64,000 bases of DNA from an uncultured Algibacter sp. (GTDB taxonomy: Bacteria > Bacteroidota > Bacteroidia > Flavobacteriales > Flavobacteriaceae), in contig NZ_CANLGU010000001.1 in NCBI RefSeq assembly GCF_947490405.1, positions 682,001-746,000 on the forward strand, read 5' to 3'. Under the pieces are notes generated by a model, which was not told the origin of the DNA, did not search any database, and was given only the letters and a program-made list of their open reading frames with translations. The position numbers were made by a program, and so were the translations under genes. Positions within the stretch are counted from its first letter, which is position 1; every line of letters starts with the position of its first letter. Shown one piece after another: positions 1 to 64,000 of the stretch.

Positions 1-26
1 TTATCTATAGAAAAATTTATAGATAA
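1..26. terminator. Inverted repeat, possible terminator of an upstream gene
   Basis: Bases 1-9 and 18-26 form a perfect 9-bp inverted repeat around an 8-nt loop. It lies at the window edge, so the gene it might terminate is not visible. The stem is AT-rich and there is no clear T-tract, so the call is weak. Confidence 0.35.
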
Positions 27-80
27 CTTATCTTCGGAATAATTGTTGATACTTTACTTGCTTCTAAAACCAGATGTAAC

Positions 81-629
81 ATGAAGCAAGTATACACATT
101 GATTAGCTTTCTGCTTTTTTCTTCACAAATGATGTTTTCACAAGTTGAATCTGAAAACATCAACGGTTTGTTTTACAAAATCTCGCTGGCAACCACATTA
201 ACAATCAATGAAGAATATCAAGCTTTTGATGATAGCGATGAATCACTAATCAATCCGAGTGCACTATATATAAACAATACATTTGGCTATCAATTTGATA
301 TGCGCACTTCTATTGGCTTAAACCTTGGTTACAATTGGCACTCACAACAAGGCTTACACTTTGCTCCTGCATATTTAAGCCTTCGCCATAATTTTGTGGT
401 AGATGACAGCAATATATTTGCGAGAGCTGGCTACGGAACACTTTTAGGCGTAAGTAAAGATTTTCAAAAAGGCAATATGTATAAACTAGGTTTGGGTGTG
501 CAGATGTATGGAGACAACTATAATAAATCTGTACTTTTGGGTGTAGATTTTACAAGAAAACGATTCGGTTACAGAGCATTAGAAGGCTTATCTAGTATCT
601 CTATTTTCCTAGAATTTATGCTTTTTTAA
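81..629 (+). CDS. Hypothetical secreted outer-membrane beta-barrel-like protein
   Basis: 182 residues starting at ATG. Residues 1-20 look like a Sec signal peptide ending in FSQ, the usual flavobacterial style. The remainder alternates polar and aromatic residues in short strands (for example LGYNW, LGLGVQMYG, LLGVDFTRKR), and the chain ends in a strand with C-terminal phenylalanine, the classic last-strand signature of outer-membrane barrels. I do not recognise the family. It stands alone upstream of the TonB-like gene on the same strand and is probably a small porin-like or OmpW-like protein. The envelope location is well supported; function is unknown. Confidence 0.6.
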   Translation: MKQVYTLISFLLFSSQMMFSQVESENINGLFYKISLATTLTINEEYQAFDDSDESLINPSALYINNTFGYQFDMRTSIGLNLGYNWHSQQGLHFAPAYLSLRHNFVVDDSNIFARAGYGTLLGVSKDFQKGNMYKLGLGVQMYGDNYNKSVLLGVDFTRKRFGYRALEGLSSISIFLEFMLF

Positions 630-685
630 ACTTTTTAGCGTATTTTGCCGTATATATTAATACGATTTAGCATTAAAAAACCGTA

Positions 686-1399
686 TTGAGCCTCAATAAT
701 CAACATAAAGCCCTACTTATTACACTTCTAATTACTGGAACTGTAGTACTCTCTGTTTTTAACTTAAGTCTTAAAAAACAGCGTGAGTTTATATCTGAAA
801 GTTATTATGAAATTGAGCCTGAAAAAGAGCTTACCGAAGAAGAAATAAAGATTCTTGAAACTTTAGATAAATTAAACAATACTAAAGCTGAAACAAATAA
901 AGCTTTTAATGAAGCAAACCAAAACAAACATTTTGCCCAAGCATATAAAACGATTGCACCGCCAGAAGATTATGTACCTAGATCTACAAATGCTTCAGAA
1001 AGTCAAATAGCAAAAAAAGTTTATGATATTCCTGATGATTCAAAACTAAATAGAGAGGAACTTTCAAAATTTAGTAAAGTGAATGATGTATTGAAAAAGC
1101 AGCAGTCTGATGGCGTTAATTCTAAAAGTTCAATTCGATTTTCTCTAACAAACAGGTCAAAAATCCATATCCCTATTCCTGTTTATTTATGCGAAATTGA
1201 TGGTAAAATAGTTGTAAATATTACTGTGAATTCTAAGGGTAATGTTATTGATGCATACGTAAATACATCTTCTACATCAAGAAATGAATGTTTAATTGAA
1301 CATGCTTTAGATTATGCTAAACAATCTCAGTTTAGCAGTGATGCTTCAAAAGAGACTCAAATAGGCTCTATTACTTTTTATTTTATTGGTAAGCGATAG
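686..1399 (+). CDS. TonB-like protein, one N-terminal membrane anchor
   Basis: 237 residues from a TTG start at 686. An in-frame TAA at 674-676 and the absence of an early ATG make TTG the only start that keeps the N-terminal membrane segment (about residues 9-28). A charged, low-complexity periplasmic linker of about 110 residues follows. The last 85 residues (from IHIPIPVYLC) resemble the TonB C-terminal domain: a GKIVVNITVNSKGNV strand pair, an ...EHALDYAKQSQF helix and a final strand. In TonB this domain contacts TonB-box receptors. No ExbB or ExbD lies nearby, and the linker lacks the Pro-rich repeats of classical TonB, so it may be a TonB-fold adaptor rather than an energy transducer. 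The 3' end overlaps the convergent thioredoxin-like gene by 17 bp. Confidence 0.6.
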   Translation: MSLNNQHKALLITLLITGTVVLSVFNLSLKKQREFISESYYEIEPEKELTEEEIKILETLDKLNNTKAETNKAFNEANQNKHFAQAYKTIAPPEDYVPRSTNASESQIAKKVYDIPDDSKLNREELSKFSKVNDVLKKQQSDGVNSKSSIRFSLTNRSKIHIPIPVYLCEIDGKIVVNITVNSKGNVIDAYVNTSSTSRNECLIEHALDYAKQSQFSSDASKETQIGSITFYFIGKR

Positions 1400-2003
1400 A
1401 TGGCTGTAATTTATTCAGTATTTCTAAAATATCACCCATTATGTTTTGCCCTTTATTACTATTGTACCAATGTTGCAAATCTTCTTTAAAATCTATTGTT
1501 AAAGCACCATACTTCACTTTAAACCTATTCACGTAACTTGAAGCTTCACTGGGTCTTGGCCCGTAAGTTGTTAAAACTTTATTAGTATCTGAATCTATAA
1601 TAATTAATTTAGGTATTGCCTTATTTCCATTGGTTAAAAAGGCACTCATTAATTCATCATTTTCATCTCTTAACACAACCCTAAAGTTTATGTTTGGGTT
1701 TAATTCTGAAATTTTATTAAAAACAGGAAGGATATGAGCCGCATCACCACACCAGCTTTCAGTAATAACTAACCAAGTTAATTTAGAATCAAAAGCTTCA
1801 ACAGCCTTTCTAATAACATTTGATATTTTAAGCGTTTTATCCCAACGCTTCATGCGCCTATTATTAAGTTTCGTATAACTAATAAAAGCTTGAGATTTAT
1901 TGCTACCAGTTGTAGAACTATTTTTTACAAGCTCATTAACCAAAGCTCTGTATGCCTCATAAGACATACTATTGTGTAAACCCGATTCAATAATAGTTTC
2001 CAT
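1383..2003 (-). CDS. Thioredoxin-like protein (Thioredoxin_9 type), copy 1
   Basis: 206 residues. The core is a thioredoxin fold whose active-site region reads ESWCGDAAH, with a single cysteine at residue 85 in place of the CxxC pair, then cis-Pro-like (AIPKLIIID) and GPRPSEA segments. This matches the bacterial thioredoxin family proteins with a WCGDA signature. A protein with one cysteine cannot do a classical dithiol exchange; it may act as a monothiol reductase, bacilliredoxin-like protein or thiol-binding protein (inference). It has no signal peptide, so it is cytosolic. A paralogue of identical length lies directly upstream on the same strand (2100-2720), so this is a tandem duplication. 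Confidence 0.8.
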   Translation of the reverse strand: METIIESGLHNSMSYEAYRALVNELVKNSSTTGSNKSQAFISYTKLNNRRMKRWDKTLKISNVIRKAVEAFDSKLTWLVITESWCGDAAHILPVFNKISELNPNINFRVVLRDENDELMSAFLTNGNKAIPKLIIIDSDTNKVLTTYGPRPSEASSYVNRFKVKYGALTIDFKEDLQHWYNSNKGQNIMGDILEILNKLQPSIAYQ

Positions 2004-2099
2004 GACAATATTTTTATACCATGCACAAAGTTAGAGGGTTAGACCTCTATTTATGCTGACATTTGTCATGTTTACCAAAAACTTAAAGATTAAAAATAT

Positions 2100-2720
2100 T
2101 TAAACGCAAATTGCTGGTTGAAAATCACATAACAACTTCACAGCATCATGAATGATATTTTGACCTTTATTTTTATTATACCACACTTGTAAATCTTCCT
2201 TAAACTCAGGTGTTAATTTACCATGCTCAGCTTTGTAATTATTTACCAAAGTCGTTGCTTCTGATGGTCTTGGTCCGAAAGTATTGAGAACCTCACCACT
2301 CTCATTATCAATCATAATTAATTTTGCAATAGCTCTTCCTCCATTAGTCAAAAACATGTCCATTAACTCTAAATTTTCATCTCTGAGTACAATTTTTAAG
2401 TCGATATTATCATTCAATTCAGCTAATTTATTTAAAACAGGTATAACATGAGCAGCATCTCCACACCAACTCTCTGTAATAATTAACCACGTAATTGAAT
2501 GATTAAATTCCAAGACCTTTTTTTTATTATCATCTGAAATTTTTAACGTTTTATCCCAACGCTTCATACGGCGAGCGTTTAACTTTGTATAATTTATTAA
2601 AGCTTCTGTCTGCTCCAAACCAGTAGTTCCTTCAGTATCTGCTAATTCATTAACTAAATTTTTGTAAGTATCATAACTAATACTTTTAGCTAAACTCTCT
2701 TTTATTGTTGGGTGTATCAT
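2100..2720 (-). CDS. Thioredoxin-like protein (Thioredoxin_9 type), copy 2
   Basis: 206 residues, a close tandem paralogue of the gene at 1383-2003 with the same length and block order: N-terminal helical region, TKLNARRMKRWDKTLKI, then ESWCGDAAH with the single active-site cysteine at 86, AIAKLIMID and GPRPSEA. One difference stands out: the position before the cis-Pro-like lysine is Ala here (AIAKL) and Pro in copy 1 (AIPKL), so this copy has lost the cis-proline that normally shapes the thioredoxin substrate pocket. Both are predicted cytosolic. The 96-bp gap between them holds no obvious terminator, so co-transcription is likely. Confidence 0.8.
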   Translation of the reverse strand: MIHPTIKESLAKSISYDTYKNLVNELADTEGTTGLEQTEALINYTKLNARRMKRWDKTLKISDDNKKKVLEFNHSITWLIITESWCGDAAHVIPVLNKLAELNDNIDLKIVLRDENLELMDMFLTNGGRAIAKLIMIDNESGEVLNTFGPRPSEATTLVNNYKAEHGKLTPEFKEDLQVWYNKNKGQNIIHDAVKLLCDFQPAICV

Positions 2721-2923
2721 ATTGTTTTTATTATTGACTTCTAATTGGTCTTATTTCACAATTAATCCTTACTATTAAATAACAAAATAACAATTATTCT
2801 TACTTATGGAAGGTAACCTTTGTTGCATTGATGATTCTATAGTTTACTGAATTTTCAACAATCACATTTTTTTAATGTTGGTAAAAAGCCTAATTTTAAA
2901 TCTTTTCAAATCAAATTTATTTT

Positions 2924-3490
2924 ATGTCAAAAAAACTCAGATGTGGCTGGTGTGAAGGTGATGATTTATATGAAGCTTATCACGATAATGAATGGGGCGT
3001 CCCTGTTTATGATGATGACACCCTTTTTGAATTTTTAATTTTAGAAACTTTCCAAGCTGGATTGAGTTGGATTACAGTTTTACGTAAACGTGAAAACTTC
3101 AGAAACGCTTTTGATAATTTCGACTATAAAAAAATAGCCAATTACCAACAAAATAAAATTGATGCTTTATTACAAGATGCTGGAATTATAAGAAATAAAT
3201 TGAAAGTTAATGCAACAGTTACTAATGCTCAAGCTTTCATGAAAGTCCAAGAAGAGTTTGATAGTTTTAGTAAGTATATTTGGAATTTTGTTGATGGAAA
3301 ACCTATTAAAAACACGCTTAAAGACTATCGAAATGCCCCAGCGAATACATCTATAAGTGATACCATAAGTAAAGATTTAAAAAAGCGAGGTTTTAAATTT
3401 GTAGGCTCAACGGTTGTATATGCGCACATGCAAGCAACAGGTATGGTAAATGACCATGAGGTTAATTGTTTTAGATATGAGGAAGTATAG
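2924..3490 (+). CDS. tag: DNA-3-methyladenine glycosylase I
   Basis: 188 residues, the family's usual length. It removes 3-methyladenine from alkylated DNA in base-excision repair. The N-terminus RCGWCEGDDLYEAYHDNEWG is diagnostic. The zinc-snap ligands known from E. coli Tag are present: Cys7, His20, His178 and Cys182. The catalytic-pocket glutamate is in LILETFQAGLSW (about E41). The coding region overlaps the start of the next gene by 14 bp, so a short operon with the two envelope proteins downstream is likely despite unrelated functions. Confidence 0.95.
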   Translation: MSKKLRCGWCEGDDLYEAYHDNEWGVPVYDDDTLFEFLILETFQAGLSWITVLRKRENFRNAFDNFDYKKIANYQQNKIDALLQDAGIIRNKLKVNATVTNAQAFMKVQEEFDSFSKYIWNFVDGKPIKNTLKDYRNAPANTSISDTISKDLKKRGFKFVGSTVVYAHMQATGMVNDHEVNCFRYEEV

Positions 3491-4055
3491 CTTTTTATTA
3501 TTCTTTTTATGCGTCTCTTTCTCATATTCTCAAGTAAAAAAAGAAAAGGAAGAACGTATTCCTGCATCTGAATTTCCTGAAAAAACCAGAACTTATTTTA
3601 ATACGATTTCTCAAGATGTGAAATATTTAAAATTTTACCGTGAAATTGATGGAAACAAAAAAAGTTATGAAGTAAAGTTTAAATACAAACGAGAACATTA
3701 CAGTGTTGAGTTTGATACTCTAGGAAACCTTGAAGATATTGAGGTAGTTATCAAAAAAAAATACATTCCTAAAAAAGCAAAAACGATTATTTGGGACTAT
3801 TTTCAGGATAATTTTAAAAAAACAATTCTAGTAAAAATTCAAAAGCAGTATGTTAACACTACTACAAATACTGATAAACAATTTATACAGCATATTCTTG
3901 AAAAGCCTTATAATAAGCACACCCATTTTGAAATTATTGCTGAAATAAAAACTAAAAAAGCACATGAATTAAGAGAATTTACATTTGACAGACACGGTAA
4001 ATTTGAAAAATCAAGACAAGTAATGACATCTTCCTATGAACATGCCTTATATTAA
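3477..4055 (+). CDS. Hypothetical secreted basic protein
   Basis: 192 residues if begun at ATG 3477, chosen because it starts a convincing signal peptide (MRKYSFLLFFLCVSFSYSQ). A longer frame from 3450 would put nine polar residues before the signal. The mature part is rich in Lys and Glu, with a repeated strand pattern of the type ...YEVKFKYKREHYSVEFDTLGNLEDIEVVIKK, suggesting a PepSY-like or beta-lactamase-inhibitor-like periplasmic fold (weak). It overlaps tag by 14 bp and the next gene by 20 bp, so translation is probably coupled. Function unknown. Confidence 0.65.
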   Translation: MRKYSFLLFFLCVSFSYSQVKKEKEERIPASEFPEKTRTYFNTISQDVKYLKFYREIDGNKKSYEVKFKYKREHYSVEFDTLGNLEDIEVVIKKKYIPKKAKTIIWDYFQDNFKKTILVKIQKQYVNTTTNTDKQFIQHILEKPYNKHTHFEIIAEIKTKKAHELREFTFDRHGKFEKSRQVMTSSYEHALY

Positions 4056-4725
4056 AAACTTATGCTTCATAGTATTATTATTATTTCAAGGTTTTGCCAT
4101 AAAAGCGCAGAATAATTTCTCTTCTCTAGGCGAATCTGCATTATCCTTAAACCATAAAGTATCTAATACGTATAGCATGAATTTTGCCTTTAGAAGTCGT
4201 TACGTGCTATATAATGATGATGGTTTACAATACCAACAACAGCAGGTTGATGTTTATCACTTTTCAACGTTTAAATTAAATTACTACCATAAGCTTAGTT
4301 TTGGAATTTATTATAGAAACAGAGATTGGTTTGAAACAGGTAGTAACGAAACACGATTTACCCAGCAATACAACTATATTAAACAAACTCTGGGGGTGCG
4401 TTACGGTCATCGTTTTCGAACAGAGCAACGTATTCTAGATACTAAAACCATATATAGACAACGTTATCGTTTTGCTGTTGATTTTCCTTTAAATGGCGAA
4501 AAACTTGATATTGGTGAAACGTATTTAGTTAGTACTCTTGAAGGTTTGTTAAGTTTAAGTAAACCTGATAACCCAGAAACAGATATTAGGTTATCCTCTC
4601 AAATAGGTTGGCAAATCAATGAGAAACTAAAACTTCAAACAGGTATAGAACACCGCTTAGAAGCTTTTAATTTAGTAGCTAAAAACTCTTTATTTGTTTT
4701 AACTTCAGCTATTTTAAAGATTTAA
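4036..4725 (+). CDS. DUF2490-type outer-membrane beta-barrel protein
   Basis: 229 residues with a signal peptide ending in IKAQ. The mature protein is built of paired amphipathic strands (SFGIYYRNRDWFE, LGVRYGHRFRTEQRIL, YRQRYRFAVDFPL, KLQTGIEHRLEAF), typical of DUF2490 proteins, which are predicted outer-membrane barrels of Bacteroidota with no assigned substrate. It is translationally coupled to the preceding secreted protein by a 20-bp overlap, and the two may work together in the envelope (inference). Confidence 0.7.
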   Translation: MNMPYIKNLCFIVLLLFQGFAIKAQNNFSSLGESALSLNHKVSNTYSMNFAFRSRYVLYNDDGLQYQQQQVDVYHFSTFKLNYYHKLSFGIYYRNRDWFETGSNETRFTQQYNYIKQTLGVRYGHRFRTEQRILDTKTIYRQRYRFAVDFPLNGEKLDIGETYLVSTLEGLLSLSKPDNPETDIRLSSQIGWQINEKLKLQTGIEHRLEAFNLVAKNSLFVLTSAILKI

Positions 4726-4751
4726 AAGATTTTGTAGGGTCAAAATACACC

Positions 4752-5375
4752 TCATAAATACTTTAAGAAATCTTCTCTAGATATGTCTTCAGCCCCTAAA
4801 CTAGCTAAATGATTCGTGTAGACTTGACAATCTATAAGTTTATAATTTGTGTTTTTAATAAATGTAATAAATCCAACCTTGCTGGCATTATTTTCTTTTG
4901 TAAACATACTTTCGCCACAAAACACACCATTACCCAAGTCAACTCCATATAATCCTGCAACTAGATTATCTTTATTCCAAACTTCTACAGATTTCGCATA
5001 ACCTAATTCGTAAAGGTTAATATAAGCTTCAATCATGCTATTTGTAATCCATGTGCTTTCTTGTCCGCTTCTCTTTAACAAAGCACATTCTGTAATTACT
5101 GCTCTAAAGTTTTTATTTATCGTTACTTCATAATTCTTGTTTCGTAAAACCTGCCTCATACTTTTCGATACTTTCAATTTATTAGGAAATAATACAAAGC
5201 GCGGATCTGGAGACCACCACAAAATAGGCTCATCAGTTTCAAACCAAGGAAAAATACCCGTTTTATAAGCTAAGAATAAACGTTCAACGGATAAATCTCC
5301 CCCAATAGCTAATACGCCCTCAGGACTAGCTCTATTAACATTAGGAAACCAAATATCTTCGTTTAAGTATTGCAT
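4752..5375 (-). CDS. aat: Leucyl/phenylalanyl-tRNA--protein transferase
   Basis: 207 residues. It transfers Leu or Phe from aminoacyl-tRNA to proteins with N-terminal Arg or Lys, marking them for ClpS/ClpAP in the N-degron pathway. Signatures are GVLAIGGDLS near residue 20, FLAYKTGIFPWF, ILWWSPDPRFVL, the QESTWI block and the FCGESMF motif. It has no signal peptide, as expected for a cytosolic enzyme. A TAnnTTTG-like box on the minus strand (5402-5409) may be its promoter, overlapping a terminator-like hairpin. Confidence 0.95.
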   Translation of the reverse strand: MQYLNEDIWFPNVNRASPEGVLAIGGDLSVERLFLAYKTGIFPWFETDEPILWWSPDPRFVLFPNKLKVSKSMRQVLRNKNYEVTINKNFRAVITECALLKRSGQESTWITNSMIEAYINLYELGYAKSVEVWNKDNLVAGLYGVDLGNGVFCGESMFTKENNASKVGFITFIKNTNYKLIDCQVYTNHLASLGAEDISREDFLKYL

Positions 5376-5405
5376 GTTTAATTTTTCAAAAAAATATAAA
5401 ACAAA

Positions 5406-5438
5406 AATACCTTAACATTATTGAAATGCTAAGGTATT
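5406..5438 (-). terminator. Terminator-like hairpin downstream of the DUF3127 gene
   Basis: Perfect 9-bp stem (5406-5414 with 5430-5438) around a 15-nt loop. Reading leftward it is followed by a U-rich stretch, so it would end transcription coming from the DUF3127 gene. Confidence 0.5.
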
Positions 5439-5446
5439 ATTTGTAA

Positions 5447-5470
5447 GATTCCTGCTTTTCCAGGAATGAC
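5447..5470. repeat. Short palindromic repeat, GTCAT-bounded family
   Basis: ATTCCTG and CAGGAAT form a 7-bp stem, and the element ends in ATGAC. It matches the design of the elements at 18833, 15961 and 12351: a GC-richer hairpin bounded by GTCAT or ATGAC. Confidence 0.6.
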
Positions 5471-5478
5471 AAAATTAT

Positions 5479-5856
5479 TTAGAACGGTAAATCGTCGTGA
5501 TCTTCTTCTTTTAAATCTCCTGCAGGCTCAAAAGCGTCTGCTGGTGGCACTGGAGGTACATTTCCTGCAGCTGACTCAGATTGTAATGCCTCAATTCTCC
5601 AACCTTGAATAGAATTGAAATATTTAGTTTCTCCCTGTGGGTTAACCCATTCTCTACCACGTAAGTTGATGTTAATTTTAACTTGTTGCCCTGCTTGGTA
5701 ATTGTTTAATAAATCCGTTTTATCTTGTACAAACTCCACCATAATATGCTGAGGATATTGCTCTTCTGTAGTAACTACAATTTCTCTTTTTCTAAACCCA
5801 TTACTTCCAAAAGTTTGAGTTTCTCCAATCATTTTAATTCTTCCTTGAACTTCCAT
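5479..5856 (-). CDS. DUF3127 protein with SSB-like C-terminal tip
   Basis: 125 residues. Residues 1-90 match DUF3127, a small all-beta family of Bacteroidota (MEVQGRIKMIGETQTFGSNGFRKREIVV...). A Pro/Ala-rich linker follows, then an acidic tail ending EEDHDDLPF. The genome's own SSB (25046-25495) ends EDNDDLPF. In SSB this tip docks DNA-repair and replication partners such as RecQ, PriA, RecG and Exo I. The sequence therefore suggests a nucleic-acid-associated OB-fold protein that uses the SSB interactome, which is an inference. It lies alone between aat and a flavin reductase. Confidence 0.75.
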   Translation of the reverse strand: MEVQGRIKMIGETQTFGSNGFRKREIVVTTEEQYPQHIMVEFVQDKTDLLNNYQAGQQVKININLRGREWVNPQGETKYFNSIQGWRIEALQSESAAGNVPPVPPADAFEPAGDLKEEDHDDLPF

Positions 5857-5902
5857 TTTTATATATAATTATTAAATATTCGTCTAATTTATAATAACAC
5901 TG

Positions 5903-6772
5903 TTATGATAACAATATTTTCCAAGCACTTTCAACATCTCCAAAACTAAGATAATTTCGTGCTAATTTATGTTTCTCTCTATGCGTTGCTGCTTTTATAT
6001 TTGGATAACGTGCACCAACTTCTTTTATAAAAGCGTTTACACTTTCATCTGTTGGAAGTGCTTCTACATTGCCTAACATTCCTAAATTATTTCCTGTTAA
6101 AATCATACTATTTTTAACATGGTCTGGAAAACTATCAACACCAATACCCTGCACTGAAAGCGGTTTTGGTATTTCAAAAAAACCGTCTTTAGCGCGACTA
6201 TAATAGCTTCCGCCAGCTCTAGCAACTAAATCCAATTTTTTCTGATTAATAGATTCATCTTCATCGAGCACCTCCTCATCAATATGCAGCTTAACTACCT
6301 CACATATAATCAAATTTCCTGCACCTCCTTCGGTTCCTAAACTTATAATTTCACTTATCTTACATTCAAATTGAACTGGGGCTTCTCCAATTCTAAAAGG
6401 TTTTACAAGATCAGATTTAACCATTGTTAAACCTGCTTTTTCAAATTCATTTACACCTTCAGGGTACTCCGTACTACTTAGAGACATTTGATGAACCATA
6501 TCATAAGTCACAACATTAATAACCACTTCTTTGGTTGCTTGGGCATTTTCCAAAGTATGTTTTGTTGTATTATCCCTCACACGTCTAGCAGGAGAGAAAA
6601 TCATGATTGGTGGGTTAGCACTAAACACATTGAAAAAACTAAATGGTGATAAATTCGGTTTTCCATCGGCATCAACAGTGCTTGCAAAAGCTATTGGTCT
6701 TGGTGCCACAGCACTCAACAAATAACCATGCAATTGGCTGGTTGATAAGCTTTTTGGATCTATTGAACGCAT
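5903..6772 (-). CDS. Flavin reductase-like FMN-binding family protein
   Basis: 289 residues. The N-terminal half matches the flavin reductase-like split-barrel domain: APRPIAFASTVDADGKPNLSPFSF, then FSPARRVRDNTTKHTLEN, which binds FMN phosphate in the family. Members reduce flavins with NAD(P)H for partner oxygenases or carry out FMN-dependent reductions; the substrate cannot be read from sequence. The C-terminal 90 residues (from PLSVQGIGVD) form a helical extension typical of the Bacteroidota subgroup. Cytosolic. The 180-bp upstream region holds nothing recognisable. Confidence 0.85.
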   Translation of the reverse strand: MRSIDPKSLSTSQLHGYLLSAVAPRPIAFASTVDADGKPNLSPFSFFNVFSANPPIMIFSPARRVRDNTTKHTLENAQATKEVVINVVTYDMVHQMSLSSTEYPEGVNEFEKAGLTMVKSDLVKPFRIGEAPVQFECKISEIISLGTEGGAGNLIICEVVKLHIDEEVLDEDESINQKKLDLVARAGGSYYSRAKDGFFEIPKPLSVQGIGVDSFPDHVKNSMILTGNNLGMLGNVEALPTDESVNAFIKEVGARYPNIKAATHREKHKLARNYLSFGDVESAWKILLS

Positions 6773-6985
6773 CTACCTTTTATAAGTTTCAACAAAGCTA
6801 ATCAAAAAAAAACTTAAAACTTAAACTAGTTTTCAACATTAGCTTACCTCTGTCAACAATTTAATAATATTAACCATAATAGGAAATGTAACTAATCTGA
6901 TGTTCAACTAAAAAATGATTTACTAACAACTTGAACAATAATATTAACAGATTTGCATTATATTACAAATCAAATTTTATTGTTA

Positions 6986-8137
6986 ATGATTTTCACAAAA
7001 CATAGCAATGCATTTCGTTGGATTATTATAATAGCATCTTTTGCTATTGTCTCTCTCATTTTATGGAAAACTTTCGAATTTTTTCAGCATTTTAAAGATG
7101 AGGAACGTAATAAGATGGAAAATTGGTCTTTTGCACAAACAGAATTTGTGAATTCTGATACAAATACCAACTTAAATCTTACACTGCAAATTTTAAATAG
7201 CAATACAACAACTCCTATGATTGTTATTGATAAAGAGGGTAACCTTAGTAGCTCCAATAATATCGACACAACCAAAATAGGAAACCCAAAATACTTAAAA
7301 AGGCTTATTGATAAATTTAAAAGTGAAAATTCTCCAATTGATATAAAATACCAAGGAAAAACTTACTCAACCATCTACTACGGCAACTCACCATTACTTA
7401 ACAAACTAAAATATTACCCTTTAGCTTTAATACTTATAGTTGTGCTTTTTGGTGCCGTAATTTTCTTCTTCTATAGTAGTAATAAAAATGCGACTCAAAA
7501 TAAACTATGGTCTGGTATGGCCAAAGAAACTGCGCATCAAATCGGGACGCCATTATCTTCATTAATTGGTTGGACCGAACTGTTAAAAACTGAGAATGTT
7601 AATCCTGATTACATTTCTGAAATGGAAAAAGATGTTAGTCGTTTAAGTACTATTGCTGAACGATTTAGTAAAATAGGTTCTTTACCAACTCTTGAGAAAA
7701 CGGATATTATAAAAGAAACTATTGAATCTTATGATTATTTAAAATCAAGATCATCAAAACTTATTGATTTTGATATAAAAACACCGAAAGGTGAAATCCC
7801 TGTAAATCTTAATAAACAACTCTATAGTTGGACTATTGAAAATTTAGTAAAAAATGCTATTGATGCCATGAAAGGGAGAGGTAAACTTACCGTTGAAATA
7901 TCTCAGCTTGAAAATGATGTTAAAGTAAGTATTACAGATACTGGAAAAGGCATTTCTAAAAAGAATTTTAATAAAATTTTTGAGCCTGGTTTCACCACAA
8001 AAAAGCGTGGTTGGGGCTTAGGTTTGTCACTAACCAAGCGCATTATAGAAGATTTTCATGACGGAAAAATTAAAGTTTTACAATCTGAAAAAGGAAAAGG
8101 AAGCACTATACAAGTAAGTTTAAAACGAGCGAATTAA
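6986..8137 (+). CDS. Orphan sensor histidine kinase
   Basis: 383 residues from ATG 6986; a TTG 33 bp upstream is possible but adds residues before the first membrane helix. Two membrane segments (about residues 10-32 and 145-163) bracket a periplasmic domain of about 110 residues. The dimerisation/phosphotransfer helix carries ETAHQIGTPLSS with His184 as phosphoacceptor. The ATPase domain follows: N-box ENLVKNAIDAM, G1 DTGKGIS, F-box FEPGFTTKK and G2 GWGLGLSL. No response regulator lies nearby, so it is an orphan kinase. The next gene, a zinc-ribbon membrane protein 12 bp downstream, may be functionally linked. Confidence 0.9.
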   Translation: MIFTKHSNAFRWIIIIASFAIVSLILWKTFEFFQHFKDEERNKMENWSFAQTEFVNSDTNTNLNLTLQILNSNTTTPMIVIDKEGNLSSSNNIDTTKIGNPKYLKRLIDKFKSENSPIDIKYQGKTYSTIYYGNSPLLNKLKYYPLALILIVVLFGAVIFFFYSSNKNATQNKLWSGMAKETAHQIGTPLSSLIGWTELLKTENVNPDYISEMEKDVSRLSTIAERFSKIGSLPTLEKTDIIKETIESYDYLKSRSSKLIDFDIKTPKGEIPVNLNKQLYSWTIENLVKNAIDAMKGRGKLTVEISQLENDVKVSITDTGKGISKKNFNKIFEPGFTTKKRGWGLGLSLTKRIIEDFHDGKIKVLQSEKGKGSTIQVSLKRAN

Positions 8138-8149
8138 ACTCTCATACCT

Positions 8150-8500
8150 ATGGCTGAAAAACTCATTGATGCTAAAGAAGTAGCTTTAAAAAATAACTGC
8201 CCTGAATGCTATGATAATAGTGGTTTACGCTTAACTTTTAGACAAAAAATAAAAGACACTAAGTTTTATAAGTCAATTACTTCGGAAATTAGTCATGAAA
8301 TTATTTGTTTAAAATGTAACTCTATAATTTACCCTGTGCAGTGGACTGATGATATTGATCGTGTTTTTGAATACCAAAAGAAGGCATTCACTCCCAAAAA
8401 AGCATCAACGTATATTAAAAAAGCATCTTGGGTTGCTATAATATCCGCTTTTGTTCTGTTAACCTTGATATTAACTTTAATTTACTTTGTAGAATTATAG
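8150..8500 (+). CDS. Zinc-ribbon membrane protein, unknown function
   Basis: 116 residues. Two CxxC knuckles (Cys17/Cys20 in CPEC and Cys53/Cys56 in CLKC) form a zinc ribbon. A single C-terminal membrane helix covers about residues 92-114 and ends in a short tail. It starts 12 bp after the histidine kinase and is probably co-transcribed with it. A cytosolic zinc ribbon tethered to the membrane could sense or couple to the kinase (inference). Its stop overlaps the convergent HIT gene by 6 bp. Confidence 0.7.
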   Translation: MAEKLIDAKEVALKNNCPECYDNSGLRLTFRQKIKDTKFYKSITSEISHEIICLKCNSIIYPVQWTDDIDRVFEYQKKAFTPKKASTYIKKASWVAIISAFVLLTLILTLIYFVEL

Positions 8501-8884
8501 CTGAGCTTTGATATCCTCTGCTAGTTCTTGAAATTCTTCAGTACTCAATTTGGTTTTTTTTATAAATCGTGCATCGTCCATAGAGTGCAAAGGAATTAAA
8601 TGTACGTGCGCATGAGGCACCTCTAAACCAATAACACTTATTCCAATACGTTCACATGGCACTGCTTTTTTTAAAGCTATTGCAACAGTTCTAGAAAACT
8701 GCATTAATCCATTATAAGTGGCTTCATCTAAATCAAAAATTTTATCAACTTCCTTTTTCGGAATACAGAGTGTATGCCCTTTAGTATTGGGGTTAACATC
8801 AAGAAAAGCTAGAAACTGATCAGTCTCTGCTATCTTGTAGCAGGGTAATTTTCCGTTGACTATTTTTGTAAAAATAGATGCCAT
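8495..8884 (-). CDS. HIT family nucleotide hydrolase
   Basis: 129 residues, a full-length single-domain histidine triad protein. The triad HAHVHL (His91, His93, His95) is intact and His95 is the expected nucleophile. N-terminal FTKIVNGKLPCYKI and FLDVNPNTKGHTLCIPK are family hallmarks. HIT proteins of the HinT branch hydrolyse nucleoside phosphoramidates and aminoacyl-adenylates. The start lies 2 bp after the greA stop on the same strand, so the two form an operon. Confidence 0.92.
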   Translation of the reverse strand: MASIFTKIVNGKLPCYKIAETDQFLAFLDVNPNTKGHTLCIPKKEVDKIFDLDEATYNGLMQFSRTVAIALKKAVPCERIGISVIGLEVPHAHVHLIPLHSMDDARFIKKTKLSTEEFQELAEDIKAQL

Positions 8885-8886
8885 AT

Positions 8887-9360
8887 TTATCTTGAAATTT
8901 CAATAACATCAAACTTCATAACACCATTCGGTACTTGTATTTCTGCAACGTCGCCTACAGACTTTCCTAGTAAGCCTTTACCTATTGGAGAGTTAACCGA
9001 TATTTTTCCCGATGCTAAATCTGCTTCGCCATCGGCAACCAAAGTGTATGTCATTTCCATACCATTGGTTTGATTTTTTATTTTCACTTTAGAAAGCACC
9101 AAAGCTTTAGATGTATCTAACTGAGATTCATCTATAATTCTAGCCCCTGCTAATGCTTCTTCTAATTTAGAAATACGCATCTCTAGCATCCCTTGTGCTT
9201 CTTTAGCTGCATCATACTCTGCATTTTCACTTAGGTCGCCTTTATCTCTGGCTTCAGCTATCGCCTTTGAAGCTTTTACACGTTCAACATCTTTAAGCTG
9301 TTGTAATTCGTCTCTTAACTTTTTTAGTCCTTCAGGTGTATAGTATGATACTTTACTCAT
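8887..9360 (-). CDS. greA: Transcription elongation factor GreA
   Basis: 157 residues, standard length. It binds the RNA polymerase secondary channel and triggers cleavage of backtracked RNA. The N-terminal coiled coil carries the acidic tip in DKGDLSENAEYDAAKEAQ, with the catalytic Asp/Glu pair, and the C-terminal FKBP-like domain ends in VEIQVPNG-type strands. It is the first gene of a greA-HIT operon. Its leader holds a strong hairpin followed by a U-tract (9431-9455), described separately. Confidence 0.97.
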   Translation of the reverse strand: MSKVSYYTPEGLKKLRDELQQLKDVERVKASKAIAEARDKGDLSENAEYDAAKEAQGMLEMRISKLEEALAGARIIDESQLDTSKALVLSKVKIKNQTNGMEMTYTLVADGEADLASGKISVNSPIGKGLLGKSVGDVAEIQVPNGVMKFDVIEISR

Positions 9361-9430
9361 ATCTTCATCATTTAGTTAATTAAAAGATGCTGATAACTCC
9401 AAAACAAACCTCTTAAAGTATTCAGCAAAT

Positions 9431-9455
9431 AAAAAAATCCCGTTTGCACGAGATT
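9431..9455 (-). promoter_or_regulatory. Terminator-like hairpin in the greA leader
   Basis: On the minus strand an 8-bp stem with one G-U pair closes a GCAA tetraloop (GNRA type) and is followed directly by seven U residues. It lies about 76 nt upstream of the greA start codon and just downstream of a TAnnTTTG box (9462-9469). It could be a leader attenuator, a source of short leader RNAs, or simply a 5'-end stabilising hairpin. Confidence 0.5.
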
Positions 9456-9461
9456 GTACAA

Positions 9462-9469
9462 CAAAAATA
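9462..9469 (-). promoter_or_regulatory. Candidate -7 box for greA
   Basis: The minus strand reads TATTTTTG, matching the Bacteroidota TAnnTTTG consensus. A TTTG (9494-9497) lies 24 nt upstream, slightly beyond the usual spacing. Confidence 0.45.
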
Positions 9470-9549
9470 CAAAATTTTAGTTACATATATAATCAAATTT
9501 TTAAGCTGATTTACTTTTTATCGTAAATTGCGTTTCAATTTTTTTGCTT

Positions 9550-9978
9550 ATGAAATCGTTATTTAGTTTCCTATTATTTTTGTTTTTAATTTCTTGTAGT
9601 GGTAATTCCAATGATGATAGAAACTGTAGGTTTTTACTTGATATTGGGGTAAACTTAACTATCGATTTAAACTTACCACAGTACAGTCAATTAGCTTTTG
9701 CAGGCAACTCCGTTTATATACCTAACCAAGGTAATGCTGGTATTATTATAGCAAGTACTGGTGTTGATTTTTTTGCTTGGGATGCCAGCGACCCAAACCA
9801 TACCCCTAATGAATGTTCTGCACTTATTCCATCTGGACTTAATGGAACTTGTGGTTGTAATGATGGTAACACTTATAATTTTGTTACTGGAACAATTGAA
9901 GGTAATGATGGTTTAAGATGTTCTTTAAGAAATTATCGTGTAGAAAAAAATGGTAGTTTATTAACTATTTTTAATTAA
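9550..9978 (+). CDS. Rieske-like lipoprotein with altered metal ligands
   Basis: 142 residues from ATG 9550. Residues 1-16 form a lipoprotein signal (FLISC, Cys16). The mature part resembles flavobacterial proteins with a Rieske-type fold: VYIPNQGNAGIIIAST, then a DPNHTPNEC segment and TCGCNDGNTYNFVTG, in the places where Rieske proteins have CxH and CxxH loops. Here the second loop reads Cys101-x-Cys103-Asn, and the first offers His84 and Cys89, so the canonical Cys/His ligand set for a 2Fe-2S cluster is missing. It may bind another metal or be a structural relic. Monocistronic, ending at a strong bidirectional terminator. Confidence 0.6.
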   Translation: MKSLFSFLLFLFLISCSGNSNDDRNCRFLLDIGVNLTIDLNLPQYSQLAFAGNSVYIPNQGNAGIIIASTGVDFFAWDASDPNHTPNECSALIPSGLNGTCGCNDGNTYNFVTGTIEGNDGLRCSLRNYRVEKNGSLLTIFN

Positions 9979-10017
9979 AAAAGTGTAACTAAGTATTCTA
10001 GCCACACTTTTTTAATT
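9973..10017. terminator. Bidirectional intrinsic terminator
   Basis: Perfect 14-bp inverted repeat (9973-9986 and 10004-10017) with A/T tracts on both sides, between two convergent genes: the Rieske-like lipoprotein and the TonB-dependent receptor. Confidence 0.85.
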
Positions 10018-10035
10018 ATAATTTTTATAACTTCT

Positions 10036-12282
10036 TTAGAATTTCAATGTTGCTCCTACTAAAAAATTAGTAGTTGCTTGTGGATAAAAACCAGATCCTT
10101 CAATAGTTGTTACAGTTCCAGGGTTAGAAAAATCATCATCAAACGTAAAAAAGAAACCATTTGAAATATATCTTTCTCCAAAAATATTATTTACCAATCC
10201 TGTTAATACTATAGATTTGAATATGGATTTTGGCTTAATCTCATACACCAAATTTAAGTCGTTAACAAAATAACTATCTAACTTAGAAGACTCAGCATCA
10301 ATATTCCCCATATACTGCTCACCTACATATTTACTTAAAAATGCTACCGCAAAGTTAGGCGCAACATTATACGTTAGGGCGTTTGCAGCAACAAGATTTG
10401 GTGAAAATGCTATATTGGTCTCTCCTAAATTTTGTAACACACCATCTCGTTTAAAAAATGTTTCTCTGTTTTTATTAGAACTAAGTGTAAAATTAGGTTG
10501 CAATGTTACATCGCCAAGTACAATATTAGCCTCTACTTCTAAACCCAAACGGTAACTTTCTCCAGTATTGTCTCTAATTTGTGCTCCAGAATTATCTAAA
10601 GCACCTGTGGCTACTAACTGCTCGTTATACGCCATATAATACGCATTGGCATTAATACCAACGTTATTATTTTGATACCTCCAACCTAACTCAAAATCAT
10701 TAAGTTCTTCTGGCTTTATATCTGCGTTGTTTTCAAAATCGCCTCTACTTGGCTCTCTGTTAGCTCTAGCAAAAGAGAAATATACATCACTAGTTGTATT
10801 AAGGCTATAGTTAAATCCAATTTTTGGATTAAAAAACCCATACGCTTTATCAATTTCAAACACATCTAAATCAGAGTTAACACCACTTGTATCATAATTT
10901 ACAGCTCTATACTGCAAATCACCATACAAACTTAAATCATCATTTAAACGGTAAGTAACTTTAGCAAACGTACTAAAATCGTACTTATCGCCATCACCAT
11001 CATAATACCTATCGCCAAAATTGTTGTCGTTTGCATATTGCTCCCATATTAGTTCTCCAAAATGATCACCATGATACGAACTGTACGATACACCAGAAAT
11101 AAAGTTTACACGCTCATTCTTATAATTAACACTTGCGTTTAGCACGTAAAAATTATTATCTAACCAACGTCTTCTAATATAATCTTGAGAATCTATAGTT
11201 TCTCCGTTAACCGTTATTGGTGTTTTTCCTAAAAAATCAAAAGTAGCATCTGATGCAAAAAACACGTTAGAGTAATAGTAATTATCTACATATTCTTCAA
11301 AAAACCCACGGCCGTTGGTATAGTTTAAGCCCAGGTTTGTAGACCAACTATTGTCCCATCTTTGGTTCCAATGCAATTGGTAATGGTCTTGCTTATAGTT
11401 ATCTACTTGGTTTTCATAAAACCCTTCAAAGTTACCATCATCATCCAGTTGAATACCACTAATATTGTATCTTCTATTTTTATCAATATTTGGATTTGCG
11501 TCAACGGCAGCTACATCTACTGCATTAAAACCATACCAAGATTGGTATGTAATTTCTTGTCCTCCAAAGGCAATGGCTTTAATAAGTGTACCATTGTTTA
11601 CATAACTTCCTTGTACAAAATAACTTTTTAAATCTGAAGTTGCTCTGTCTATATACCCATCAGATTTAATTTGAGACAAGCGTCCAGATATCTCAACAGC
11701 ATTATTTAATAGTCCTGTACTAAATTTAACATTGTGGCGTCTTGTATTAAAACTACCAAAACTATGTGACGTTTCTCCAGAACTTTCTTTTGATACTGCA
11801 TCGGTAAGAATATTTACACTTGCACCAAAAGCTCCTGCACCATTTGTAGAGGACCCAACTCCACGTTGCACTTGTAAGTTTTCTACTGATGATGAAAAGT
11901 CTTGTAAGTTTACCCAAAACGTACCTAAACTTTCAGCATCATTATACGGTATCCCATTTATGGTAACATTGGTAGAACCACCACTAATACCACGCACACG
12001 AATACCTGTGTAACCAATACCAGCACCAGCATCACTAGTAGTTACTATAGAAGGCAAATAATTTAAAAGGATAGGAATATCCTGCCCTAAATTTCGTTTT
12101 GCAAGTTCCTCTTTAGAAACGTTTGAATGCGTAATTGGAGAATCAGCATCTACTCTAACTGCTTTTACTAAAACTTCGTCTAGTTTTTCTGTTTTAGTTG
12201 AATCTTGTACTTTTTGATTTTGTTGTGCATTAGCACTGACTGATAACACTAAGAGTGTTAAAAAAAGAAAAATGTTTTTCAT
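10036..12282 (-). CDS. TonB-dependent outer-membrane receptor, probable thiamine uptake
   Basis: 748 residues. The signal peptide ends in ANAQ. A plug domain of about residues 35-160 follows directly (LDEVLVKAVRV TonB-box region, GIRVRGISGGSTNVTINGIPYND, VQRGVGSSTNGAGAFGASVNI), without the carboxypeptidase-like extension of SusC receptors. The rest is the 22-strand barrel ending in FLVGATLKF. The transcript leader contains a TPP riboswitch (12445-12530), so the ligand is most likely thiamine or a thiamine precursor or phosphate, as in the omr1 receptors described in Bacteroides. Monocistronic; the same-strand operon upstream carries a PnuC-type transporter and a thiamine-binding protein. Confidence 0.93.
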   Translation of the reverse strand: MKNIFLFLTLLVLSVSANAQQNQKVQDSTKTEKLDEVLVKAVRVDADSPITHSNVSKEELAKRNLGQDIPILLNYLPSIVTTSDAGAGIGYTGIRVRGISGGSTNVTINGIPYNDAESLGTFWVNLQDFSSSVENLQVQRGVGSSTNGAGAFGASVNILTDAVSKESSGETSHSFGSFNTRRHNVKFSTGLLNNAVEISGRLSQIKSDGYIDRATSDLKSYFVQGSYVNNGTLIKAIAFGGQEITYQSWYGFNAVDVAAVDANPNIDKNRRYNISGIQLDDDGNFEGFYENQVDNYKQDHYQLHWNQRWDNSWSTNLGLNYTNGRGFFEEYVDNYYYSNVFFASDATFDFLGKTPITVNGETIDSQDYIRRRWLDNNFYVLNASVNYKNERVNFISGVSYSSYHGDHFGELIWEQYANDNNFGDRYYDGDGDKYDFSTFAKVTYRLNDDLSLYGDLQYRAVNYDTSGVNSDLDVFEIDKAYGFFNPKIGFNYSLNTTSDVYFSFARANREPSRGDFENNADIKPEELNDFELGWRYQNNNVGINANAYYMAYNEQLVATGALDNSGAQIRDNTGESYRLGLEVEANIVLGDVTLQPNFTLSSNKNRETFFKRDGVLQNLGETNIAFSPNLVAANALTYNVAPNFAVAFLSKYVGEQYMGNIDAESSKLDSYFVNDLNLVYEIKPKSIFKSIVLTGLVNNIFGERYISNGFFFTFDDDFSNPGTVTTIEGSGFYPQATTNFLVGATLKF

Positions 12283-12350
12283 GTCGATTATGAATTTATA
12301 ATCGAATAAAAAGAGGTAATTATTCTTTATTATTAATAAATTAAATTTTT

Positions 12351-12434
12351 GTCATTACGAGGAGTTTTTACGACATGGTAATCTTTTTATTTTTTACAGA
12401 TTTCCACAGTAATTAAAAATTACTTCGCAATGAC
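12351..12434. repeat. GTCATT...AATGAC palindromic element in the receptor leader
   Basis: Imperfect 84-bp inverted repeat. The outer arms GTCATTACGA and TCGCAATGAC differ at one base, and inner arms carrying ATCT / AGAT blocks continue with mismatches. The type recurs in many bacterial genomes as a dispersed palindrome. Here it sits between the TPP aptamer and the start codon of the receptor. Confidence 0.7.
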
Positions 12435-12444
12435 GTCTTAAATT

Positions 12445-12530
12445 CGATTTCCTAAACAGCATTACCTGTTCTAGGTTCAATGGGTATGATCTCAGCCGAT
12501 AATAGGCACCCCTTTTTTGAGAACGCTGCA
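12445..12530 (-). promoter_or_regulatory. TPP riboswitch (thi-box)
   Basis: The minus strand shows the near-invariant thi-box blocks in order: GGGGTGCC, a short P3 arm, GGCTGAGATCATACCC, TTGAACCTAGAACAGGTAATGC, TG, then AGGAA closing P1. These contain the pyrimidine-sensing CTGAGA loop and the ACCTG/GGTAAT pyrophosphate-binding region. It precedes the TonB-dependent receptor by about 160 nt. No terminator stem is evident directly after the aptamer, so the expression platform is unclear. Confidence 0.95.
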
Positions 12531-12558
12531 AATGTAAGAACGAATTACGAAACACGAA
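12529..12558 (-). promoter_or_regulatory. Promoter for the riboswitch-receptor transcript
   Basis: The minus strand reads TACATTTG (12529-12536), a perfect TAnnTTTG -7 box, with TTCG 18 nt upstream (12555-12558) as a weak -33 box. The predicted RNA start falls immediately before the aptamer. Confidence 0.6.
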
Positions 12559-12577
12559 TTATAAATCTTATATTTTT

Positions 12578-12985
12578 TTAATCTATATCTGGTTTTTTTC
12601 TGTTTGCCTTTTTATCAGAATGTATACGTTTGTTTTTTAGCCGTTTTCTAATAACAGCTTTTGGGACTTTAGTTGGCTTTCTCTTTTTTGGAACTTTCAA
12701 AGCTTCTGTAAGCAAACTCAAAAAACGTTTAACAATAAGCACTTTATTTTTATGCTGACTTCTAGTTTCATCACACTGTAAAATCAATATACTTTCTTTT
12801 GTTAATCTACTTTGAAGCTTATCAAAAACTCGCACTTTTTGTTCGTCATCAAGTATTAGCGATTCTGAAATATTAAATAATAATTCAACTTTAGATGATA
12901 CTTTATTAACATGCTGCCCACCACTTCCGGAGCTTCTAACAGCTTTAAAAGTTAACTCCTGTAATATGGCTTCTTCATCAAACAT
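12578..12985 (-). CDS. arfB: Alternative ribosome-rescue factor ArfB
   Basis: 135 residues, a single release-factor domain 3 with the GGQ tripeptide at residues 22-24 (SGSGGQHVNKV), which hydrolyses peptidyl-tRNA. The basic tail (PKKRKPTKVPKAVIRKRLKNKRI) is the ArfB/YaeJ feature that enters the empty mRNA channel of stalled ribosomes. It lacks release-factor domains 1, 2 and 4. Its ATG overlaps the stop of the DUF4301 gene (TAATG), so it is the last gene of a five-gene operon. Linkage to the nucleoside/thiamine genes is probably incidental. Confidence 0.93.
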   Translation of the reverse strand: MFDEEAILQELTFKAVRSSGSGGQHVNKVSSKVELLFNISESLILDDEQKVRVFDKLQSRLTKESILILQCDETRSQHKNKVLIVKRFLSLLTEALKVPKKRKPTKVPKAVIRKRLKNKRIHSDKKANRKKPDID

Positions 12986-14538
12986 TAAGAAGAAGCTTGA
13001 TGTACAGGTTTTAATAAGTCGTTTACTGTTTTTACAGGATTAAAAGTTTCTAAAGGCACTTCTACAAAAATAGAATTCCAGTATGCCATACTACCGTTCC
13101 ACAACCCCGGAAGTTCAAGGGCTTGAATATCTACTCCATTTTGAGTTTTAGTAGTAATAAATGCAGCCTCAGGATCTACAAAATTTGTTAAATCAAACTT
13201 CTCTCCTTTATAGTTTTTTACACCACAAACTAAATCTGTAGGATTAAAATGTGTAGCCTTATAAACTATACCCTGTTGATTCTTTTTACCAAAATTAATT
13301 TGTGCAAATTCCACTATTTGCAACGATATTTTACCCTCATCATCTTTTACCCAAAATGGACCTCCACCAGGCTCACCTTGGTTTTTCACCATACCACAAA
13401 CTCGAATTGGTCTATCAAATTTTTCTCTTAAATAACTTACTTTCCCTTCTAAGGTAAGACTTTCAAAATCCGCTACAATAGGTACATTCAATCTATATCG
13501 TAAAAACAAAGCCATCACTTTAAAATCAGCATCTTCCAAATCACCTTTATCTAATCTATTCAAGTATGAGAATACTTTTTCTTGAGCCTCTAACAAAGCA
13601 CCTGCTAATAATTTCTTATAGTTAGAAACCTCAATATTTCTATTTGCAACAACAATATTATCTATATTTTTTATAAAGATTAAGTCGTTATCTAAATCGT
13701 TTAAATTCTCTAATAGCGCTCCATGTCCAGCTGGTCTGAATAAAATTGAATCATCATCATTTCTAAACACCTTATCATATTGTGTTAAAGCTACAGTTTC
13801 TGTCGCCTCCTTTTGATAAGAATAAGACACATTAAATTTTGTATTTGTTTTATTTTCTATATCTTCTACCACAGCACTAAACTGTTTTTTAAAATAGAGG
13901 TGGTGTTTTTCTGAAACTGTAAAATGCAGATTTGATTTACCATTAGAAGATGCATATAAAGTAGATTCGAATAAATGCTCTTCAAAGGCTGTTTTTACTT
14001 GCGTTTCACACTTATGAAAAGGCAATAATCCTTTTGGTAAAAAACTATAATTTAGTCCATCAGCATCAAGCATGGTTTTTACAAACAACATTTGCTTATC
14101 CTCATTGGACAAAGCTTCATAATTTGGACTTACCTTTTGAAGCATTAATTCTACTTCATTATAAAACGGAAACTGTTCTAATTTTTTAAAAAAGGTTTCT
14201 ATTAAAGAGTCATTTTTGCGTTCTGCGTATTTTTTTACATTTTCTTTTGAAGGATTAAAGTTTTGTAAAAACTGAAACAAAAACTTAAACATACGTGTTG
14301 CTGCCCCAGAAGCAGGAACAAACTTGACGATTGATAAATTGTTCTTTTTATTATCATATAGATTTATCAACTCTTGAGTTTCATCTTTATCATAGCTTTC
14401 TATACCTTTTCCTATGGTAGCAGCTGCTACAAGATCAGAAAATGACATACCGTTTTTTAATCTAGACACTTGGGTATTAACCTGCTCAAGAGTCATCCCT
14501 TTACTTTTTATTTGCTTAATGTCTTTTTCTGTAAACAT
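12985..14538 (-). CDS. DUF4301 protein
   Basis: 517 residues, matching full-length DUF4301 proteins of Bacteroidota. An N-terminal stretch FVPASGAATRMFKF (about residues 73-86) resembles the sugar-nucleotidyltransferase G-rich loop, and later blocks FRPAGHGALLENLNDLDNDLIFIKNIDN, RVCGMVKNQGEPGGGPFWV and ATHFNPTDLVCGVKNYKG also look like a nucleotide-sugar pyrophosphorylase-type fold. This is an inference; no activity is known to me. It starts 1 nt after the kinase gene and overlaps arfB, so it is an obligate member of the operon with the PnuC-type transporter. Confidence 0.85.
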   Translation of the reverse strand: MFTEKDIKQIKSKGMTLEQVNTQVSRLKNGMSFSDLVAAATIGKGIESYDKDETQELINLYDNKKNNLSIVKFVPASGAATRMFKFLFQFLQNFNPSKENVKKYAERKNDSLIETFFKKLEQFPFYNEVELMLQKVSPNYEALSNEDKQMLFVKTMLDADGLNYSFLPKGLLPFHKCETQVKTAFEEHLFESTLYASSNGKSNLHFTVSEKHHLYFKKQFSAVVEDIENKTNTKFNVSYSYQKEATETVALTQYDKVFRNDDDSILFRPAGHGALLENLNDLDNDLIFIKNIDNIVVANRNIEVSNYKKLLAGALLEAQEKVFSYLNRLDKGDLEDADFKVMALFLRYRLNVPIVADFESLTLEGKVSYLREKFDRPIRVCGMVKNQGEPGGGPFWVKDDEGKISLQIVEFAQINFGKKNQQGIVYKATHFNPTDLVCGVKNYKGEKFDLTNFVDPEAAFITTKTQNGVDIQALELPGLWNGSMAYWNSIFVEVPLETFNPVKTVNDLLKPVHQASS

Positions 14539-14539
14539 T

Positions 14540-15109
14540 TTATTCTTTGGGGTTTAATAAGTTATTAATATGTTTTATTGCTGTTTCTAATCGTGCTCTC
14601 TTATCACCTTTTAAAAGCACAAAAGGTTTTTTATATTTTAGTAGTGTATCATGGAAAGCATCAAACATTTCTTTTCTATGCTCAGGCTTATCTCTTAAAT
14701 CATCTGCTTCCCAAGGCGTATCAATATAGGTTAAAAAATACAAATCGTAAGAATTCTCTAAAGCATACTTCTCTAGTGTTGGGTCACAACTTCCTAAATA
14801 GTAAGCTTCGGAATAAACCTTGGTTTCTAACAAATCTGTATCACAAATTAGCACAGAATCTGTTTTTTGTGCCAATTTATTTTCCAATTTTATTTGTCCT
14901 TCTGCTATCGGCAACAAATCTTCTGGCTCACAAGTTTTTCGCTCATTATTCCATTTGTTTTGTAGATATTCACGGGCGTATTCTGGCACCCAAACAGAAT
15001 TATAATACCTAGCCAATTGTCTTGACAAGGTTGTTTTTCCTGTAGATTCTGGACCAAACAAAACCACTTTTACACAGTTCGCAGGTTGTTGCTTATATTT
15101 TTCTTCCAT
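14540..15109 (-). CDS. NadR-like P-loop kinase (ribosylnicotinamide or thiamine kinase)
   Basis: 189 residues. Walker A GPESTGKTTL lies at residues 19-28, then PEYAREYL and VLICDTDLLETKVYSE (Walker B-like), YDLYFLTYIDTPWEADDLRDKPEHRK (lid with basic residues). These match the C-terminal kinase domain of NadR, which phosphorylates nicotinamide riboside. No nucleotidyltransferase domain is attached. It overlaps the PnuC-type transporter by 40 bp, as expected for a transporter-kinase trapping pair. Because a thiamine-binding protein gene leads this operon and a TPP-controlled receptor follows, thiamine is an alternative substrate. Confidence 0.8.
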   Translation of the reverse strand: MEEKYKQQPANCVKVVLFGPESTGKTTLSRQLARYYNSVWVPEYAREYLQNKWNNERKTCEPEDLLPIAEGQIKLENKLAQKTDSVLICDTDLLETKVYSEAYYLGSCDPTLEKYALENSYDLYFLTYIDTPWEADDLRDKPEHRKEMFDAFHDTLLKYKKPFVLLKGDKRARLETAIKHINNLLNPKE

Positions 15110-15702
15110 GCTAAATAGCCAAAAATGGCAATAAATGTGAATCCTAAATATTGTAAACTTGTAAACGTAAAGCCTTTATAAAAATATAAGGGTACAGAAA
15201 TAATGTCTCCAATAATCCAAAAAATCCAATTTTCGAGTTTACGTCTTGCCATAAGCCACATTCCAACAAAAAATATTGCTGTAGTTATCGTATCTACATA
15301 GGCTACCCAACTCGTCCATTTATCAAAACTTTGGTAAACTAAATAAACAAATAAGAGTGTTGCTAAAAATATAGCTATACTTATCTTTTTTTCGTTGAAT
15401 GTTGTTCTGGATATTGGAGTAACATGCTCATCATCAATTTTCTTCGTCCAAATGTACCATCCGTAAACACTCATCACAAAGTAGTATGCGTTTATCATCA
15501 TATCGCCTAACAACTCCCATTTAAGCAGTAAATACACAAAAATAACAGTACTTATTATCCCTGTTGGAAAAACCAAAATATTATTCTGTTTGGAAAAGAA
15601 AACAGATAAAAAACCAAAAAAAACGGCTACTATTTCTAGAATAATATCTATGGTTTGATATTCGGAATATTGCCCGAAGAAAAACTCAAAAATGGGGCTC
15701 AT
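15070..15702 (-). CDS. PnuC-family vitamin transporter (PnuC or PnuT)
   Basis: 210 residues with about seven membrane helices. Family marks include GWYIW after the YYFVMSVY helix and NWIFWIIGDIISVPLYFYKG near the C-terminus, the paired WxxW motifs at the substrate site. PnuC proteins take up nicotinamide riboside by facilitated diffusion, driven by intracellular phosphorylation. The paralogue PnuT takes thiamine. The neighbour directly upstream (17-bp overlap) is a thiamine-binding family protein, and the downstream overlapping gene is a NadR-like kinase, so both substrates are open; the context tilts toward thiamine. Confidence 0.85.
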   Translation of the reverse strand: MSPIFEFFFGQYSEYQTIDIILEIVAVFFGFLSVFFSKQNNILVFPTGIISTVIFVYLLLKWELLGDMMINAYYFVMSVYGWYIWTKKIDDEHVTPISRTTFNEKKISIAIFLATLLFVYLVYQSFDKWTSWVAYVDTITTAIFFVGMWLMARRKLENWIFWIIGDIISVPLYFYKGFTFTSLQYLGFTFIAIFGYLAWKKNISNNLRTV

Positions 15703-15946
15703 AATCGTGTCTGTCTGATTTTACAATTTTCATGTAGAGCAAACCGCGTTCAATAAGCTCAAAAGCATCTTTTATTTCTGATGTTAATACTTGCATTACC
15801 TCATCATAATCACCATAAACTTGTGTACTTAATGGGTTTTCAAGCACTTTTAATTTAGATGCTCTTAACTTTTTTATAAAATTAATAATGGCCGGTTCAA
15901 AATCATCATGCAATGGCGTTAGTGTTAATTCTACTGATATTTTCAT
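15686..15946 (-). CDS. Thiamine-binding protein (MTH1187/YkoF-like)
   Basis: 86 residues, the size of a single MTH1187/YkoF domain. The start MKISVELTLTPLHDDFEPAI and the YGDYDEVMQVL block are typical of this ferredoxin-like fold. In YkoF the fold binds thiamine or hydroxymethylpyrimidine; other members have unknown ligands. It is the first gene of the operon, overlapping the PnuC-type transporter by 17 bp. Cytosolic. The upstream spacer holds two small palindromic repeats and no riboswitch. Confidence 0.75.
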   Translation of the reverse strand: MKISVELTLTPLHDDFEPAIINFIKKLRASKLKVLENPLSTQVYGDYDEVMQVLTSEIKDAFELIERGLLYMKIVKSDRHDYEPHF

Positions 15947-15960
15947 TAATTTATCTTTTT

Positions 15961-16027
15961 ATCATTCCCACGAAGGTGGGAAGCTTTTTTATTTTATACG
16001 ACATACTGAAATAAGTTCAGTATGACA
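15961..16027. repeat. Pair of short palindromic repeats, GTCAT-bounded
   Basis: Two hairpins in tandem: TTCCCAC/GTGGGAA (7 bp, GAAG loop, 15965-15982) bounded by ATCAT on the left, and CATACTGAA/TTCAGTATG (9 bp, 16002-16024) ending in ATGAC on the right. Together they fill the gap between the thiamine-binding gene and the GGGP synthase gene. Confidence 0.7.
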
Positions 16028-16029
16028 AT

Positions 16030-16755
16030 TTACTTTAGTAATTCATCAAAAAACGATTCATCATCCTCAAAAGCAGTACCAATAACCACTATATCTGCTC
16101 CAGCTTCATAAGCGTTTTCAATTTGTAATTTAGTTCTTAAACCACCACCTACAATTAACGGAACCTGCAACTCATTTTTTACAGCTTTAATAATTTCTTT
16201 AGTTAAACCGTATTTTGCTCCGCTTCCTGCTTCCAAATATATTAGCTTCATACCTAAAAGCTGTCCTGCTATAGCCGTATCTATTATATTGTGAAGGTTG
16301 TTTCTCATAATAGGCTTAGTTCCTGTAACTTTCTCTACCGCTGTAACTTTACCACTTTCAATTAAAATATATCCTGTTGGAATTACCTCTAGAGACGAAC
16401 CTTTTAATTTAGAAACTGCTCTTATATGTTTACCTATTAAATACTCAGGATTTCTTCCCGAAAGCAAAGACAAAAATAATAAAGCATCAGCCTTATTAGT
16501 AATTTGTGTAACATCGCCAGGAAATAAAACCACAGGTAAATTAGTATATTTCTTAAGTTCTAAAACCAACTCTTCTGTTACACCCTCTTCCACCAAACTC
16601 CCGCCAACAAATATATGTGTTGCAATGGATTTGTTTACTTTATCAATAAAATTAAATGTTTTTTCAAGTAAAAACTTATCGGGATCAATTAAAACGGCAA
16701 GTAATTTTTCACCTTCACTAATAGAGTCTTGTATGTTTTTATAAATAGCATCCAT
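16030..16755 (-). CDS. Geranylgeranylglyceryl phosphate synthase-like enzyme
   Basis: 241 residues, a TIM-barrel prenyltransferase of the GGGP synthase/PcrB family. Visible marks are LLAVLIDPDKF near residue 20, HIFVGGSLVEEG, VVLFPGDVTQI, PTGYILIESG, IYLEAGSGAKYG and VGGGLRTK (phosphate-binding loops). Archaeal members make the ether-lipid precursor from geranylgeranyl diphosphate and glycerol-1-phosphate; flavobacterial members form a bacterial clade with GGGP activity whose product role is not settled. The gene starts directly after the stop of the phosphopantetheinyl transferase. Confidence 0.9.
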   Translation of the reverse strand: MDAIYKNIQDSISEGEKLLAVLIDPDKFLLEKTFNFIDKVNKSIATHIFVGGSLVEEGVTEELVLELKKYTNLPVVLFPGDVTQITNKADALLFLSLLSGRNPEYLIGKHIRAVSKLKGSSLEVIPTGYILIESGKVTAVEKVTGTKPIMRNNLHNIIDTAIAGQLLGMKLIYLEAGSGAKYGLTKEIIKAVKNELQVPLIVGGGLRTKLQIENAYEAGADIVVIGTAFEDDESFFDELLK

Positions 16756-17382
16756 TTAGGCGATGGCATAAGCACATGTAAATCCTTCAAACTCAAAAAA
16801 ATGAATATTATAGCGGTATTTTTTATTTTCATAATCTATCCATGCTATAGTTTCATCATCAATAATTGTAAACGGAATCACAAAACAGTGCTGCTTAAAA
16901 CTCAACCCTGGTGTTGCAAAAAGTTTGTATAATGATTCTTTTACACACCAAATAACTGTTAGTTTTTTTACATAATCACTCGCTTCTTCTTTTAAATAAT
17001 CAAACTCATAATCAATAAATTTATGCGCTATCACAGAAATTTTATCACGCTGTTTTTCTATGTCAATACCAACTACTAGATCACTAACAATAACTGCTGA
17101 AAAATTAAACGAATGCGTAATAGAAATTTGTTTACCATCTTTTAAATGAGGTTTTCCGTTTTCATCATAAAACAAATCAGAATCAGTGTAACCAAACTCG
17201 TGTAATAAATGGCGAACACTTAAAAATCCCCGTTGATGTAATTCACTTTTCATACCCAAAACCCGCTCTAAAGCAATAGATTTCAAATTAACCTTTGCCA
17301 TCAAATCCTCGTAAGACTCAGTAATCTTCCAAACTTTAACAGTAGTTTGTGAATTTGGTGTAATGGTTTTATAAAGTGGCAT
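16756..17382 (-). CDS. 4'-phosphopantetheinyl transferase
   Basis: 208 residues. It transfers the phosphopantetheine arm from CoA to carrier proteins. The family motifs are ISITHS (residues 86-91), VGIDIEKQRDKI with metal ligands Asp107 and Glu109, and WCVKESLYK (145-153). Its size suggests the Sfp-like class, with two half-domains rather than the short AcpS. It is head of a two-gene unit with the GGGP synthase (stop and start adjacent), diverging from ahcY. Target carrier proteins are not encoded in this window. Confidence 0.88.
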   Translation of the reverse strand: MPLYKTITPNSQTTVKVWKITESYEDLMAKVNLKSIALERVLGMKSELHQRGFLSVRHLLHEFGYTDSDLFYDENGKPHLKDGKQISITHSFNFSAVIVSDLVVGIDIEKQRDKISVIAHKFIDYEFDYLKEEASDYVKKLTVIWCVKESLYKLFATPGLSFKQHCFVIPFTIIDDETIAWIDYENKKYRYNIHFFEFEGFTCAYAIA

Positions 17383-17413
17383 TTAATATTCTGAATGTTA
17401 TTGATTATCTTTG
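17382..17413 (+). promoter_or_regulatory. Promoter for ahcY
   Basis: TTTA (17382-17385), a 20-nt spacer, then TATCTTTG (17406-17413), matching the Bacteroidota TAnnTTTG consensus. The predicted leader is about 95 nt long; I recognise no riboswitch in it. Confidence 0.65.
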
Positions 17414-17513
17414 CACCGCCTAAAGTGGATTACATAAATTTGGTTAGCGAATTTAACTATTTTAAGTACTAATCCCAATCAAGATAGGTTTAAAAAACAA
17501 AAGAAAAATTACT

Positions 17514-18830
17514 ATGAGTACAAAAACAATTCCTTACGTAGCTTACAAAGTAAAAGATATCTCTTTAGCAGACTGGGGACGAAAAGAAATTGAATTAGCT
17601 GAAGCTGAAATGCCAGGGCTTATGAGTCTTCGTGAAGAATATAAAAACGAGCAACCATTAAAAGGCGCTCGTATTGCTGGATGTTTGCACATGACAATTC
17701 AAACAGCTGTTCTAATCGAAACATTACAAGCCTTAGGAGCAGAAGTTACTTGGAGTTCTTGTAATATCTTCTCTACTCAAGACCAAGCTGCTGCTGCTAT
17801 TGCCGCTGCTGGAACTGCAGTGTATGCATGGAAAGATATGACGGAAGAAGAATTTGACTGGTGTATTGAGCAAACACTTTTCTTTGGAGAAGACAGAAAA
17901 CCGTTAAATATGATTTTGGATGATGGTGGCGATTTAACCAATATGGTTTTAGATCAATACCCAGAATTAGCATCAGGAATTAACGGACTTTCTGAAGAAA
18001 CTACTACTGGAGTTCACAGACTTTACGAACGTGTAAAAAACGGAACGTTACCAATGCCTGCGATAAACGTAAACGACTCTGTAACAAAATCTAAATTTGA
18101 TAACAAATACGGATGTAAAGAATCTGCAGTTGATGCCATTAGGAGAGCAACTGATATTATGTTAGCTGGAAAACGTGTAACAGTTTGTGGTTATGGCGAC
18201 GTTGGAAAAGGAACAGCTGCCTCTTTTAAAGGTGCTGGAAGTATAGTAACTGTTACCGAGATTGATCCTATTTGTGCTCTTCAAGCTGCCATGGATGGCT
18301 TTGAAGTTAAAAAACTAGAAACTGTGGTTGAAAACTCAGATATAGTTATCACAACCACAGGAAATAAAGACATCGTTCGTGCCGAACATTTTAAATCAAT
18401 GAAAGACAAAACCATCGTTTGTAACATCGGACATTTTGATAACGAAATACAAATGGCTTGGTTAAACGATAACTACGGAAATACAAAAAACACCATCAAA
18501 CCTCAGGTTGACAAGTATACAGTTGATGGTAAAGACATCATCATACTTGCCGAGGGGCGTTTAGTAAACCTAGGTTGCGCCACAGGTCACCCAAGCTTTG
18601 TAATGAGTAACTCGTTTACAAACCAAACTTTAGCTCAAATCGAGCTTTGGAAAAACGCTGATGCCTATAAAAACGAAGTATATATGTTACCAAAACATTT
18701 AGATGAAAAAGTAGCAAAACTACACCTAGAAAAAATTGGTGTGGAGCTCACAGAACTTAAGCAAGACCAAGCTGAGTATATAGGCGTAACTGTTGAAGGC
18801 CCTTATAAGCCAGAGCATTACAGATATTAG
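17514..18830 (+). CDS. ahcY: Adenosylhomocysteinase
   Basis: 438 residues, full length. It hydrolyses S-adenosylhomocysteine to adenosine and homocysteine in the methyl cycle, using bound NAD. Visible marks are [19 protein letters not shown] near residue 55, the substrate region with [11 protein letters not shown] (about 187-197), the NAD-binding [10 protein letters not shown] (224-233), the IGHFDNEI block and the C-terminal PYKPEHYRY that reaches into the neighbour's NAD site. Monocistronic, with its own promoter and a terminator at 18882. Confidence 0.98.
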
Positions 18831-18832
18831 TC

Positions 18833-18860
18833 TGTCATTCCTGCGAAAGCAGGAATCTCA
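18833..18860. repeat. Short palindromic repeat, GTCAT-bounded family
   Basis: GTCATTCCTGC, a GAAA tetraloop and GCAGGAATCTC give a perfect 8-bp stem just after the ahcY stop. Same family as 5447 and 15961. Confidence 0.7.
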
Positions 18861-18881
18861 TTAATAGAACCTAAAAAATAC

Positions 18882-18913
18882 AAATCCCAAGCAGCAACGT
18901 TTGGGATTTTTTT
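18882..18913 (+). terminator. Intrinsic terminator of ahcY
   Basis: AAATCCCAA (18882-18890) pairs with TTGGGATTT (18901-18909) and is followed by a run of T. Confidence 0.75.
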
Positions 18914-18918
18914 ATTTA

Positions 18919-19003
18919 GGCGTTACCCAAAACAGGGTCGGACTTTCACTACTCAATCCCTCCTATGTCGGGGATTTCAAACATGCCGTTCAATCCCTAA
19001 CGC
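18919..19003 (-). repeat. GCGTTA...TAACGC dispersed element, copy 1
   Basis: An 85-bp element bounded by GGCGTTA and TAACGC inverted ends. It aligns over its whole length with the inverted copy at 33988-34069: shared GCGTTACC, AGGGTCGG-CTTTC, CTCCCTCCT-GTCGGGGA, and CAATCCCTAACGCAAAAAAC blocks. Both copies sit next to an intrinsic terminator. Confidence 0.8.
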
Positions 19004-19018
19004 AAAAAACAGTTAGCC

Positions 19019-19294
19019 TTAATCCACCAAATCCTCTTCAAAGTACCACCACAAACTAGAATCAATAGATGTTTTCATTTTATTAATATCTACATCCTCT
19101 TTTAAAAACACAGTAATACTTTCACAAGCTCTATTTCTAGCTATACCGTCACAAATCTCGATATCTTCTATTTCTTTAAAATGCTCTAAATGTTTTTTAA
19201 TTCGTGCATCTAAAGACTCGTCACTTAAAAAAATCTTAATGGTAGGTTGCGTTGGGGAGTTTCTAATTTCAGATCTAAATGGCAGCATAATCAT
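19019..19294 (-). CDS. Small hypothetical protein
   Basis: 91 residues; a start two codons later (Met3) is equally possible. The chain is acidic, with no signal peptide or membrane segment, and reads like a small alpha/beta domain: TIKIFLSDESLDARIKKHLEHF, IEICDGIARNRACESITVFL, then a C-terminal WWYFEEDL. No family is recognised. It is isolated, convergent to ahcY with a repeat element in between. Confidence 0.55.
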   Translation of the reverse strand: MIMLPFRSEIRNSPTQPTIKIFLSDESLDARIKKHLEHFKEIEDIEICDGIARNRACESITVFLKEDVDINKMKTSIDSSLWWYFEEDLVD

Positions 19295-19384
19295 TTATTT
19301 TTAAGTAAAACAATACATCAATTGCGTAATGCAATAGCTTAAAGTTAAGAATTAAATTAATATCTTTTAAAATATTTTTTAAAA

Positions 19385-19858
19385 ATGGAACAACGGCGTA
19401 TCGAAATTGTAAACACCTTATTATCTGAAATAGAAGCTCATATACCTAATAAAGAAATAAGAAATAGAGCAGTTTCGAATTCAGATATTGGTTGGCAGCT
19501 AGACCACAGTTTAAAAGTTTTTAATGCTGTTAGCATATGGATTGCAGACTCCAAACCAGAAGATTACAAAAGAAATTTTAATGTTAGGAGGCTTATTCTA
19601 TTTCCGTTATGCTACATACCAAGAGGAAAAGCAAAAGCTCCAAAAATAGTAAGACCTCCTGAAGTAATTAAGCAAGAAGATTTAATAAGTCAATTACAAA
19701 CTGCAAGAACACATATTGTAAAGCTTAAAACACTCCCAAAAAAGGCCTATTTTAAACATTATATTTTTGGTATGCTTTCAAAAAAACAAACCCTTCGCTT
19801 TTTAGAAATGCACACTAAACACCATCTTAAAATTATAAATGATATTTTGAATCAATAA
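19385..19858 (+). CDS. DinB-like (DUF1569-type) protein
   Basis: 157 residues, all-helical. The metal-binding pattern of the DinB/YfiT four-helix superfamily is visible: a histidine in WQLDHSLKVF (helix 2) and a C-terminal EMHTKHHLKIIND with the paired histidines. DUF1569 and DinB proteins are thiol- or metal-dependent transferases or hydrolases with few known substrates. Monocistronic, ending in a very strong terminator shared with rpmA. Confidence 0.65.
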   Translation: MEQRRIEIVNTLLSEIEAHIPNKEIRNRAVSNSDIGWQLDHSLKVFNAVSIWIADSKPEDYKRNFNVRRLILFPLCYIPRGKAKAPKIVRPPEVIKQEDLISQLQTARTHIVKLKTLPKKAYFKHYIFGMLSKKQTLRFLEMHTKHHLKIINDILNQ

Positions 19859-19890
19859 AAAACCCTTTCTGTTTCCAGAAAGGGTTTTTT
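19857..19890. terminator. Strong bidirectional terminator
   Basis: Perfect 15-bp stem (19857-19871 with 19876-19890) around a TTTC loop, with A and T tracts on both sides. It separates the convergent DinB-like gene and rpmA. Confidence 0.92.
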
Positions 19891-19913
19891 TAATTCTTTT
19901 AAGAAAAAGTTTC

Positions 19914-20174
19914 TTAAGCCTCAAAAGGCTGGATAGAAACAAAAGACTTATTGTCTTTTTTCTTAGTGAACTTTACAATACCGTCAACTTGTGCATGTAA
20001 AGTATGGTCTTTCCCTTGGTATACATTTTCACCAGGGTGATGTGTATTACCACGTTGTCTTACGATAATGTTTCCAGCAATAGCAGCTTGTCCACCAAAA
20101 ATCTTAACACCTAAGCGTTTCGATTCTGATTCTCTACCATTCTTAGAACTACCTACTCCTTTTTTGTGAGCCAT
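19914..20174 (-). CDS. rpmA: 50S ribosomal protein L27
   Basis: 86 residues. The N-terminus [24 protein letters not shown] and the [28 protein letters not shown] block are diagnostic. The N-terminal tail reaches the peptidyl transferase centre. It begins directly with the mature-type sequence, with no Firmicutes-style cleaved leader. Second gene of the rplU-rpmA operon. Confidence 0.98.
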
Positions 20175-20215
20175 TGTCTTAAGTTTTTATATTGTTAAAC
20201 TAAGTGATTTAGCAA

Positions 20216-20881
20216 TTAAGCTTTACCACCATCTAATTCGTCTTGCCATTTTTTAAGCTCATCCCATTTACCGTCAGCAGCTAATTTAGCTTGTGCTGGC
20301 CATGTATCTGTAACGTGATTTCCACGAACTCCTGCGATGATTTCTGATATTGCAGCTGGTTTAGCTTTAGCCAAATCTGCAAAAGTTGCGATTCCTGCTT
20401 CCACTAACGTAGATGCTATTTTTGGACCAATACCTTCGATTTTCTTTAAATCATCAGCTTTTCCCGTTGCTTTTTTAGCAGCTGGTTTAGCTTTTGGTGT
20501 AGCAGCTTTCGCCTCTACTTTTGGTTCTGCTTTTTTAGTTTCCTTTTTAGGAGCTGCTTTTTTAGCTCCAGAAGCTGCGATACTTTCTATCACAATCTCT
20601 GTTAAAGACTGACGGTGACCATTCTTAACACGGTAACCTTTACGTCTTTTCTTTTTGAAAACTATTACTTTATCACCTTTAAGGTGCTTTAAGACTTTTG
20701 CACTTACTTGTGCTCCGTCTATAGCTGGGGCGCCTACAGTTACTTTGTCACCATCACCTAAAAGAAGAACGTTATCGAAAGATACTTTCTTACCTTCTTC
20801 AGTTTGTAAACGGTTAACAAAAACTTTTTGGTCTTTTTCAACTTTAAATTGATGCCCTGCTATCTCTACAATTGCGTACAT
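20216..20881 (-). CDS. rplU: 50S ribosomal protein L21 with C-terminal helix-hairpin-helix extension
   Basis: 221 residues, about twice the usual 103. Residues 1-103 are L21, with the KKKRRKGYRVKNGHRQSLTEI rRNA-binding block. A Lys/Ala/Pro-rich linker of about 40 residues follows, then a helix-hairpin-helix domain (DLKKIEGIGPKIASTLVEAG, residues 144-163, and FADLAKA) and a short tail DELKKWQDELDGG. The HhH hairpin GIGPKIA is the DNA/RNA backbone-binding type. It is the first gene of the operon with rpmA, driven by a good promoter at 20923. Confidence 0.95.
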   Translation of the reverse strand: MYAIVEIAGHQFKVEKDQKVFVNRLQTEEGKKVSFDNVLLLGDGDKVTVGAPAIDGAQVSAKVLKHLKGDKVIVFKKKRRKGYRVKNGHRQSLTEIVIESIAASGAKKAAPKKETKKAEPKVEAKAATPKAKPAAKKATGKADDLKKIEGIGPKIASTLVEAGIATFADLAKAKPAAISEIIAGVRGNHVTDTWPAQAKLAADGKWDELKKWQDELDGGKA

Positions 20882-20922
20882 AGCGTAACGTTTTTATTAA
20901 TTAATTTATTCAAAAATGAGTG

Positions 20923-20953
20923 CAAATATAGTTCTATTTCCTTAATCTACAAA
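20923..20953 (-). promoter_or_regulatory. Promoter for rplU-rpmA
   Basis: On the minus strand TTTG (20950-20953), a 19-nt spacer and TATATTTG (20923-20930): a perfect Bacteroidota-type promoter, with a leader of about 35-40 nt. Confidence 0.8.
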
Positions 20954-20967
20954 CGTTATCATTAATT

Positions 20968-21411
20968 TTACGCTATATTTCTGGACTTTTTAAAAAGTTG
21001 CATTACTGTTAAAGTAGAAACTACGGTTGTTGCTAGCCCCATCACAGCAACTACAAAGGTTACCATACCTATATCGACATTAAAACTACCTTGTATTTTT
21101 TCTAATAAATTAGTGAGAAAAGCACTATTAATCTCAGTTGCATAAAACAAAAAGAAAACAGTAAACAAAATGGTTGCCACAAAACCCGTAATTATACCTG
21201 TTTTAAAACCTTCACCATAAGTAAAACCCATTTGATCTTCCAATTTACTTAAACGAATTGCCTCGTATATTCCAAAACCAGTGATAAAAGCATTTACAAA
21301 ACTAAAAGCAGGATTGGTGTGTTTATCAACCAAAGACAGAACTAAAAAATAGGCTATTAATACGGCACTGGTTACTATTCCAAAACGAATGGGGAGTGAT
21401 AAATTTTTCAT
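20968..21411 (-). CDS. DUF4199 membrane protein
   Basis: 147 residues with four predicted membrane helices (about 9-28, 36-53, 73-94 and 115-138). The pattern of a short helical hairpin, FTYGEGFKTGIITGF and a C-terminal helix matches DUF4199, a small inner-membrane family of Bacteroidota without known function. Monocistronic, between rplU and the EamA transporter. Confidence 0.75.
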   Translation of the reverse strand: MKNLSLPIRFGIVTSAVLIAYFLVLSLVDKHTNPAFSFVNAFITGFGIYEAIRLSKLEDQMGFTYGEGFKTGIITGFVATILFTVFFLFYATEINSAFLTNLLEKIQGSFNVDIGMVTFVVAVMGLATTVVSTLTVMQLFKKSRNIA

Positions 21412-21522
21412 ATTTGGCAGGGATTAATTCTCTTAAATTTCGTAAAAATTCCTGAATAAAAATAATTTTACACTATAAAATTTCGTTTTAACTCCTTGAT
21501 TATAAATACAATTGATCGATTT

Positions 21523-22401
21523 TTAGTTACTCTTTTTATGAGACAAATAAACACCAAATAGAATGATAATACTAGCAAATCCTTGAATCCAACTAAATGT
21601 TTCCCCATCTAAAAAACCCCACATCAAGGCGACTATAGGCATTAAGTATGTCACAGATGAGGCGAATACTGGTGTAGAAATTTGAACTAGTCTATTAAAT
21701 AATATTTTAGCCAAGGCGGTACCGAAAAACGACAGTATAATGACGTACAACATCGCCATTTTAAAATGAGGTTGGTTAAATGTTTCAACTGAAAAGAAAT
21801 CTGTAAAAAACAATACAATTACTGCTGGCACAAAAATCCCTACAAAATTTCCCGTAGCAATAGCTAATGGTTTTACATTTTGCAAGTACTTTTTTATAAT
21901 ATTAACATTGGTAGCATACATTAATGTAGATAAAATCACGAAAATTGCATACCAGTAATTTTGACTAGGATTTAGGTTTGCTCCTTTTAAAATAAGTATA
22001 GCAGTTCCAATAAATCCGATAATTACTCCTATTATTTGCCGTTTTGTAGAAGTTATTTTAAAAACAGCAAACCCTAACAGTATAGCATTTAATGGAACCA
22101 ACGAATTTAAAACCGAAACCACAGCACTATCAATTTCAGTTTCTGCAATAGCAAAGAAAAACGATGGTATAAAAGACCCTAAAATCCCTGAAATAATTAA
22201 CCATTTCCAGTTTGAAGGCTTAATCGATTTAATCGACTTAAAACCCATTGCAAATAAAAACAAACCAGTAATTACAACTCTTAAAGCCCCGAGTTGATAA
22301 GGCGTTAACCCTAAAAGTGATTTCTTAATTAGTATAAATGAGCTTCCCCAAATTAATGAGAGCACAAAAAGATACAACCACTTAGAACTTATACCACTCA
22401 T
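21523..22401 (-). CDS. EamA-family (DMT) transporter
   Basis: 292 residues from Met at 22401, chosen because MSGISSKWLYLFVLSLIWGSSFILIKKSL begins the first membrane helix; the longer frame adds 38 polar residues and would overlap the HMA gene start. Ten membrane helices in two five-helix repeats are visible, with the WGSSFI opening and the LVPLNAILLGFAVFK block of repeat one. DMT exporters move metabolites such as amino acids; the substrate is unknown here. Confidence 0.88.
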   Translation of the reverse strand: MSGISSKWLYLFVLSLIWGSSFILIKKSLLGLTPYQLGALRVVITGLFLFAMGFKSIKSIKPSNWKWLIISGILGSFIPSFFFAIAETEIDSAVVSVLNSLVPLNAILLGFAVFKITSTKRQIIGVIIGFIGTAILILKGANLNPSQNYWYAIFVILSTLMYATNVNIIKKYLQNVKPLAIATGNFVGIFVPAVIVLFFTDFFSVETFNQPHFKMAMLYVIILSFFGTALAKILFNRLVQISTPVFASSVTYLMPIVALMWGFLDGETFSWIQGFASIIILFGVYLSHKKSN

Positions 22402-22461
22402 TGTCTTTATTTTGACCTCTACAAAATTCAGCTTTTTAACACAATAAACCGCATTATTTAT

Positions 22462-22469
22462 TAATTTTG
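22462..22469 (+). promoter_or_regulatory. Candidate -7 box for the HMA lipoprotein gene
   Basis: TAATTTTG matches TAnnTTTG. A TTTA (22435-22438) lies 23 nt upstream. Leader of about 25 nt. Confidence 0.5.
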
Positions 22470-22497
22470 TTGTGTAACTCTTAAAAAGATTTTCCTG

Positions 22498-23049
22498 ATG
22501 AAAACAATAAAACATATTTTAACGTTTGCAATAATTGCCTATTTTGCTTTTAGTTGTAAAAACGAAAAGAATCCAGAGGTTAAAACAGTAGAAGTTGAGG
22601 CTGAAACTGTAAAAAAAATAGATCCAAATGCAACTTATGCAAAAGCAGAATTCACCATTGACGGTATGACTTGTGCTATGGGTTGTGCTGCTCAAATTCA
22701 AAAGAAAATAGCAAAAATGGATGGCGTAAAATCTGCAACTGTAGATTTTGACAAAAAACTAGCTATGGTTGAATACAATGAAGCCAAGGTAACACCCATT
22801 AACTTAGAGGAAACTGTTGCGAAAGTATCTGATACTTATAAAGTAAGTGATATGAAAACAGTAGAGGATTTCTCAACTAAAAAAGTATGTTCTGCTGATT
22901 GTAAAAAAGATTGTTGCGCTAACAAGGACAAAAAAACCTGTAAACCTGGATGTGAAAAAACATGTTGTAAAGGTGAAGTTAAAGCAGATGAAAAAGTGGC
23001 TTGTAAAGCTGACTGCAAAAAAACATGTTGCACTATAAAAGACGCTTAA
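22498..23049 (+). CDS. Heavy-metal-associated lipoprotein with metallothionein-like tail
   Basis: 183 residues. The lipoprotein signal ends in FAFSC (Cys20). Residues 48-120 form a heavy-metal-associated (HMA) domain with the metal loop GMTCAMGC, where Cys59 and Cys63 are spaced CxxxC instead of the usual CxxC. The C-terminal 55 residues hold three repeats of C-x3-C-x3-C-C (Cys131-140, 148-157, 169-178), twelve cysteines in all, in a Lys-rich background. This looks like a surface or periplasmic metal sponge joined to a copper-chaperone domain. Monocistronic. The fusion suggests Cu(I) or Zn/Cd buffering; the metal is not known. Confidence 0.8.
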   Translation: MKTIKHILTFAIIAYFAFSCKNEKNPEVKTVEVEAETVKKIDPNATYAKAEFTIDGMTCAMGCAAQIQKKIAKMDGVKSATVDFDKKLAMVEYNEAKVTPINLEETVAKVSDTYKVSDMKTVEDFSTKKVCSADCKKDCCANKDKKTCKPGCEKTCCKGEVKADEKVACKADCKKTCCTIKDA

Positions 23050-23078
23050 TTGATTAGCTCTATATAAAAAACAAGAAG

Positions 23079-23107
23079 AGACTTCTCCTTAACTGGAAGT
23101 CTTTTTT
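23079..23107 (+). terminator. Terminator of the HMA lipoprotein gene
   Basis: AGACTTC (23079-23085) pairs with GAAGTCT (23096-23102), followed by TTTTT, partly overlapping the gldD stop codon on the other strand. Confidence 0.6.
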
Positions 23108-23687
23108 ATTCCCAAGTAATAGATTCCATAATACGCTTAATATCCTTTTGTAAATAATTAGTTGCTGGCAAAATAGAATCATAATTAGGCTTTGCATTGA
23201 AATACAAAGAACCTGTTAAGAAATGATTCAGACTATCAGTAACATAAAATTGAGCTGGAGACGCTACATTTCCTTTTACTTCTGAGAGTATTCCGTAAAC
23301 TTTCCTAGCACTATCTTCAAAAGGATATGCAGGAATTTCATCTGCCTTTTTAGTATGTTCTAAAGTAAACTTTTGAGCGTCTCTTAAAAAAGCCGTTAAA
23401 TTTTCATCCTTATTTTCAATAGCTTTATAGGTTAAAAAAATGGTTCCCTTTAATGCTGGATATTCTAAATTTACTCCGTAACTTTTCGTTGGAGCTTTAA
23501 GCTCTTTTGCAATTACTTTAGTAGCCAACAAGTTTTTTTTAAAAACAAAAGGTAACTCTAAATTCAAATCTACATATTTCGCTTTAGGATACTCTAACCT
23601 CAATGCAGCTTTGGGTTTTGGCACATAATCTTCACCACAAGAAAAACATAACAACACTAAAAAAAGAAAAAAACTATATTTTGCCAT
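23106..23687 (-). CDS. gldD: Gliding-motility lipoprotein GldD
   Basis: 193 residues. The lipoprotein signal ends in LCFSC (Cys17). The sequence after it (YVPKPKAALRLEYPKAKY) and the ...SYGVNLEYPALKGTIFLTYK and SPAQFYVTDSLNHFLTGSLYF blocks are characteristic of GldD, a lipoprotein required for gliding in Flavobacterium johnsoniae. It lies immediately downstream of gldE with 0-1 nt spacing, preserving the known ssb-gldE-gldD order. Its biochemical role is unknown; gliding and T9SS function are the established phenotypes. Confidence 0.92.
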   Translation of the reverse strand: MAKYSFFLFLVLLCFSCGEDYVPKPKAALRLEYPKAKYVDLNLELPFVFKKNLLATKVIAKELKAPTKSYGVNLEYPALKGTIFLTYKAIENKDENLTAFLRDAQKFTLEHTKKADEIPAYPFEDSARKVYGILSEVKGNVASPAQFYVTDSLNHFLTGSLYFNAKPNYDSILPATNYLQKDIKRIMESITWE

Positions 23688-24992
23688 TTACAGTATCGTG
23701 AATTTAATAAGTTTAATACGTTTTTTGTCCATCGCTTCAATAGTAAAAACGTAATTTTCAAAATTTATTTTACTATTTAACTTCGGAAAGCTTTTAGAAA
23801 TTTCTAAAACAAACCCAGCAATAGTTTCTGCTTCCCCCTTATTTTCCTCAAAAAGCGTATCATCTTCAAACCTTATAATTTTATAAAAATCCTTTAAAGC
23901 AGTTTTCCCCTCAAACACATAGTTATTCTCATCAAGTTTTGAATACATTAAATCTTCATCATCAAACTCATCACTAATATCACCAACAATTTCTTCAATA
24001 ATATCTTCTAAAGAAATCAATCCTGATGTGCCTCCATATTCATCTACAACAACAGCTAAATGCACTTTCTTTTCTTGAAATTCTGCCATTAAATCATCCA
24101 ACTTTTTATTCTCGGGAACAAAAAAAGGTTCGCGTAACAAAGTGGTCCAATCAAACTGTTTCCTATCAATATAAGGCAATAAATCTTTTACGTACAAGAT
24201 GCCCTCAATAGTATCCATACTATCTTTGTAAACAGGAATTCTGGAGTATCCATGTTCAATAATATCTGGCATAATTTCAAGATATTTCTGCTCAATATTT
24301 AATGCAAAAATATCTATTCTTGGGCGCATAACTTGTTTTGTATCTGTATTACCAAAAGATACAATACCTTTTAAAATTTTATGCTCTTCTTTTGTGGTAT
24401 CTTCTTCGCTTGTTAATTCTAAAGCTTGGGATAACTGATCGACACTCAAATTAGATTTTTGTCTTCCTAGTTTATTATGAATACCCAAGGTTACACTTCG
24501 CATTGGTAAACTTATTGGAGACAATACAACATCTAAAACCTTAAGTGGATAAGCCATAAATGCTGCAAATTTTAGATTGTTTCTACTTGCATAAATTTTG
24601 GGAAGAATTTCACCAAAAAGTAGAATTAAAAAAGTAACAACAATAACCTCAACAAAAAATTTAACTTTAATATTATCAATATTACTAAACATATAATCGC
24701 CTAGGTAGGCAAACAAAATAACAATGGCAATATTTATAAAGTTATTAGCTACCAAGATGGTTGCTAGTAATTTTTTTGGGCGTTCTAAAAGTTGTGATAG
24801 AATTTCTAAACGTTTAGATTTTTGCTCTAAACCATCTTCAATATCTCCTCTGTTTAATGAAAATAAAGCCACTTCGGCTCCAGAAATTAGAGCAGAACAT
24901 AACAAAAGTAAAAACAACAATGCAAAACTAATAACAACTGAAACATCAATTGCACTAATTAGTAATATACAACTCGCAGGGTCAGGATCCAA
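23688..24992 (-). CDS. gldE: Gliding-motility-associated protein GldE (CNNM/CorC family)
   Basis: 434 residues from a TTG start; an in-frame TAA lies directly before it, so no longer form exists. Three N-terminal membrane helices (CNNM/DUF21 domain, about residues 10-170, with LCSALISGAEVALFSL) are followed by a CBS pair (VMRPRIDIFAL, GYSRIPVYKDSMDTIEGILYVKDLLPY, LAVVVDEYGGTSGLISLEDIIEEIVG) and a CorC_HlyC C-terminal domain. CNNM/CorC proteins transport or sense Mg2+. In flavobacteria GldE supports gliding together with GldD, and excess GldE can compensate for GldD-related defects. Confidence 0.92.
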   Translation of the reverse strand: MDPDPASCILLISAIDVSVVISFALLFLLLLCSALISGAEVALFSLNRGDIEDGLEQKSKRLEILSQLLERPKKLLATILVANNFINIAIVILFAYLGDYMFSNIDNIKVKFFVEVIVVTFLILLFGEILPKIYASRNNLKFAAFMAYPLKVLDVVLSPISLPMRSVTLGIHNKLGRQKSNLSVDQLSQALELTSEEDTTKEEHKILKGIVSFGNTDTKQVMRPRIDIFALNIEQKYLEIMPDIIEHGYSRIPVYKDSMDTIEGILYVKDLLPYIDRKQFDWTTLLREPFFVPENKKLDDLMAEFQEKKVHLAVVVDEYGGTSGLISLEDIIEEIVGDISDEFDDEDLMYSKLDENNYVFEGKTALKDFYKIIRFEDDTLFEENKGEAETIAGFVLEISKSFPKLNSKINFENYVFTIEAMDKKRIKLIKFTIL

Positions 24993-25045
24993 TTACAACT
25001 GGTTTGATTAAACTTAAAACGCTCGAAAAGTTATCGAGTGTGTTA

Positions 25046-25495
25046 TTAAAATGGAAGATCATCATTATCTTCTGTAATAGGTTCATTACTTGTTTGCGGA
25101 TTTACTGCAGACTTTGGAGCTGCAGGTGCCGCATTTGATGCGTTATTTTCGCTATCCTTTTTAGTTGAAAGAAACGTAAAATCGTTACATTGAATTTCAG
25201 TAGAATACCTGTCATTTCCTTTGTCGTCTGTCCATTTTCTGGTTTTCAATCTACCCTCAATATATACTTTATCACCTTTGCTTAAATACTTTTCACAAAT
25301 TTCAGCACCTTTATTCCTAACTACTATATTATGCCATTCTGTGTTTGTAATACGCTCATTAGTTTGTTTACTAATATAGGTTTCACTGGTAGCTATTGGA
25401 AAACGTCCAACACAACCACCACCTTCAAAATAATGCATCTTAACATCATCACCTAAATTCCCAATCAACATCACTTTGTTTAACGTACCAGCCAT
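25046..25495 (-). CDS. ssb: Single-stranded DNA-binding protein
   Basis: 149 residues. Residues 1-112 form the OB-fold (MAGTLNKVMLIGNLGDDVKMHYFEGG, then ATSETYI, TEWHNIVVRNKGAEICEKYL, KGDKVYIEGRLKTRKWTDDKG). A Ser/Asn/Ala/Pro-rich linker leads to the acidic tip EDNDDLPF that recruits repair and replication partners. Located between mutY and gldE, the conserved flavobacterial order. A minus-strand CAAA-AG-TA box at 25514-25521 may be its promoter. Confidence 0.97.
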   Translation of the reverse strand: MAGTLNKVMLIGNLGDDVKMHYFEGGGCVGRFPIATSETYISKQTNERITNTEWHNIVVRNKGAEICEKYLSKGDKVYIEGRLKTRKWTDDKGNDRYSTEIQCNDFTFLSTKKDSENNASNAAPAAPKSAVNPQTSNEPITEDNDDLPF

Positions 25496-25694
25496 ATTTT
25501 ATTATTTAAAAGACAAAAGTAAATAATTGCGCTTCATTTTTTTAAAATTAATAAAAAAATATGAGTGTTAACATTAAACACTTCAAAAATAAAGAATTAG
25601 CAAAATTTTATACAGCCAAATCAATCTAAAGTCCTAATACTTTAGGTATAAAAGTTTAAATAGTTTCACAAAGCAACCTTCTTAGAAGACAACT

Positions 25695-26735
25695 TTAAAA
25701 ATTAAATGATTCGATAAAATTCCCTATCAGAATAGGAACTGCAAATGTTTTTATTTTATTAACTGAAATACCTTCAACAGGAAGTGCTTCCATATTTACA
25801 ATCCAAAACTTTGTATATAAATGCTGATGCGACAATTTATGAATAATAGCGTCCTCATTATATAATGATAATTCAAAATGTAGACCTTTTGTAAGCTTAT
25901 GGTTTTCAATTTCATTCTTAAAAACTTCAAGATTCATACTATTACCTGTTTCAATCAAAGGAAATTGATATAAGTTTTGCCAGATACCTTTCCCCTCTCT
26001 TTTCTCTAATATGGTTTTTCCATCTTCAGAGATAAACACCAAAAAATTAAAATACTTTTTTTTCGCTTTCGCTGATTTAATCTTTACAGGTAATTCGTCA
26101 ATTCTATTTTTATTAAACGCTAAACAACTATCCTTAAACGGACAAATAGGGCAATATGGGTTTTTGGGTTTACATTGTATAGCTCCAAATTCCATAATAG
26201 CCTGGTTGTAGGTTGCAGGGTCTTTGGCGTCTATTAATTCTTGAGCTAATGCTTTAAATTCTTTAACGCCCTTTGATGAATTTATAGGTGTATCCATCCC
26301 AAAATAGCGCGATAAAACTCTATAGACATTCCCATCTACCACAGCAGAAGCTTCATTAAAACAAATAGAAGAAATAGCACTAGCCGTATAATCACCAATG
26401 CCTTTAAGTTTCAAAAGCGCTTTATAGTTACTAGGAAATTTACCCCCAAGTTCATCAGCCACATATTTAGCAGTTGCGTGTAAATTTCTAGCACGAGAAT
26501 AATAGCCAAGTCCTTGCCACAGTTTTAACACCTCACTTTCTTCTGCTTTAGCCAAATCAAAAACAGTTGGATACGTATTTACAAAAGCATCATAATAAGG
26601 TAACCCTTGTTTTACTTGAGTTTGCTGTAAAATAATTTCGGACAACCAAATTCGATATGGCTCTTGAGTTTCTCTCCAAGGAAGATTCCGCTTATTATTT
26701 GAATACCAATGTGTTAAGGTTTTTGAAAATCTCAT
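25695..26735 (-). CDS. mutY: A/G-specific adenine glycosylase MutY
   Basis: 346 residues from ATG 26735; a TTG 24 bp upstream adds residues not needed for the fold. It removes adenine opposite 8-oxoguanine. Visible: WYSNNKRNLPWRET, the catalytic Glu in EIILQQTQV, the HhH motif LKGIGDYTASAI, the catalytic Asp in AVVDGNVYRVLSR, the 4Fe-4S loop CKPKNPYCPICPFKDSC, and a C-terminal NUDIX-like domain (about residues 225-346) that recognises 8-oxoG. Divergent from the HU gene. Confidence 0.97.
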   Translation of the reverse strand: MRFSKTLTHWYSNNKRNLPWRETQEPYRIWLSEIILQQTQVKQGLPYYDAFVNTYPTVFDLAKAEESEVLKLWQGLGYYSRARNLHATAKYVADELGGKFPSNYKALLKLKGIGDYTASAISSICFNEASAVVDGNVYRVLSRYFGMDTPINSSKGVKEFKALAQELIDAKDPATYNQAIMEFGAIQCKPKNPYCPICPFKDSCLAFNKNRIDELPVKIKSAKAKKKYFNFLVFISEDGKTILEKREGKGIWQNLYQFPLIETGNSMNLEVFKNEIENHKLTKGLHFELSLYNEDAIIHKLSHQHLYTKFWIVNMEALPVEGISVNKIKTFAVPILIGNFIESFNF

Positions 26736-26797
26736 GAATTCATTTAATCGAGTAAACAAAAATAAACGTTTATAATATTAAATTTTAGTGAATTAGG

Positions 26798-26830
26798 TTT
26801 GAAATATTGAATATTAAATGCATATATTTG
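26798..26830 (+). promoter_or_regulatory. Promoter for the HU gene
   Basis: TTTG (26798-26801), a 21-nt spacer and TATATTTG (26823-26830): a textbook Bacteroidota promoter with a leader of about 40 nt. Confidence 0.8.
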
Positions 26831-26875
26831 CATCCCTTTTATAATTTATAGTAATCTAAAAAATATATATTAAAA

Positions 26876-27166
26876 ATGACGAAGGCTGATTTAGTAGCAA
26901 AAATTTCTGAGAAATTAGGAATTGAAAAAGGTGATGTTCAAGCAACTGTTGAAACATTTATGGAAGAAGTTAAAACTTCTTTAGAAAGTGGTGATAATGT
27001 TTATTTAAGAGGTTTTGGAAGCTTTATAATTAAAACTAGAGCTGAGAAAACTGGAAGAAACATTTCTAAGAACACTACTATAAAAATACCTGCTCATAAT
27101 ATCCCTGCATTTAAGCCTGCAAAAGTATTTGTAGAAAGCGTTAAAACAAATGTAGACGTTAAATAA
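26876..27166 (+). CDS. HU/IHF-family DNA-binding protein
   Basis: 96 residues, standard HU size. Blocks LVAKISEKLGIEKGDV, VETFMEEVKTSLESGDNVYLRGFGSF, and the DNA-embracing arm ending GRNISKNTTIKIPAHNIPAFKPAKVFVESV are typical. It binds and bends DNA as a dimer in the nucleoid. It is followed by the 30-residue basic protein and rng, a gene order conserved in Bacteroidota. Confidence 0.95.
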   Translation: MTKADLVAKISEKLGIEKGDVQATVETFMEEVKTSLESGDNVYLRGFGSFIIKTRAEKTGRNISKNTTIKIPAHNIPAFKPAKVFVESVKTNVDVK

Positions 27167-27242
27167 AAACCAAGTATTGTTTCCTATAATATTTATAGGT
27201 TTTCAGTATTAAAACGAATTATTAATTTAAAAGACACTATTT

Positions 27243-27335
27243 ATGCCAAGTGGTAAAAAACGTAAAAGACATAAGGTAGCGACGCACAAACGTAAAAAAC
27301 GTAGACGCGCTAACCGTCACAAAAAGAAAAAATAA
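27243..27335 (+). CDS. 30-residue basic protein, AURKAIP1/COX24 (mS38)-like
   Basis: ATG at 27243, 30 codons, TAA at 27333-27335. The product begins MPSGKKRKRHKVATHKRKKR and ends RRANRHKKKK, a pure basic peptide of Lys, Arg and His. It resembles the AURKAIP1/COX24 domain family found in mitochondrial ribosomal protein mS38 and annotated as a small conserved protein in Bacteroidota. A role as a ribosomal or rRNA-binding peptide is therefore plausible (inference). Its position between HU and rng is the conserved one. It ends directly at a strong terminator (27334-27374). Confidence 0.8.
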   Translation: MPSGKKRKRHKVATHKRKKRRRANRHKKKK

Positions 27336-27374
27336 ATCGAAAAAAGTAGTTAGATTAGCTACTTTTTTTGATTT
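27334..27374 (+). terminator. Intrinsic terminator after the 30-residue gene
   Basis: A 16-bp inverted repeat (27334-27349 with 27359-27374), with T-rich 3' arm. It separates the HU-basic peptide unit from rng. Confidence 0.8.
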
Positions 27375-27417
27375 AAAAAACAAACAAAGTTCTTTGAAAT
27401 GAGTTCATAAATTTTTT

Positions 27418-27514
27418 AACACCTTTTAGGGTGTTGTTTGAACTCCACGGATTAAATCCTGTGAAAAAATAATGTATAATCCATCTGTCACTTTTTATAT
27501 AGTGATGGATTAAA
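27418..27514 (+). promoter_or_regulatory. Structured leader of rng
   Basis: Three successive hairpins precede the rng ATG: AACACC/GGGTGTT (27418-27435), a short GGATT/AATCC stem, and AATCCATC..ACT paired with AGTGATGGATT (about 27477-27514), the last ending about 10 nt before the start codon. No known riboswitch matches. Confidence 0.4.
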
Positions 27515-27523
27515 ATTAACACA

Positions 27524-29068
27524 ATGGATAAAGAATTGATCATTCGATCTAGTTCCGACAATGTTGATTTTGCCTTATTAAAAGATGGAAAACTTATTGA
27601 ATTACAGAAAGACGAAGATGATAACGACTTTTCAGTTGGTGATGTGTTTATAGCCAAAATACGAAAAGCTGTTCCTGGTCTAAATGCTGCATTTGTTAAT
27701 GTAGGTTATGAGAAAGATGCCTTTTTGCATTATCATGATTTAGGACCAAAATTACCTTCTCTTTTAAAATTCACAAAACGTGTAAGCACAGGTAAACTAA
27801 AAGATTTTTCTTTAAAAAATTTCCCATTTGAAAAAGATATTGAGAAAGACGGTAAAATTACCGACGCCTTAAAATCTAATCAATCGCTATTAGTACAAAT
27901 CGTAAAAGAACCCATATCAACCAAAGGTCCAAGAATAACTTCAGAGTTATCCATCGCCGGAAGATATATCGTTTTAATGCCGTTTTCAAACCGTATTTCT
28001 ATTTCACAAAAAATAGAATCTCGCGAAGAGAAAGACCGCTTAAAGCGTTTGGTAAAGAGCATAGCTCCCCAAGGTTTTGGCGTTATTGTACGTACGGTAG
28101 CACAAGGCAAAAAAGTAGCTGAACTAGATAAAGATTTGCAAAATTTGCTTAGTCGTTGGACGGCAATGTGCAAAAAGCTACACAAAGCACATCACCCAAC
28201 CAAAGTATTAGGAGAAATGAATAAAGCCTCGTCAATTTTACGAGATATATTCAATGATACCTTTACTGGAATTACAGTGGACGATGAAACGCTTTATTAT
28301 CAAATTAAAGATTATGTGCAAGAAATTGCACCCAACAAAGAATCAATAGTTAAATTGTATCAGTCTAAAAATCCAATTTTTGAAAAATTTGGAATTGAAA
28401 GACAGATAAAAACCTCGTTTGGCAAAACCGTTTCTATGGCAAAAGGTGCTTATTTGGTAATTGAACATACTGAAGCCCTACATGTTATAGATGTAAACAG
28501 CGGAAACCGATCTAACAAAGCCAATAACCAAGAGGATACAGCACTAGAAGTAAATCTTATAGCAGCTACAGAAATGGCTCGACAATTACGCTTGCGTGAT
28601 ATGGGCGGTATCATAGTAGTAGATTTTATAGATATGACAAATGCTGCAAATAGGCAAAAGCTTTTTAACCATCTTCGTGATGAAATGAAAGATGATAGAG
28701 CAAAACACAAAATTTTGCCACCCAGTAAATTTGGGTTGATACAAATAACAAGACAACGCACAAGACCAGAAATGAACATTAAAACCCGCGAGGAAAACCC
28801 TAACGGTATTAATGGCGCTGAGGTTGAAGCACCAATAGGATTGGTACAAAAAATCAATCATGATCTTGAAAAACTATTTAAAAAAGACTATAAAAAGGTG
28901 ACCTTAAACACACATCCTTTTATAGCAGCCTTTTTAACAAAGGGCTTTCCATCTATACGTTCTAAATGGTTTTTAGAACACAAAAAATGGGTTAAAATTT
29001 TACCAAGAGATGCTTACACATACTTAGAATACCACTTTTTCGATAAAGATGGTAATCAAATTAAATAA
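27524..29068 (+). CDS. rng: Ribonuclease E/G family protein (RNase G type)
   Basis: 514 residues. It has the S1 RNA-binding insert (FSVGDVFIAKIRKAVPGLNAAFVNVGYEKDAFLHYHDL), the 5'-sensor/RNase H-like core and the DNase I-like catalytic region, with metal-binding Asp residues in LHVIDVNSGN and IIVVDFIDM, then GLIQITRQRTRPEM. It lacks the CPxC zinc-link found in E. coli RNase E/G, and has no long C-terminal degradosome scaffold. The final 28 codons and terminator are duplicated 1.4 kb downstream (30429-30558). Leader hairpins suggest post-transcriptional control. Confidence 0.95.
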   Translation: MDKELIIRSSSDNVDFALLKDGKLIELQKDEDDNDFSVGDVFIAKIRKAVPGLNAAFVNVGYEKDAFLHYHDLGPKLPSLLKFTKRVSTGKLKDFSLKNFPFEKDIEKDGKITDALKSNQSLLVQIVKEPISTKGPRITSELSIAGRYIVLMPFSNRISISQKIESREEKDRLKRLVKSIAPQGFGVIVRTVAQGKKVAELDKDLQNLLSRWTAMCKKLHKAHHPTKVLGEMNKASSILRDIFNDTFTGITVDDETLYYQIKDYVQEIAPNKESIVKLYQSKNPIFEKFGIERQIKTSFGKTVSMAKGAYLVIEHTEALHVIDVNSGNRSNKANNQEDTALEVNLIAATEMARQLRLRDMGGIIVVDFIDMTNAANRQKLFNHLRDEMKDDRAKHKILPPSKFGLIQITRQRTRPEMNIKTREENPNGINGAEVEAPIGLVQKINHDLEKLFKKDYKKVTLNTHPFIAAFLTKGFPSIRSKWFLEHKKWVKILPRDAYTYLEYHFFDKDGNQIK

Positions 29069-29111
29069 TTAAAAAACCCGCTACTTTTAAAGTTAGCGGG
29101 TTTTTTGTTTT
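28982..29111 (+). repeat. rng 3' end, copy 1 of a 130-bp direct repeat
   Basis: From codon 487 of rng through its terminator. Matches 30429-30558 at 128 of 130 positions with no gaps; the two differences are at 29082 and 29090, both in the terminator. Confidence 0.97.
29071..29106 (+). terminator. Intrinsic terminator of rng
   Basis: 13-bp stem (29071-29083 with 29094-29106), A-tract before and T-tract after. Confidence 0.9.
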
Positions 29112-29155
29112 TATAAAGTTTTGTTATTTCAAGTAATCTCTATTATACTTTAAAA

Positions 29156-30295
29156 TTATGTTTGAATTCCGCAATTACTTATTTGCAATATAGCACCAGA
29201 TGTACTTATCTTGTATGCCCGAGAACCTATTTTATACCATTTGTTATTTCCATTAAATATGGTTCCATATTCGTCTGTATAAAATATATCCCCTACTGCT
29301 AAAGCCCAGGTATTAGGTTTTTGAAAATAATAAGTCATAGATGTATTCTGAGAAGTACATGCTGATAATGCACTATTTCTCGGCCATCGTTCACCATTGT
29401 ATGAGCTAACTTCTATTGGTTGTGGTGGGGCTGGATATAAGTAATATACCCCTTGGATATCACCAGACGATAAACCAATACGTTGCACGTCAAAAGTTGT
29501 ACCATCTAATCTTGTAATTGTTGGTTGACCGTTACTTGAAAAAAAGTATGAGCCATACATCATTATTGACCCAAAATCAAAAAAACCAATATCAACACCC
29601 GTGCTTGTGCTTAAACTATACTCTTGAAAATTAGGAATACGATTATTAGGAGATGTGATGATATTATCCCAATGAATTTGCACATGATCATCTCTATCTT
29701 TTCTTGTGTGTTCATGAAATAGACCAATAGCATGCCCTATTTCGTGTATAGTATTACCAACCGAACACCCAGTAGCTAATCCTATTTCTTGTTTTCCTCC
29801 CTTTTTACCTATAGAATTAGACCAACATCCTGAATCAGGTATAAACTCAATATAATCTGACTGGAATGTACGCTGAATAAATGTAAGTTCAGTATTCGCT
29901 TCCCAATGAGAAATCGCATCTGTGACTCTGAACTGCAAAGGAAGACCACTATTAATTGTATAGTAAACAGTATTATTGGGCCACCTATAAACGCTTCCAC
30001 TTTCAACTGCGGATTTACTATTTACAGATTTTTTTTCATAATTATCTAATTCTTCATGAGATATAATAATATCTCCTTGAAAAATATATTCGTTATCTTT
30101 TTTCATTACCTGAACATCTACCCCACGATAATTTATTGTGACTATTTCACCAACGAAACCTGGGTATGCTTGTTCTGGTTTTGAATAAACAAAATTTTCC
30201 GGTTTTTCAATTTCGGGTTCTTCAATGCTATCGGAACAATTTTGAAGCAATAAAATCCCAACAAATAGAATTACAAATTTTAAGTAATTTTTCAT
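29156..30295 (-). CDS. Astacin-like (M12A) zinc metalloprotease lipoprotein
   Basis: 379 residues. The lipoprotein signal ends in LLQNC (Cys20). A propeptide-like region precedes the catalytic domain (from about residue 102, VYRWPNNTVYYTI), which carries the astacin zinc site HEIGHAIGLFHEHTRKDRDDH (His184, His188, His194, catalytic Glu185) and the Met-turn SIMMYGSYFFS. The family includes flavastacin. The C-terminal 80 residues form an extra domain with paired cysteines. It lies opposite to its neighbours, between two copies of the rng 3' end, so it was probably inserted there. Confidence 0.9.
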   Translation of the reverse strand: MKNYLKFVILFVGILLLQNCSDSIEEPEIEKPENFVYSKPEQAYPGFVGEIVTINYRGVDVQVMKKDNEYIFQGDIIISHEELDNYEKKSVNSKSAVESGSVYRWPNNTVYYTINSGLPLQFRVTDAISHWEANTELTFIQRTFQSDYIEFIPDSGCWSNSIGKKGGKQEIGLATGCSVGNTIHEIGHAIGLFHEHTRKDRDDHVQIHWDNIITSPNNRIPNFQEYSLSTSTGVDIGFFDFGSIMMYGSYFFSSNGQPTITRLDGTTFDVQRIGLSSGDIQGVYYLYPAPPQPIEVSSYNGERWPRNSALSACTSQNTSMTYYFQKPNTWALAVGDIFYTDEYGTIFNGNNKWYKIGSRAYKISTSGAILQISNCGIQT

Positions 30296-30428
30296 TTATT
30301 AATAATTTAATGGTTAATAAAAAAATTGTAATCTAAAATTAATATTTTGTGTTTTAATTTCTGATATTAAAATGGTAAAAAACTTTCGTTTTTTGAAAAA
30401 GTTAAAATTATTGATGTGGAAAACCCGT
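30296..30428. other. AT-rich spacer upstream of the astacin gene
   Basis: Part of the 328-bp gap between the astacin gene and the glycosyltransferase gene. Apart from the rng 3'-end copy that follows, I see no gene, hairpin or promoter consensus here. Confidence 0.6.
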
Positions 30429-30558
30429 AAAAAATGGGTTAAAATTTTACCAAGAGATGCTTACACATACTTAGAATACCACTTTTTCGATAAAGATGGT
30501 AATCAAATTAAATAATTAAAAAACCCGCAACTTTTATAGTTAGCGGGTTTTTTGTTTT
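30429..30558 (+). pseudogene. rng 3'-end fragment, copy 2 of the direct repeat
   Basis: Carries the last 28 codons and stop of rng (30429-30515) plus its terminator (30518-30553), without a start. Nearly identical to 28982-29111. The intact terminator should still work and would insulate the glycosyltransferase operon. Confidence 0.95.
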
Positions 30559-30564
30559 AAAAGG

Positions 30565-30594
30565 TTTCTCATAAACAAAGTATTTCTATATTTG
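30565..30594 (+). promoter_or_regulatory. Promoter for the glycosyltransferase pair
   Basis: TTTC (30565-30568), 18 nt, then TATATTTG (30587-30594), a perfect -7 box. Leader of about 25 nt. It begins just after the duplicated rng terminator. Confidence 0.65.
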
Positions 30595-30623
30595 ATCAGA
30601 GTAAAATTCTAAGAAAAGTAAAT

Positions 30624-31331
30624 ATGATTATTACTAAATTATCAATTATCATTCCTGTTTATAATGAAGCAAAGACCATTCATAAAATATTAAATAAAAT
30701 AAAAGATGTTATACTAATTAATAATATTGAAAAAGAACTTATTATTATTAATGACTGTTCTACAGATGATAGCGAAATTGCAATACAAAAATATGCAAAA
30801 AACAATCCTAATTTAAAGATTCAATACTTTAAACACCCTGTAAATATGGGCAAAGGAGCTGCATTACACACTGGCATTTCAATGGCTAAAGGTGAGTATA
30901 CAGTAATTCAAGATGCAGATCTAGAATACGATCCAGAGGAATATAATGAATTATTAGTTCCAATAGTTAAAGGTGCTGCAGATGTTGTTTATGGCTCTCG
31001 ATTTATGGGAAGTAAACCTCACAGAATTCTATTCTTTTGGCATACAATAGGGAATAAGTTTCTTACTTTTTTATCCAACATGTTTACCAATTTAAACCTA
31101 ACAGACATGGAAACCTGCTATAAAATGTTTAATACTTCAATTCTTCAAAGCTTAAAATTAAAAGAAAAAAGATTTGGGTTTGAACCAGAAGTTACTGCAA
31201 AAATTGCTAAAATAAAGGAAATACGGATTTATGAAATAGGAATCAGTTATTATGGAAGAACTTACTTAGAAGGCAAAAAAATTAGCTGGAAGGATGGTTT
31301 TAGAGCTATTTACTGTATTTTAAAATATTAA
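30624..31331 (+). CDS. Family 2 glycosyltransferase (DPM1/polyprenyl-phosphate type)
   Basis: 235 residues. The GT-A fold is clear: [14 protein letters not shown] at the N-terminus, [30 protein letters not shown], and the metal-binding [13 protein letters not shown], then GSRFMG and [13 protein letters not shown]. This is the dolichol/undecaprenyl-phosphate sugar synthase branch, which makes a lipid-linked sugar donor. No membrane helices are attached. The next gene, 1 nt downstream, is a GT-C membrane glycosyltransferase, the usual user of such donors. Confidence 0.9.
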
Positions 31332-31332
31332 A

Positions 31333-32805
31333 ATGATTTTTCAATTATTATTCGGAAATCCAAATCATAAAAACCTATATTTCATTTTACCTATATTATT
31401 TTTTTGGTTGATTTTATTATCGTTTAACAAAAAGTCATTTTTATCTTTTTTTTCAAAAATCTTATTTTTTTTTAAAGATTGTTTTAAGTTCTATTGGTTA
31501 TCAGCCATTTTTTTGATTGTATTGGTTTGTTATGGTTTGTATTTACCTCTATCTTATGATGAGTCATACACCTTTATTCAATTTGTAAATCGAAGTATTT
31601 TTTATGCTACCTGTACTTACCCAGTACCAAATAATCATGTATTACATTCTATCTTTAGTAATATTTCATGGCATATATTAGGCTGGACAAATTTGGCATT
31701 AATTGTACGGATACCCTCTATATTAGCTTCTTATTTATTAATGAATATTTTTATTACTAAAATATCAAAAAACAACTTATTTTATTCTGGGTTATTTTTA
31801 ATATTACTTTTATTTAACTTCCCTTATTTAGCTTTTTCATTTCAAGCTAGAGGCTATTCATTTCAAATTTTAATTGCTGTTATTACATTAGTTATTATCT
31901 TTAAAAGTTCAAACATTAAGACCTTTAAAGACAAAAATAATTTAATTCTATTTTTTTCAACACTTGGTCTCTATACTAGTCCTGCATACCTTTATACTTT
32001 TCTACCTTTATATTCAATGTTTTTAATAATTAATAAGAATTTTTGTTTAGAGTCTGTAAAATATATTTTAAAATCGGGTGTGTTTTTTGCGCTTACAGTT
32101 ATTCTCCTATATGCACCCATAATGATATTTAGAGGTTATGAATCTATTATTTATAATAGATATGTTGCACCGTTAGATCATTTAAGTATTCATGAAGCCT
32201 TTAATCATATTACCATATCTTTTACAGAAGTTTTAGGAGGAAAAATTATAAGTCTCTTAGTACTCTTATTAGTTGTATTTTATACTATAGTAAAAAGAAG
32301 ATTTGTAATTTTAGTATTATTTTTGATTCCGATAATTTTAATGCTCGTGTTAAAACAAACCCCTTTTTCACGTGTATTCTTACCATTAGCTACAGTTGTT
32401 GTGGTTATAGCAATTGCAGACCTAAAGGATGGTTTTAAAAACACAAAACAACTTAATCCTATGATTTACATTCTTTTCATAGGTGTTTCGATTGCTACTT
32501 CAACATTTTTATTTTTTAAAAATCCAAACGGTGGATTAGAAACATCATATCGAGTAAAATATTTATCTAAACATTTTGATAATAGAGATGTTTATTTGAC
32601 ACCTAATACTCACGATTATTTAAAAACACCTATTGAAGCTTATTTACAAGTTAATGAGATAAATTATACTTTATTAAATAAGGATACTAAATTAAAAGAA
32701 GGGGCCATATTAATATATTCTGAAAAGAATATAGAAAACATTAAAATTTTAGATTCGGTACCCTCTCTAAACAAAAAGGTTTATGTAGGTAAAGTTGTTT
32801 TTTAA
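31333..32805 (+). CDS. GT-C family membrane glycosyltransferase
   Basis: 490 residues with about 11-12 membrane helices. The first periplasmic loop has LSYDESYTF, with the acidic pair expected at the GT-C active site (ArnT/PMT-like). The C-terminal 90 residues are a soluble periplasmic domain. It would transfer a sugar from a polyprenyl-phosphate donor onto a lipid, glycan or protein acceptor. It starts 1 nt after the GT2 gene. The AT content is visibly high, which fits a transferred accessory module, but I have not measured it. Confidence 0.8.
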   Translation: MIFQLLFGNPNHKNLYFILPILFFWLILLSFNKKSFLSFFSKILFFFKDCFKFYWLSAIFLIVLVCYGLYLPLSYDESYTFIQFVNRSIFYATCTYPVPNNHVLHSIFSNISWHILGWTNLALIVRIPSILASYLLMNIFITKISKNNLFYSGLFLILLLFNFPYLAFSFQARGYSFQILIAVITLVIIFKSSNIKTFKDKNNLILFFSTLGLYTSPAYLYTFLPLYSMFLIINKNFCLESVKYILKSGVFFALTVILLYAPIMIFRGYESIIYNRYVAPLDHLSIHEAFNHITISFTEVLGGKIISLLVLLLVVFYTIVKRRFVILVLFLIPIILMLVLKQTPFSRVFLPLATVVVVIAIADLKDGFKNTKQLNPMIYILFIGVSIATSTFLFFKNPNGGLETSYRVKYLSKHFDNRDVYLTPNTHDYLKTPIEAYLQVNEINYTLLNKDTKLKEGAILIYSEKNIENIKILDSVPSLNKKVYVGKVVF

Positions 32806-32826
32806 ACATTACACATTAAATATTTA

Positions 32827-33858
32827 TCAAGGTGCAGGATTAGGTATGACTTGGTGCACCTCATTAATTTGTTTTAAAGTTTCCTTATTTAAAGTAACAT
32901 CAATACTTGCAATGTTTTCATTAAGTTGCTCTAAGCTTGTTGCTCCAATAATCGTACTAGTTACAAAAGGGCGCTGGTTTACAAAGGCTAAACTCATTTG
33001 CGCTAAAGTCATGTTATTATTTTCTGCAATGTTCAAGTAACGTTTTGCTGCTTCAGTAGCTTGTTTACTACTATACCTTGCAAATCTTGGAAATAGTTTT
33101 AATCTTGAATCATCCGCTGCCGTTTCTGTGATATACTTTCCAGAAAGTACGCCAAATGCCATTGGTGAATAGGCTAATAGACCAACGTTTTCTCTTAAAG
33201 ACACTTCTGCTAAGTCAGTTTCAAAAGTTCGGGTTAGCATCGAGTATGCATTTTGTATAGTTGACAATCTTGGTAAATTATGATGTTTTGATTCTTCCAA
33301 ATAACGCATGGTGCCCCAAGAGTTTTCGTTTGAGATGCCTATGTTTCTAATTCTGCCCGCTTTAATTTCATTGTCTAAACTAAGAAGCACCTCATTAAAG
33401 TTATCTTCCCATTTGGTATCCAATTTAAAATTTCTAACACCAAACCTATTGGTATCTCTCTCCGGCCAATGGAGTTGATATAAATCGATATAATCGGTTT
33501 GAAGTCTTTTTAATTCTAAATCTATTGCTTCTTTTATTGACGCTGGACTAAATCCTGTAGTTCGAATATGTGCGGTATAATCTCCCGTTCCAGCAATTTT
33601 TGATGCTATAACTACTTGATCTCGTTTACCTGTTTTTTTAAGCCATGTGCCAACAATTTCACTTGTTTTTCCTTGAGTTTCTGCAGTGGCTGGCACAGGA
33701 TATAATTCGGCAGTATCAATAAAATTAACGCCTTGGTCTGTGGCGTAATCTATTTGTTGATGCCCTTCAGCTTCGGTATTTTGGTTTCCCCAAGTCATAG
33801 AACCTAGACATATTTTACTAACTTTTATATCGGTATTGGGAATGGTTGTGTATTTCAT
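32827..33858 (-). CDS. Aldo/keto reductase (Tas-like)
   Basis: 343 residues. It reduces aldehydes or ketones with NADPH on a TIM barrel. The tetrad is visible: Asp48 in NFIDTAELYP, Tyr53, the Lys in VIASKIAG and the His in YQLHWPERD. Later blocks NIGISNENSWG, QNAYSMLTR and TSTIIGATSLEQLNENI bind NADP. The overall order and ETQGKTSEIVGTWLKKTGKR stretch match the Tas subgroup. Monocistronic. Confidence 0.92.
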   Translation of the reverse strand: MKYTTIPNTDIKVSKICLGSMTWGNQNTEAEGHQQIDYATDQGVNFIDTAELYPVPATAETQGKTSEIVGTWLKKTGKRDQVVIASKIAGTGDYTAHIRTTGFSPASIKEAIDLELKRLQTDYIDLYQLHWPERDTNRFGVRNFKLDTKWEDNFNEVLLSLDNEIKAGRIRNIGISNENSWGTMRYLEESKHHNLPRLSTIQNAYSMLTRTFETDLAEVSLRENVGLLAYSPMAFGVLSGKYITETAADDSRLKLFPRFARYSSKQATEAAKRYLNIAENNNMTLAQMSLAFVNQRPFVTSTIIGATSLEQLNENIASIDVTLNKETLKQINEVHQVIPNPAP

Positions 33859-33946
33859 TTATAGCATTTTTTTTTAGAAACGTAAATATAAAAAACCTTA
33901 AAGCACTTTTGGAATCGAAAAACTTAAATCTGTGTTAAGACCAATA

Positions 33947-33987
33947 AAAAAACCATTAAAAGCCAATAAGGCTTTTAATGGTTTTTT
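33947..33987 (-). terminator. Strong terminator downstream of the OmpA-family gene
   Basis: Perfect 18-bp stem (33947-33964 with 33970-33987) with a 5-nt loop and A/T tracts. It ends leftward transcription of the xth-OmpA unit and abuts the repeat at 33988. Confidence 0.9.
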
Positions 33988-34069
33988 GCGTTAGGGATTG
34001 AGGCATTTGTTGAAGCTCCCCGACGAAGGAGGGAGCGACTGCCGAAAGCCCGACCCTTGTGGTAACGCC
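33988..34069 (+). repeat. GCGTTA...TAACGC dispersed element, copy 2
   Basis: 82 bp, inverted relative to the copy at 18919-19003, starting GCGTTAGGGATTG and ending GGTAACGCC. It lies between the OmpA-family stop codon and its terminator, so it is transcribed as part of the 3' untranslated region. Confidence 0.8.
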
Positions 34070-34078
34070 CTACTTATT

Positions 34079-35035
34079 TTACTCGCTTAACAGTTTAGAA
34101 AGCTCATCTAATTTTGGTGTTAAAATAACTTCTATACGTCTGTTTTTAGCTTTTCCTTCTTTGGTACTATTTGTTGCAACTGGTGCGAATTCACCACGAC
34201 CTGCTGCTGTTAAATTTTCGGGATTTATATTATTGTTTTGCCTTAAAATATTAACGATTGCTGTAGCACGTTTGGTTGATAGATCCCAATTGCTTGTTAA
34301 TATACCATTACCTTTATATGGCACATTATCTGTATGACCTTCGATTAAAACAGCAATGTCTGGGTTGTCTCCAAGCACGTTACCAAGTTGTTTAACCGCT
34401 CTTGTACCCTCTGAACCTACGGCCCAACTTCCTGAGCTAAAAAGGAGTTTGTTTTCCATAGATACATACACTTTACCGTCGCGTTGTTCTACGGTTAAGC
34501 CTTTGCCTTCAAAATCTGTTAAGGCCTTAGAAATAGCGTTTTTAAGTGCTGTCATAGCTGCGTCTTTTGAGGCAATAACTTGCTCTAGTTCTGCCACACG
34601 GTTGGAACGATCTTGCAGTTCTTTTTTAAGTTTTTCAAGTCTTGCATTTTCAGCTGCTAAAGCTTGTTCTTTAGCTTCTAACTGTGCTAATAGCTCTCGG
34701 TTTTTTTTAGAGTTGGCTGCAATGGCAGCAGAACTATTTTTCTCTAAAGCAGCATAAGAGGCTTTTAAATTATCTAAATTTGATTTTGCAGCATTATATT
34801 CTGCCTGTAATTTATCACGTTGCGCCACAGCTTCATCATAGGCAGATTGCAATTGTTTTAATTCGTTTTCGGCAGCTGTTTTGTCACTTAAAAGTGCTTC
34901 GTTATCTGTTGATAGTTTTTTGTTTTCTTGCTTTAAATCAGCATATTTTGCTTCTAAATCTTTATACACTTTTGGTGATACACAAGAAGCTAATAAGGCT
35001 AAAGTTAATACTGAGAATACGGTTTTTTTAATCAT
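34079..35035 (-). CDS. OmpA-family lipoprotein with coiled coil
   Basis: 318 residues from Met at 35035, chosen because MIKKTVFSVLTLALLASC is a lipoprotein signal (Cys18); a start five codons earlier is possible. Residues about 22-165 form a long heptad coiled coil (Lys/Glu/Ala/Leu-rich). The C-terminal OmpA domain binds peptidoglycan: SSGSWAVGSEGTRAVKQLG, IEGHTDNVPYKGNG, SNWDLSTKRATAIVNIL, AAGRGEFAP, KAKNRRIEVILTP. It probably spans outer membrane to cell wall. Located 24 nt after xth on the same strand. Confidence 0.9.
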   Translation of the reverse strand: MIKKTVFSVLTLALLASCVSPKVYKDLEAKYADLKQENKKLSTDNEALLSDKTAAENELKQLQSAYDEAVAQRDKLQAEYNAAKSNLDNLKASYAALEKNSSAAIAANSKKNRELLAQLEAKEQALAAENARLEKLKKELQDRSNRVAELEQVIASKDAAMTALKNAISKALTDFEGKGLTVEQRDGKVYVSMENKLLFSSGSWAVGSEGTRAVKQLGNVLGDNPDIAVLIEGHTDNVPYKGNGILTSNWDLSTKRATAIVNILRQNNNINPENLTAAGRGEFAPVATNSTKEGKAKNRRIEVILTPKLDELSKLLSE

Positions 35036-35059
35036 GTTGTTTGGGTTCATTGTTATCTC

Positions 35060-35821
35060 TTATTTTTCTATTTCAACCAGAATAGGACAATGGTCGCTAT
35101 GCACGGCTTCGGATAGTATAACGGCTCTTTTTATATTTTCTTGTAAAGGCTGCGAAACCATAGCATAATCTAATCGCCAACCTTTGTTATTAGCACGTGC
35201 ATTAGCACGGTAACTCCACCAACTATATTGCTGTAATTCGGGGTTAATAAACCTGAACGAATCAATAAAACCACTATTAATAAAACTTCCAATCCATTCC
35301 CGCTCTACTGGCAAAAATCCAGAAACACCTTTCATTTTTGGGTTATGGATATCCATTTCTTCATGACAAATATTATAATCGCCACAAATAACTAGATTTG
35401 GAATATCTTTTTTAAGGTTATTGATATAGTCTTGAAATAAATCCATGTATTCTAGCTTGTGGTTTAATCTGGCATCGTTTGTTCCTGATGGTAAATACAA
35501 ACTCATTACAGAAATACCATCATAATCAGCACGAATATTTCGTCCTTCAAAATCCATTGATTCTATACCTGTACCAAACTCTACATGATTTGGCTTACTC
35601 TTACTTAAAATAGCAACACCACTATAGCCCTTCTTTTGAGCACTAAACCAATAGTTATATTTATACCCAGCTTCTTCAAAAAGACTTAAATCTAATTGCT
35701 CTTCCATGGCTTTTATTTCTTGCAAGCAAACCACATCTGGGTTTGCTGCTTTTAACCAATCTATAAAACCTTTATTAATGGCTGCTCTAATACCGTTTAC
35801 GTTATAGGATATGATTTTCAT
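35060..35821 (-). CDS. xth: Exodeoxyribonuclease III
   Basis: 253 residues. An AP endonuclease and 3'-5' exonuclease for base-excision repair. Motifs in order: ISYNVNGIRAAINKGF, VCLQEIKA (metal Glu), YSGVAILSK, MSLYLPSGT, VICGDYNICHEEMDIHNP (catalytic Asp/Asn), RLDYAMVS and the C-terminal HSDHCP catalytic triad. Same strand as the OmpA-family gene and probably co-transcribed. Confidence 0.96.
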   Translation of the reverse strand: MKIISYNVNGIRAAINKGFIDWLKAANPDVVCLQEIKAMEEQLDLSLFEEAGYKYNYWFSAQKKGYSGVAILSKSKPNHVEFGTGIESMDFEGRNIRADYDGISVMSLYLPSGTNDARLNHKLEYMDLFQDYINNLKKDIPNLVICGDYNICHEEMDIHNPKMKGVSGFLPVEREWIGSFINSGFIDSFRFINPELQQYSWWSYRANARANNKGWRLDYAMVSQPLQENIKRAVILSEAVHSDHCPILVEIEK

Positions 35822-35924
35822 TTGATTTAATAAGTATATCAGCTAAATTAAATAATGCATTACTTTTACACCATAAAAAATAGCAGGAGTTTTAACGAAG
35901 CTATTAACATTTAGGTTCAATTCC

Positions 35925-36008
35925 TGAGATCCCGACAAAAAAAGTCGGGATTAGTTCGACCATTCTATTTTAAGTACGCCTAAAGGACTTCTTAAAATAG
36001 GGTCTCAC
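35925..36008. repeat. Multi-hairpin palindromic element upstream of the giant barrel gene
   Basis: Nested inverted repeats: outer TGAGATCCC with GGGTCTCA, inner ATCCCGAC/GTCGGGAT (8 bp, 35929-35936 and 35944-35951) and CTATTTTAAG/CTTAAAATAG (10 bp, 35965-35974 and 35991-36000). It lies about 40-120 nt before the ATG at 36045. Confidence 0.6.
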
Positions 36009-36044
36009 TAAAATATTTTAAACGATTTACAGTTTAAGTATCTG

Positions 36045-39000
36045 ATGAAGTTTTTCACATGCATTCTTATGGTTTTAATTGGTTTTTGTGCGTTTTCACA
36101 GAATCCATCGTCGAACTATAAAACCAAAAAAGTTGCTGTTAAAGACACCATTTTAATTGATAGCGTAAGCATTAATTCAAGCTCATTCTCTATTAGAAAA
36201 AAGGATAACTCCATTATTGACTCTACGTATTATTCTGTTGATTTTCCAAAAGCTATTTTAAGATTTAAAAAACCTGTTGAAACCGACACTATTTTTATAA
36301 ACTACCTGAAGTTTCCTGATTTTTTAACCAAAACCTACAAGCAATTAGATGACAATATTATTGTAGATGATAATAGCAATAACGAAACACTATACAAGCT
36401 TAAAGAGCCTAATAGCAGTAGAGACTTTGTACCTTTTGATGGATTAACAACTTCTGGAAGTATTTCTCGTGGTGTAACAGTTGGTAATAATCAAAATTCT
36501 GTTTTAAACAGCGAACTTGACCTTCAAATTACAGGAAAACTAAATGATAAAGTATCATTACGCGCCTCAATCCAAGATGCCAACATTCCTTTACAAGAAA
36601 GTGGCTACAGTCAACGTTTAGATGAGTTTGATCAAGTTTTCATTGAACTATTTAGTGAACGGTGGAATGTGCGTGCTGGTGATATTGATTTAGTAAATAC
36701 AAACTCTTACTTTGCAAACTTTTCTAAGCGTGTTCAAGGTTTAAATTTTAATTTAAAATTGGGCGACGATGAGAATCGCACTAATTTATTCGCTGCTGGA
36801 GCTATTGTTAGAGGACAATTTACAACTAGCCAGTTTATTGCCCAAGAAGGCAATCAAGGCCCCTATAAATTACAAGGACCCAATGGCGAATTATTCGTAC
36901 TTATTGTTTCTGGAAGTGAAACGGTTTACGTAAATGGGATTCCTGTAAAAAGAGGTGAAGATCAAGATTATATTATAGATTATAATGCAGGAGAAATTAT
37001 ATTTAACTCAACATTTCCAATTACTTCTGAAATGCGAATTACGGTTGATTACCAATTTAGCGATAGAAATTATTCCCGATTTGTAGCATACGGAGGCGGT
37101 AATTATATAAGTGAGAAACTAAAAATTGGGATTTCTGTTTACTCAGAAAATGATGCTAAAAACCAACCTTTACAGCAGAACCTTTCTGAAGAGCAAGTTA
37201 ATATACTTGCTAATGCTGGAGATGATCGTACACAAATGGTTGCTCCCTCTGAAATTAGAGATGAGTTGAATGAAAATAGAATTTTATATAGAAAAGAACT
37301 TATTGGCGCTGTTGAAGCTTTTGTATTTTCGAATAATCCTGATGATGAACTTTTTAGAGTTACGTTTACCCTTGTTGGAGAAAATCAAGGTGATTATGCT
37401 TTAAGTAACATTAATGCCATTAATAATATATATGAATTTGTTGGCGTGAATCAAGGTAATTACGCTCCAGTGGTGCAACTTGTATCGCCTACTAAACTTC
37501 AAATTGCAGTTATAAATGGGAGCTATAAACCTTCAGAAAAAACCAATATTAGTTTTGAAGCTTCAGGTAGCAAGAACGATTTAAATCTGTTTTCAACTGC
37601 TGATGATGACAATAATGATGGGTTTGCTGGAAAAGTTAACATCAACCAAATACTGATAAACAGAGACAGTCTTTGGAATCTAGCTGCTTATTTTGATAGT
37701 GATTATATAAATGCCAATTACCGAAATATTGAAGGTCTATACAACCCAGAATTTAATAGAGATTGGAATTTAGACCCAACCAATATAAATGGTATTGGGC
37801 TTAATTTAGGAAACCAATGGCTCGTTAATTCTGGTTTTAATTTGTTTCATCCAGAAAAAGGCACAGTAAATTACCAATATGAGCATTTAAATTTTTCTGA
37901 TGGGTTTAATGGAAACCGACATATAGCCAATGCAAATTTGTTTTTGAAAAACTGGAATATTGCATCGTCCTCTAGTTTTTTAAATGCGGACTCTAATATA
38001 AACACCTCTACCTTTTTAAGATCTTATAACCGGATTACTTATGCCATGAAGAAAAGTTGGGCAGGAACAAAAATAGCTATTGAAGATAATGAACAACGCA
38101 ATACAGCAACACAAGAACTCACCCCGTTGAGTCAACGATTTAAATCTTATGAAGTGTTTTTAGGCGTTGGAGATAGCACTAAAATATTTACTGAAATAGG
38201 TTATAAAAACAGAGTAAATGATAGTATTAGAAATAACCAATTAGAAAAAGTAAACACATCGAATACATTCTATTTAGATTCTAGGTTTATTCAAAACAAA
38301 AACACAAACTTATCTTTATACGCTAACTACCGTACACTTAAAAATACAGATGATGCCATTGAAGATGAAAATTCGATAAACTCTAGACTACAGTTTAATC
38401 AAAAATTATTCAAGCAAATTATACAATGGAATACTATTTTTGAAACCAATTCTGGACGACTACCTCAACAAGATTTTACTTATGTAGAAGTTGAAGCTGG
38501 TCAAGGCACATACACATGGAATGACTATAATGAAAACGGTATTCAAGAGCTTGAAGAATTTGAAATTGCGCAGTTTCAAGATGAAGGCAGATTTATTCGG
38601 GTACTTCTACCAAATCGTGTATTTATAAAAACGCATCAAAATAGATTGAGTCAAACGCTAACTTTTAATCCAGCACAGTGGTCGGTTTCTGAAAGTAAAT
38701 CCAAAAAATTCTGGTCTCATTTTTATAACCAAACCAGCTATTTAATTGATAGAAAAATTAAACGCGAAGGCAGTAAATTCAATTTAAATCCTTTTAATAA
38801 TAATGAAGAGGACCAATTGGGATTACAATTAAACTTTAGAAATGTTCTGTTTTTTAATAGAGGGAAACAGCGTTACACCACCTCTTACACATTTCTAGAT
38901 AATACCACTAGAAATGTCTTATCTGTTGGGTTTATAGAAAACAGCCTAAAAAGTCATCAACTAAATTTTAACCATAAAATAGCTGATAATTGGCTAATTA

Positions 39001-39467
39001 ATATGCTTTCTGCTTTTGATAACAATGAGAGTATTAGCGAGAATTTTGCTAGTAAAAATTTTAATTTTGATGAAGCTAGATTCAATCCAAAACTATCTTA
39101 CCTTTTTAATGACAATTCTAGTTTTGATGTGTTTTACCAATATGCTAGTAAAAATAATACTGTTGGAGATATGGAAACCTTAAAGCAACAGAATTATGGC
39201 GTATCTTTTACTTTAGGAGGTAGTCAAAATAGTGCTATTAATGGAGAATTCAACTATTTTTCAAATGATTATACCGGGAACCCTAATACACCCGTAGCTT
39301 ACCAAATACTTAAAGGTCTGCAACCTGGAAAAAACTTTACATGGACACTTTTAGCTCAAAAAAAACTGACTAAATTTTTAGATTTAAACCTTAGCTATTT
39401 TGGAAGAAAATCGGAAAGCAGCAGAACTATTCACTCTGGCTCGATTCAGCTTAAAGCATATTTTTAA
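36045..39467 (+). CDS. Large outer-membrane beta-barrel protein, unknown function
   Basis: 1140 residues. The signal peptide ends CAFSQ. An N-terminal periplasmic part (about residues 20-130) leads into TTSGSISRGVTVGNNQNSVLNS. From there to the end the sequence alternates barrel-like strands and turns, finishing in GSIQLKAYF, a good last strand. Two inserts resemble repeated Ig-like or usher-plug motifs: SETVYVNGIPVKRGEDQDYIIDYNAGEI and the TFTLVGENQGDYAL block. I know it as a conserved uncharacterised Bacteroidota family with no established role. A component of transport or gliding is conceivable; nothing in the sequence proves it. It ends overlapping the M28 peptidase by 4 bp. Confidence 0.75.
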   Translation: MKFFTCILMVLIGFCAFSQNPSSNYKTKKVAVKDTILIDSVSINSSSFSIRKKDNSIIDSTYYSVDFPKAILRFKKPVETDTIFINYLKFPDFLTKTYKQLDDNIIVDDNSNNETLYKLKEPNSSRDFVPFDGLTTSGSISRGVTVGNNQNSVLNSELDLQITGKLNDKVSLRASIQDANIPLQESGYSQRLDEFDQVFIELFSERWNVRAGDIDLVNTNSYFANFSKRVQGLNFNLKLGDDENRTNLFAAGAIVRGQFTTSQFIAQEGNQGPYKLQGPNGELFVLIVSGSETVYVNGIPVKRGEDQDYIIDYNAGEIIFNSTFPITSEMRITVDYQFSDRNYSRFVAYGGGNYISEKLKIGISVYSENDAKNQPLQQNLSEEQVNILANAGDDRTQMVAPSEIRDELNENRILYRKELIGAVEAFVFSNNPDDELFRVTFTLVGENQGDYALSNINAINNIYEFVGVNQGNYAPVVQLVSPTKLQIAVINGSYKPSEKTNISFEASGSKNDLNLFSTADDDNNDGFAGKVNINQILINRDSLWNLAAYFDSDYINANYRNIEGLYNPEFNRDWNLDPTNINGIGLNLGNQWLVNSGFNLFHPEKGTVNYQYEHLNFSDGFNGNRHIANANLFLKNWNIASSSSFLNADSNINTSTFLRSYNRITYAMKKSWAGTKIAIEDNEQRNTATQELTPLSQRFKSYEVFLGVGDSTKIFTEIGYKNRVNDSIRNNQLEKVNTSNTFYLDSRFIQNKNTNLSLYANYRTLKNTDDAIEDENSINSRLQFNQKLFKQIIQWNTIFETNSGRLPQQDFTYVEVEAGQGTYTWNDYNENGIQELEEFEIAQFQDEGRFIRVLLPNRVFIKTHQNRLSQTLTFNPAQWSVSESKSKKFWSHFYNQTSYLIDRKIKREGSKFNLNPFNNNEEDQLGLQLNFRNVLFFNRGKQRYTTSYTFLDNTTRNVLSVGFIENSLKSHQLNFNHKIADNWLINMLSAFDNNESISENFASKNFNFDEARFNPKLSYLFNDNSSFDVFYQYASKNNTVGDMETLKQQNYGVSFTLGGSQNSAINGEFNYFSNDYTGNPNTPVAYQILKGLQPGKNFTWTLLAQKKLTKFLDLNLSYFGRKSESSRTIHSGSIQLKAYF

Positions 39468-40384
39468 AAGTTTAAAGAAGAATCAATTTTTTCAAATACT
39501 GAAATTATTGTTTTAACAGCTTCAGCATAAAACTCCGGATGAATATTTTCAAAATCATCGGTAGGTTCATGGTAATCTTTATGGTCTTCCACTCCAAAAT
39601 ACAGAAATGGAATACCTTTTTTATGAAAATTAGCATGATCTGACGAATAGGTCCAATTATCCAAATCATCATAGCCATCATGTCCTCTAACCAAATTGAT
39701 TTTACAAGAATGTTTTGACTCAGTAATTAGCTTTTTTAATTTTTTGTTTTCCGAAGTACCAACTACAAAAAGTTCTTTCTTTTTACTTCGACTAATCATA
39801 TCCATATTCAAATTAACTGTAATATGAGCACTAGAAACAACGCTGTTATTTACATAATATTTAGAACCTTGCAAACCTAATTCCTCGCCATCAAAAGCCG
39901 CTAAAATTACTGAATGCTTTGGCGGATTGCTTCTAAAATACTCTGCAAAAGCAAATAAGGCACTTACTCCAGATGCGTTGTCATCGGCACCATTATAAAT
40001 TACATCATTCTTAACACCTTCATGATCATAATGAGCACTAATGATTATATATTTTTTTGGAAACTCTGAACCTTTAACTTGACCCAAAACATTTATACCT
40101 TCATAAAATTCTCCTTTATTAGTGAATGAAAATGGTTGATAAAAAGATTTTTCTAATGGTTTTACTTTTAAAGTGTGAAATTGATTAACTATATACTTTC
40201 TAGCTTTTTTGGCCCCATTAGTTCCTGTTCTCCTTCCTTCAAAGGCATCAGAAGATAAAGACTTAACGTGTTTTAAAAGTGTTGTTTCATCAAATAAAGA
40301 ACATTCTACTTTAGATTGCGAAATTGCTGAAAAAGCAAAAAAAACAAAGAAGATAAAAAAATAAACCCTTTTCGGTGATATCAT
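39464..40384 (-). CDS. M28-family zinc aminopeptidase
   Basis: 306 residues with a signal peptide ending ISQ. Di-zinc ligands of M28: the His in IIISAHYDHEG, the Asp in NGADDNASGVSAL, Glu-Glu in FDGEELGLQGS, the NMDMISRS Asp and a C-terminal HEPTDD histidine. It removes N-terminal residues from peptides in the periplasm or outside the cell. Monocistronic, convergent with the giant barrel gene. Confidence 0.92.
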   Translation of the reverse strand: MISPKRVYFFIFFVFFAFSAISQSKVECSLFDETTLLKHVKSLSSDAFEGRRTGTNGAKKARKYIVNQFHTLKVKPLEKSFYQPFSFTNKGEFYEGINVLGQVKGSEFPKKYIIISAHYDHEGVKNDVIYNGADDNASGVSALFAFAEYFRSNPPKHSVILAAFDGEELGLQGSKYYVNNSVVSSAHITVNLNMDMISRSKKKELFVVGTSENKKLKKLITESKHSCKINLVRGHDGYDDLDNWTYSSDHANFHKKGIPFLYFGVEDHKDYHEPTDDFENIHPEFYAEAVKTIISVFEKIDSSLNF

Positions 40385-40456
40385 ATAATTTTAATGAATT
40401 AGCTTTTAAATATACTTAAATTATTATACTTGTATTTAATAGAATACATAAAAACA

Positions 40457-40483
40457 AAACCCGTACCAAAAAGGCACGGGTTT
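40457..40483 (-). terminator. Terminator of the sdh operon
   Basis: AAACCCGTaCC (40457-40467) pairs with GGcACGGGTTT (40473-40483); reading leftward it is followed by a T-rich stretch. Confidence 0.75.
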
Positions 40484-40507
40484 ACTTATAAATTTAAAAG
40501 GACTGTA

Positions 40508-41251
40508 TTATTTTACAGCAGCTTTCATTAATTCTCTATTCATTCTTGCGATATTATCTAATGATATCCCTTTAGGACACTCTACCTCGCAAGCACCTGT
40601 ATTGGTACAGTTACCAAAACCTTCCAAATCCATTTGTGCTACCATATTTTGCACACGGTCTGCCGCTTCAACTTGCCCTTGAGGTAGCAATGCATACTGA
40701 GATACTTTTGCTCCAACAAACAACATAGCAGAGGAGTTTTTACAAGTTGCTACACAAGCACCACAGCCTATACAAGTTGCTGCATCCATTGCTTCATCAG
40801 CCGCATGTTTGGAAATAGGAATTGCATTAGCATCTTGGGTATTCCCTGAAGTATTTACAGATATATATCCACCTGCGTGTTGTATTCTATCAAAAGCACC
40901 TCTATCAACTACTAAATCTTTTATTACCGGGAAAGCTGCTGCTCTAAATGGCTCTATTGTAATAGTATCACCATCTTTAAACATACGCATATGTAATTGA
41001 CATGTAGTAATACCTCTATCTGGCCCATGGGCTTCACCATTTATATACATGGAACACATTCCACAAATTCCTTCACGACAATCGTGGTCGAAAGCTACAG
41101 GCTCTTCTCCTTTACCAACAAGTTGTTCATTCAAAACATCCATCATCTCTAAAAAAGACATGTGTTCTGAAATTTCAGTTACTTTATAATCGACCATCTG
41201 ACCCTTCGCATTTGAGTCTTTTTGTCTCCAAATTTTAAGTGTTAAATTCAT
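40508..41251 (-). CDS. sdhB: Succinate dehydrogenase/fumarate reductase iron-sulfur subunit
   Basis: 247 residues. 2Fe-2S ligands are in CREGICGMC, the 4Fe-4S cluster in [11 protein letters not shown] and the 3Fe-4S cluster in the [15 protein letters not shown] region. It passes electrons from FAD to the quinone/haem subunit. Last gene of sdhCAB, 10 nt after sdhA, followed by a clear terminator. Confidence 0.96.
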
Positions 41252-41261
41252 AGCGTCTTTT

Positions 41262-43259
41262 TTATTTGTAACTTCTTTCTTTTACTTCAATATTTTCATA
41301 AACCAATTCTTCTTTGTGCAAGACGGCATCTTTTGGTTCCCCTTTATACTCCCAAGCAGACACAAACTGGAATTCTTTCATTCGTTTTGCTTCTCCTTCA
41401 GGTGTTTGATGTTCTTCTCTAAAATGACCACCCGCAGATTCTTCTCTTACAAGTGCATCTTTGGCAAACAATTCTCCTAATTCTAAGAAATCTGCTACAC
41501 GACCTGCTTTAGCTAATTCTTCATTATATTCTTCACTACCTCCTGGTACAGACACTTCTTTCCAGAATTCTTTTCTCAAATCAGAAATTTCTTGAATAGC
41601 CTCCTTTAATCCTTGTTCATTTCTAGACATACCACATTTATCCCACATGATTTTACCTAGTTTCTTATGAAAATGATCAACAGATTTTGATCCTTTATTG
41701 TTTACAAAAAAGTTTATGGTTTCTTTTACTGATTTTTCAGCTTCTTCAAATTCTTTAGTATCTGTTGAAATTTCACCTGTTCGAATATCATCTGATAAAT
41801 AATCCCCAATAGTATAAGGCAATACAAAGTAACCATCTGCTAAACCTTGCATTAAAGCAGAAGCTCCAAGTCTATTAGCGCCATGATCAGAGAAATTAGC
41901 TTCACCAATACAGTATAATCCTGGAACGGTAGTCATTAAATTATAGTCAACCCATACACCTCCCATGGTGTAATGTACAGCTGGATAAATCATCATTGGA
42001 GTTTCGTATGGATTTTCATCTACGATTTTCTCGTACATTTGAAATAAGTTTCCATACTTTGCCTCAACTATTTTCTGACCTAATTCGTATATTTTTGCTT
42101 CAGAAGCATTTTCAATATTATTAATCTTAGCTTGTTCTTTTCCATATCGTTCAATAGCAGCTGCGAAATCTAAATATACGGCTTCACCTGTTGCATTAAC
42201 ACCATAACCTGCATCACAACGTTCCTTGGCAGCACGTGAAGCTACATCACGAGGCACTAAGTTACCAAAGGCAGGGTAACGACGTTCTAAGTAATAATCT
42301 CTATCCTCTTCAGATAAATCAGTAGGCTTTTTTTGCCCTTCACGAATTGCCTTAACATCATCTAAATGCTTTGGTACCCATATTCTACCATCGTTTCTCA
42401 AAGACTCAGACATCAATGTTAATTTAGACTGATAATCCCCAGAACGTGGAATACATGTTGGATGTATTTGTGTATAACAAGGATTCGCAAAATATGCGCC
42501 TTTTTTATGAATTTTCCATGCAGCAGTAACATTACTTCCCATGGCATTTGTAGATAAAAAGTATACATTACCATAACCTCCAGAACCTATTACAACTGCA
42601 TGAGCAGAATGACGCTCAATTTCACCTGTAACTAAGTTTCTAGCTATGATACCTCTGGCTTTCCCGTCTACGATAACAACATCTAACATTTCATGACGAT
42701 TGAACATTTCAATCTTACCACGGGCAATTTGACGGTTCATTGCGGAATATGCACCTAAAAGCAATTGTTGACCTGTTTGTCCTTTGGCGTAAAAAGTTCT
42801 AGATACCAAAACACCACCAAACGAACGGTTATCTAACAAACCACCATAGTCTCTTGCAAAAGGTACACCTTGAGCAACACATTGATCTATGATATTTGTA
42901 GACACCTCAGCTAAACGATACACATTCGCCTCACGAGAACGGTAATCACCACCTTTAACGGTATCATAGAACAATCTATATGTAGAATCCCCATCACCTT
43001 GATAGTTTTTTGCCGCATTAATACCACCTTGGGCAGCTATAGAGTGGGCACGACGTGGTGAGTCTTGATACGCAAACGCTTTTACGTTATATCCTAATTC
43101 TGCTAAAGTTGCCGCAGCAGAACCTCCCGCTAAACCAGTTCCAACAACAATAACGTCTATATGACGTTTGTTTGCTGGATTTACAAGATTAATTTTATTT
43201 TTGTAATCTGTCCATTTATCTTTAATTGGACCCTTTGGTACTTTTGAATCTAAAGCCAT
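41262..43259 (-). CDS. sdhA: Succinate dehydrogenase flavoprotein subunit
   Basis: 665 residues. FAD domain with [19 protein letters not shown], and [19 protein letters not shown], holding the His that covalently binds FAD. The active-site block [12 protein letters not shown] and the C-terminal [18 protein letters not shown] (substrate Arg/His) are present. The length and the B-type three-subunit arrangement fit the Bacteroidota succinate:menaquinone enzyme. Located 11 nt after sdhC and 10 nt before sdhB. Confidence 0.97.
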
Positions 43260-43270
43260 AGTATTTAAGA

Positions 43271-43948
43271 TTAATGGTTATGTGTTAAATGATGAAAAAG
43301 CGCTATTACAATAAAACCCAATGGTATTAAAATTGAATATGCTTTACCTATATTTTGTAATACTTTTTTACGACCTGCACTAGAACCTACAGATTGAAAT
43401 GCAGAAGTAAATCCATGTGCCAAGTGTAAACCTAAAAGCACAAAAGATATAACGTAAGCCCCAACTCTTAGTGGGCTATGAAATTTTTCAACAAGTTCGT
43501 GGTAATATCTAAATTCTCCGTTATGTAACCCAGTCATATCACCTACAATATATTTAGTGTTAATTTCTGGAATCCAAAAATCTATAAAGTGCAATACAAT
43601 AAAAGCTAAAACTACCAATCCGCTGTAAATCATGTTTCTACTCATCCAAGTAGAATTAGCAGCACCATTGTTTTTGGCATAACTTACACCATTAGCTTTT
43701 TTGTTTTTTAGTTCTAAAATAAAACCCATTACAAAATGAAATACAACAGCAAAAATTAAAACAGGCTGTAAAGCAAATTGAACAAGCGGGTTTGTACCCA
43801 TAAAATGTGATACTTCATTAAAAGCATCTGGACTAAACACAGAAAGCAAATTTATAACTAAATGTTGAAGCAAGAAAAACATCAGGAAGAATGCTGAAAG
43901 TGCCATGGCTACTTTCCTTCCGATCGAAGATTTAAAAAATCCACTCAT
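43271..43948 (-). CDS. sdhC: Succinate dehydrogenase cytochrome b subunit
   Basis: 225 residues from ATG 43948 ([24 protein letters not shown]); the upstream in-frame start adds ten polar residues not typical of the family. Five membrane helices with the haem-ligand histidines ([31 protein letters not shown]) fit the di-haem type-B SdhC that works alone as the membrane anchor. First gene of sdhCAB with a strong promoter. Confidence 0.95.
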
Positions 43949-43975
43949 TATTTTGAAGTTGTTATAGGTTTTTAA

Positions 43976-44007
43976 CAAAGGTAGTTATGGACACATTCTT
44001 AGGCAAA
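43976..44007 (-). promoter_or_regulatory. Promoter for sdhCAB
   Basis: On the minus strand TTTG (44004-44007), 20 nt, then TACCTTTG (43976-43983). Both boxes match the Bacteroidota consensus, with a leader of about 25 nt. Confidence 0.85.
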
Positions 44008-44171
44008 TAACATATGTCTTGTTTTCTCTATTTAGAATGATTTTAAAGACTAATCAAATTCTTATTTATTATTAAAAATTTTAAGAATTTATAAAAAAAT
44101 TGAATTAATATTTAAGTAATTAACAAATATATTGTTAATTTACAAACATTAACTAATTAAAACACAATAAA

Positions 44172-44453
44172 ATGGAAGAGTATTTACCTTTAATTATTCA
44201 ACTAGTTAGCGGAGCAGTTGGTGGAAACATTGCTGGCTCGCTTATGAAAAATTCATCACTTGGTACACTATGGAATTCTGTAGCTGGAATATTAGGTGGT
44301 GGACTTGGTGGCAGCATTCTAAGCATGATAGGACTAGGAACAGATGGCGGTATGGATATATCAGGAATTTTAGGAAGTATTGCTGGAGGTGGCGTTGGTG
44401 GTGGCGTTGTTATGGCGATTATCGGACTAATCAAAAAAACCATGAACAAATAA
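44172..44453 (+). CDS. Small glycine-zipper membrane protein
   Basis: 93 residues, about 25 percent glycine. Three hydrophobic segments carry GxxxG-type small-residue repeats (VSGAVGGNIAGSL, VAGILGGGLGGSILSMIGLG, GILGSIAGGGVGGGVVMAIIGLI). No signal peptidase site is evident. It probably forms small helical bundles in the inner membrane. I recognise no specific family. Monocistronic, ending in a strong bidirectional terminator. Confidence 0.6.
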   Translation: MEEYLPLIIQLVSGAVGGNIAGSLMKNSSLGTLWNSVAGILGGGLGGSILSMIGLGTDGGMDISGILGSIAGGGVGGGVVMAIIGLIKKTMNK

Positions 44454-44470
44454 ATATTTCTTTATTCAAT

Positions 44471-44508
44471 AAAAAAGGGAGTCATATTAAAATATGACTC
44501 CCTTTTTT
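44471..44508. terminator. Very strong bidirectional terminator
   Basis: Perfect 18-bp inverted repeat (44471-44488 with 44491-44508), A/T flanked, between convergent genes. Confidence 0.92.
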
Positions 44509-44534
44509 ATCTTTTGAATATTCTCTTTTTAAAA

Positions 44535-46358
44535 CTAATCAAGAATAAGCTTTTTAGTAATAAACCTTCCTTCTGAATGTATATTAACAAAATATAAACC
44601 CTGAGATGCATTACGCATATTTATAGTTTTATTTTTAGTAGCATCAGAGATATCAATATTAGATACAAGTCTTCCTCTAACATCATATATTTCAACCTTA
44701 TCAATATTTACATATGAAGATTTAATAAAGAATTCATTTTTAGTAGGGTTTGGAAATAACGTAATTCCACTTTCAAGTGTATTATCCTCAACACTCAAAC
44801 CACATGTCCCCGCATAATCTGTCATTGGATTAATTGCTGGCGAACATGATTGACTTGAAGTACTTCTAGAATGCACATCATTACCAGCCGTTATACTATT
44901 TGCATCTAAAACAGCATTAACAGTCTCCGGAGCAAGATTAAAATGCATCACATTAGCAGTGTTAATAACATGACCTAGTTGGTGCGCATGTCCCAATTCA
45001 TGCAATGCTACAGTTTCAAAATCAAATTTTCCTGTAATATTCCCTGTTCCAAAATACCAATTGGTTTCTCTGTCAAATATGATATCTAAATCTGTAGCAA
45101 TCCATACTATGCCAGTAGTACAATTGCTTCCTGAAAAACCATAAGTACAGGTTCCTAAAGTACCACTAGGTAATTCATTACTAGTTCCATTGGTATCAAA
45201 TGTTATTATTTTTTCAGCAGTATCAGTAGTATTCGTATTTGTAAATGAGCTACTTATCTCCCAATTAACATTAGTTTCACACCTCCAAGCTTCAAAGGCG
45301 CTTAAAAAAGCATCAGGAGCTCCAACATGAGTAGTTTCATTAAAAAAGTCATTTTCCATTATCCAAGTATATCCTCCAGATCCATTGCTATTATGGTGTT
45401 GTGTTTTGTATGATCTAAAACCAGCGCCAAAGTCACCTGAAACATTTATCTCTGCATAGCTTATATTTAAGACATCTCCAGAAATAATACTTGAACCACC
45501 TGCATCTGTAACCCGTATAGTACCTGTACCAGCAGTTCCGTCTACATTAACATCATTAGATGCAATAACAGGCACTTCTACTGTGATAGTAGTATCATTC
45601 CAACTTAAAACCTGAGAATCTAAAGCATCAAAAAAAGGAGCACCAGAAGCATCTGAATTTCTGAAACCAACTTTTCCTTGGGTTCCACCAAAACCTGAAC
45701 CTGTGATGGTTAAAACTGATCCTGTTCCTGCAGTAATTGTAGTTGGACTAAACCCAACAATTGAAGGTGGCATTAAACTATTTTTACTTAATATTTTTTC
45801 ATTGAGTTCCTCTTGTTCAAAAGGTGCAATGGTTTTATAGTTTGCTTTAGTTAACGCTAAAATGTCACTGTATAATGAAGATTTAATACCCTTTTTTTCA
45901 ATAAAAGGGTTAGTGGCAGTATTATTCACTAGATCATAGTTATAAAACCCTTGAACACCACTATATGCTTTAAATTGCTTTTGCTTTAAACCTAAATCAA
46001 CATTACTATCATGCAAAGTAAACATTCCAGTACTTCCTTTTCCTAATTTTAAAGAATGAGATACAAATATGGCTTTTAATCCAATTATACCTCCTTTGGT
46101 TAAAACTTGTATTGTTTCAACAGGTTCTCCTTTAAAAACCTTATAAACTTTTACTGTATGACTCGTATAAATCATTGTACGGTTGGCATTCCAAAAAGGA
46201 TTACTTTCAATAACTTCACCCTCAACTACTAAACTAGAATTTTTAATTTGCTCTTTTAATGATATTTCTCTCAAAGAAACTTGTGCAAAAATTGTAGGTG
46301 CACTTATTAAAAAACCTAATAAAAAAAAGGTTAATTTTAATGGTAATTTTTTAATCAT
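44535..46358 (-). CDS. Secreted zinc metalloprotease with IPT domain and T9SS sorting domain
   Basis: 607 residues from Met at 46358 (MIKKLPLKLTFFLLGFLISAPTIFAQ); the longer frame adds 14 residues before the signal. Order: an N-terminal domain (about 30-190), an IPT/TIG Ig-like domain (196-295, SIVGFSPTTITAGTGSVLTITGSGF), a metzincin catalytic domain with HELGHAHQLGH (453-463), then a C-terminal T9SS domain (about 530-607: LFPNPTKNEFFI, VEIYDVRGRLV, LYFVNI, KLILD). The last feature means export by the gliding-type secretion system and cell-surface attachment or release. Confidence 0.9.
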   Translation of the reverse strand: MIKKLPLKLTFFLLGFLISAPTIFAQVSLREISLKEQIKNSSLVVEGEVIESNPFWNANRTMIYTSHTVKVYKVFKGEPVETIQVLTKGGIIGLKAIFVSHSLKLGKGSTGMFTLHDSNVDLGLKQKQFKAYSGVQGFYNYDLVNNTATNPFIEKKGIKSSLYSDILALTKANYKTIAPFEQEELNEKILSKNSLMPPSIVGFSPTTITAGTGSVLTITGSGFGGTQGKVGFRNSDASGAPFFDALDSQVLSWNDTTITVEVPVIASNDVNVDGTAGTGTIRVTDAGGSSIISGDVLNISYAEINVSGDFGAGFRSYKTQHHNSNGSGGYTWIMENDFFNETTHVGAPDAFLSAFEAWRCETNVNWEISSSFTNTNTTDTAEKIITFDTNGTSNELPSGTLGTCTYGFSGSNCTTGIVWIATDLDIIFDRETNWYFGTGNITGKFDFETVALHELGHAHQLGHVINTANVMHFNLAPETVNAVLDANSITAGNDVHSRSTSSQSCSPAINPMTDYAGTCGLSVEDNTLESGITLFPNPTKNEFFIKSSYVNIDKVEIYDVRGRLVSNIDISDATKNKTINMRNASQGLYFVNIHSEGRFITKKLILD

Positions 46359-46397
46359 AATTTTGATTTTTTTAATAAAATTTGGCTGAGGGAATAC

Positions 46398-46405
46398 CAA
46401 ATATA
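46398..46405 (-). promoter_or_regulatory. Candidate -7 box for the T9SS protease
   Basis: The minus strand reads TATATTTG, a perfect -7 box about 35 nt before the chosen start. I see no -33 TTTG at the right distance. Confidence 0.5.
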
Positions 46406-46429
46406 GGAAAATATGAATTAAGATTTATT

Positions 46430-46437
46430 TAGTTTTG
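46430..46437 (+). promoter_or_regulatory. Candidate -7 box for the X-Pro aminopeptidase gene
   Basis: TAGTTTTG matches TAnnTTTG about 33 nt upstream of the ATG at 46470. The -33 box is not convincing. Confidence 0.45.
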
Positions 46438-46469
46438 TTACATTTAAAAAAACTTAACATAGTTTATTA

Positions 46470-47762
46470 ATGAAATATACACCAATAGACAATGCGCTTT
46501 TTATAAAAAACAGAGCAAAATTTATTGCTAAGATGCGCCCTAAAAGCTTAGCTATTTTTAACTCCAACGATGTCTACCCTATCAGTGCAGATAGTACGAT
46601 GCCATTTGAACAACACCGAGATATTTTTTACCTAAGCGGTGTTGACCAAGAAGAGAGCATACTTGTTCTATTCCCAGATTCGCCTAAGGAAAAACATCGA
46701 GAAATCCTTTTCCTTAGAGAAACTAATGAACATATTGCGGTATGGGAAGGTGAAAAATTAACCAAAGAAAAAGCCTTTAAAACTAGCGGAATTAAAACGG
46801 TATACTGGTTGCAAGACTTAGAGAAAGTTATGTTTGAAATCATGACACAATGTGATACGGTTTACATAAATACCAATGAACATTATCGTGCTAATGTTGA
46901 GACTGAAACCAGAGAAGACAGGTTTACTAAATGGATAAAGGATAAATATCCAGCACATAGTGTTGCAAAAAGCAATCCTATTTTGCAACACTTACGCTCA
47001 GTAAAAGAATCTATTGAAATTGATTTAATTCAAAAAGCATGTGACATTACAAACAAAGGCTTTAGAAGGGTTTTGAATTTTGTTAAACCAGGAGTTTGGG
47101 AATTTGAAATTGAAGCAGAATTTATACATGAATTTTTAAGAAACCGTTCAAAAAAATTTGCCTACACACCTATAATTGCTTCTGGAAATAACGCTAATGT
47201 CCTTCATTATATAGAGAACAATCAACAATGTAAAGCTGGCGATTTAATATTGATGGATGTGGGTGCAGAATATGCTAATTATTCTAGTGATATGACAAGA
47301 ACGATACCTGTTTCTGGTCGTTTTACTGATAGACAAAAAGCGGTATATAATTCGGTTCTCAAAGTAAAAGATGAAGCCACTAAAATGTTAGTTGCTGGTA
47401 CAGATTGGACAAAGTATCATATAGAAGTTGGAAAACTAATGACCAGCGAACTCCTAGACTTAGGCTTATTAAATAAAGTCGATATCCAAAATGAAAATCC
47501 CGACTGGCCAGCCTATAAAAAATACTTTATGCACGGGACAAGTCATCACATGGGATTAGACACACATGATTATGGCCTACTAACCGAACCTATGATAGCC
47601 AATATGGTATTTACCGTTGAACCAGGTATTTACATACCCGATGAAGGTTTTGGAGTTAGACTTGAAGATGATGTGATTATTCAAAAAACGGGAGAACCCA
47701 TTAATTTAATGAAAAACATACCCATAGAGGTTGGTGAAATTGAAGACATTATGAATTCATAA
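46470..47762 (+). CDS. pepP: Xaa-Pro aminopeptidase (M24B)
   Basis: 430 residues. It cleaves the residue before proline at peptide N-termini. N-terminal domain (residues 1-170) has RDIFYLSGV and LFLRETNEHIAVWEG, and the pita-bread domain carries the di-metal ligands: Asp pair in LMDVGAEYANYSSDMTRT, His in MHGTSHHMGLDTHD, Glu in TVEPGIY and Glu in RLEDDVII. Cytosolic. Monocistronic, ending in a good terminator. Confidence 0.94.
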   Translation: MKYTPIDNALFIKNRAKFIAKMRPKSLAIFNSNDVYPISADSTMPFEQHRDIFYLSGVDQEESILVLFPDSPKEKHREILFLRETNEHIAVWEGEKLTKEKAFKTSGIKTVYWLQDLEKVMFEIMTQCDTVYINTNEHYRANVETETREDRFTKWIKDKYPAHSVAKSNPILQHLRSVKESIEIDLIQKACDITNKGFRRVLNFVKPGVWEFEIEAEFIHEFLRNRSKKFAYTPIIASGNNANVLHYIENNQQCKAGDLILMDVGAEYANYSSDMTRTIPVSGRFTDRQKAVYNSVLKVKDEATKMLVAGTDWTKYHIEVGKLMTSELLDLGLLNKVDIQNENPDWPAYKKYFMHGTSHHMGLDTHDYGLLTEPMIANMVFTVEPGIYIPDEGFGVRLEDDVIIQKTGEPINLMKNIPIEVGEIEDIMNS

Positions 47763-47764
47763 AA

Positions 47765-47790
47765 AAAGGGTCGTTATAAAACGACCCTTT
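47765..47790. terminator. Bidirectional intrinsic terminator
   Basis: 11-bp stem AAAGGGTCGTT / AACGACCCTTT (47765-47775 and 47780-47790) with a 4-nt loop, between convergent pepP and lysC. Confidence 0.88.
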
Positions 47791-47815
47791 CTGCTAGAAA
47801 TACTAATATTATAAT

Positions 47816-49138
47816 TTATAGAGTGACTAATTCAAATAAATAATCGTTTAGTTTTTGTAGCGTATTAATTTTATCTTTTGAATCAATTAAAAGAGAAATA
47901 TTGTTTTTGCTTCCACCATAAGAAATCATTCTGATCTTCACATCTTGTAATATTTGAAATAACCTATAAGTATCTTGATGATTAACAACTGAATGCCCTA
48001 CCAAACAAACAATACTTTGATTTTTATCGACTTCAATTGAAGCTATCTTTTCTAATTCTGCTAATATATATTCAAGATTTTTATTATCATCAATAGTTAA
48101 TGATACGGCCACCTCTGATGTAGTAATCATATCAATTGATGTCTTATTAGTCTCAAAAATCTCAAAAACTTTCTTTAAAAATCCATGAGCTTGTAACATT
48201 CTAGCTGATTTTATTTTAATCGCCGTTATGTTATCCTTTGCAGCAATGGCTTTTATCCCATTCCCTGAGGTGTTTTTGGAAATAAGTGTTCCATGAGCTT
48301 CAGGCTTCATGGTATTCTTCAAACGTACAGGTATACTATCTTTTCTAACCGGTGTTACGGTTTGTGGGTGCAATATTTTAGCACCAAAATAAGCTAATTC
48401 CGCAGCTTCTTCAAACGAAAGATTAGAGATTGCTGACGTATTTTCAACATATCTAGGATCATTATTATGCATCCCATCAATATCTGTCCATATCTGAACT
48501 TCTTCAGCTTTTATGACTGCTCCAATAATAGTCGCTGTATAATCACTTCCACCACGTTGTAAGTTAGAGATTTGTCCTTCATTATTTAAACAAATAAATC
48601 CTTGAGTGATATATATTTCTGAATCTTCAGCATTATTCAAAACATTTTCAAAATGTCTTTTTATATGAGGTAAATCGGGCTCTTTAAAAGCATCAATTTT
48701 CATAAAATCTAGAGCAGAAAGTAATGAAGCACCTATCCCTTCTTGTTTTAAATAACTTGTAAACATATAAGTTGAAAGCAACTCGCCTTGAGCTAAAATT
48801 ATATTCTCTACGGTTTCTGTAAACTCACGATTTGTTAGTTCAACAAGGCCTTCAAAAATACGAGACACATAGTTTTTAACATCACTATTCAAAGATGTGT
48901 TAGTTAACAAATCATCAATGACAATAAAATAGTTTTGGTGTAATACATTTACTTTATCAATAGCATCATTAGTTCTTCCTGCTTCAATATCTTGAGCTAT
49001 AGAAACCAAACGATTTGTAGTACCAGACATAGCTGATAATACCACCACTTTTTTGTTCCCATCATTGATAATATGCTTAACATTACACATATTCTCAACA
49101 GACCCCACTGAAGTCCCTCCAAACTTTAATACTTTCAT
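47816..49138 (-). CDS. lysC: Aspartate kinase
   Basis: 440 residues, a monofunctional aspartokinase. It makes aspartyl phosphate for Lys, Thr and Met. Kinase marks: MKVLKFGGTSVGS at the start, LSAMSGTTNRLVSIAQ, QRGGSDYTATIIGA, WTDIDGMHNNDPRYV, ELAYFGAKILHP. Two ACT domains follow (about residues 295-440; FEIFETNKTSIDMITTSEVAVSLTI and the C-terminal RMISYGGSKNNISLLI), the usual amino-acid feedback site. Divergent from an ACT-domain gene. Confidence 0.95.
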   Translation of the reverse strand: MKVLKFGGTSVGSVENMCNVKHIINDGNKKVVVLSAMSGTTNRLVSIAQDIEAGRTNDAIDKVNVLHQNYFIVIDDLLTNTSLNSDVKNYVSRIFEGLVELTNREFTETVENIILAQGELLSTYMFTSYLKQEGIGASLLSALDFMKIDAFKEPDLPHIKRHFENVLNNAEDSEIYITQGFICLNNEGQISNLQRGGSDYTATIIGAVIKAEEVQIWTDIDGMHNNDPRYVENTSAISNLSFEEAAELAYFGAKILHPQTVTPVRKDSIPVRLKNTMKPEAHGTLISKNTSGNGIKAIAAKDNITAIKIKSARMLQAHGFLKKVFEIFETNKTSIDMITTSEVAVSLTIDDNKNLEYILAELEKIASIEVDKNQSIVCLVGHSVVNHQDTYRLFQILQDVKIRMISYGGSKNNISLLIDSKDKINTLQKLNDYLFELVTL

Positions 49139-49157
49139 TCTTAACTTATTAATACTA

Positions 49158-49215
49158 CAAAATTATAATTCATTTATTTAACTACTATGTTTTTATTAAA
49201 AATGAGTTATTTTTG
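49158..49215. promoter_or_regulatory. Divergent promoter region of lysC and the ACT-domain gene
   Basis: Minus strand: TAATTTTG (49158-49165) for lysC. Plus strand: TATTTTTG (49208-49215) for the ACT-domain gene. Both match TAnnTTTG; the -33 boxes are weak. The two promoters are 42 bp apart and could be co-regulated. Confidence 0.5.
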
Positions 49216-49254
49216 CACAAATTGTTAAATAATTAACAAAAATTCATCTAGTAC

Positions 49255-49911
49255 ATGAAAACAGTATCAAATTGTGTTGAAGACATTTTAATTACACAAC
49301 CTTACTTAGAGGAAGCTTTATCAAGAAACATTATAAATTTTAGCGCTTTAGCTCTTGAGCTTGTAGAGCCAATAAGTAAAATGTTAAAAAAAGAGGTTAA
49401 ACCCGGTGCTATAATGATGGCTTTAAGACGTTACAACCCACCTGCAACCTTAGGTAATTCAATTAAAATGAAACGAGTTATACAAAATCTTGGAGATATT
49501 ACTGTTCGCTCTAACCTTACAGACTTTACAGTTAGAAACTCTGAGACTTTGATTAACAATCATGCAAAAATACTGGAGCGCATAAACAAAGAAGACAAAC
49601 TCTTTTATGCTTTTACTCGTGGTATTCATGAAAGCAACATTGTAGTATCAAGCAGTTTGAATGATTTTATTAATAAACATTTAGGCAACGAAAACTTTAT
49701 CGCCACTCAAGAAAACTTATCAGCTATTAGCATAAACCTTCCTCAAGACAACTCAAAAATTGCTGGTTTATATTATCATTTCTTTAAAAGATTAGCCTGG
49801 GAAGGCATTGTTTTATATGAAGTTTTATCAACAACGAACGAGTTTACAATACTTGTTGAAGATGAGTTTGTTGATAAAGCTTTCACAGCAATTAAAAGAG
49901 TAAAGTCCTAA
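49255..49911 (+). CDS. HTH-like and ACT-domain protein
   Basis: 218 residues. The N-terminal 70 residues (EDILITQPYLEEALSRNIINFSALALELVEPISKMLKKEVKPGAIMMALRRY) look like a winged-helix or related helical domain seen in an uncharacterised archaeal/bacterial ACT family. The C-terminal 60 residues (ISINLPQDNSKIAGLYYHFFKRLAWEGIVLYEVLSTTNEFTILVEDEFVDKAFTAIKR) form a classical ACT domain similar to the second ACT of aspartokinases. Divergently transcribed from lysC, it could be an amino-acid-sensing regulator of that gene (inference). It overlaps brnQ by 4 bp. Confidence 0.7.
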   Translation: MKTVSNCVEDILITQPYLEEALSRNIINFSALALELVEPISKMLKKEVKPGAIMMALRRYNPPATLGNSIKMKRVIQNLGDITVRSNLTDFTVRNSETLINNHAKILERINKEDKLFYAFTRGIHESNIVVSSSLNDFINKHLGNENFIATQENLSAISINLPQDNSKIAGLYYHFFKRLAWEGIVLYEVLSTTNEFTILVEDEFVDKAFTAIKRVKS

Positions 49912-51188
49912 TAACTTGATTTCATCTTTTCAAATAAATTAACCAATACAAAACTAACAATAACAGGTAAAACCCACCCTAAATTTTGATTTGCTAAAGG
50001 AATTATAGATATAATAAACTCTAATTTTTTAGAAGATATAACAAACACTAAAAAATCTGGAATACTAAAAACAAAAGCTACTAAAACTACCCATTTAAAT
50101 ACAATCGCAGAGGCAAATTTTTCAGGAACAAGGTTTAATAAAATAAGTACAATACACAGCGGATAAATAAACATTAGTGCTGGCAAAGCGATATCTATAA
50201 TATACTTAACATCCATTTGCCCAATACCAATACCAACTATACAGCAAAAAGCAGTAGTTAATAAATAAGCGTTTTTAAAAGTCTTAAAATAGGCTTTAAA
50301 AAAATCTGCAAAACTAACAATTATAGCTATTGCTGTTGTAAAACATGCTAAAGCTATTAGAATACTTAAAAAAGTTGAACCTACCCCACCTAAAGTCTTT
50401 GCCGCAAGTCCCGATAGCAAATCAGTTCTGGATATATTTTGATCAAACTGTCCGTTGTAAAAAGCACCAATAGCAATTAAACCCGCATAAATAACAAACA
50501 ATCCAAACATGGCAATAAAACCAGATTTGACAACCATTATTTTCTTCTCATTAAATGACATCTGGTTTTTTGAATTATTAATAGAAACTAACACAACACC
50601 ACCCATAATAATACCCGCCATTGCATCATAAGTTTGATAGCCTTCCACCAATCCACTTATTATTGGTAATTCGAAACTTGATGGATTCATTACAGTTACA
50701 GGAGAAAAAACACCAATAGTAATTATAGTCAATACTATTAAGACAATGATTGGAGTTAAGTATTTACCAATTATACTTAAAACCCCATTTCTATTCATTA
50801 CAAAGATAAATACCAATACGAAATATATTACACTAGTGAGTAAAGAGCTTGTACCAAAAAAAGGAGCAATTGCCATTTCATGAGTAACAGCCGCAGTGCG
50901 AGGACAAGGCAATGTCACGGAAATAGTAAACAAACAAAAACTAAAGATTAAACTAAAAATTGGTGATACTTTTTTCCCAAAGTCAAACAAAGTGCCTTGT
51001 AATTTAGCATGCGCAAAAATGGCTAGTAAGGGAATAACAATTGCAGATATTACAAACCCTAAGGTTACCAACCACCAATCCGATCCAGATTTAAAACCCA
51101 ATAATGGCGGTAAAATTAAATTTCCTGCACCAAAAAAGCCAGCAAACAAGGCAAAGCCAAACACAAAGGTTTCTTTAGTTTTATTCAT
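49908..51188 (-). CDS. brnQ: Branched-chain amino acid:Na+ symporter (LIVCS family)
   Basis: 426 residues, about 12 membrane helices. Typical blocks are GFALFAGFFGAGNLILPPLLGFKSG at the start, TLPCPRTAAVTHEMAI and GYQTYDAMAGIIMGG. The family imports Leu, Ile and Val with sodium. It is next to lysC and the ACT gene, suggesting an amino-acid metabolism cluster. Divergent from the alpha/beta hydrolase. Confidence 0.93.
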   Translation of the reverse strand: MNKTKETFVFGFALFAGFFGAGNLILPPLLGFKSGSDWWLVTLGFVISAIVIPLLAIFAHAKLQGTLFDFGKKVSPIFSLIFSFCLFTISVTLPCPRTAAVTHEMAIAPFFGTSSLLTSVIYFVLVFIFVMNRNGVLSIIGKYLTPIIVLIVLTIITIGVFSPVTVMNPSSFELPIISGLVEGYQTYDAMAGIIMGGVVLVSINNSKNQMSFNEKKIMVVKSGFIAMFGLFVIYAGLIAIGAFYNGQFDQNISRTDLLSGLAAKTLGGVGSTFLSILIALACFTTAIAIIVSFADFFKAYFKTFKNAYLLTTAFCCIVGIGIGQMDVKYIIDIALPALMFIYPLCIVLILLNLVPEKFASAIVFKWVVLVAFVFSIPDFLVFVISSKKLEFIISIIPLANQNLGWVLPVIVSFVLVNLFEKMKSSY

Positions 51189-51206
51189 AGTATGATTTTA
51201 TCTTTG
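51174..51206 (+). promoter_or_regulatory. Promoter for the alpha/beta hydrolase
   Basis: TTTA (51174-51177), 21 nt, TATCTTTG (51199-51206). The -33 box lies inside the start of the divergent brnQ. The leader is only about 12 nt. Confidence 0.6.
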
Positions 51207-51223
51207 CCTAAGATAAATTAAAA

Positions 51224-52000
51224 ATGACTCTAGAATATAAAGGCACCAGTATTTTTTACACTGACGATGGTAATGGTGAGCCAATCGTTTTACTTCATGG
51301 TTTTTTAGAAAATATTGCCATGTGGAAACCTTTTTTACCAGAACTTTCAAAAAAAAACCGTGTGATTTGCATTGATTTACTAGGTCATGGAAAAACAGGA
51401 TGCCTAGGTTACATCCACACTATGGAACTTATGGCAGAAACCATTGGAGCTGTCTTAAATCATTTGAATATAGAAAATCCAACACTTGTTGGCCATTCGA
51501 TGGGTGGTTACGTTTCACTCGCTTTCGCTGAAAGAAATCAAGATACATTAAAAGGTTTGTGCCTGCTAAATTCAACTCCGCAAGAAGATAGTCAAGAAAA
51601 AAAACAAAATAGAGATCGGGCGATTATTGCCGTTAAGCAAAATCATAAAACATTTATTAGGATGGCTGTAGCTAATTTATTTAGTACAGAGAATAGAACT
51701 AATTTTAAAACTGAAATAAACGAAACAATTGAGCACGCCTTAAAAACACCACTTCAAGGTATAATTGCTGCTCTTGAAGGCATGAAAATCAGAAAAAATA
51801 GATTAAAATTTTTACAAAACTTATCTACCAAAAAGATGATTATTATTGGTCAAAAAGATCCTGTTTTAAGTTATGAAAATTTAATTTCTATAATTGAACC
51901 TACTAATATTAAAATTATCAAATTACCAGACGGCCACATGAGTCATATAGAAAATAAAGATGAAATCCTACATGAAATAATGTATTTCATCGAAAAATAA
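51224..52000 (+). CDS. Alpha/beta hydrolase
   Basis: 258 residues. Oxyanion region VLLHGFLEN, DLLGHGKTG, the nucleophile elbow GHSMGG (Ser92), acid in GQKDPVLSY and catalytic His in DGHMSHIE. It looks like an esterase or MhpC-type C-C hydrolase; the substrate is unknown. Cytosolic, no signal peptide. The two zinc-ribbon genes follow on the same strand. Confidence 0.88.
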   Translation: MTLEYKGTSIFYTDDGNGEPIVLLHGFLENIAMWKPFLPELSKKNRVICIDLLGHGKTGCLGYIHTMELMAETIGAVLNHLNIENPTLVGHSMGGYVSLAFAERNQDTLKGLCLLNSTPQEDSQEKKQNRDRAIIAVKQNHKTFIRMAVANLFSTENRTNFKTEINETIEHALKTPLQGIIAALEGMKIRKNRLKFLQNLSTKKMIIIGQKDPVLSYENLISIIEPTNIKIIKLPDGHMSHIENKDEILHEIMYFIEK

Positions 52001-52059
52001 TACTTTTTATCGATTTATTGAATTATTTTTTTACTTTTAAGTTCCCAATCGATTAAACC

Positions 52060-52326
52060 ATGAAAAAACCTACTAACAAACCTACTCTTATTCCCAGAAT
52101 GTATTGTAATCTTTTTGGACATGATTTCGAAGTTTCAAAAAAAGTAACATACCATGTTAAAGAATACACTTGCAGACATTGTAAAAAAGAATTAACTACT
52201 AACAGCAATGGTCAACTAATAGAGCTCACTCCTAAATTTAAAGAGATAAATGCAATATTAGAACGGATTCATGCCTCAAGAACTGAACGTTTAAAGAAAA
52301 AAAGCATCGCTTCATCGATTTATTAA
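52060..52326 (+). CDS. Small zinc-ribbon protein (DUF1660-like), paralogue A
   Basis: 88 residues. The motif Cys16-x3-Gly-His21 (YCNLFGHDF) and Cys38-x2-Cys41 (YTCRHCKKEL) form a predicted zinc site like that of DUF1660 proteins, followed by ELTTNSNGQLIELTPKFKEIN and a basic tail. Two further paralogues are in this window: 52401-52661 (adjacent, nearly identical from the CxxC onward) and 58593-58802 (diverged). Function unknown; a nucleic-acid or RNAP-associated role is possible. Confidence 0.75.
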   Translation: MKKPTNKPTLIPRMYCNLFGHDFEVSKKVTYHVKEYTCRHCKKELTTNSNGQLIELTPKFKEINAILERIHASRTERLKKKSIASSIY

Positions 52327-52400
52327 CTCCCTATTAACATTTATTACTTGGTTTTTAATATTTTTAGACGTCTCTCTAAAATTATTAATATGCAAACAAT

Positions 52401-52661
52401 ATGAAAAGCATACATTGTATGGTGTTTGGGCATGAATACAAAGTAACAAGACAAGTTACTTATCATGTTCAGGAGTACACTTGTAAAAACTGCAAAAAAG
52501 AGCTTACTACAAACAGTAACGGAAACCTGATAGAACTCACACCAAAATTTAAAGAGATTAATGATGTTCTTGAGCGAATTCATCATAAACGGCTGGTAAG
52601 AATGAATAAGAGAAAAAAGCTCCGTCAAACTCAAGAAAAAGCTAAATTGATGACTGCTTAA
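52401..52661 (+). CDS. Small zinc-ribbon protein (DUF1660-like), paralogue B
   Basis: 86 residues. Zinc ligands Cys6, His11 (HCMVFGHEY), Cys28 and Cys31 (YTCKNCKKEL). The central part KKELTTNSNGNLIELTPKFKEIN is nearly identical to paralogue A, and the tail is strongly basic. It arose by tandem duplication, with a 74-bp gap. Its stop overlaps the convergent thiL gene by 4 bp. Confidence 0.75.
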   Translation: MKSIHCMVFGHEYKVTRQVTYHVQEYTCKNCKKELTTNSNGNLIELTPKFKEINDVLERIHHKRLVRMNKRKKLRQTQEKAKLMTA

Positions 52662-53704
52662 TCATTGAAATTCTTCCATCCTTGTGCTTTTATCGGTATT
52701 CTTGTTTCTGCTCTAGTTACAAGATGCAACCCTTCTTTTTCCTCCTTAATAAAACCAATAACTGAAAGGTTTGGATTTGCTTTTATTTTTGGAAAATCTT
52801 CTTGAGAGACTGTAAATAGAAGTTCGTAATCTTCGCCACCATTTAAAGCAACTGTTGTACTATCTAAATTAAACTCTTCACAAGTAGAAATAACTTGTGG
52901 GTCTAATGGGATTTTATTTTCATATAAGTCACAACCAACTTTACTCTGGCTACACAAATGCATGATTTCCGAAGACAAACCATCGCTAACATCAATCATA
53001 GCTGTAGGTTTTACATCTAAATCAGCTAATAATTTCACAATATCCTTTCTAGCTTCTGGCTTAAGTTGCCTTTCAACAATATAAGTGTATGGCTCTAAAT
53101 CTGGTTGGCTATTGGGGTTTACTTTGTAAACTTCTTTTTCACGCTCTAGAACTTGTAATCCCATGTAAGCAGCACCTAAATCTCCAGAAACTACTAGTAA
53201 ATCATTTGGTTTTGCACCGTCTCGATACACTTCATTTCCAGGTTTTACCTCTCCAATAGCTGTTACAGAAATAAGCAATCCTTTATTTGAAGATGTCGTA
53301 TCTCCACCAACCACATCAATACCATAAACATGAGCAGCAGTTTCTATTCCAGCATATAAATCTTCTAGAGCCTCTAAAGGAAATCTATTAGAGACCGCAA
53401 TTGACACAGTTACTTGAGTAGCTTCAGCATTCATAGCATAAATATCAGACAAATTTACAATTATCGCTTTATACCCTAAATGCTTCAAAGGCATATAGCT
53501 CAAATCAAAATGAACACCTTCAACTAATAAATCAGTAGATACAACAATACGTTTATCTTCAAAATTTAAAACTGCTGCGTCATCTCCTATTCCCTTAATG
53601 GTTGACTTTTGTTTTATCTCAAAATTCTTAGTCAAATGTTCTATTAAACCAAATTCACCTAAATCACTTAATTGTGTTTTCTGTTGATTTTTATCTTCTA
53701 TCAT
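52658..53704 (-). CDS. thiL: Thiamine-phosphate kinase
   Basis: 348 residues. It phosphorylates thiamine monophosphate to the coenzyme TPP. AIR-synthase-fold motifs: KGIGDDAAVL, VVSTDLLVEGVHFD, VNLSDIYAMNA, DVVGGDTTSS, MIDVSDGLSSEIMHLC, LNGGEDYELLF. The last step of TPP synthesis is thus encoded here, 40 kb from the TPP-riboswitch receptor. No TPP aptamer is seen before it. Confidence 0.95.
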   Translation of the reverse strand: MIEDKNQQKTQLSDLGEFGLIEHLTKNFEIKQKSTIKGIGDDAAVLNFEDKRIVVSTDLLVEGVHFDLSYMPLKHLGYKAIIVNLSDIYAMNAEATQVTVSIAVSNRFPLEALEDLYAGIETAAHVYGIDVVGGDTTSSNKGLLISVTAIGEVKPGNEVYRDGAKPNDLLVVSGDLGAAYMGLQVLEREKEVYKVNPNSQPDLEPYTYIVERQLKPEARKDIVKLLADLDVKPTAMIDVSDGLSSEIMHLCSQSKVGCDLYENKIPLDPQVISTCEEFNLDSTTVALNGGEDYELLFTVSQEDFPKIKANPNLSVIGFIKEEKEGLHLVTRAETRIPIKAQGWKNFND

Positions 53705-53722
53705 GCTACAAAAATAAGAAGC

Positions 53723-53730
53723 TAATTTTG
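53723..53730 (+). promoter_or_regulatory. Candidate -7 box for the MbnP/MbnH operon
   Basis: TAATTTTG matches TAnnTTTG; a second near-match TATCTTTA lies at 53738-53745. Both are in the gap shared with the divergent thiL gene. Confidence 0.45.
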
Positions 53731-53787
53731 TTTTTACTATCTTTATACTAAAACTAAATCTATTTAGTTATTACAATAAATCTTTCT

Positions 53788-55278
53788 ATGAAAATTTCAT
53801 TACACATTCGTGCCTTTTTTTTGGCATGCTCCATTATTTTTCTAGCACAATCCTGTGATGATGAACCTGTTGAAGTCATTCCAGTCATTGATTCCGATAA
53901 TGACGGCATTGAAGAAAATATAGACAACTGTGCTTTTGTTGCTAACGCTGACCAAAACGATATTGATAATGATGGTATTGGAGATGTTTGTGACGATGAT
54001 GATGATAACGATGGTATTCTAGATATAAATGACAATTGTCCTAATAACTCAAATCCAGACCAAGAAGATGAGGATGGTGATGGTATTGGAGATTCTTGTG
54101 ATGATGACTCTATAGATCCAAACGCACCTTTGGCTATCTGTGAAAATGGATTTGCTGGAAATTATCCTTGTAACGATTATGATTTAATGGCACATATTCC
54201 ATTAAATATTTTTGGTGCTACTGAAGGCAATGATTGTTGGGGATGGACCGATATCACTACAGGGAGAGAATATGCACTAATGGCAACAACTGACAATACA
54301 GCTTTTATTGACATTACAAAACCCAATGAGCCTATATACTTAGGGAAATTACCAACTGCTACTACAAGCAGCCCTTGGCGAGATGTTAAAGTATATAAAG
54401 ACCATGCCTTTATTGTTGCCGATTGTAGTTTGGGAAGAGATCCTACTTGTAATGACGACCATGGGATGCAAGTTTTTGACTTAACACGTTTAAGGAATGT
54501 TGCAAACCCTCCAGAAACTTTTAATGCAGACACTCGTTTTACAGGGTTTGGGAAAGCACATAATATTGTGATTAATGAAGATAGTGGATATGCATACATT
54601 GTTGGAGCTAACAGAAGTTCTGCTTTTGGTGGAGGCCCAATATTTATAAATATTCAGGATCCAAAAAATCCAGTTGCTGAAGGAGGCTTTCTTGAAGGCG
54701 GATATTCACATGATGCACAAGTAGTAACTTATAATGGTCCAGATTCTGACTATACAGGTAGAGAAATTTTAATAGGAAGTAACGAAAACGAAGTAGTTAT
54801 TGCTGATGTTACTAACAAAGCAAACCCAACAATAATCTCAACTATTAGTTATGATAATGTTTGGTATGCACACCAAGGCTGGTTTACTGACGATATGAAA
54901 TACTTTATTTTGGGAGATGAAGTTGATGAAATAAGAGTAGGTGCTAACACCAGAACTCTTATTTTTGATTTTACCGATTTAGATAATCCGCTTTATCATT
55001 TTGACTATTTTGGGACAAGTACAGCAATAGATCACAATGGATATGTAAAAGGAAACACTTATTATTTTGCTAGTTATAGAGCTGGTGTGCGTATGCTAAA
55101 TATATCGCAAATAGAATCAAAATCAGCAATAGAAATTGGATTTTTCGACACCTATCCAGCTAATAACGCTACAGAATTTAATGGAGCTTGGAATGTATAT
55201 CCTTATTTTGAAAGTGGTAATATAATAGTTAGTGACATTGATAGAGGTTTATTTATCATCCGCAAAAGTGGCACTTAA
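53788..55278 (+). CDS. Choice-of-anchor B lipoprotein with thrombospondin type 3 repeats
   Basis: 496 residues. The lipoprotein signal ends in AQSC (Cys23). Residues about 34-105 hold Asp-rich type 3 thrombospondin repeats ([42 protein letters not shown]), which bind calcium. The rest is a LVIVD-type beta-propeller, characteristic of choice-of-anchor B proteins ([60 protein letters not shown]). First of four lipoprotein genes in one operon. Surface or outer-membrane location expected. Confidence 0.85.
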
Positions 55279-55298
55279 ATTTTAAAATATCAATCCAT

Positions 55299-56651
55299 TT
55301 GAAAACCTTTAGAGCCTGCCCCTGTCTCGTATGTCTTTGCCTTATCTTTTTAAATTGTTCTAAAAAAGATGATGACAGGCCCAATACGGCAAAATCAATA
55401 AATGTTGTGTTCTCAAAAGTAATAGGTGGTTCTAAAAATGAAAGTGCAAAATCCATTGTAAATACAACAGATGGTGGTTATGCTATTTTAGGATACACCC
55501 AAAGTATGGATAATGATATTATTGGTAAATCTGATGAATCATTTGATTTTTGGTTGCTTAAATACGACTCAAATGATTTGTTACAATGGCAAAAAACCTA
55601 TGGTGGATCTGATGATGACCGAGGAAATGACATTCAACAAACATCAGATGGCGGATATGTTATTACTGGCTATAGCAAAAGTAATAATGACGATGTTTCT
55701 AAAAATAATGGCGCTCAAGATTACTGGGTTTCTAAGTTAGATAATTCGGGAAATATTATTTGGGAGAAATCTTATGGATTCTTAGGAGCAGACATCTGTA
55801 ATTCTATTATTCAAACAAACGATGGCGGTTTCTTATTAACTGGTGTTTTAGATGTTTCTGCCTCAAACGGAGAAGGCAATAGTAAAAACAGTAAATCAAA
55901 ACTTTTTGCTCGACACGCAGGTGGTGATTACTGGGCAATAAAAATAGATGCATTGGGCGAAAAAGAGTGGAGTAAATTTTTTGGAGGCACTTTTACAGAC
56001 ACACCATACGATGCTATTCAAACTCAAGACAATGGTTATATATTAGTTGGCTCATCTGATAGTGAAGATGTAGATATTTCTAACAACAAAGGTTCTTACG
56101 ACTTTTGGGTCGTAAAAATTTCTGAAACTGGAAAACTTGTTTGGGAAAAATCGTTTGGAGGCTCACAGTTAGATGAAGCTTGGGCCATTACTAAGACAAG
56201 TGAGGGTAATTATATTATAGTAGGAGATACTAGAAGTAATGACTTAGACGTTTCAACAAACCATGGTAATGCAGATTTATGGTGTATTAAAATATCGCCT
56301 TTAGGAGAACTCATTTGGGAAAAGTCTTTTGGAGGAAATAGTTTTGATGTAGCACGTTCTATATCTAAAACTCAAGATGGTGGTTTTATTATTTCTGGAA
56401 GTTCGAGAAGTGTAAATAATAATTTAACCAATAATAATGGACAGAACGACGCGTGGGTTTTAAAAATTAGCAACAATGGTAAACTACTCTGGCAAAATAG
56501 TATAGGAGGCTCAGAAGTTGATTTTGCCTATGATGCCGTAGAACTAAACAATAAAAGCATTATTGTAGTTGGAGATTCCAGCAGCCCAAACATAGATCTT
56601 TCAACTAATAAAGGATTTTCAGATTTACTGATTTTCAAAATAGAACCTTAA
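55299..56651 (+). CDS. Beta-propeller lipoprotein
   Basis: 450 residues from a TTG start; no alternative start preserves the lipoprotein signal MKTFRACPCLVCLCLIFLNC (Cys20). The mature part is six to seven repeats of about 55 residues with the pattern W-x-K/Q-x-[FYL]-GG-x4-[DE]-x-A-x-[DS]-I-x-[KQ]-T-x-D-G-G-[FY]-[IL]-[IL]-x-G-x-[ST], each a propeller blade. Repeats of this kind occur in uncharacterised Bacteroidota surface proteins. Starts 20 nt after the choice-of-anchor B gene and ends 1 nt before the MbnP-like gene. Confidence 0.82.
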   Translation: MKTFRACPCLVCLCLIFLNCSKKDDDRPNTAKSINVVFSKVIGGSKNESAKSIVNTTDGGYAILGYTQSMDNDIIGKSDESFDFWLLKYDSNDLLQWQKTYGGSDDDRGNDIQQTSDGGYVITGYSKSNNDDVSKNNGAQDYWVSKLDNSGNIIWEKSYGFLGADICNSIIQTNDGGFLLTGVLDVSASNGEGNSKNSKSKLFARHAGGDYWAIKIDALGEKEWSKFFGGTFTDTPYDAIQTQDNGYILVGSSDSEDVDISNNKGSYDFWVVKISETGKLVWEKSFGGSQLDEAWAITKTSEGNYIIVGDTRSNDLDVSTNHGNADLWCIKISPLGELIWEKSFGGNSFDVARSISKTQDGGFIISGSSRSVNNNLTNNNGQNDAWVLKISNNGKLLWQNSIGGSEVDFAYDAVELNNKSIIVVGDSSSPNIDLSTNKGFSDLLIFKIEP

Positions 56652-56652
56652 A

Positions 56653-57420
56653 ATGAAAAATATATTCCCAATTTTATTAATTACTCTTTTTACATTAATC
56701 TCTTGTAGTGAAGACAGCGAAAAAAGCACATCGCAAACTAATATATCTTTTAATTTTAATCACACTTGGGATGGTGTATCAGTTACTAATGCAGACTTTA
56801 ATGATATTAAATTCATTAACGAAAATGGCGAACAATTAAGTATAGAATGCCTTCGTTATCTTATTTCGAGAATTACTTTCACTACCAGTAACAATGAAAA
56901 ATTAGTATTGAGCGGTTATAATTTAGTAGATGTAACAAACAACCAGAATTTATCCTTAATATCATCAACCTTTATTCCTCAAGGCACTTATAACGATTTG
57001 TCTTTTACATTTGGCTTTAATAACGAAGATAATAGCGGAAATTACGAAGACTTAAACTCTGCATCTTGGTTTGTTCCTGAAATGCTTGGTGGCGGATACC
57101 ATTACATGCAAATGGATGGTAAATTTATTAATAATGCAGATGAAGAACAGGGTTATAATTATCATGCTATTAGAGCAGCTAACAACCCTGGAGAGAACCC
57201 AACATTTCCTCAAGACACCTTTTTTAATGTGAATCTTGGAGAAGTGACCGTTACAGATAATGCTACTTTTAATATTGAAATGAATATTGCTGAATGGTTT
57301 AAAAGCCCACATAGATGGGATTTGAATATTTTAAATCAAATGCTTATGCCAAATTCTGATGCGCAAATCAAAATGTATGAAAATGGGCAAAATGTATTCA
57401 GTTTAAAATCTGGCGATTAA
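56653..57420 (+). CDS. MbnP-family lipoprotein (copper-binding)
   Basis: 255 residues. The lipoprotein signal ends in LISC (Cys18). The all-beta mature domain fits MbnP: INFNFNHTWDG-type opening, RYLISRITFT, IPQGTYNDLSFTFG, SASWFVPEMLGGGYHYMQMDGKF and a C-terminal NIEMNIAEWF. In MbnP a tryptophan is oxidised to kynurenine by the partner MbnH and the product binds copper. The tryptophan before the GGGYHYMQMDG block is Trp139; other Trps are 39, 215 and 222. The gene is directly followed by a di-haem peroxidase gene, the expected pair. Confidence 0.8.
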   Translation: MKNIFPILLITLFTLISCSEDSEKSTSQTNISFNFNHTWDGVSVTNADFNDIKFINENGEQLSIECLRYLISRITFTTSNNEKLVLSGYNLVDVTNNQNLSLISSTFIPQGTYNDLSFTFGFNNEDNSGNYEDLNSASWFVPEMLGGGYHYMQMDGKFINNADEEQGYNYHAIRAANNPGENPTFPQDTFFNVNLGEVTVTDNATFNIEMNIAEWFKSPHRWDLNILNQMLMPNSDAQIKMYENGQNVFSLKSGD

Positions 57421-57429
57421 AAGGTTGTT

Positions 57430-58497
57430 TTGAGACTTAGCAAACTATTATATATCACATTTCTTATCATCGTTTGTCTTTCTTGCGAAAGCGAAACTGT
57501 TAATACGTATAAGAACACTCCTAGCCCACTTGAAATTCCTATACTTTTTCAAGAAAATATACTTGCTCCTGTTGTTCCTATTGATAATCCGCAAACAGAA
57601 GAAGGTATTGCGCTTGGTAAAAAATTATTTTTCGATCCCATTTTATCTTCAAATAACACACAAGCATGTGCAAATTGTCATGCTCCCGAAAATGCGTTTA
57701 CTGATAGCAGCAGATTTAGTGATGGTGTGGATGGCTTTTTTGGAAATAGGAACTCCATGCCCCTATTTAACTTAGCCTGGAATTACGATGAAAAATTCTT
57801 CTGGGACGGAAATACTTTTAGTTTAGAACATCAAGCACTCGTTCCTGTTACAGACCCTATTGAAATGAACAATACTTGGCGAGATGTTGAACAAAAACTC
57901 AAACAACATACAGAGTACCCAGAACTCTTTGAAAAAGCTTTTGGCACAACAACTATAGATTCGAGTTTAGTTACTAAAGCCATTGCACAATTTGAGCGGA
58001 CTTTAATTTCTGCAAACTCTAAGTTTGACAAGTATTTATTAGGTGAAATTGAGCTAACACCTCAAGAACTAAATGGGTTCAATATATTTATGGATGAAGC
58101 TAGAGGCGATTGTTTTCATTGCCATGGAAGTGATAAGAATCCACTTTGGACAGATAATATTTTTCACAATAATGGTTTAGATGAAACTTTTACAGACTTA
58201 GGATTAGGTGCAATAACTGGTGATCCAGCTGATAATGGAAAGTTTAAATCACCTTCACTCAGAAATTTAGCATTTACAGCGCCATATATGCACGATGGTA
58301 GGTTTGCAACCCTAGAAGATGTTATTAATCATTACAGCGAAGGTTTAAAAAACTCAACTACTATTGACCCTTTGATGAAAAAGGTTTCTCAAGGAGGTGT
58401 TGGATTATCTGAAAATGACAAAGCCGACTTAAAGGCATTTCTATTATCACTATCTGATAGTGAATTTATCACCAATCCTAGTTTTAAAGATGAATAA
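57430..58497 (+). CDS. Di-haem cytochrome c peroxidase/MauG family (MbnH-like)
   Basis: 355 residues from a TTG start; the stop of the MbnP gene lies in frame upstream, so TTG is required for the lipoprotein signal (Cys19). Two c-type haem motifs: CANCH (residues 80-84) and CFHCH (228-232). The ...FLEHQA, QFERTLIS and LRNLAFTAPYMHDGRF blocks are typical of MauG/CCP enzymes. With MbnP 9 nt upstream it probably works as MbnH, oxidising a partner tryptophan, rather than as a plain peroxidase. Lipid-anchored in the outer membrane. Confidence 0.85.
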   Translation: MRLSKLLYITFLIIVCLSCESETVNTYKNTPSPLEIPILFQENILAPVVPIDNPQTEEGIALGKKLFFDPILSSNNTQACANCHAPENAFTDSSRFSDGVDGFFGNRNSMPLFNLAWNYDEKFFWDGNTFSLEHQALVPVTDPIEMNNTWRDVEQKLKQHTEYPELFEKAFGTTTIDSSLVTKAIAQFERTLISANSKFDKYLLGEIELTPQELNGFNIFMDEARGDCFHCHGSDKNPLWTDNIFHNNGLDETFTDLGLGAITGDPADNGKFKSPSLRNLAFTAPYMHDGRFATLEDVINHYSEGLKNSTTIDPLMKKVSQGGVGLSENDKADLKAFLLSLSDSEFITNPSFKDE

Positions 58498-58592
58498 TAC
58501 TACACTAAAAACGTATTTTGTCGAAAATATTATGTATGTTATCTAACATTTTATATTTTTAACCACATTCATTGTATTATCATTTCATTATA

Positions 58593-58802
58593 ATGACAAA
58601 GAAAATAACATCTAACCTATTCTGTTCAACTTACGGACACAATTATTTTCGGTTGAGTAATGCAAACGACAATACTCCCGAATTAATTTGCAAATGTTGT
58701 AAGAGCTATTTCAAATTTGAAAAAGACGGTTCAATTTCTGCTGTTTCTCATAAAGAGAATGAAAGGTTCTCTTCTATACTCTACCGAAAGAGAACAGCTT
58801 AA
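58593..58802 (+). CDS. Small zinc-ribbon protein (DUF1660-like), paralogue C
   Basis: 69 residues from ATG 58593; a start 21 bp upstream would only add a weak hydrophobic stretch. Ligands Cys11, His16 (CSTYGHNYF), Cys33 and Cys36 (ICKCCKSYF) repeat the pattern of the genes at 52060 and 52401. It is diverged and lacks the ELTTNSNG block, but keeps a short basic tail (ILYRKRTA). Single gene between the MbnH gene and the suf operon. Confidence 0.65.
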   Translation: MTKKITSNLFCSTYGHNYFRLSNANDNTPELICKCCKSYFKFEKDGSISAVSHKENERFSSILYRKRTA

Positions 58803-58946
58803 TTCCAACACCTCTGAGTTATCATCTTACTAGAAAATAATTGATTAGGTATTTAAAAATTAGTTGATAATCAATTAATAAGAAAAACCTATAAAACCAT
58901 ATATTAATATAATGTTAGGTTATTCGATATTAACTGACTTATATTG

Positions 58947-58954
58947 TATATTTG
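58947..58954 (+). promoter_or_regulatory. Candidate -7 box for the suf operon
   Basis: TATATTTG matches the consensus perfectly, about 65 nt upstream of the sufA-type ATG. No good -33 TTTG is seen. The flanks show no known Fe-S regulator site. Confidence 0.55.
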
Positions 58955-59019
58955 TCCTCTATTTAGAAACTGTCTTAATAAAACAACAAGGACAACACTA
59001 AATTTAACAGAAAAGTAAT

Positions 59020-59349
59020 ATGATAAAAGTCTCTGATACAGCTAAAAAGAAAGTCGTTGAGCTTATGACCGATGATGGTTATAATGCTACTACAGATTAT
59101 GTTCGAGTAGGTGTAAAAAGTGGAGGCTGCTCTGGTTTGTCTTATGATTTAAAATTTGATAAAGAGCAGCAAGAAGAAGATAAGGTATTTGAAGACAATG
59201 GTGTAAAAATAATTGTTGACAAAAAAAGCTTTTTATACCTCATAGGTACCACTTTAGAATATTCTGGTGGATTAAACGGAACAGGTTTTGTTTTTAATAA
59301 CCCTAATGCCAACCGAACTTGCGGTTGCGGTGAATCATTTTCACTTTAA
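59020..59349 (+). CDS. sufA: Fe-S cluster assembly A-type carrier (SufA/IscA family)
   Basis: 109 residues. The three cluster-ligand cysteines are in place: Cys37 in KSGGCSGL, and Cys101 and Cys103 in TCGCGESF near the C-terminus. It accepts a new cluster from the SufBCD scaffold and passes it to apoproteins. First gene of the suf operon, 14 nt before sufB. Confidence 0.95.
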   Translation: MIKVSDTAKKKVVELMTDDGYNATTDYVRVGVKSGGCSGLSYDLKFDKEQQEEDKVFEDNGVKIIVDKKSFLYLIGTTLEYSGGLNGTGFVFNNPNANRTCGCGESFSL

Positions 59350-59363
59350 AATAAGAAAAAAAT

Positions 59364-60812
59364 ATGTCGAAGTATACAGAAGATGATCTTCGGGAAGAGT
59401 TAAAAACCAAGGAATATGAATATGGTTTTTACACAGATATAGAATCTGAAACTTTTCCTAATGGTTTAAACGAAGACATTGTTCGTGCCATTTCCCAAAA
59501 AAAGGAAGAACCAAAATGGATGACTGAATGGCGTTTGGAAGCATTTCGTGTATGGCAAGAGATGGAAGAACCTGAATGGGCAAACGTACATTACGAAAAA
59601 CCAGATTTTCAAGGTATTTCATACTATTCTGCACCAAACAGTAAACCAAAATATGATAGCATTGATGAAGTAGACCCAGAATTATTGGCCACTTTTGAAA
59701 AGTTAGGTATTTCGCTTGATGAACAGAAAAAACTTGCAGGCGTAGCCATGGATGTTGTGGTAGATTCAGTATCTGTTGCAACAACTTTTAAGAAAACACT
59801 TGCTGAACAAGGTATTATCTTTATGAGTATTTCTGAAGCTATTAAAGAGCATCCAGAACTTGTAAAAAAATATATTGGTACAGTTGTGCCTCAAAAAGAT
59901 AATTTTTATGCAGCTTTAAATTCAGCTGTGTTTAGTGATGGTTCATTCTGTTACATTCCAAAAGGCGTAAGATGCCCTATGGAATTATCAACCTATTTTA
60001 GGATAAATCAAGCAGGAACTGGGCAATTTGAAAGAACATTAGTAATTGCAGACGAAGGGAGCTATGTAAGTTATCTTGAAGGATGTACAGCTCCAAGTCG
60101 TGATGAAAATCAATTACACGCCGCTGTAGTTGAATTGATTGCATTGGATGATGCCGAAATAAAATACTCAACCGTTCAAAACTGGTTTCCAGGAAATGCT
60201 GAAGGTAAAGGTGGTGTATACAATTTTGTAACCAAAAGAGGTCTATGTGAAACCAACGCTAAAATTTCTTGGACACAGGTTGAAACAGGTTCTGCAGTTA
60301 CATGGAAATATCCATCTTGTGTATTAAAAGGAGACAATTCAGTTGGTGAATTTTATTCAATTGCTGTAACTAATAATTATCAACAAGCGGATACAGGAAC
60401 AAAAATGATACACTTGGGTAAAAACACCAAATCAACTATCATTTCTAAAGGTATTTCAGCTGGAAAATCTCAAAACAGTTACAGAGGTTTAGTTCAAATA
60501 AACTCAAGAGCAGAAAACGCACGTAACTTTTCTCAGTGTGATAGTTTATTAATGGGTAATGCATGTGGAGCACATACTTTCCCATATATAGAAGCAAAAA
60601 ACAAAACAGCTAAGATAGAACACGAAGCTACAACTAGTAAAATTGGTGAAGACCAAATTTTCTATTGTAACCAACGTGGTATTGATACAGAAAAAGCAAT
60701 TGCCTTAATAGTAAATGGTTTTAGCAAAGAAGTTTTAAATAAACTACCTATGGAATTTGCTGTTGAAGCTCAAAAACTATTAGAAATAAGTTTAGAAGGT
60801 TCAGTAGGTTAA
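59364..60812 (+). CDS. sufB: Fe-S cluster assembly scaffold protein SufB
   Basis: 482 residues. The core right-handed beta-helix includes [85 protein letters not shown], and the C-terminal [13 protein letters not shown] and [23 protein letters not shown]. It assembles with SufC2D as the nascent cluster scaffold. It is followed by an unusual lipoprotein gene before sufC. Confidence 0.97.
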
Positions 60813-60824
60813 TAATAATTAAAA

Positions 60825-61244
60825 ATGAAAAAAATACTTTTTATCTCTTTATTCTTAACAGCTATCATAAGCTGTAAAAACGAGACTAAATCAGAACAAA
60901 AAGAAGTCGAAACCGAAGTTGAAAGTAACGAAAGAACTGCTAAGCAAAATGATGGCTTAACACTACTTAAGGGTCAATTTGTTTATTATGATGGTGCAGC
61001 TGTTTTACAAACTCATGCTGAAATCTATGGAGTTCTATTAACTGATAAACTAGAAGTACTAAACGAAAAGGCTCAAGTATTCAAAAAAGAACCAACGGAT
61101 ATGGTTGAAGTCGAAATTCGTGGAAAAATTACAAACGAAAAGCATGATGAAATCCTTTGGGAAAACAAAGTTGAAGTTGTTGAAATATTGAACGTACAAC
61201 CAACTCCAAAAGAAGATAACAAAACTATAAAATTAGGAAGCTAA
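60825..61244 (+). CDS. Hypothetical lipoprotein within the suf operon
   Basis: 139 residues. The lipoprotein signal ends in IISC (Cys17). The acidic mature part shows a small beta domain: LTLLKGQFVYYDGAAVLQTHAEIYGVLLTDKLEVLNEK, VEVEIRGKITNEKHDEILWENKVEVVEIL. I do not recognise the family; the strands look like an OB-like or META-like fold. It sits 12 nt after sufB and 5 nt before sufC, so it is co-transcribed with cytosolic Fe-S assembly genes despite its envelope location. Confidence 0.7.
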   Translation: MKKILFISLFLTAIISCKNETKSEQKEVETEVESNERTAKQNDGLTLLKGQFVYYDGAAVLQTHAEIYGVLLTDKLEVLNEKAQVFKKEPTDMVEVEIRGKITNEKHDEILWENKVEVVEILNVQPTPKEDNKTIKLGS

Positions 61245-61249
61245 AAGCT

Positions 61250-62002
61250 ATGTTAAAAATAAACAACTTACACGCAAACATTGAAGACAAGAGTATCTTG
61301 AAAGGTATAAACCTTGAAGTAAAACCAGGAGAAGTGCATGCTATTATGGGCCCTAATGGTTCTGGAAAAAGTACTTTAGCATCTGTTATTGCTGGAAAAG
61401 AAGAGTATGAAGTTACCGAAGGAAACATTGTTTTTGAAGGTGAAGACATTGAAGAATTAGCAGCAGAAGAACGTGCTCACAAAGGTGTGTTTTTATCATT
61501 TCAATATCCTGTTGAAATCCCGGGAGTTTCAGTAACTAACTTCATGAAAACGGCTATCAACGAATCTAGAAAAGCCAAAGGTTTAGAGGATATGCCCGCG
61601 AAAGATATGTTAAAATTAATTCGCGAGAAATCTGAATTACTAGAAATAGACCGAAAGTTTTTATCGCGTTCCCTAAATGAAGGGTTTTCTGGTGGTGAAA
61701 AGAAGCGTAATGAAATCTTTCAAATGGCTATGCTTGAGCCTAAATTAGCTATTCTGGATGAAACTGATTCTGGCTTAGATATCGACGCATTGCGCATTGT
61801 TGCAAATGGTGTTAATAAATTAAAAAGTAAAGACAATGCTGTTGTTGTAATTACGCATTACCAACGCTTGTTAGACCATATTGTTCCTGATTATGTTCAC
61901 GTGCTTTACAACGGAAAAATTGTAAAATCAGGATCAAAAGAGCTTGCTCATGAGCTTGAAGAAAAAGGTTACGACTGGATTAAAGAAGAAGTGAACGCAT
62001 AA
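61250..62002 (+). CDS. sufC: Fe-S cluster assembly ATPase SufC
   Basis: 250 residues. ABC ATPase with Walker A GPNGSGKSTL, Q-loop FQYPVEIPGVS, signature LNEGFSGGEKKRNEI, Walker B LAILDETDSGLD and H-loop ITHYQRLLDHI. The Glu insertion of SufC, ...DETDSGLDIDALRIVANGVN, is present. Stop followed by a 137-bp spacer with CAGT-rich repeats before sufD. Confidence 0.97.
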   Translation: MLKINNLHANIEDKSILKGINLEVKPGEVHAIMGPNGSGKSTLASVIAGKEEYEVTEGNIVFEGEDIEELAAEERAHKGVFLSFQYPVEIPGVSVTNFMKTAINESRKAKGLEDMPAKDMLKLIREKSELLEIDRKFLSRSLNEGFSGGEKKRNEIFQMAMLEPKLAILDETDSGLDIDALRIVANGVNKLKSKDNAVVVITHYQRLLDHIVPDYVHVLYNGKIVKSGSKELAHELEEKGYDWIKEEVNA

Positions 62003-62010
62003 AAATAGTC

Positions 62011-62134
62011 GCAGTACTCAGTCACAGTGGGCAGTTTACCTACCTTTATCTGATTACTCTAAAGTTTAAAAAAGTAAACAGTACCACTCTTAGTTTTCCA
62101 TTTACTGAAAACTGAGACTGCCACTGAAAACTGA
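62011..62134. repeat. CAGT/ACTG-rich inverted element between sufC and sufD
   Basis: The left arm (62011-62038) is rich in CAGT-type words and the right arm (62072-62134) carries repeated ACTGAAAACTG and ACTGCCACTGAAAACTG; they are imperfect inverted repeats of each other. The spacer is 137 bp in an operon otherwise spaced by 5-14 nt. Confidence 0.6.
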
Positions 62135-62139
62135 AAACA

Positions 62140-63453
62140 ATGGATTTAAAAGAAAAATTAGTCTCATCATTTTTAGCATTTGAAAATAGTATCGATATCG
62201 ATGCATATGCGCATGATGTTAGATCTGACGCTATCAAAATATTCGAAGAAAAAGGGTTTCCTTCAAAAAAAGAAGAAGCTTGGAAATATACATCTTTAAA
62301 CAGTATTTTAAAAGAAGATTATAGTGTGTTTCCAAAGCAAGAAAATGCCCTAGAATACCCACAAGTAAAAAAGTATTTCATTCACGATATAGATACATAC
62401 AAAATTATTTTTATCGATGGAAAATACTCCTCTCACCTGTCGCAAACCACACATGATGGTATTGATGTGTGCTTAATGTCAGCTGCATTAAGCAAACCAA
62501 AATATCAACTAATAATTGAAAATTATTTCAATAAAGCCGCTGAAAAAGATAGTTTATCATCTCTAAACACAGCGTTTTCTAGCGAAGGTGCTTACATACA
62601 CATTCCCAAAAATAAGATTGTAGAAAAGCCTATTCAAATCATACATTTCTCAACAGGCAATGAGTCTGCAACCATGTTACAGCCACGTAATTTGATTGTG
62701 GTAGACGAGAATTCGCATGTACAAATTATCGAGCGTCATCAAAGCTTAACAAGCAATCCAGTATTAACCAATAGCGTTACTGAGGTTTTTGCAAACAAAC
62801 GTGCCATCGTCGATTATTACAAAATCCAAAACGATAACGAAAACGCATCATTAATAGATCATACTTTTGTTAAACAAAGTAGAGAAAGTTTCGCTTCTGT
62901 GCACACCTTCTCTTTTGGTGGTAAGCTAATTCGTAATAACTTAAACTTTTACCAAAACGGTGAGCGTATCGATTCAACCTTAAAAGGTATAACCATTATT
63001 GGTGAAAAACAACACGTAGATCATAACACATTAGTGCATCACATAGAGCCTAATTGTGAAAGTCATCAAGATTACAAAGGTATTTTTGATGATAGATCAA
63101 CTGGGGTTTTCAACGGTAAAGTTGTGGTTGAAAAAGAAGCCCAAAAAACCAATGCATTTCAAGCTAATAACAATATATTAATAAGTGACAAAGCATCGAT
63201 AAACACCAAACCTCAATTAGAAATTTTTGCTGATGATGTAAAATGTTCACACGGTTGTACTATTGGTCAGTTAGATGAAAGTGCCATGTTTTATATGCGT
63301 TCTCGTGGTATTCCAGAAAAGGAAGCCAAAGCACTATTAATGTTTGCATTTAGCAATAATGTATTAGAATCTGTTAAAATTCCTGAATTAAAACAGCGCA
63401 TCACCAAGATTATCGCAAATAAATTAGGGGTAAATATCGGGTTCGACCTTTAA
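62140..63453 (+). CDS. sufD: Fe-S cluster assembly protein SufD
   Basis: 437 residues. N-terminal helical region with GFPSKKEEAWKYTSL, then the beta-helix core (AYIHIPKNKIVEKPIQIIHFSTG, VQIIERHQSL, RNNLNFYQNGERIDSTLKGI, SHQDYKGIFDDRSTGVFNGKVVV) and the C-terminal CSHGCTIGQLDESAMFYMRSRGIPEKEAKALL. It pairs with SufB and SufC. Start chosen at ATG 62140. Confidence 0.96.
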   Translation: MDLKEKLVSSFLAFENSIDIDAYAHDVRSDAIKIFEEKGFPSKKEEAWKYTSLNSILKEDYSVFPKQENALEYPQVKKYFIHDIDTYKIIFIDGKYSSHLSQTTHDGIDVCLMSAALSKPKYQLIIENYFNKAAEKDSLSSLNTAFSSEGAYIHIPKNKIVEKPIQIIHFSTGNESATMLQPRNLIVVDENSHVQIIERHQSLTSNPVLTNSVTEVFANKRAIVDYYKIQNDNENASLIDHTFVKQSRESFASVHTFSFGGKLIRNNLNFYQNGERIDSTLKGITIIGEKQHVDHNTLVHHIEPNCESHQDYKGIFDDRSTGVFNGKVVVEKEAQKTNAFQANNNILISDKASINTKPQLEIFADDVKCSHGCTIGQLDESAMFYMRSRGIPEKEAKALLMFAFSNNVLESVKIPELKQRITKIIANKLGVNIGFDL

Positions 63454-63468
63454 AATTTTTATTTGAAG

Positions 63469-63534
63469 CTAATCCCGCTATCCGCTGTATCTTTTTGCAA
63501 AAAAACAAAAAGGATGCCGCTACTATCGGGGCTA
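63469..63534. repeat. Long palindromic element between sufD and sufS
   Basis: CCCGCTATCCGCTGTATCTTTTTG (63475-63498 region) is an imperfect inverted repeat of the CAAAAAGGATGCCGCTACTATCGGGG region (63507-63532), with an 8-nt A-rich loop. Elements of this type recur in many flavobacterial intergenic regions. Confidence 0.7.
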
Positions 63535-63545
63535 AACTATCTGCC

Positions 63546-64000
63546 ATGTTCAATGTAGAAAACATACGAAAAGACTTCCCGATACTTTCCCGACAAGTAA
63601 ACGGAAAACCTTTAGTGTATTTTGATAATGCAGCAACATCGCAAACACCACAACAGGTTATTGATGTTATTGTAGATTATTATTCAAACTACAATGCCAA
63701 CATACATCGTGGTGTACATACCTTAAGTCAAGAAGCTACAGACTTATATGAAGCTTCTCGACAAAAAATAAAAACACATTTTAATGCAAAACATGCGCAC
63801 GAAATCATTTTTACCTCAGGTACTACGCATGGTATAAATCTTGTAGCAAATGGGTTCTCTTCGCTCTTAAAAAAAGGAAATGATATAATAGTTTCAGCTT
63901 TAGAACATCACAGTAATATAGTGCCTTGGCAAATGCTTTGTGAACGTACAGGTGCCACTTTAAAAGTTATCCCAATGAATGAAGATGGCGAACTTGTGAT
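63546..64000 (+). CDS. sufS: Cysteine desulfurase SufS, 3' truncated by the window
   Basis: At least 151 residues from ATG 63546, running off the edge. The start MFNVENIRKDFPILSRQVNG, the YFDNAATSQTPQQVIDVI block, NANIHRGVHTLSQEATDLYEASR, IIFTSGTTHGINLVAN and SALEHHSNIVPWQ are SufS signatures. The PLP lysine and catalytic cysteine lie beyond the window. Fifth member of the Fe-S assembly set, following sufD by about 90 bp. Confidence 0.93.
   Translation, partial: MFNVENIRKDFPILSRQVNGKPLVYFDNAATSQTPQQVIDVIVDYYSNYNANIHRGVHTLSQEATDLYEASRQKIKTHFNAKHAHEIIFTSGTTHGINLVANGFSSLLKKGNDIIVSALEHHSNIVPWQMLCERTGATLKVIPMNEDGELV

Follow-up and report, generated by a model that had tools for sequence, protein, structure and literature searches.

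An astacin-type metalloprotease gene that follows rng in an Algibacter-like genome was probably gained by additive insertion at a site of high cargo turnover, through one homologous crossover in rng and one illegitimate joint and with no dedicated mobile element. The evidence comprises a direct repeat of the rng end around the gene, an empty site in a sister genome, scars of the same type with different cargo in other genera, stacking of such scars, the lack of a nearby tyrosine-recombinase match, and homologous rng exchange within the genus.

The duplicated rng end and its cargo

The window, by which we mean the whole 64-kb stretch of DNA that was analysed, comes from a 23-contig draft genome (Table 1). 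A first-pass annotation had described in it a 130-bp direct repeat of the rng end and terminator, and this repeat is real: its two copies share orientation, agree at 128 of 130 positions (98%) and are spaced 1447 nt start to start, with the 84 coding nucleotides (28 sense codons) identical throughout and both mismatches in the terminator. Searching the whole genome with the repeat returned these two copies as the sole matches longer than 50 bp, while the other four match rows were terminator-like and 36-48 bp long, two of them being the same terminators on the opposite strand. Agreement at 98% over 130 bp far exceeds what chance would give, and in the window it was the sole near-identical direct repeat of at least 40 bp found (seed 14), the two further repeat families being only 73% and 76% alike. 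In a draft of this kind one might suspect that the assembly went wrong at a repeat close to the read length. Such an artefact is extremely improbable, given the two mismatches and the different flanks of the window copies and the same scar structure in the single-contig genome G316.

Table 1. Features at the rng site, with coordinates in the window.
Feature	Coordinates	Strand	Evidence or remark
rng (RNase E/G family), intact, 514 aa, anchor gene	27524..29068	+	PF10150 E 5.1e-101
Repeat copy 1: final 84 coding nt of rng with stop codon and terminator	28982..29111	+	128/130 vs copy 2
Terminator 1, bidirectional by folding	29070..29107	.	fold -19.1 (+), -18.3 (-) kcal/mol; z -4.9, -4.5
Lipoprotein astacin-type (M12A) metalloprotease, 379 aa, cargo	29156..30295	-	PF01400 E 2.3e-39 (Pfam Astacin)
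Conserved box GTGGAAAACCCGTAAAAAA (+ strand letters)	30415..30433	-	~120-140 nt upstream of protease start; partly by eye
Novel joint of the cargo upstream region with the rng 3' end	30428..30429	.	87 nt from end of stop codon; at A6 run
Repeat copy 2: resident rng end, displaced (28 orphan codons), with terminator	30429..30558	+	right flank as in L058/L050
Glycosyltransferase family 2 gene, resident cargo	30624..31331	+	PF00535 E 3.1e-32
Second ORF of pair, 490 aa, hydrophobic / membrane-protein-like by eye, resident cargo	31333..32805	+	no Pfam match
Aldo/keto reductase, right-hand core flank of variable interval	32827..33858	-	PF00248 E 2.8e-66

Both terminators, which had been described as intact, fold into strong predicted hairpins on either strand, with energies of -17.7 to -19.1 kcal/mol (-18.9 for the copy 2 terminator) at z -4.5 to -6.5, and terminator 1, as folded, would serve plus-strand rng as well as the minus-strand protease gene. 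A rule-based scan called no terminator, for which we suspect its loop/stem rule. The one inverted-repeat pair with an arm in each copy is made up of these two terminators; terminal inverted repeats, a transposase and a short target duplication, the marks of an insertion sequence or transposon, were not found, nor did a transposase ORF lie between the copies. An RNA family search across 28900-30700 returned none at gathering score.

The protease gene is the only ORF of at least 80 aa between the copies, and the ORF list together with the Pfam match confirmed that a lone lipoprotein metalloprotease gene lies there on the opposite strand, as first claimed. Its product contains HEIGHAIGLFHEH and SIMMY, which we take to be the astacin zinc-site and Met-turn signatures, has a lipoprotein-type signal peptide by eye, finds its best PDB match in 8a28_A (E 3.1e-26) with meprin beta next, and would presumably act as a protease. 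Boxes similar to the conserved one upstream of this gene were seen, partly by eye, upstream of metalloprotease genes at the rng site in L071, L068, L080 and L102. Because the boxes of L071, L068 and L080 have no adjoining rng copy and a genome search for the box returned no excess (10 matches against 11 for a reversed control), the box is probably a regulatory site. The string GGAAAACC(C)GTAAAAA, which lies against an rng copy here and also in L102, was considered as a shared element end and dropped.

The empty site and the variable interval

In the sister Algibacter sp. 4-1434 (L058/L050), rng is followed by one terminator, the GTTTTAAAAGGTTTCTCATAAACAAAG.. flank and then the same two genes that follow copy 2 in the window, with the protease unit absent. 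The right flank of copy 2, GTTTTAAAAGGTTTCTCATAAACAAAG.., continues in the same way as this empty site; copy 1, whose right flank differs from it, reads as part of the added unit. Since L058 is without the protease unit, copy 2 can be taken as the resident rng end, displaced, and the 1447 bp made up of copy 1 and the protease gene as the addition, which supports the earlier idea of an insertion that rebuilt the rng end. Because the coding copies are identical (84/84), they do not tell which end is donor-derived. The resident block is 96-98% identical to that of L058 per 250-nt bin of DNA, with bins on either side at 63-94%, mostly 75-92%; of the glycosyltransferase pair proposed there, the first gene was upheld by Pfam and the second ORF was not.

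Tandem duplication of the rng end with downstream cargo, followed by deletion and divergence, would also be expected to give direct repeats, and PMC3784515 describes transformation-linked cases in Streptococcus pneumoniae. It is highly unlikely here, where unrelated genes follow copy 1 and copy 2 in the window and at the other scar loci, the sister empty sites of two loci (L058, G119) hold the distal cargo only, and a duplicated rng end cannot by itself supply a protease gene.

Both kinds of site that the annotation had suggested looking for among relatives, empty sites with one copy and sites with other genes, were found, the latter likewise flanked by rng-end copies. Its own counter-scenarios were uniform relatives or a repeat scattered elsewhere; relatives vary at the site, and no further full-length copy occurs elsewhere in this genome. 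We retrieved 80 named relatives with rng. In 41 of the 72 named relatives compared, rng is followed within 9 kb by an aldo/keto reductase homologue, with cargo between the two genes in 34 (first gene in 28 clusters) and none in 7, and the remaining 31/72 named loci have no reductase within 9 kb of rng. One stable arrangement is common to 16/72 loci (Bizionia, Lacinutrix, Hanstruepera and others), which counts against a high-turnover reading, as the rng site is not variable everywhere.

Recurrence of the scar in Flavobacteriaceae

A family survey with the 84-nt rng end covered 397 genomes, 286 of which matched at E <= 0.01. Besides the window's own genome, 33 genomes with more than one match were re-run for a nearby second copy, and five of them held one on the same strand within 4 kb, which with the window's genome gives 6/286 across five genera; this count, window included, is a floor because the survey scored only two candidates per genome. 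The other 28 of the 33 had their extra match on another contig or at a distance, mostly weak, and were not counted. Repeats at the six scars measure 130 bp (G000, the window), 175 bp (G022), 124 bp (G252), 160 bp (G149), 172 bp (G316) and 75 bp (G170, which is L086), the cargo is unrelated among the six genomes, and start-to-start distances at the scar loci run from 0.9 to 3.8 kb. Stacking is seen in G149 and G316, which possess a third terminator copy, and in the sister genome G119 the block found after the last terminator in G316 comes straight after rng. G402 was rejected as an empty site for G022/G252, as its contig ends about 500 bp past rng.

For a control gene end, that of rpmA, 0/192 matching genomes had a second match at E <= 1e-5. 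Set against 6/286 this gives a two-sided Fisher p of 0.086, or of 0.041 when the rng set is confined to the about 260 genomes that pass the control cut-off of 1e-5, and the contrast is weak, the rpmA end also being less conserved than the rng end. A genome-wide habit was rejected: 400 kb of the window's own genome (about 11%) contained no gene-end repeat of such kind, and the 5 repeats listed there lie within or between adjacent similar ORFs. Loci amounting to 1.85 Mb, most of it near rng and some of it overlapping, gave a list of 15 repeats, with 7 rng scars (6 loci) and 8 others. One of those 8 is a copy of the mutY gene end around cargo, in L070. A limited literature search for the rng site returned nothing relevant in print.

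A search for the tyrosine-recombinase family alone (PF00589), made on the contig of each scar out to 60 kb, had no match in any of the six scar genomes (0/6); the contigs of G022 and G170 begin 6-8 kb before the rng end. Together with the lack of a transposase ORF between the copies, this agrees with the earlier remark that no integrase or transposase is visible.

Joint positions and exchange in rng

Counted from the stop end, the exact match starts at 87 nt in the window, 101 in L196, 86 in L198, 101 in L199, 130 in L197, 33 in L086 and 33 in L102, and at the L196 joint weaker similarity reaches further left than the exact match. Because repeat starts vary in this way (33-130 nt), there is no fixed att core; the constant core and the integrase gene within the element that would mark an integrase-borne island are both missing. 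The varying starts speak against a small mobile unit of unknown type that uses the rng 3' end, at least in the recombinase-driven sense. The recombination event that the annotation had offered as its alternative fits better, and ordinary recombination suffices.

A trans-acting recombinase that recognises the rng 3' end, serving non-autonomous or decayed units with a replacement rng tail, like phages and islands that integrate in gene 3' ends, would account for the intact restoration of the host gene with a distal copy left behind, the repeated use of one gene end in 5 genera, the start-to-start distances and the joints that coincide between loci. Such a site-specific element is nevertheless quite unlikely in view of the variable repeat starts with no common core, the 0/6 result for PF00589 within its stated scope and the lack of phage matches for the unit. 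Plasmid protein matches to the unit were distant only, all 18 records falling below 60% and the 8 listed below 40%.

All seven joints fall in the final ~130 nt of rng, a zone narrower than free choice along the 1.5-kb rng predicts and counts against additive insertion by ordinary recombination; instability of longer repeats could produce this narrow zone. An A/T run of at least 5 stands at the start of 4/7 joints, where about 14-19% is expected per joint, and joint positions coincide in two pairs of loci, which together give a post hoc hint of preferred endpoints.

Compared with L052, the window's rng changes near 28405 from 2.3% to 10.8% mismatch (0/500 permutations), and the rng of L052 is 3.6% apart from that of L056 in its 3' part and 7.7% in its 5' part. 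Because the 3' part of L052 is L056-like, the breakpoint probably belongs to the L052/L056 lineage and therefore documents exchange in rng, but not in the protease-unit event; on the same ground 28405 was dropped as the homologous crossover of the insertion. Homologous exchange in the flanking core genes is seen in the rng breakpoint and in a glycosyltransferase block that stands between more divergent flanks. ComEC and DprA families are present, and natural transformation may have been the means of entry.

A proposed course of events

We propose that the rng-to-aldo/keto-reductase interval is a high-turnover cargo site whose contents would be exchanged by recombination in flanking core genes. 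DNA with an rng 3' end, a terminator and the protease gene would have entered a recipient chromosome in which rng, the terminator and the glycosyltransferase pair were already present. Homology in rng would have joined one end, so that rng would have stayed intact, and the other end, just upstream of the protease promoter region, would have joined resident rng 87 nt before its end without extended homology, with the resident rng end, terminator and older cargo shifted downstream. The fragment may have been linear and joined by homology-facilitated illegitimate recombination, or may first have closed into a circle and then entered by a single crossover in rng, which would give the same product. 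In an experiment described in PMC3240628, circles integrated by single crossover and the 14 sequenced clones had duplications of 109-950 bp. No donor chromosome for the protease unit is known; of the proteases encoded at this site in relatives, the closest one seen shares 68% identity across 294 aa.

Metalloprotease genes convergent with rng occupy the same site in L071, L068, L080, G080 and G183, with a remnant in L102. Such cargo in several genera would suit dedicated cassettes, in which recombination between the paired rng ends yields circles that insert again behind rng in another cell, with the rng tail as a mobility handle; RecA and copies of 75-175 bp would presumably allow excision and re-insertion, and in L102 a similar box lies directly against an rng-end remnant. 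We consider this distinctly improbable, as no circle was observed, the proteases of L071, L068 and L080 have no adjoining second rng copy, and only L102 and the window might share a joint, yet with rng endpoints at 33 and 87 nt. There is a small but real chance that the rng 3' end and its bidirectional terminator form an insulated docking tail that can be used again and again. Cassettes that lack a recombinase and encode lipoproteins, secreted metalloproteases or nuclease toxins with candidate immunity genes would each bring a copy of this tail, pass from genus to genus in circular form and enter behind rng through a single crossover. They would stack there, leave rng intact and push older cassettes downstream, with A/T runs in rng as preferred endpoints.

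Comparison with known systems

The rng scar resembles Rhs tip displacement and minimal mobile elements, anchored instead in an unrelated housekeeping gene. In the minimal mobile elements of Neisseria (Saunders/Snyder), one pair of conserved genes encloses alternative sets of genes, which homologous recombination moves with no recombinase; their replacement is not known to leave a duplicated gene end. The rng site shares with them varied gene sets between the same conserved flanks and the lack of a recombinase gene in or beside the element (for PF00589, in 6/6 scar genomes), and it differs in that their cargo is swapped cleanly whereas here an addition left a 130-bp duplicated flank. The Neisseria elements are mentioned and cited in PMC3388099.

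Many accessory-gene hotspots have no recognisable mobile element, and Oliveira et al. 2017 (PMC5635113) offer double recombination at the flanks as an explanation. The rng site is likewise an accessory-gene hotspot with recombination in flanking core genes; the difference is that double flank recombination replaces cargo and would leave no such scar, whereas the scar here is a one-sided additive gain. Duplicated gene ends are a readable footprint of additive gain, giving arrival order, endpoint and resident state and countable automatically, and if they are general (one mutY case was also seen), the balance of replacement and addition could be measured from genomes alone.

Products of homology-facilitated illegitimate recombination and of circle single crossovers, as described in PMC3240628 and PMC5361080, are alike in having one homologous and one illegitimate joint, or a partial end duplication after a single crossover, with older modules displaced in sequence. 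They were seen in laboratory crosses or have been proposed for effector-immunity arrays of Vibrio cholerae, whereas ours are natural scars at a housekeeping gene in Flavobacteriaceae.

Rhs C-terminal (tip) displacement, in the account of Jackson et al. 2009 (PMC2935791), also places new DNA behind a conserved sequence and shunts the former 3' end downstream, where it stays as a direct repeat together with more or less of the core, also stacks, and was also proposed to proceed by a circle and single crossover. A displaced resident end kept downstream as a variable-length direct repeat is what we find at rng. The Rhs anchor, however, is the gene's own core and its displaced tip a variable C-terminus exchanged on that core, whereas here the anchor is rng, an unrelated housekeeping gene, the displaced end is near-identical and the cargo consists of separate genes.

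A duplicated rng end brackets a single protease gene

Repeat searching of the window recovered the 3' end of rng and its terminator twice in direct orientation (98% identity, spacing 1447), with no differences in the 84 coding nucleotides of rng and both mismatches falling in the terminators. These were the only full-length copies in a whole-genome search, the remaining matches being terminator-like pieces of 36-48 bp. The sole gene between them encodes an astacin-family protease with relatives in PDB. Each terminator gives a strong fold whichever strand is read, although the built-in terminator scan reported none. The first-pass annotation was therefore right about the 130-bp repeat, the single opposite-strand metalloprotease gene and the intact terminators. 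Elsewhere in the window, two stretches of 177 nt at a spacing of 311 form a direct repeat (73% alike), and adjacent 206-aa ORFs, probably tandem paralogues, have an 85-nt stretch in common (76% alike).

Coordinates of the features discussed (window numbering unless a locus is named)
Feature	Coordinates	Strand
206-aa ORFs	1383-2003 / 2100-2720	-
rng (RNase E/G family)	27524..29068	+
rng end and terminator, copy 1	28982-29111	
Astacin-family protease gene	29156..30295	-
Near-palindromic box	30415-30433	
rng end and terminator, copy 2	30429-30558	
Low-G+C region of glycosyltransferase block	30600-32800	
Glycosyltransferase family 2 gene	30624..31331	+
Partner ORF	31333..32805	+
Aldo/keto reductase	32827..33858	-
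177-nt direct repeat	52096-52272 / 52407-52583	
mutY 3'-end copies, L070	7207-7265 / 8200-8258	
G252 cargo, L198	8314-11724	

The added segment and turnover of the site

The window's genome was placed beside Algibacter among named relatives, and Algibacter sp. 4-1434 (loci L058/L050) carries an empty site: rng with one terminator, then the sequence that follows copy 2 in the window and the same glycosyltransferase gene and partner. Compared with L058 in 250-nt bins, this glycosyltransferase block is 96-98% identical, and the bins flanking it on both sides are 63-94% identical (mostly 75-92%). Block identity and the empty site together indicate that the block was itself recently exchanged, that copy 2 is the resident rng end, and that copy 1 plus the protease gene were added. 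A protein search did not find the protease gene in G002 and G009, the two genus genomes that it lists without a match, and in the seven readable genus genomes the regions downstream of rng were occupied by other genes (this sample left out G007, whose rng contig breaks at the site, and G004, which had no match). At 24-28% G+C, the block region is poorer than most bins around it, which have about 35-38%. Just short of the rng stop codon, the contigs of G007 (L048 end) and of Flaviramulus sp. (L066 end) break at one identical position, between ggtaatcaaatt and GTCTAGTCCTAAATA, and continue nearly the same past the break, as if one insertion sequence had hit an identical target.

Downstream sequence was sufficient in 72 of 80 named rng loci. 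The reductase lay within 9 kb of rng in 41, directly adjoining it in 7 and separated by cargo in 34, whose first genes fell into 28 different clusters; in 31 loci it was not within 9 kb. Sixteen loci (Bizionia, Lacinutrix, Hanstruepera and others) have one stable arrangement in common, and two of these carry a reductase homologue at a greater distance. Cargo clusters and reductase distances across the 72 loci show that the site turns over rapidly among genera on the Algibacter side and is stable in another part of the family. The proposed insertion behind rng is upheld, and the related loci that the first-pass annotation had suggested seeking, with one copy or with other genes at the site, both exist.

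Recurrence across genera

The 84-nt rng end matched in 286 of 397 family genomes (E <= 0.01), and when the 33 genomes besides the window's own with more than one match were re-run, five proved to have another copy in the same orientation less than 4 kb away (G022, G252, G149, G316 and G170, the last being Snuella sedimenti, L086). Including the window's own, such scars (a second rng end downstream, with cargo between the copies) occur in six genomes of five genera, G022 and G252 belonging to the same genus. The repeats measure 130 bp in the window and 175, 124, 160, 172 and 75 bp in the other five, every one beginning inside rng and finishing at or near the terminator end (inside the terminator in G316); a 30-nt rng-end copy in Confluentibacter sediminis (L102) is a weaker case.

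Cargo is unrelated among these loci: a 114-aa lipoprotein-like gene in G022; in G252 an AHH-nuclease protein and, behind it, two ORFs that have no Pfam match, plausibly toxin and immunity genes; lipoprotein-like genes in G149 (two scanned, no Pfam match); a 168-aa ORF in G316; and, by eye, a lipoprotein and an AraC-type regulator in G170. G022 and G252 share a distal resident gene (DUF5004 in G022, a homologue by eye in G252), so within one genus the site has received two different cargos. G149 and G316 hold a third terminator copy, and in G119, a sister of G316, the rng terminator leads straight to the block behind G316's last terminator.

Different metalloprotease families (astacin, matrixin, M57, reprolysin-like) occupy the same site in different genera, all convergent with rng: Astacin genes in Flavivirga rizhaonensis (L071; 68% to the window protease over 294 aa) and G080 (L203), a Matrixin M10 gene in L068, an M10-type gene in G183 (L204), an M57 gene in L080 and a 207-aa ORF with reprolysin-like matches in L102. 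Astacin-like matches occur in 32 of 397 genomes, at 38 places among the matches listed, and stand beside rng in the window and at least two others (G080, G183). Similar near-palindromic boxes lie ~120-190 nt upstream of the secreted metalloprotease genes in the window, L071, L068 (TACGGGAAAACCGTA), L080 and L102, and a box in the cargo of scar locus L199 (TTACGGAAAAACCATA) resembles them.

As a control, the rpmA 3' end was searched in the same 397 genomes: 192 had a single match and none a second one at E <= 1e-5, a cut-off passed by all six rng second copies. Fisher two-sided p was 0.086 with 286 genomes as denominator and 0.041 with the about 260 whose rng match passes 1e-5, which weakly favours specificity for the rng end. 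Scanning 400 kb of the window's own genome revealed no comparable gene-end repeat. Among loci totalling 1.85 Mb, which overlap in part and lie mainly around rng, the only other gene end with the pattern was mutY in Jejuia sp. UBA6058 (L070), whose 59-bp copies (58 identical, 98%) surround a 258-aa lipoprotein-like gene. Because mutY shows the same pattern, the mechanism probably does not depend on rng, although such insertions may occur there preferentially.

A probable crossover in rng with an illegitimate joint

The first-pass annotation had weighed a small mobile unit against a recombination event. Repeats start 87 nt from the stop-codon end in the window, and 101 (L196), 130 (L197), 86 (L198), 101 (L199), 33 (L086) and 33 nt (L102) elsewhere, variation that speaks against a fixed att core. 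A/T runs of at least 5 occur at four of seven joints versus 14-19% expected for a random joint, a pattern noticed post hoc that may point to microhomology. In line with the first-pass annotation, which saw no integrase, a search reaching up to 60 kb along the rng contig of each of the six scar genomes turned up no tyrosine recombinase (contigs of G022 and G170 start 6-8 kb before the rng end). Between the window and the relative L052, rng divergence is 2.3% as far as about 28405 and 10.8% beyond it (0 of 500 permutations), which documents recombination inside rng within the genus; six other relatives show weaker divergence changes at other positions (14-69 of 500). Because L056 is the nearest sequence to the 3' part of L052 (3.6% different there, 7.7% in the 5' part), the exchange at 28405 was probably recent and in the L052/L056 lineage. 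Taken together, the variable joints, the lack of a nearby tyrosine recombinase and recombination within rng support insertion by one homologous crossover in rng plus one illegitimate joint; of the two earlier options, a recombination event fits better than a small unit moved by a recombinase.

Incoming DNA would supply its own rng end and terminator, leaving rng intact; the terminator, bidirectional by folding, could end both rng and a convergent cargo gene, and the displaced copy would leave a terminator separating old from new cargo, so that cargo may stay quiet. Because repeats this long should permit RecA-dependent loss, scars of this kind may be short-lived, an instability that would in turn favour short repeats. 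ComEC and DprA families, found in the window's genome and matching most control genomes too, are compatible with entry by transformation. The crossover and joint could involve linear DNA, or circular DNA could enter by a single crossover in rng; both routes give the same product and are indistinguishable in these data.

Overall, the locus exemplifies additive, one-sided homologous insertion that occurs naturally and recurs, at a hotspot where no mobile element is visible; the first observation is confirmed and its interpretation borne out in part. The linear route is proposed for T6SS immunity arrays (PMC5361080) and the circular route for Rhs (PMC2935791), and in E. coli circular molecules produced 109-950 bp duplications by single crossovers in sequenced clones (PMC3240628). 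The principles are already known; what is unusual here is rng as the anchor and a scar that can still be read.
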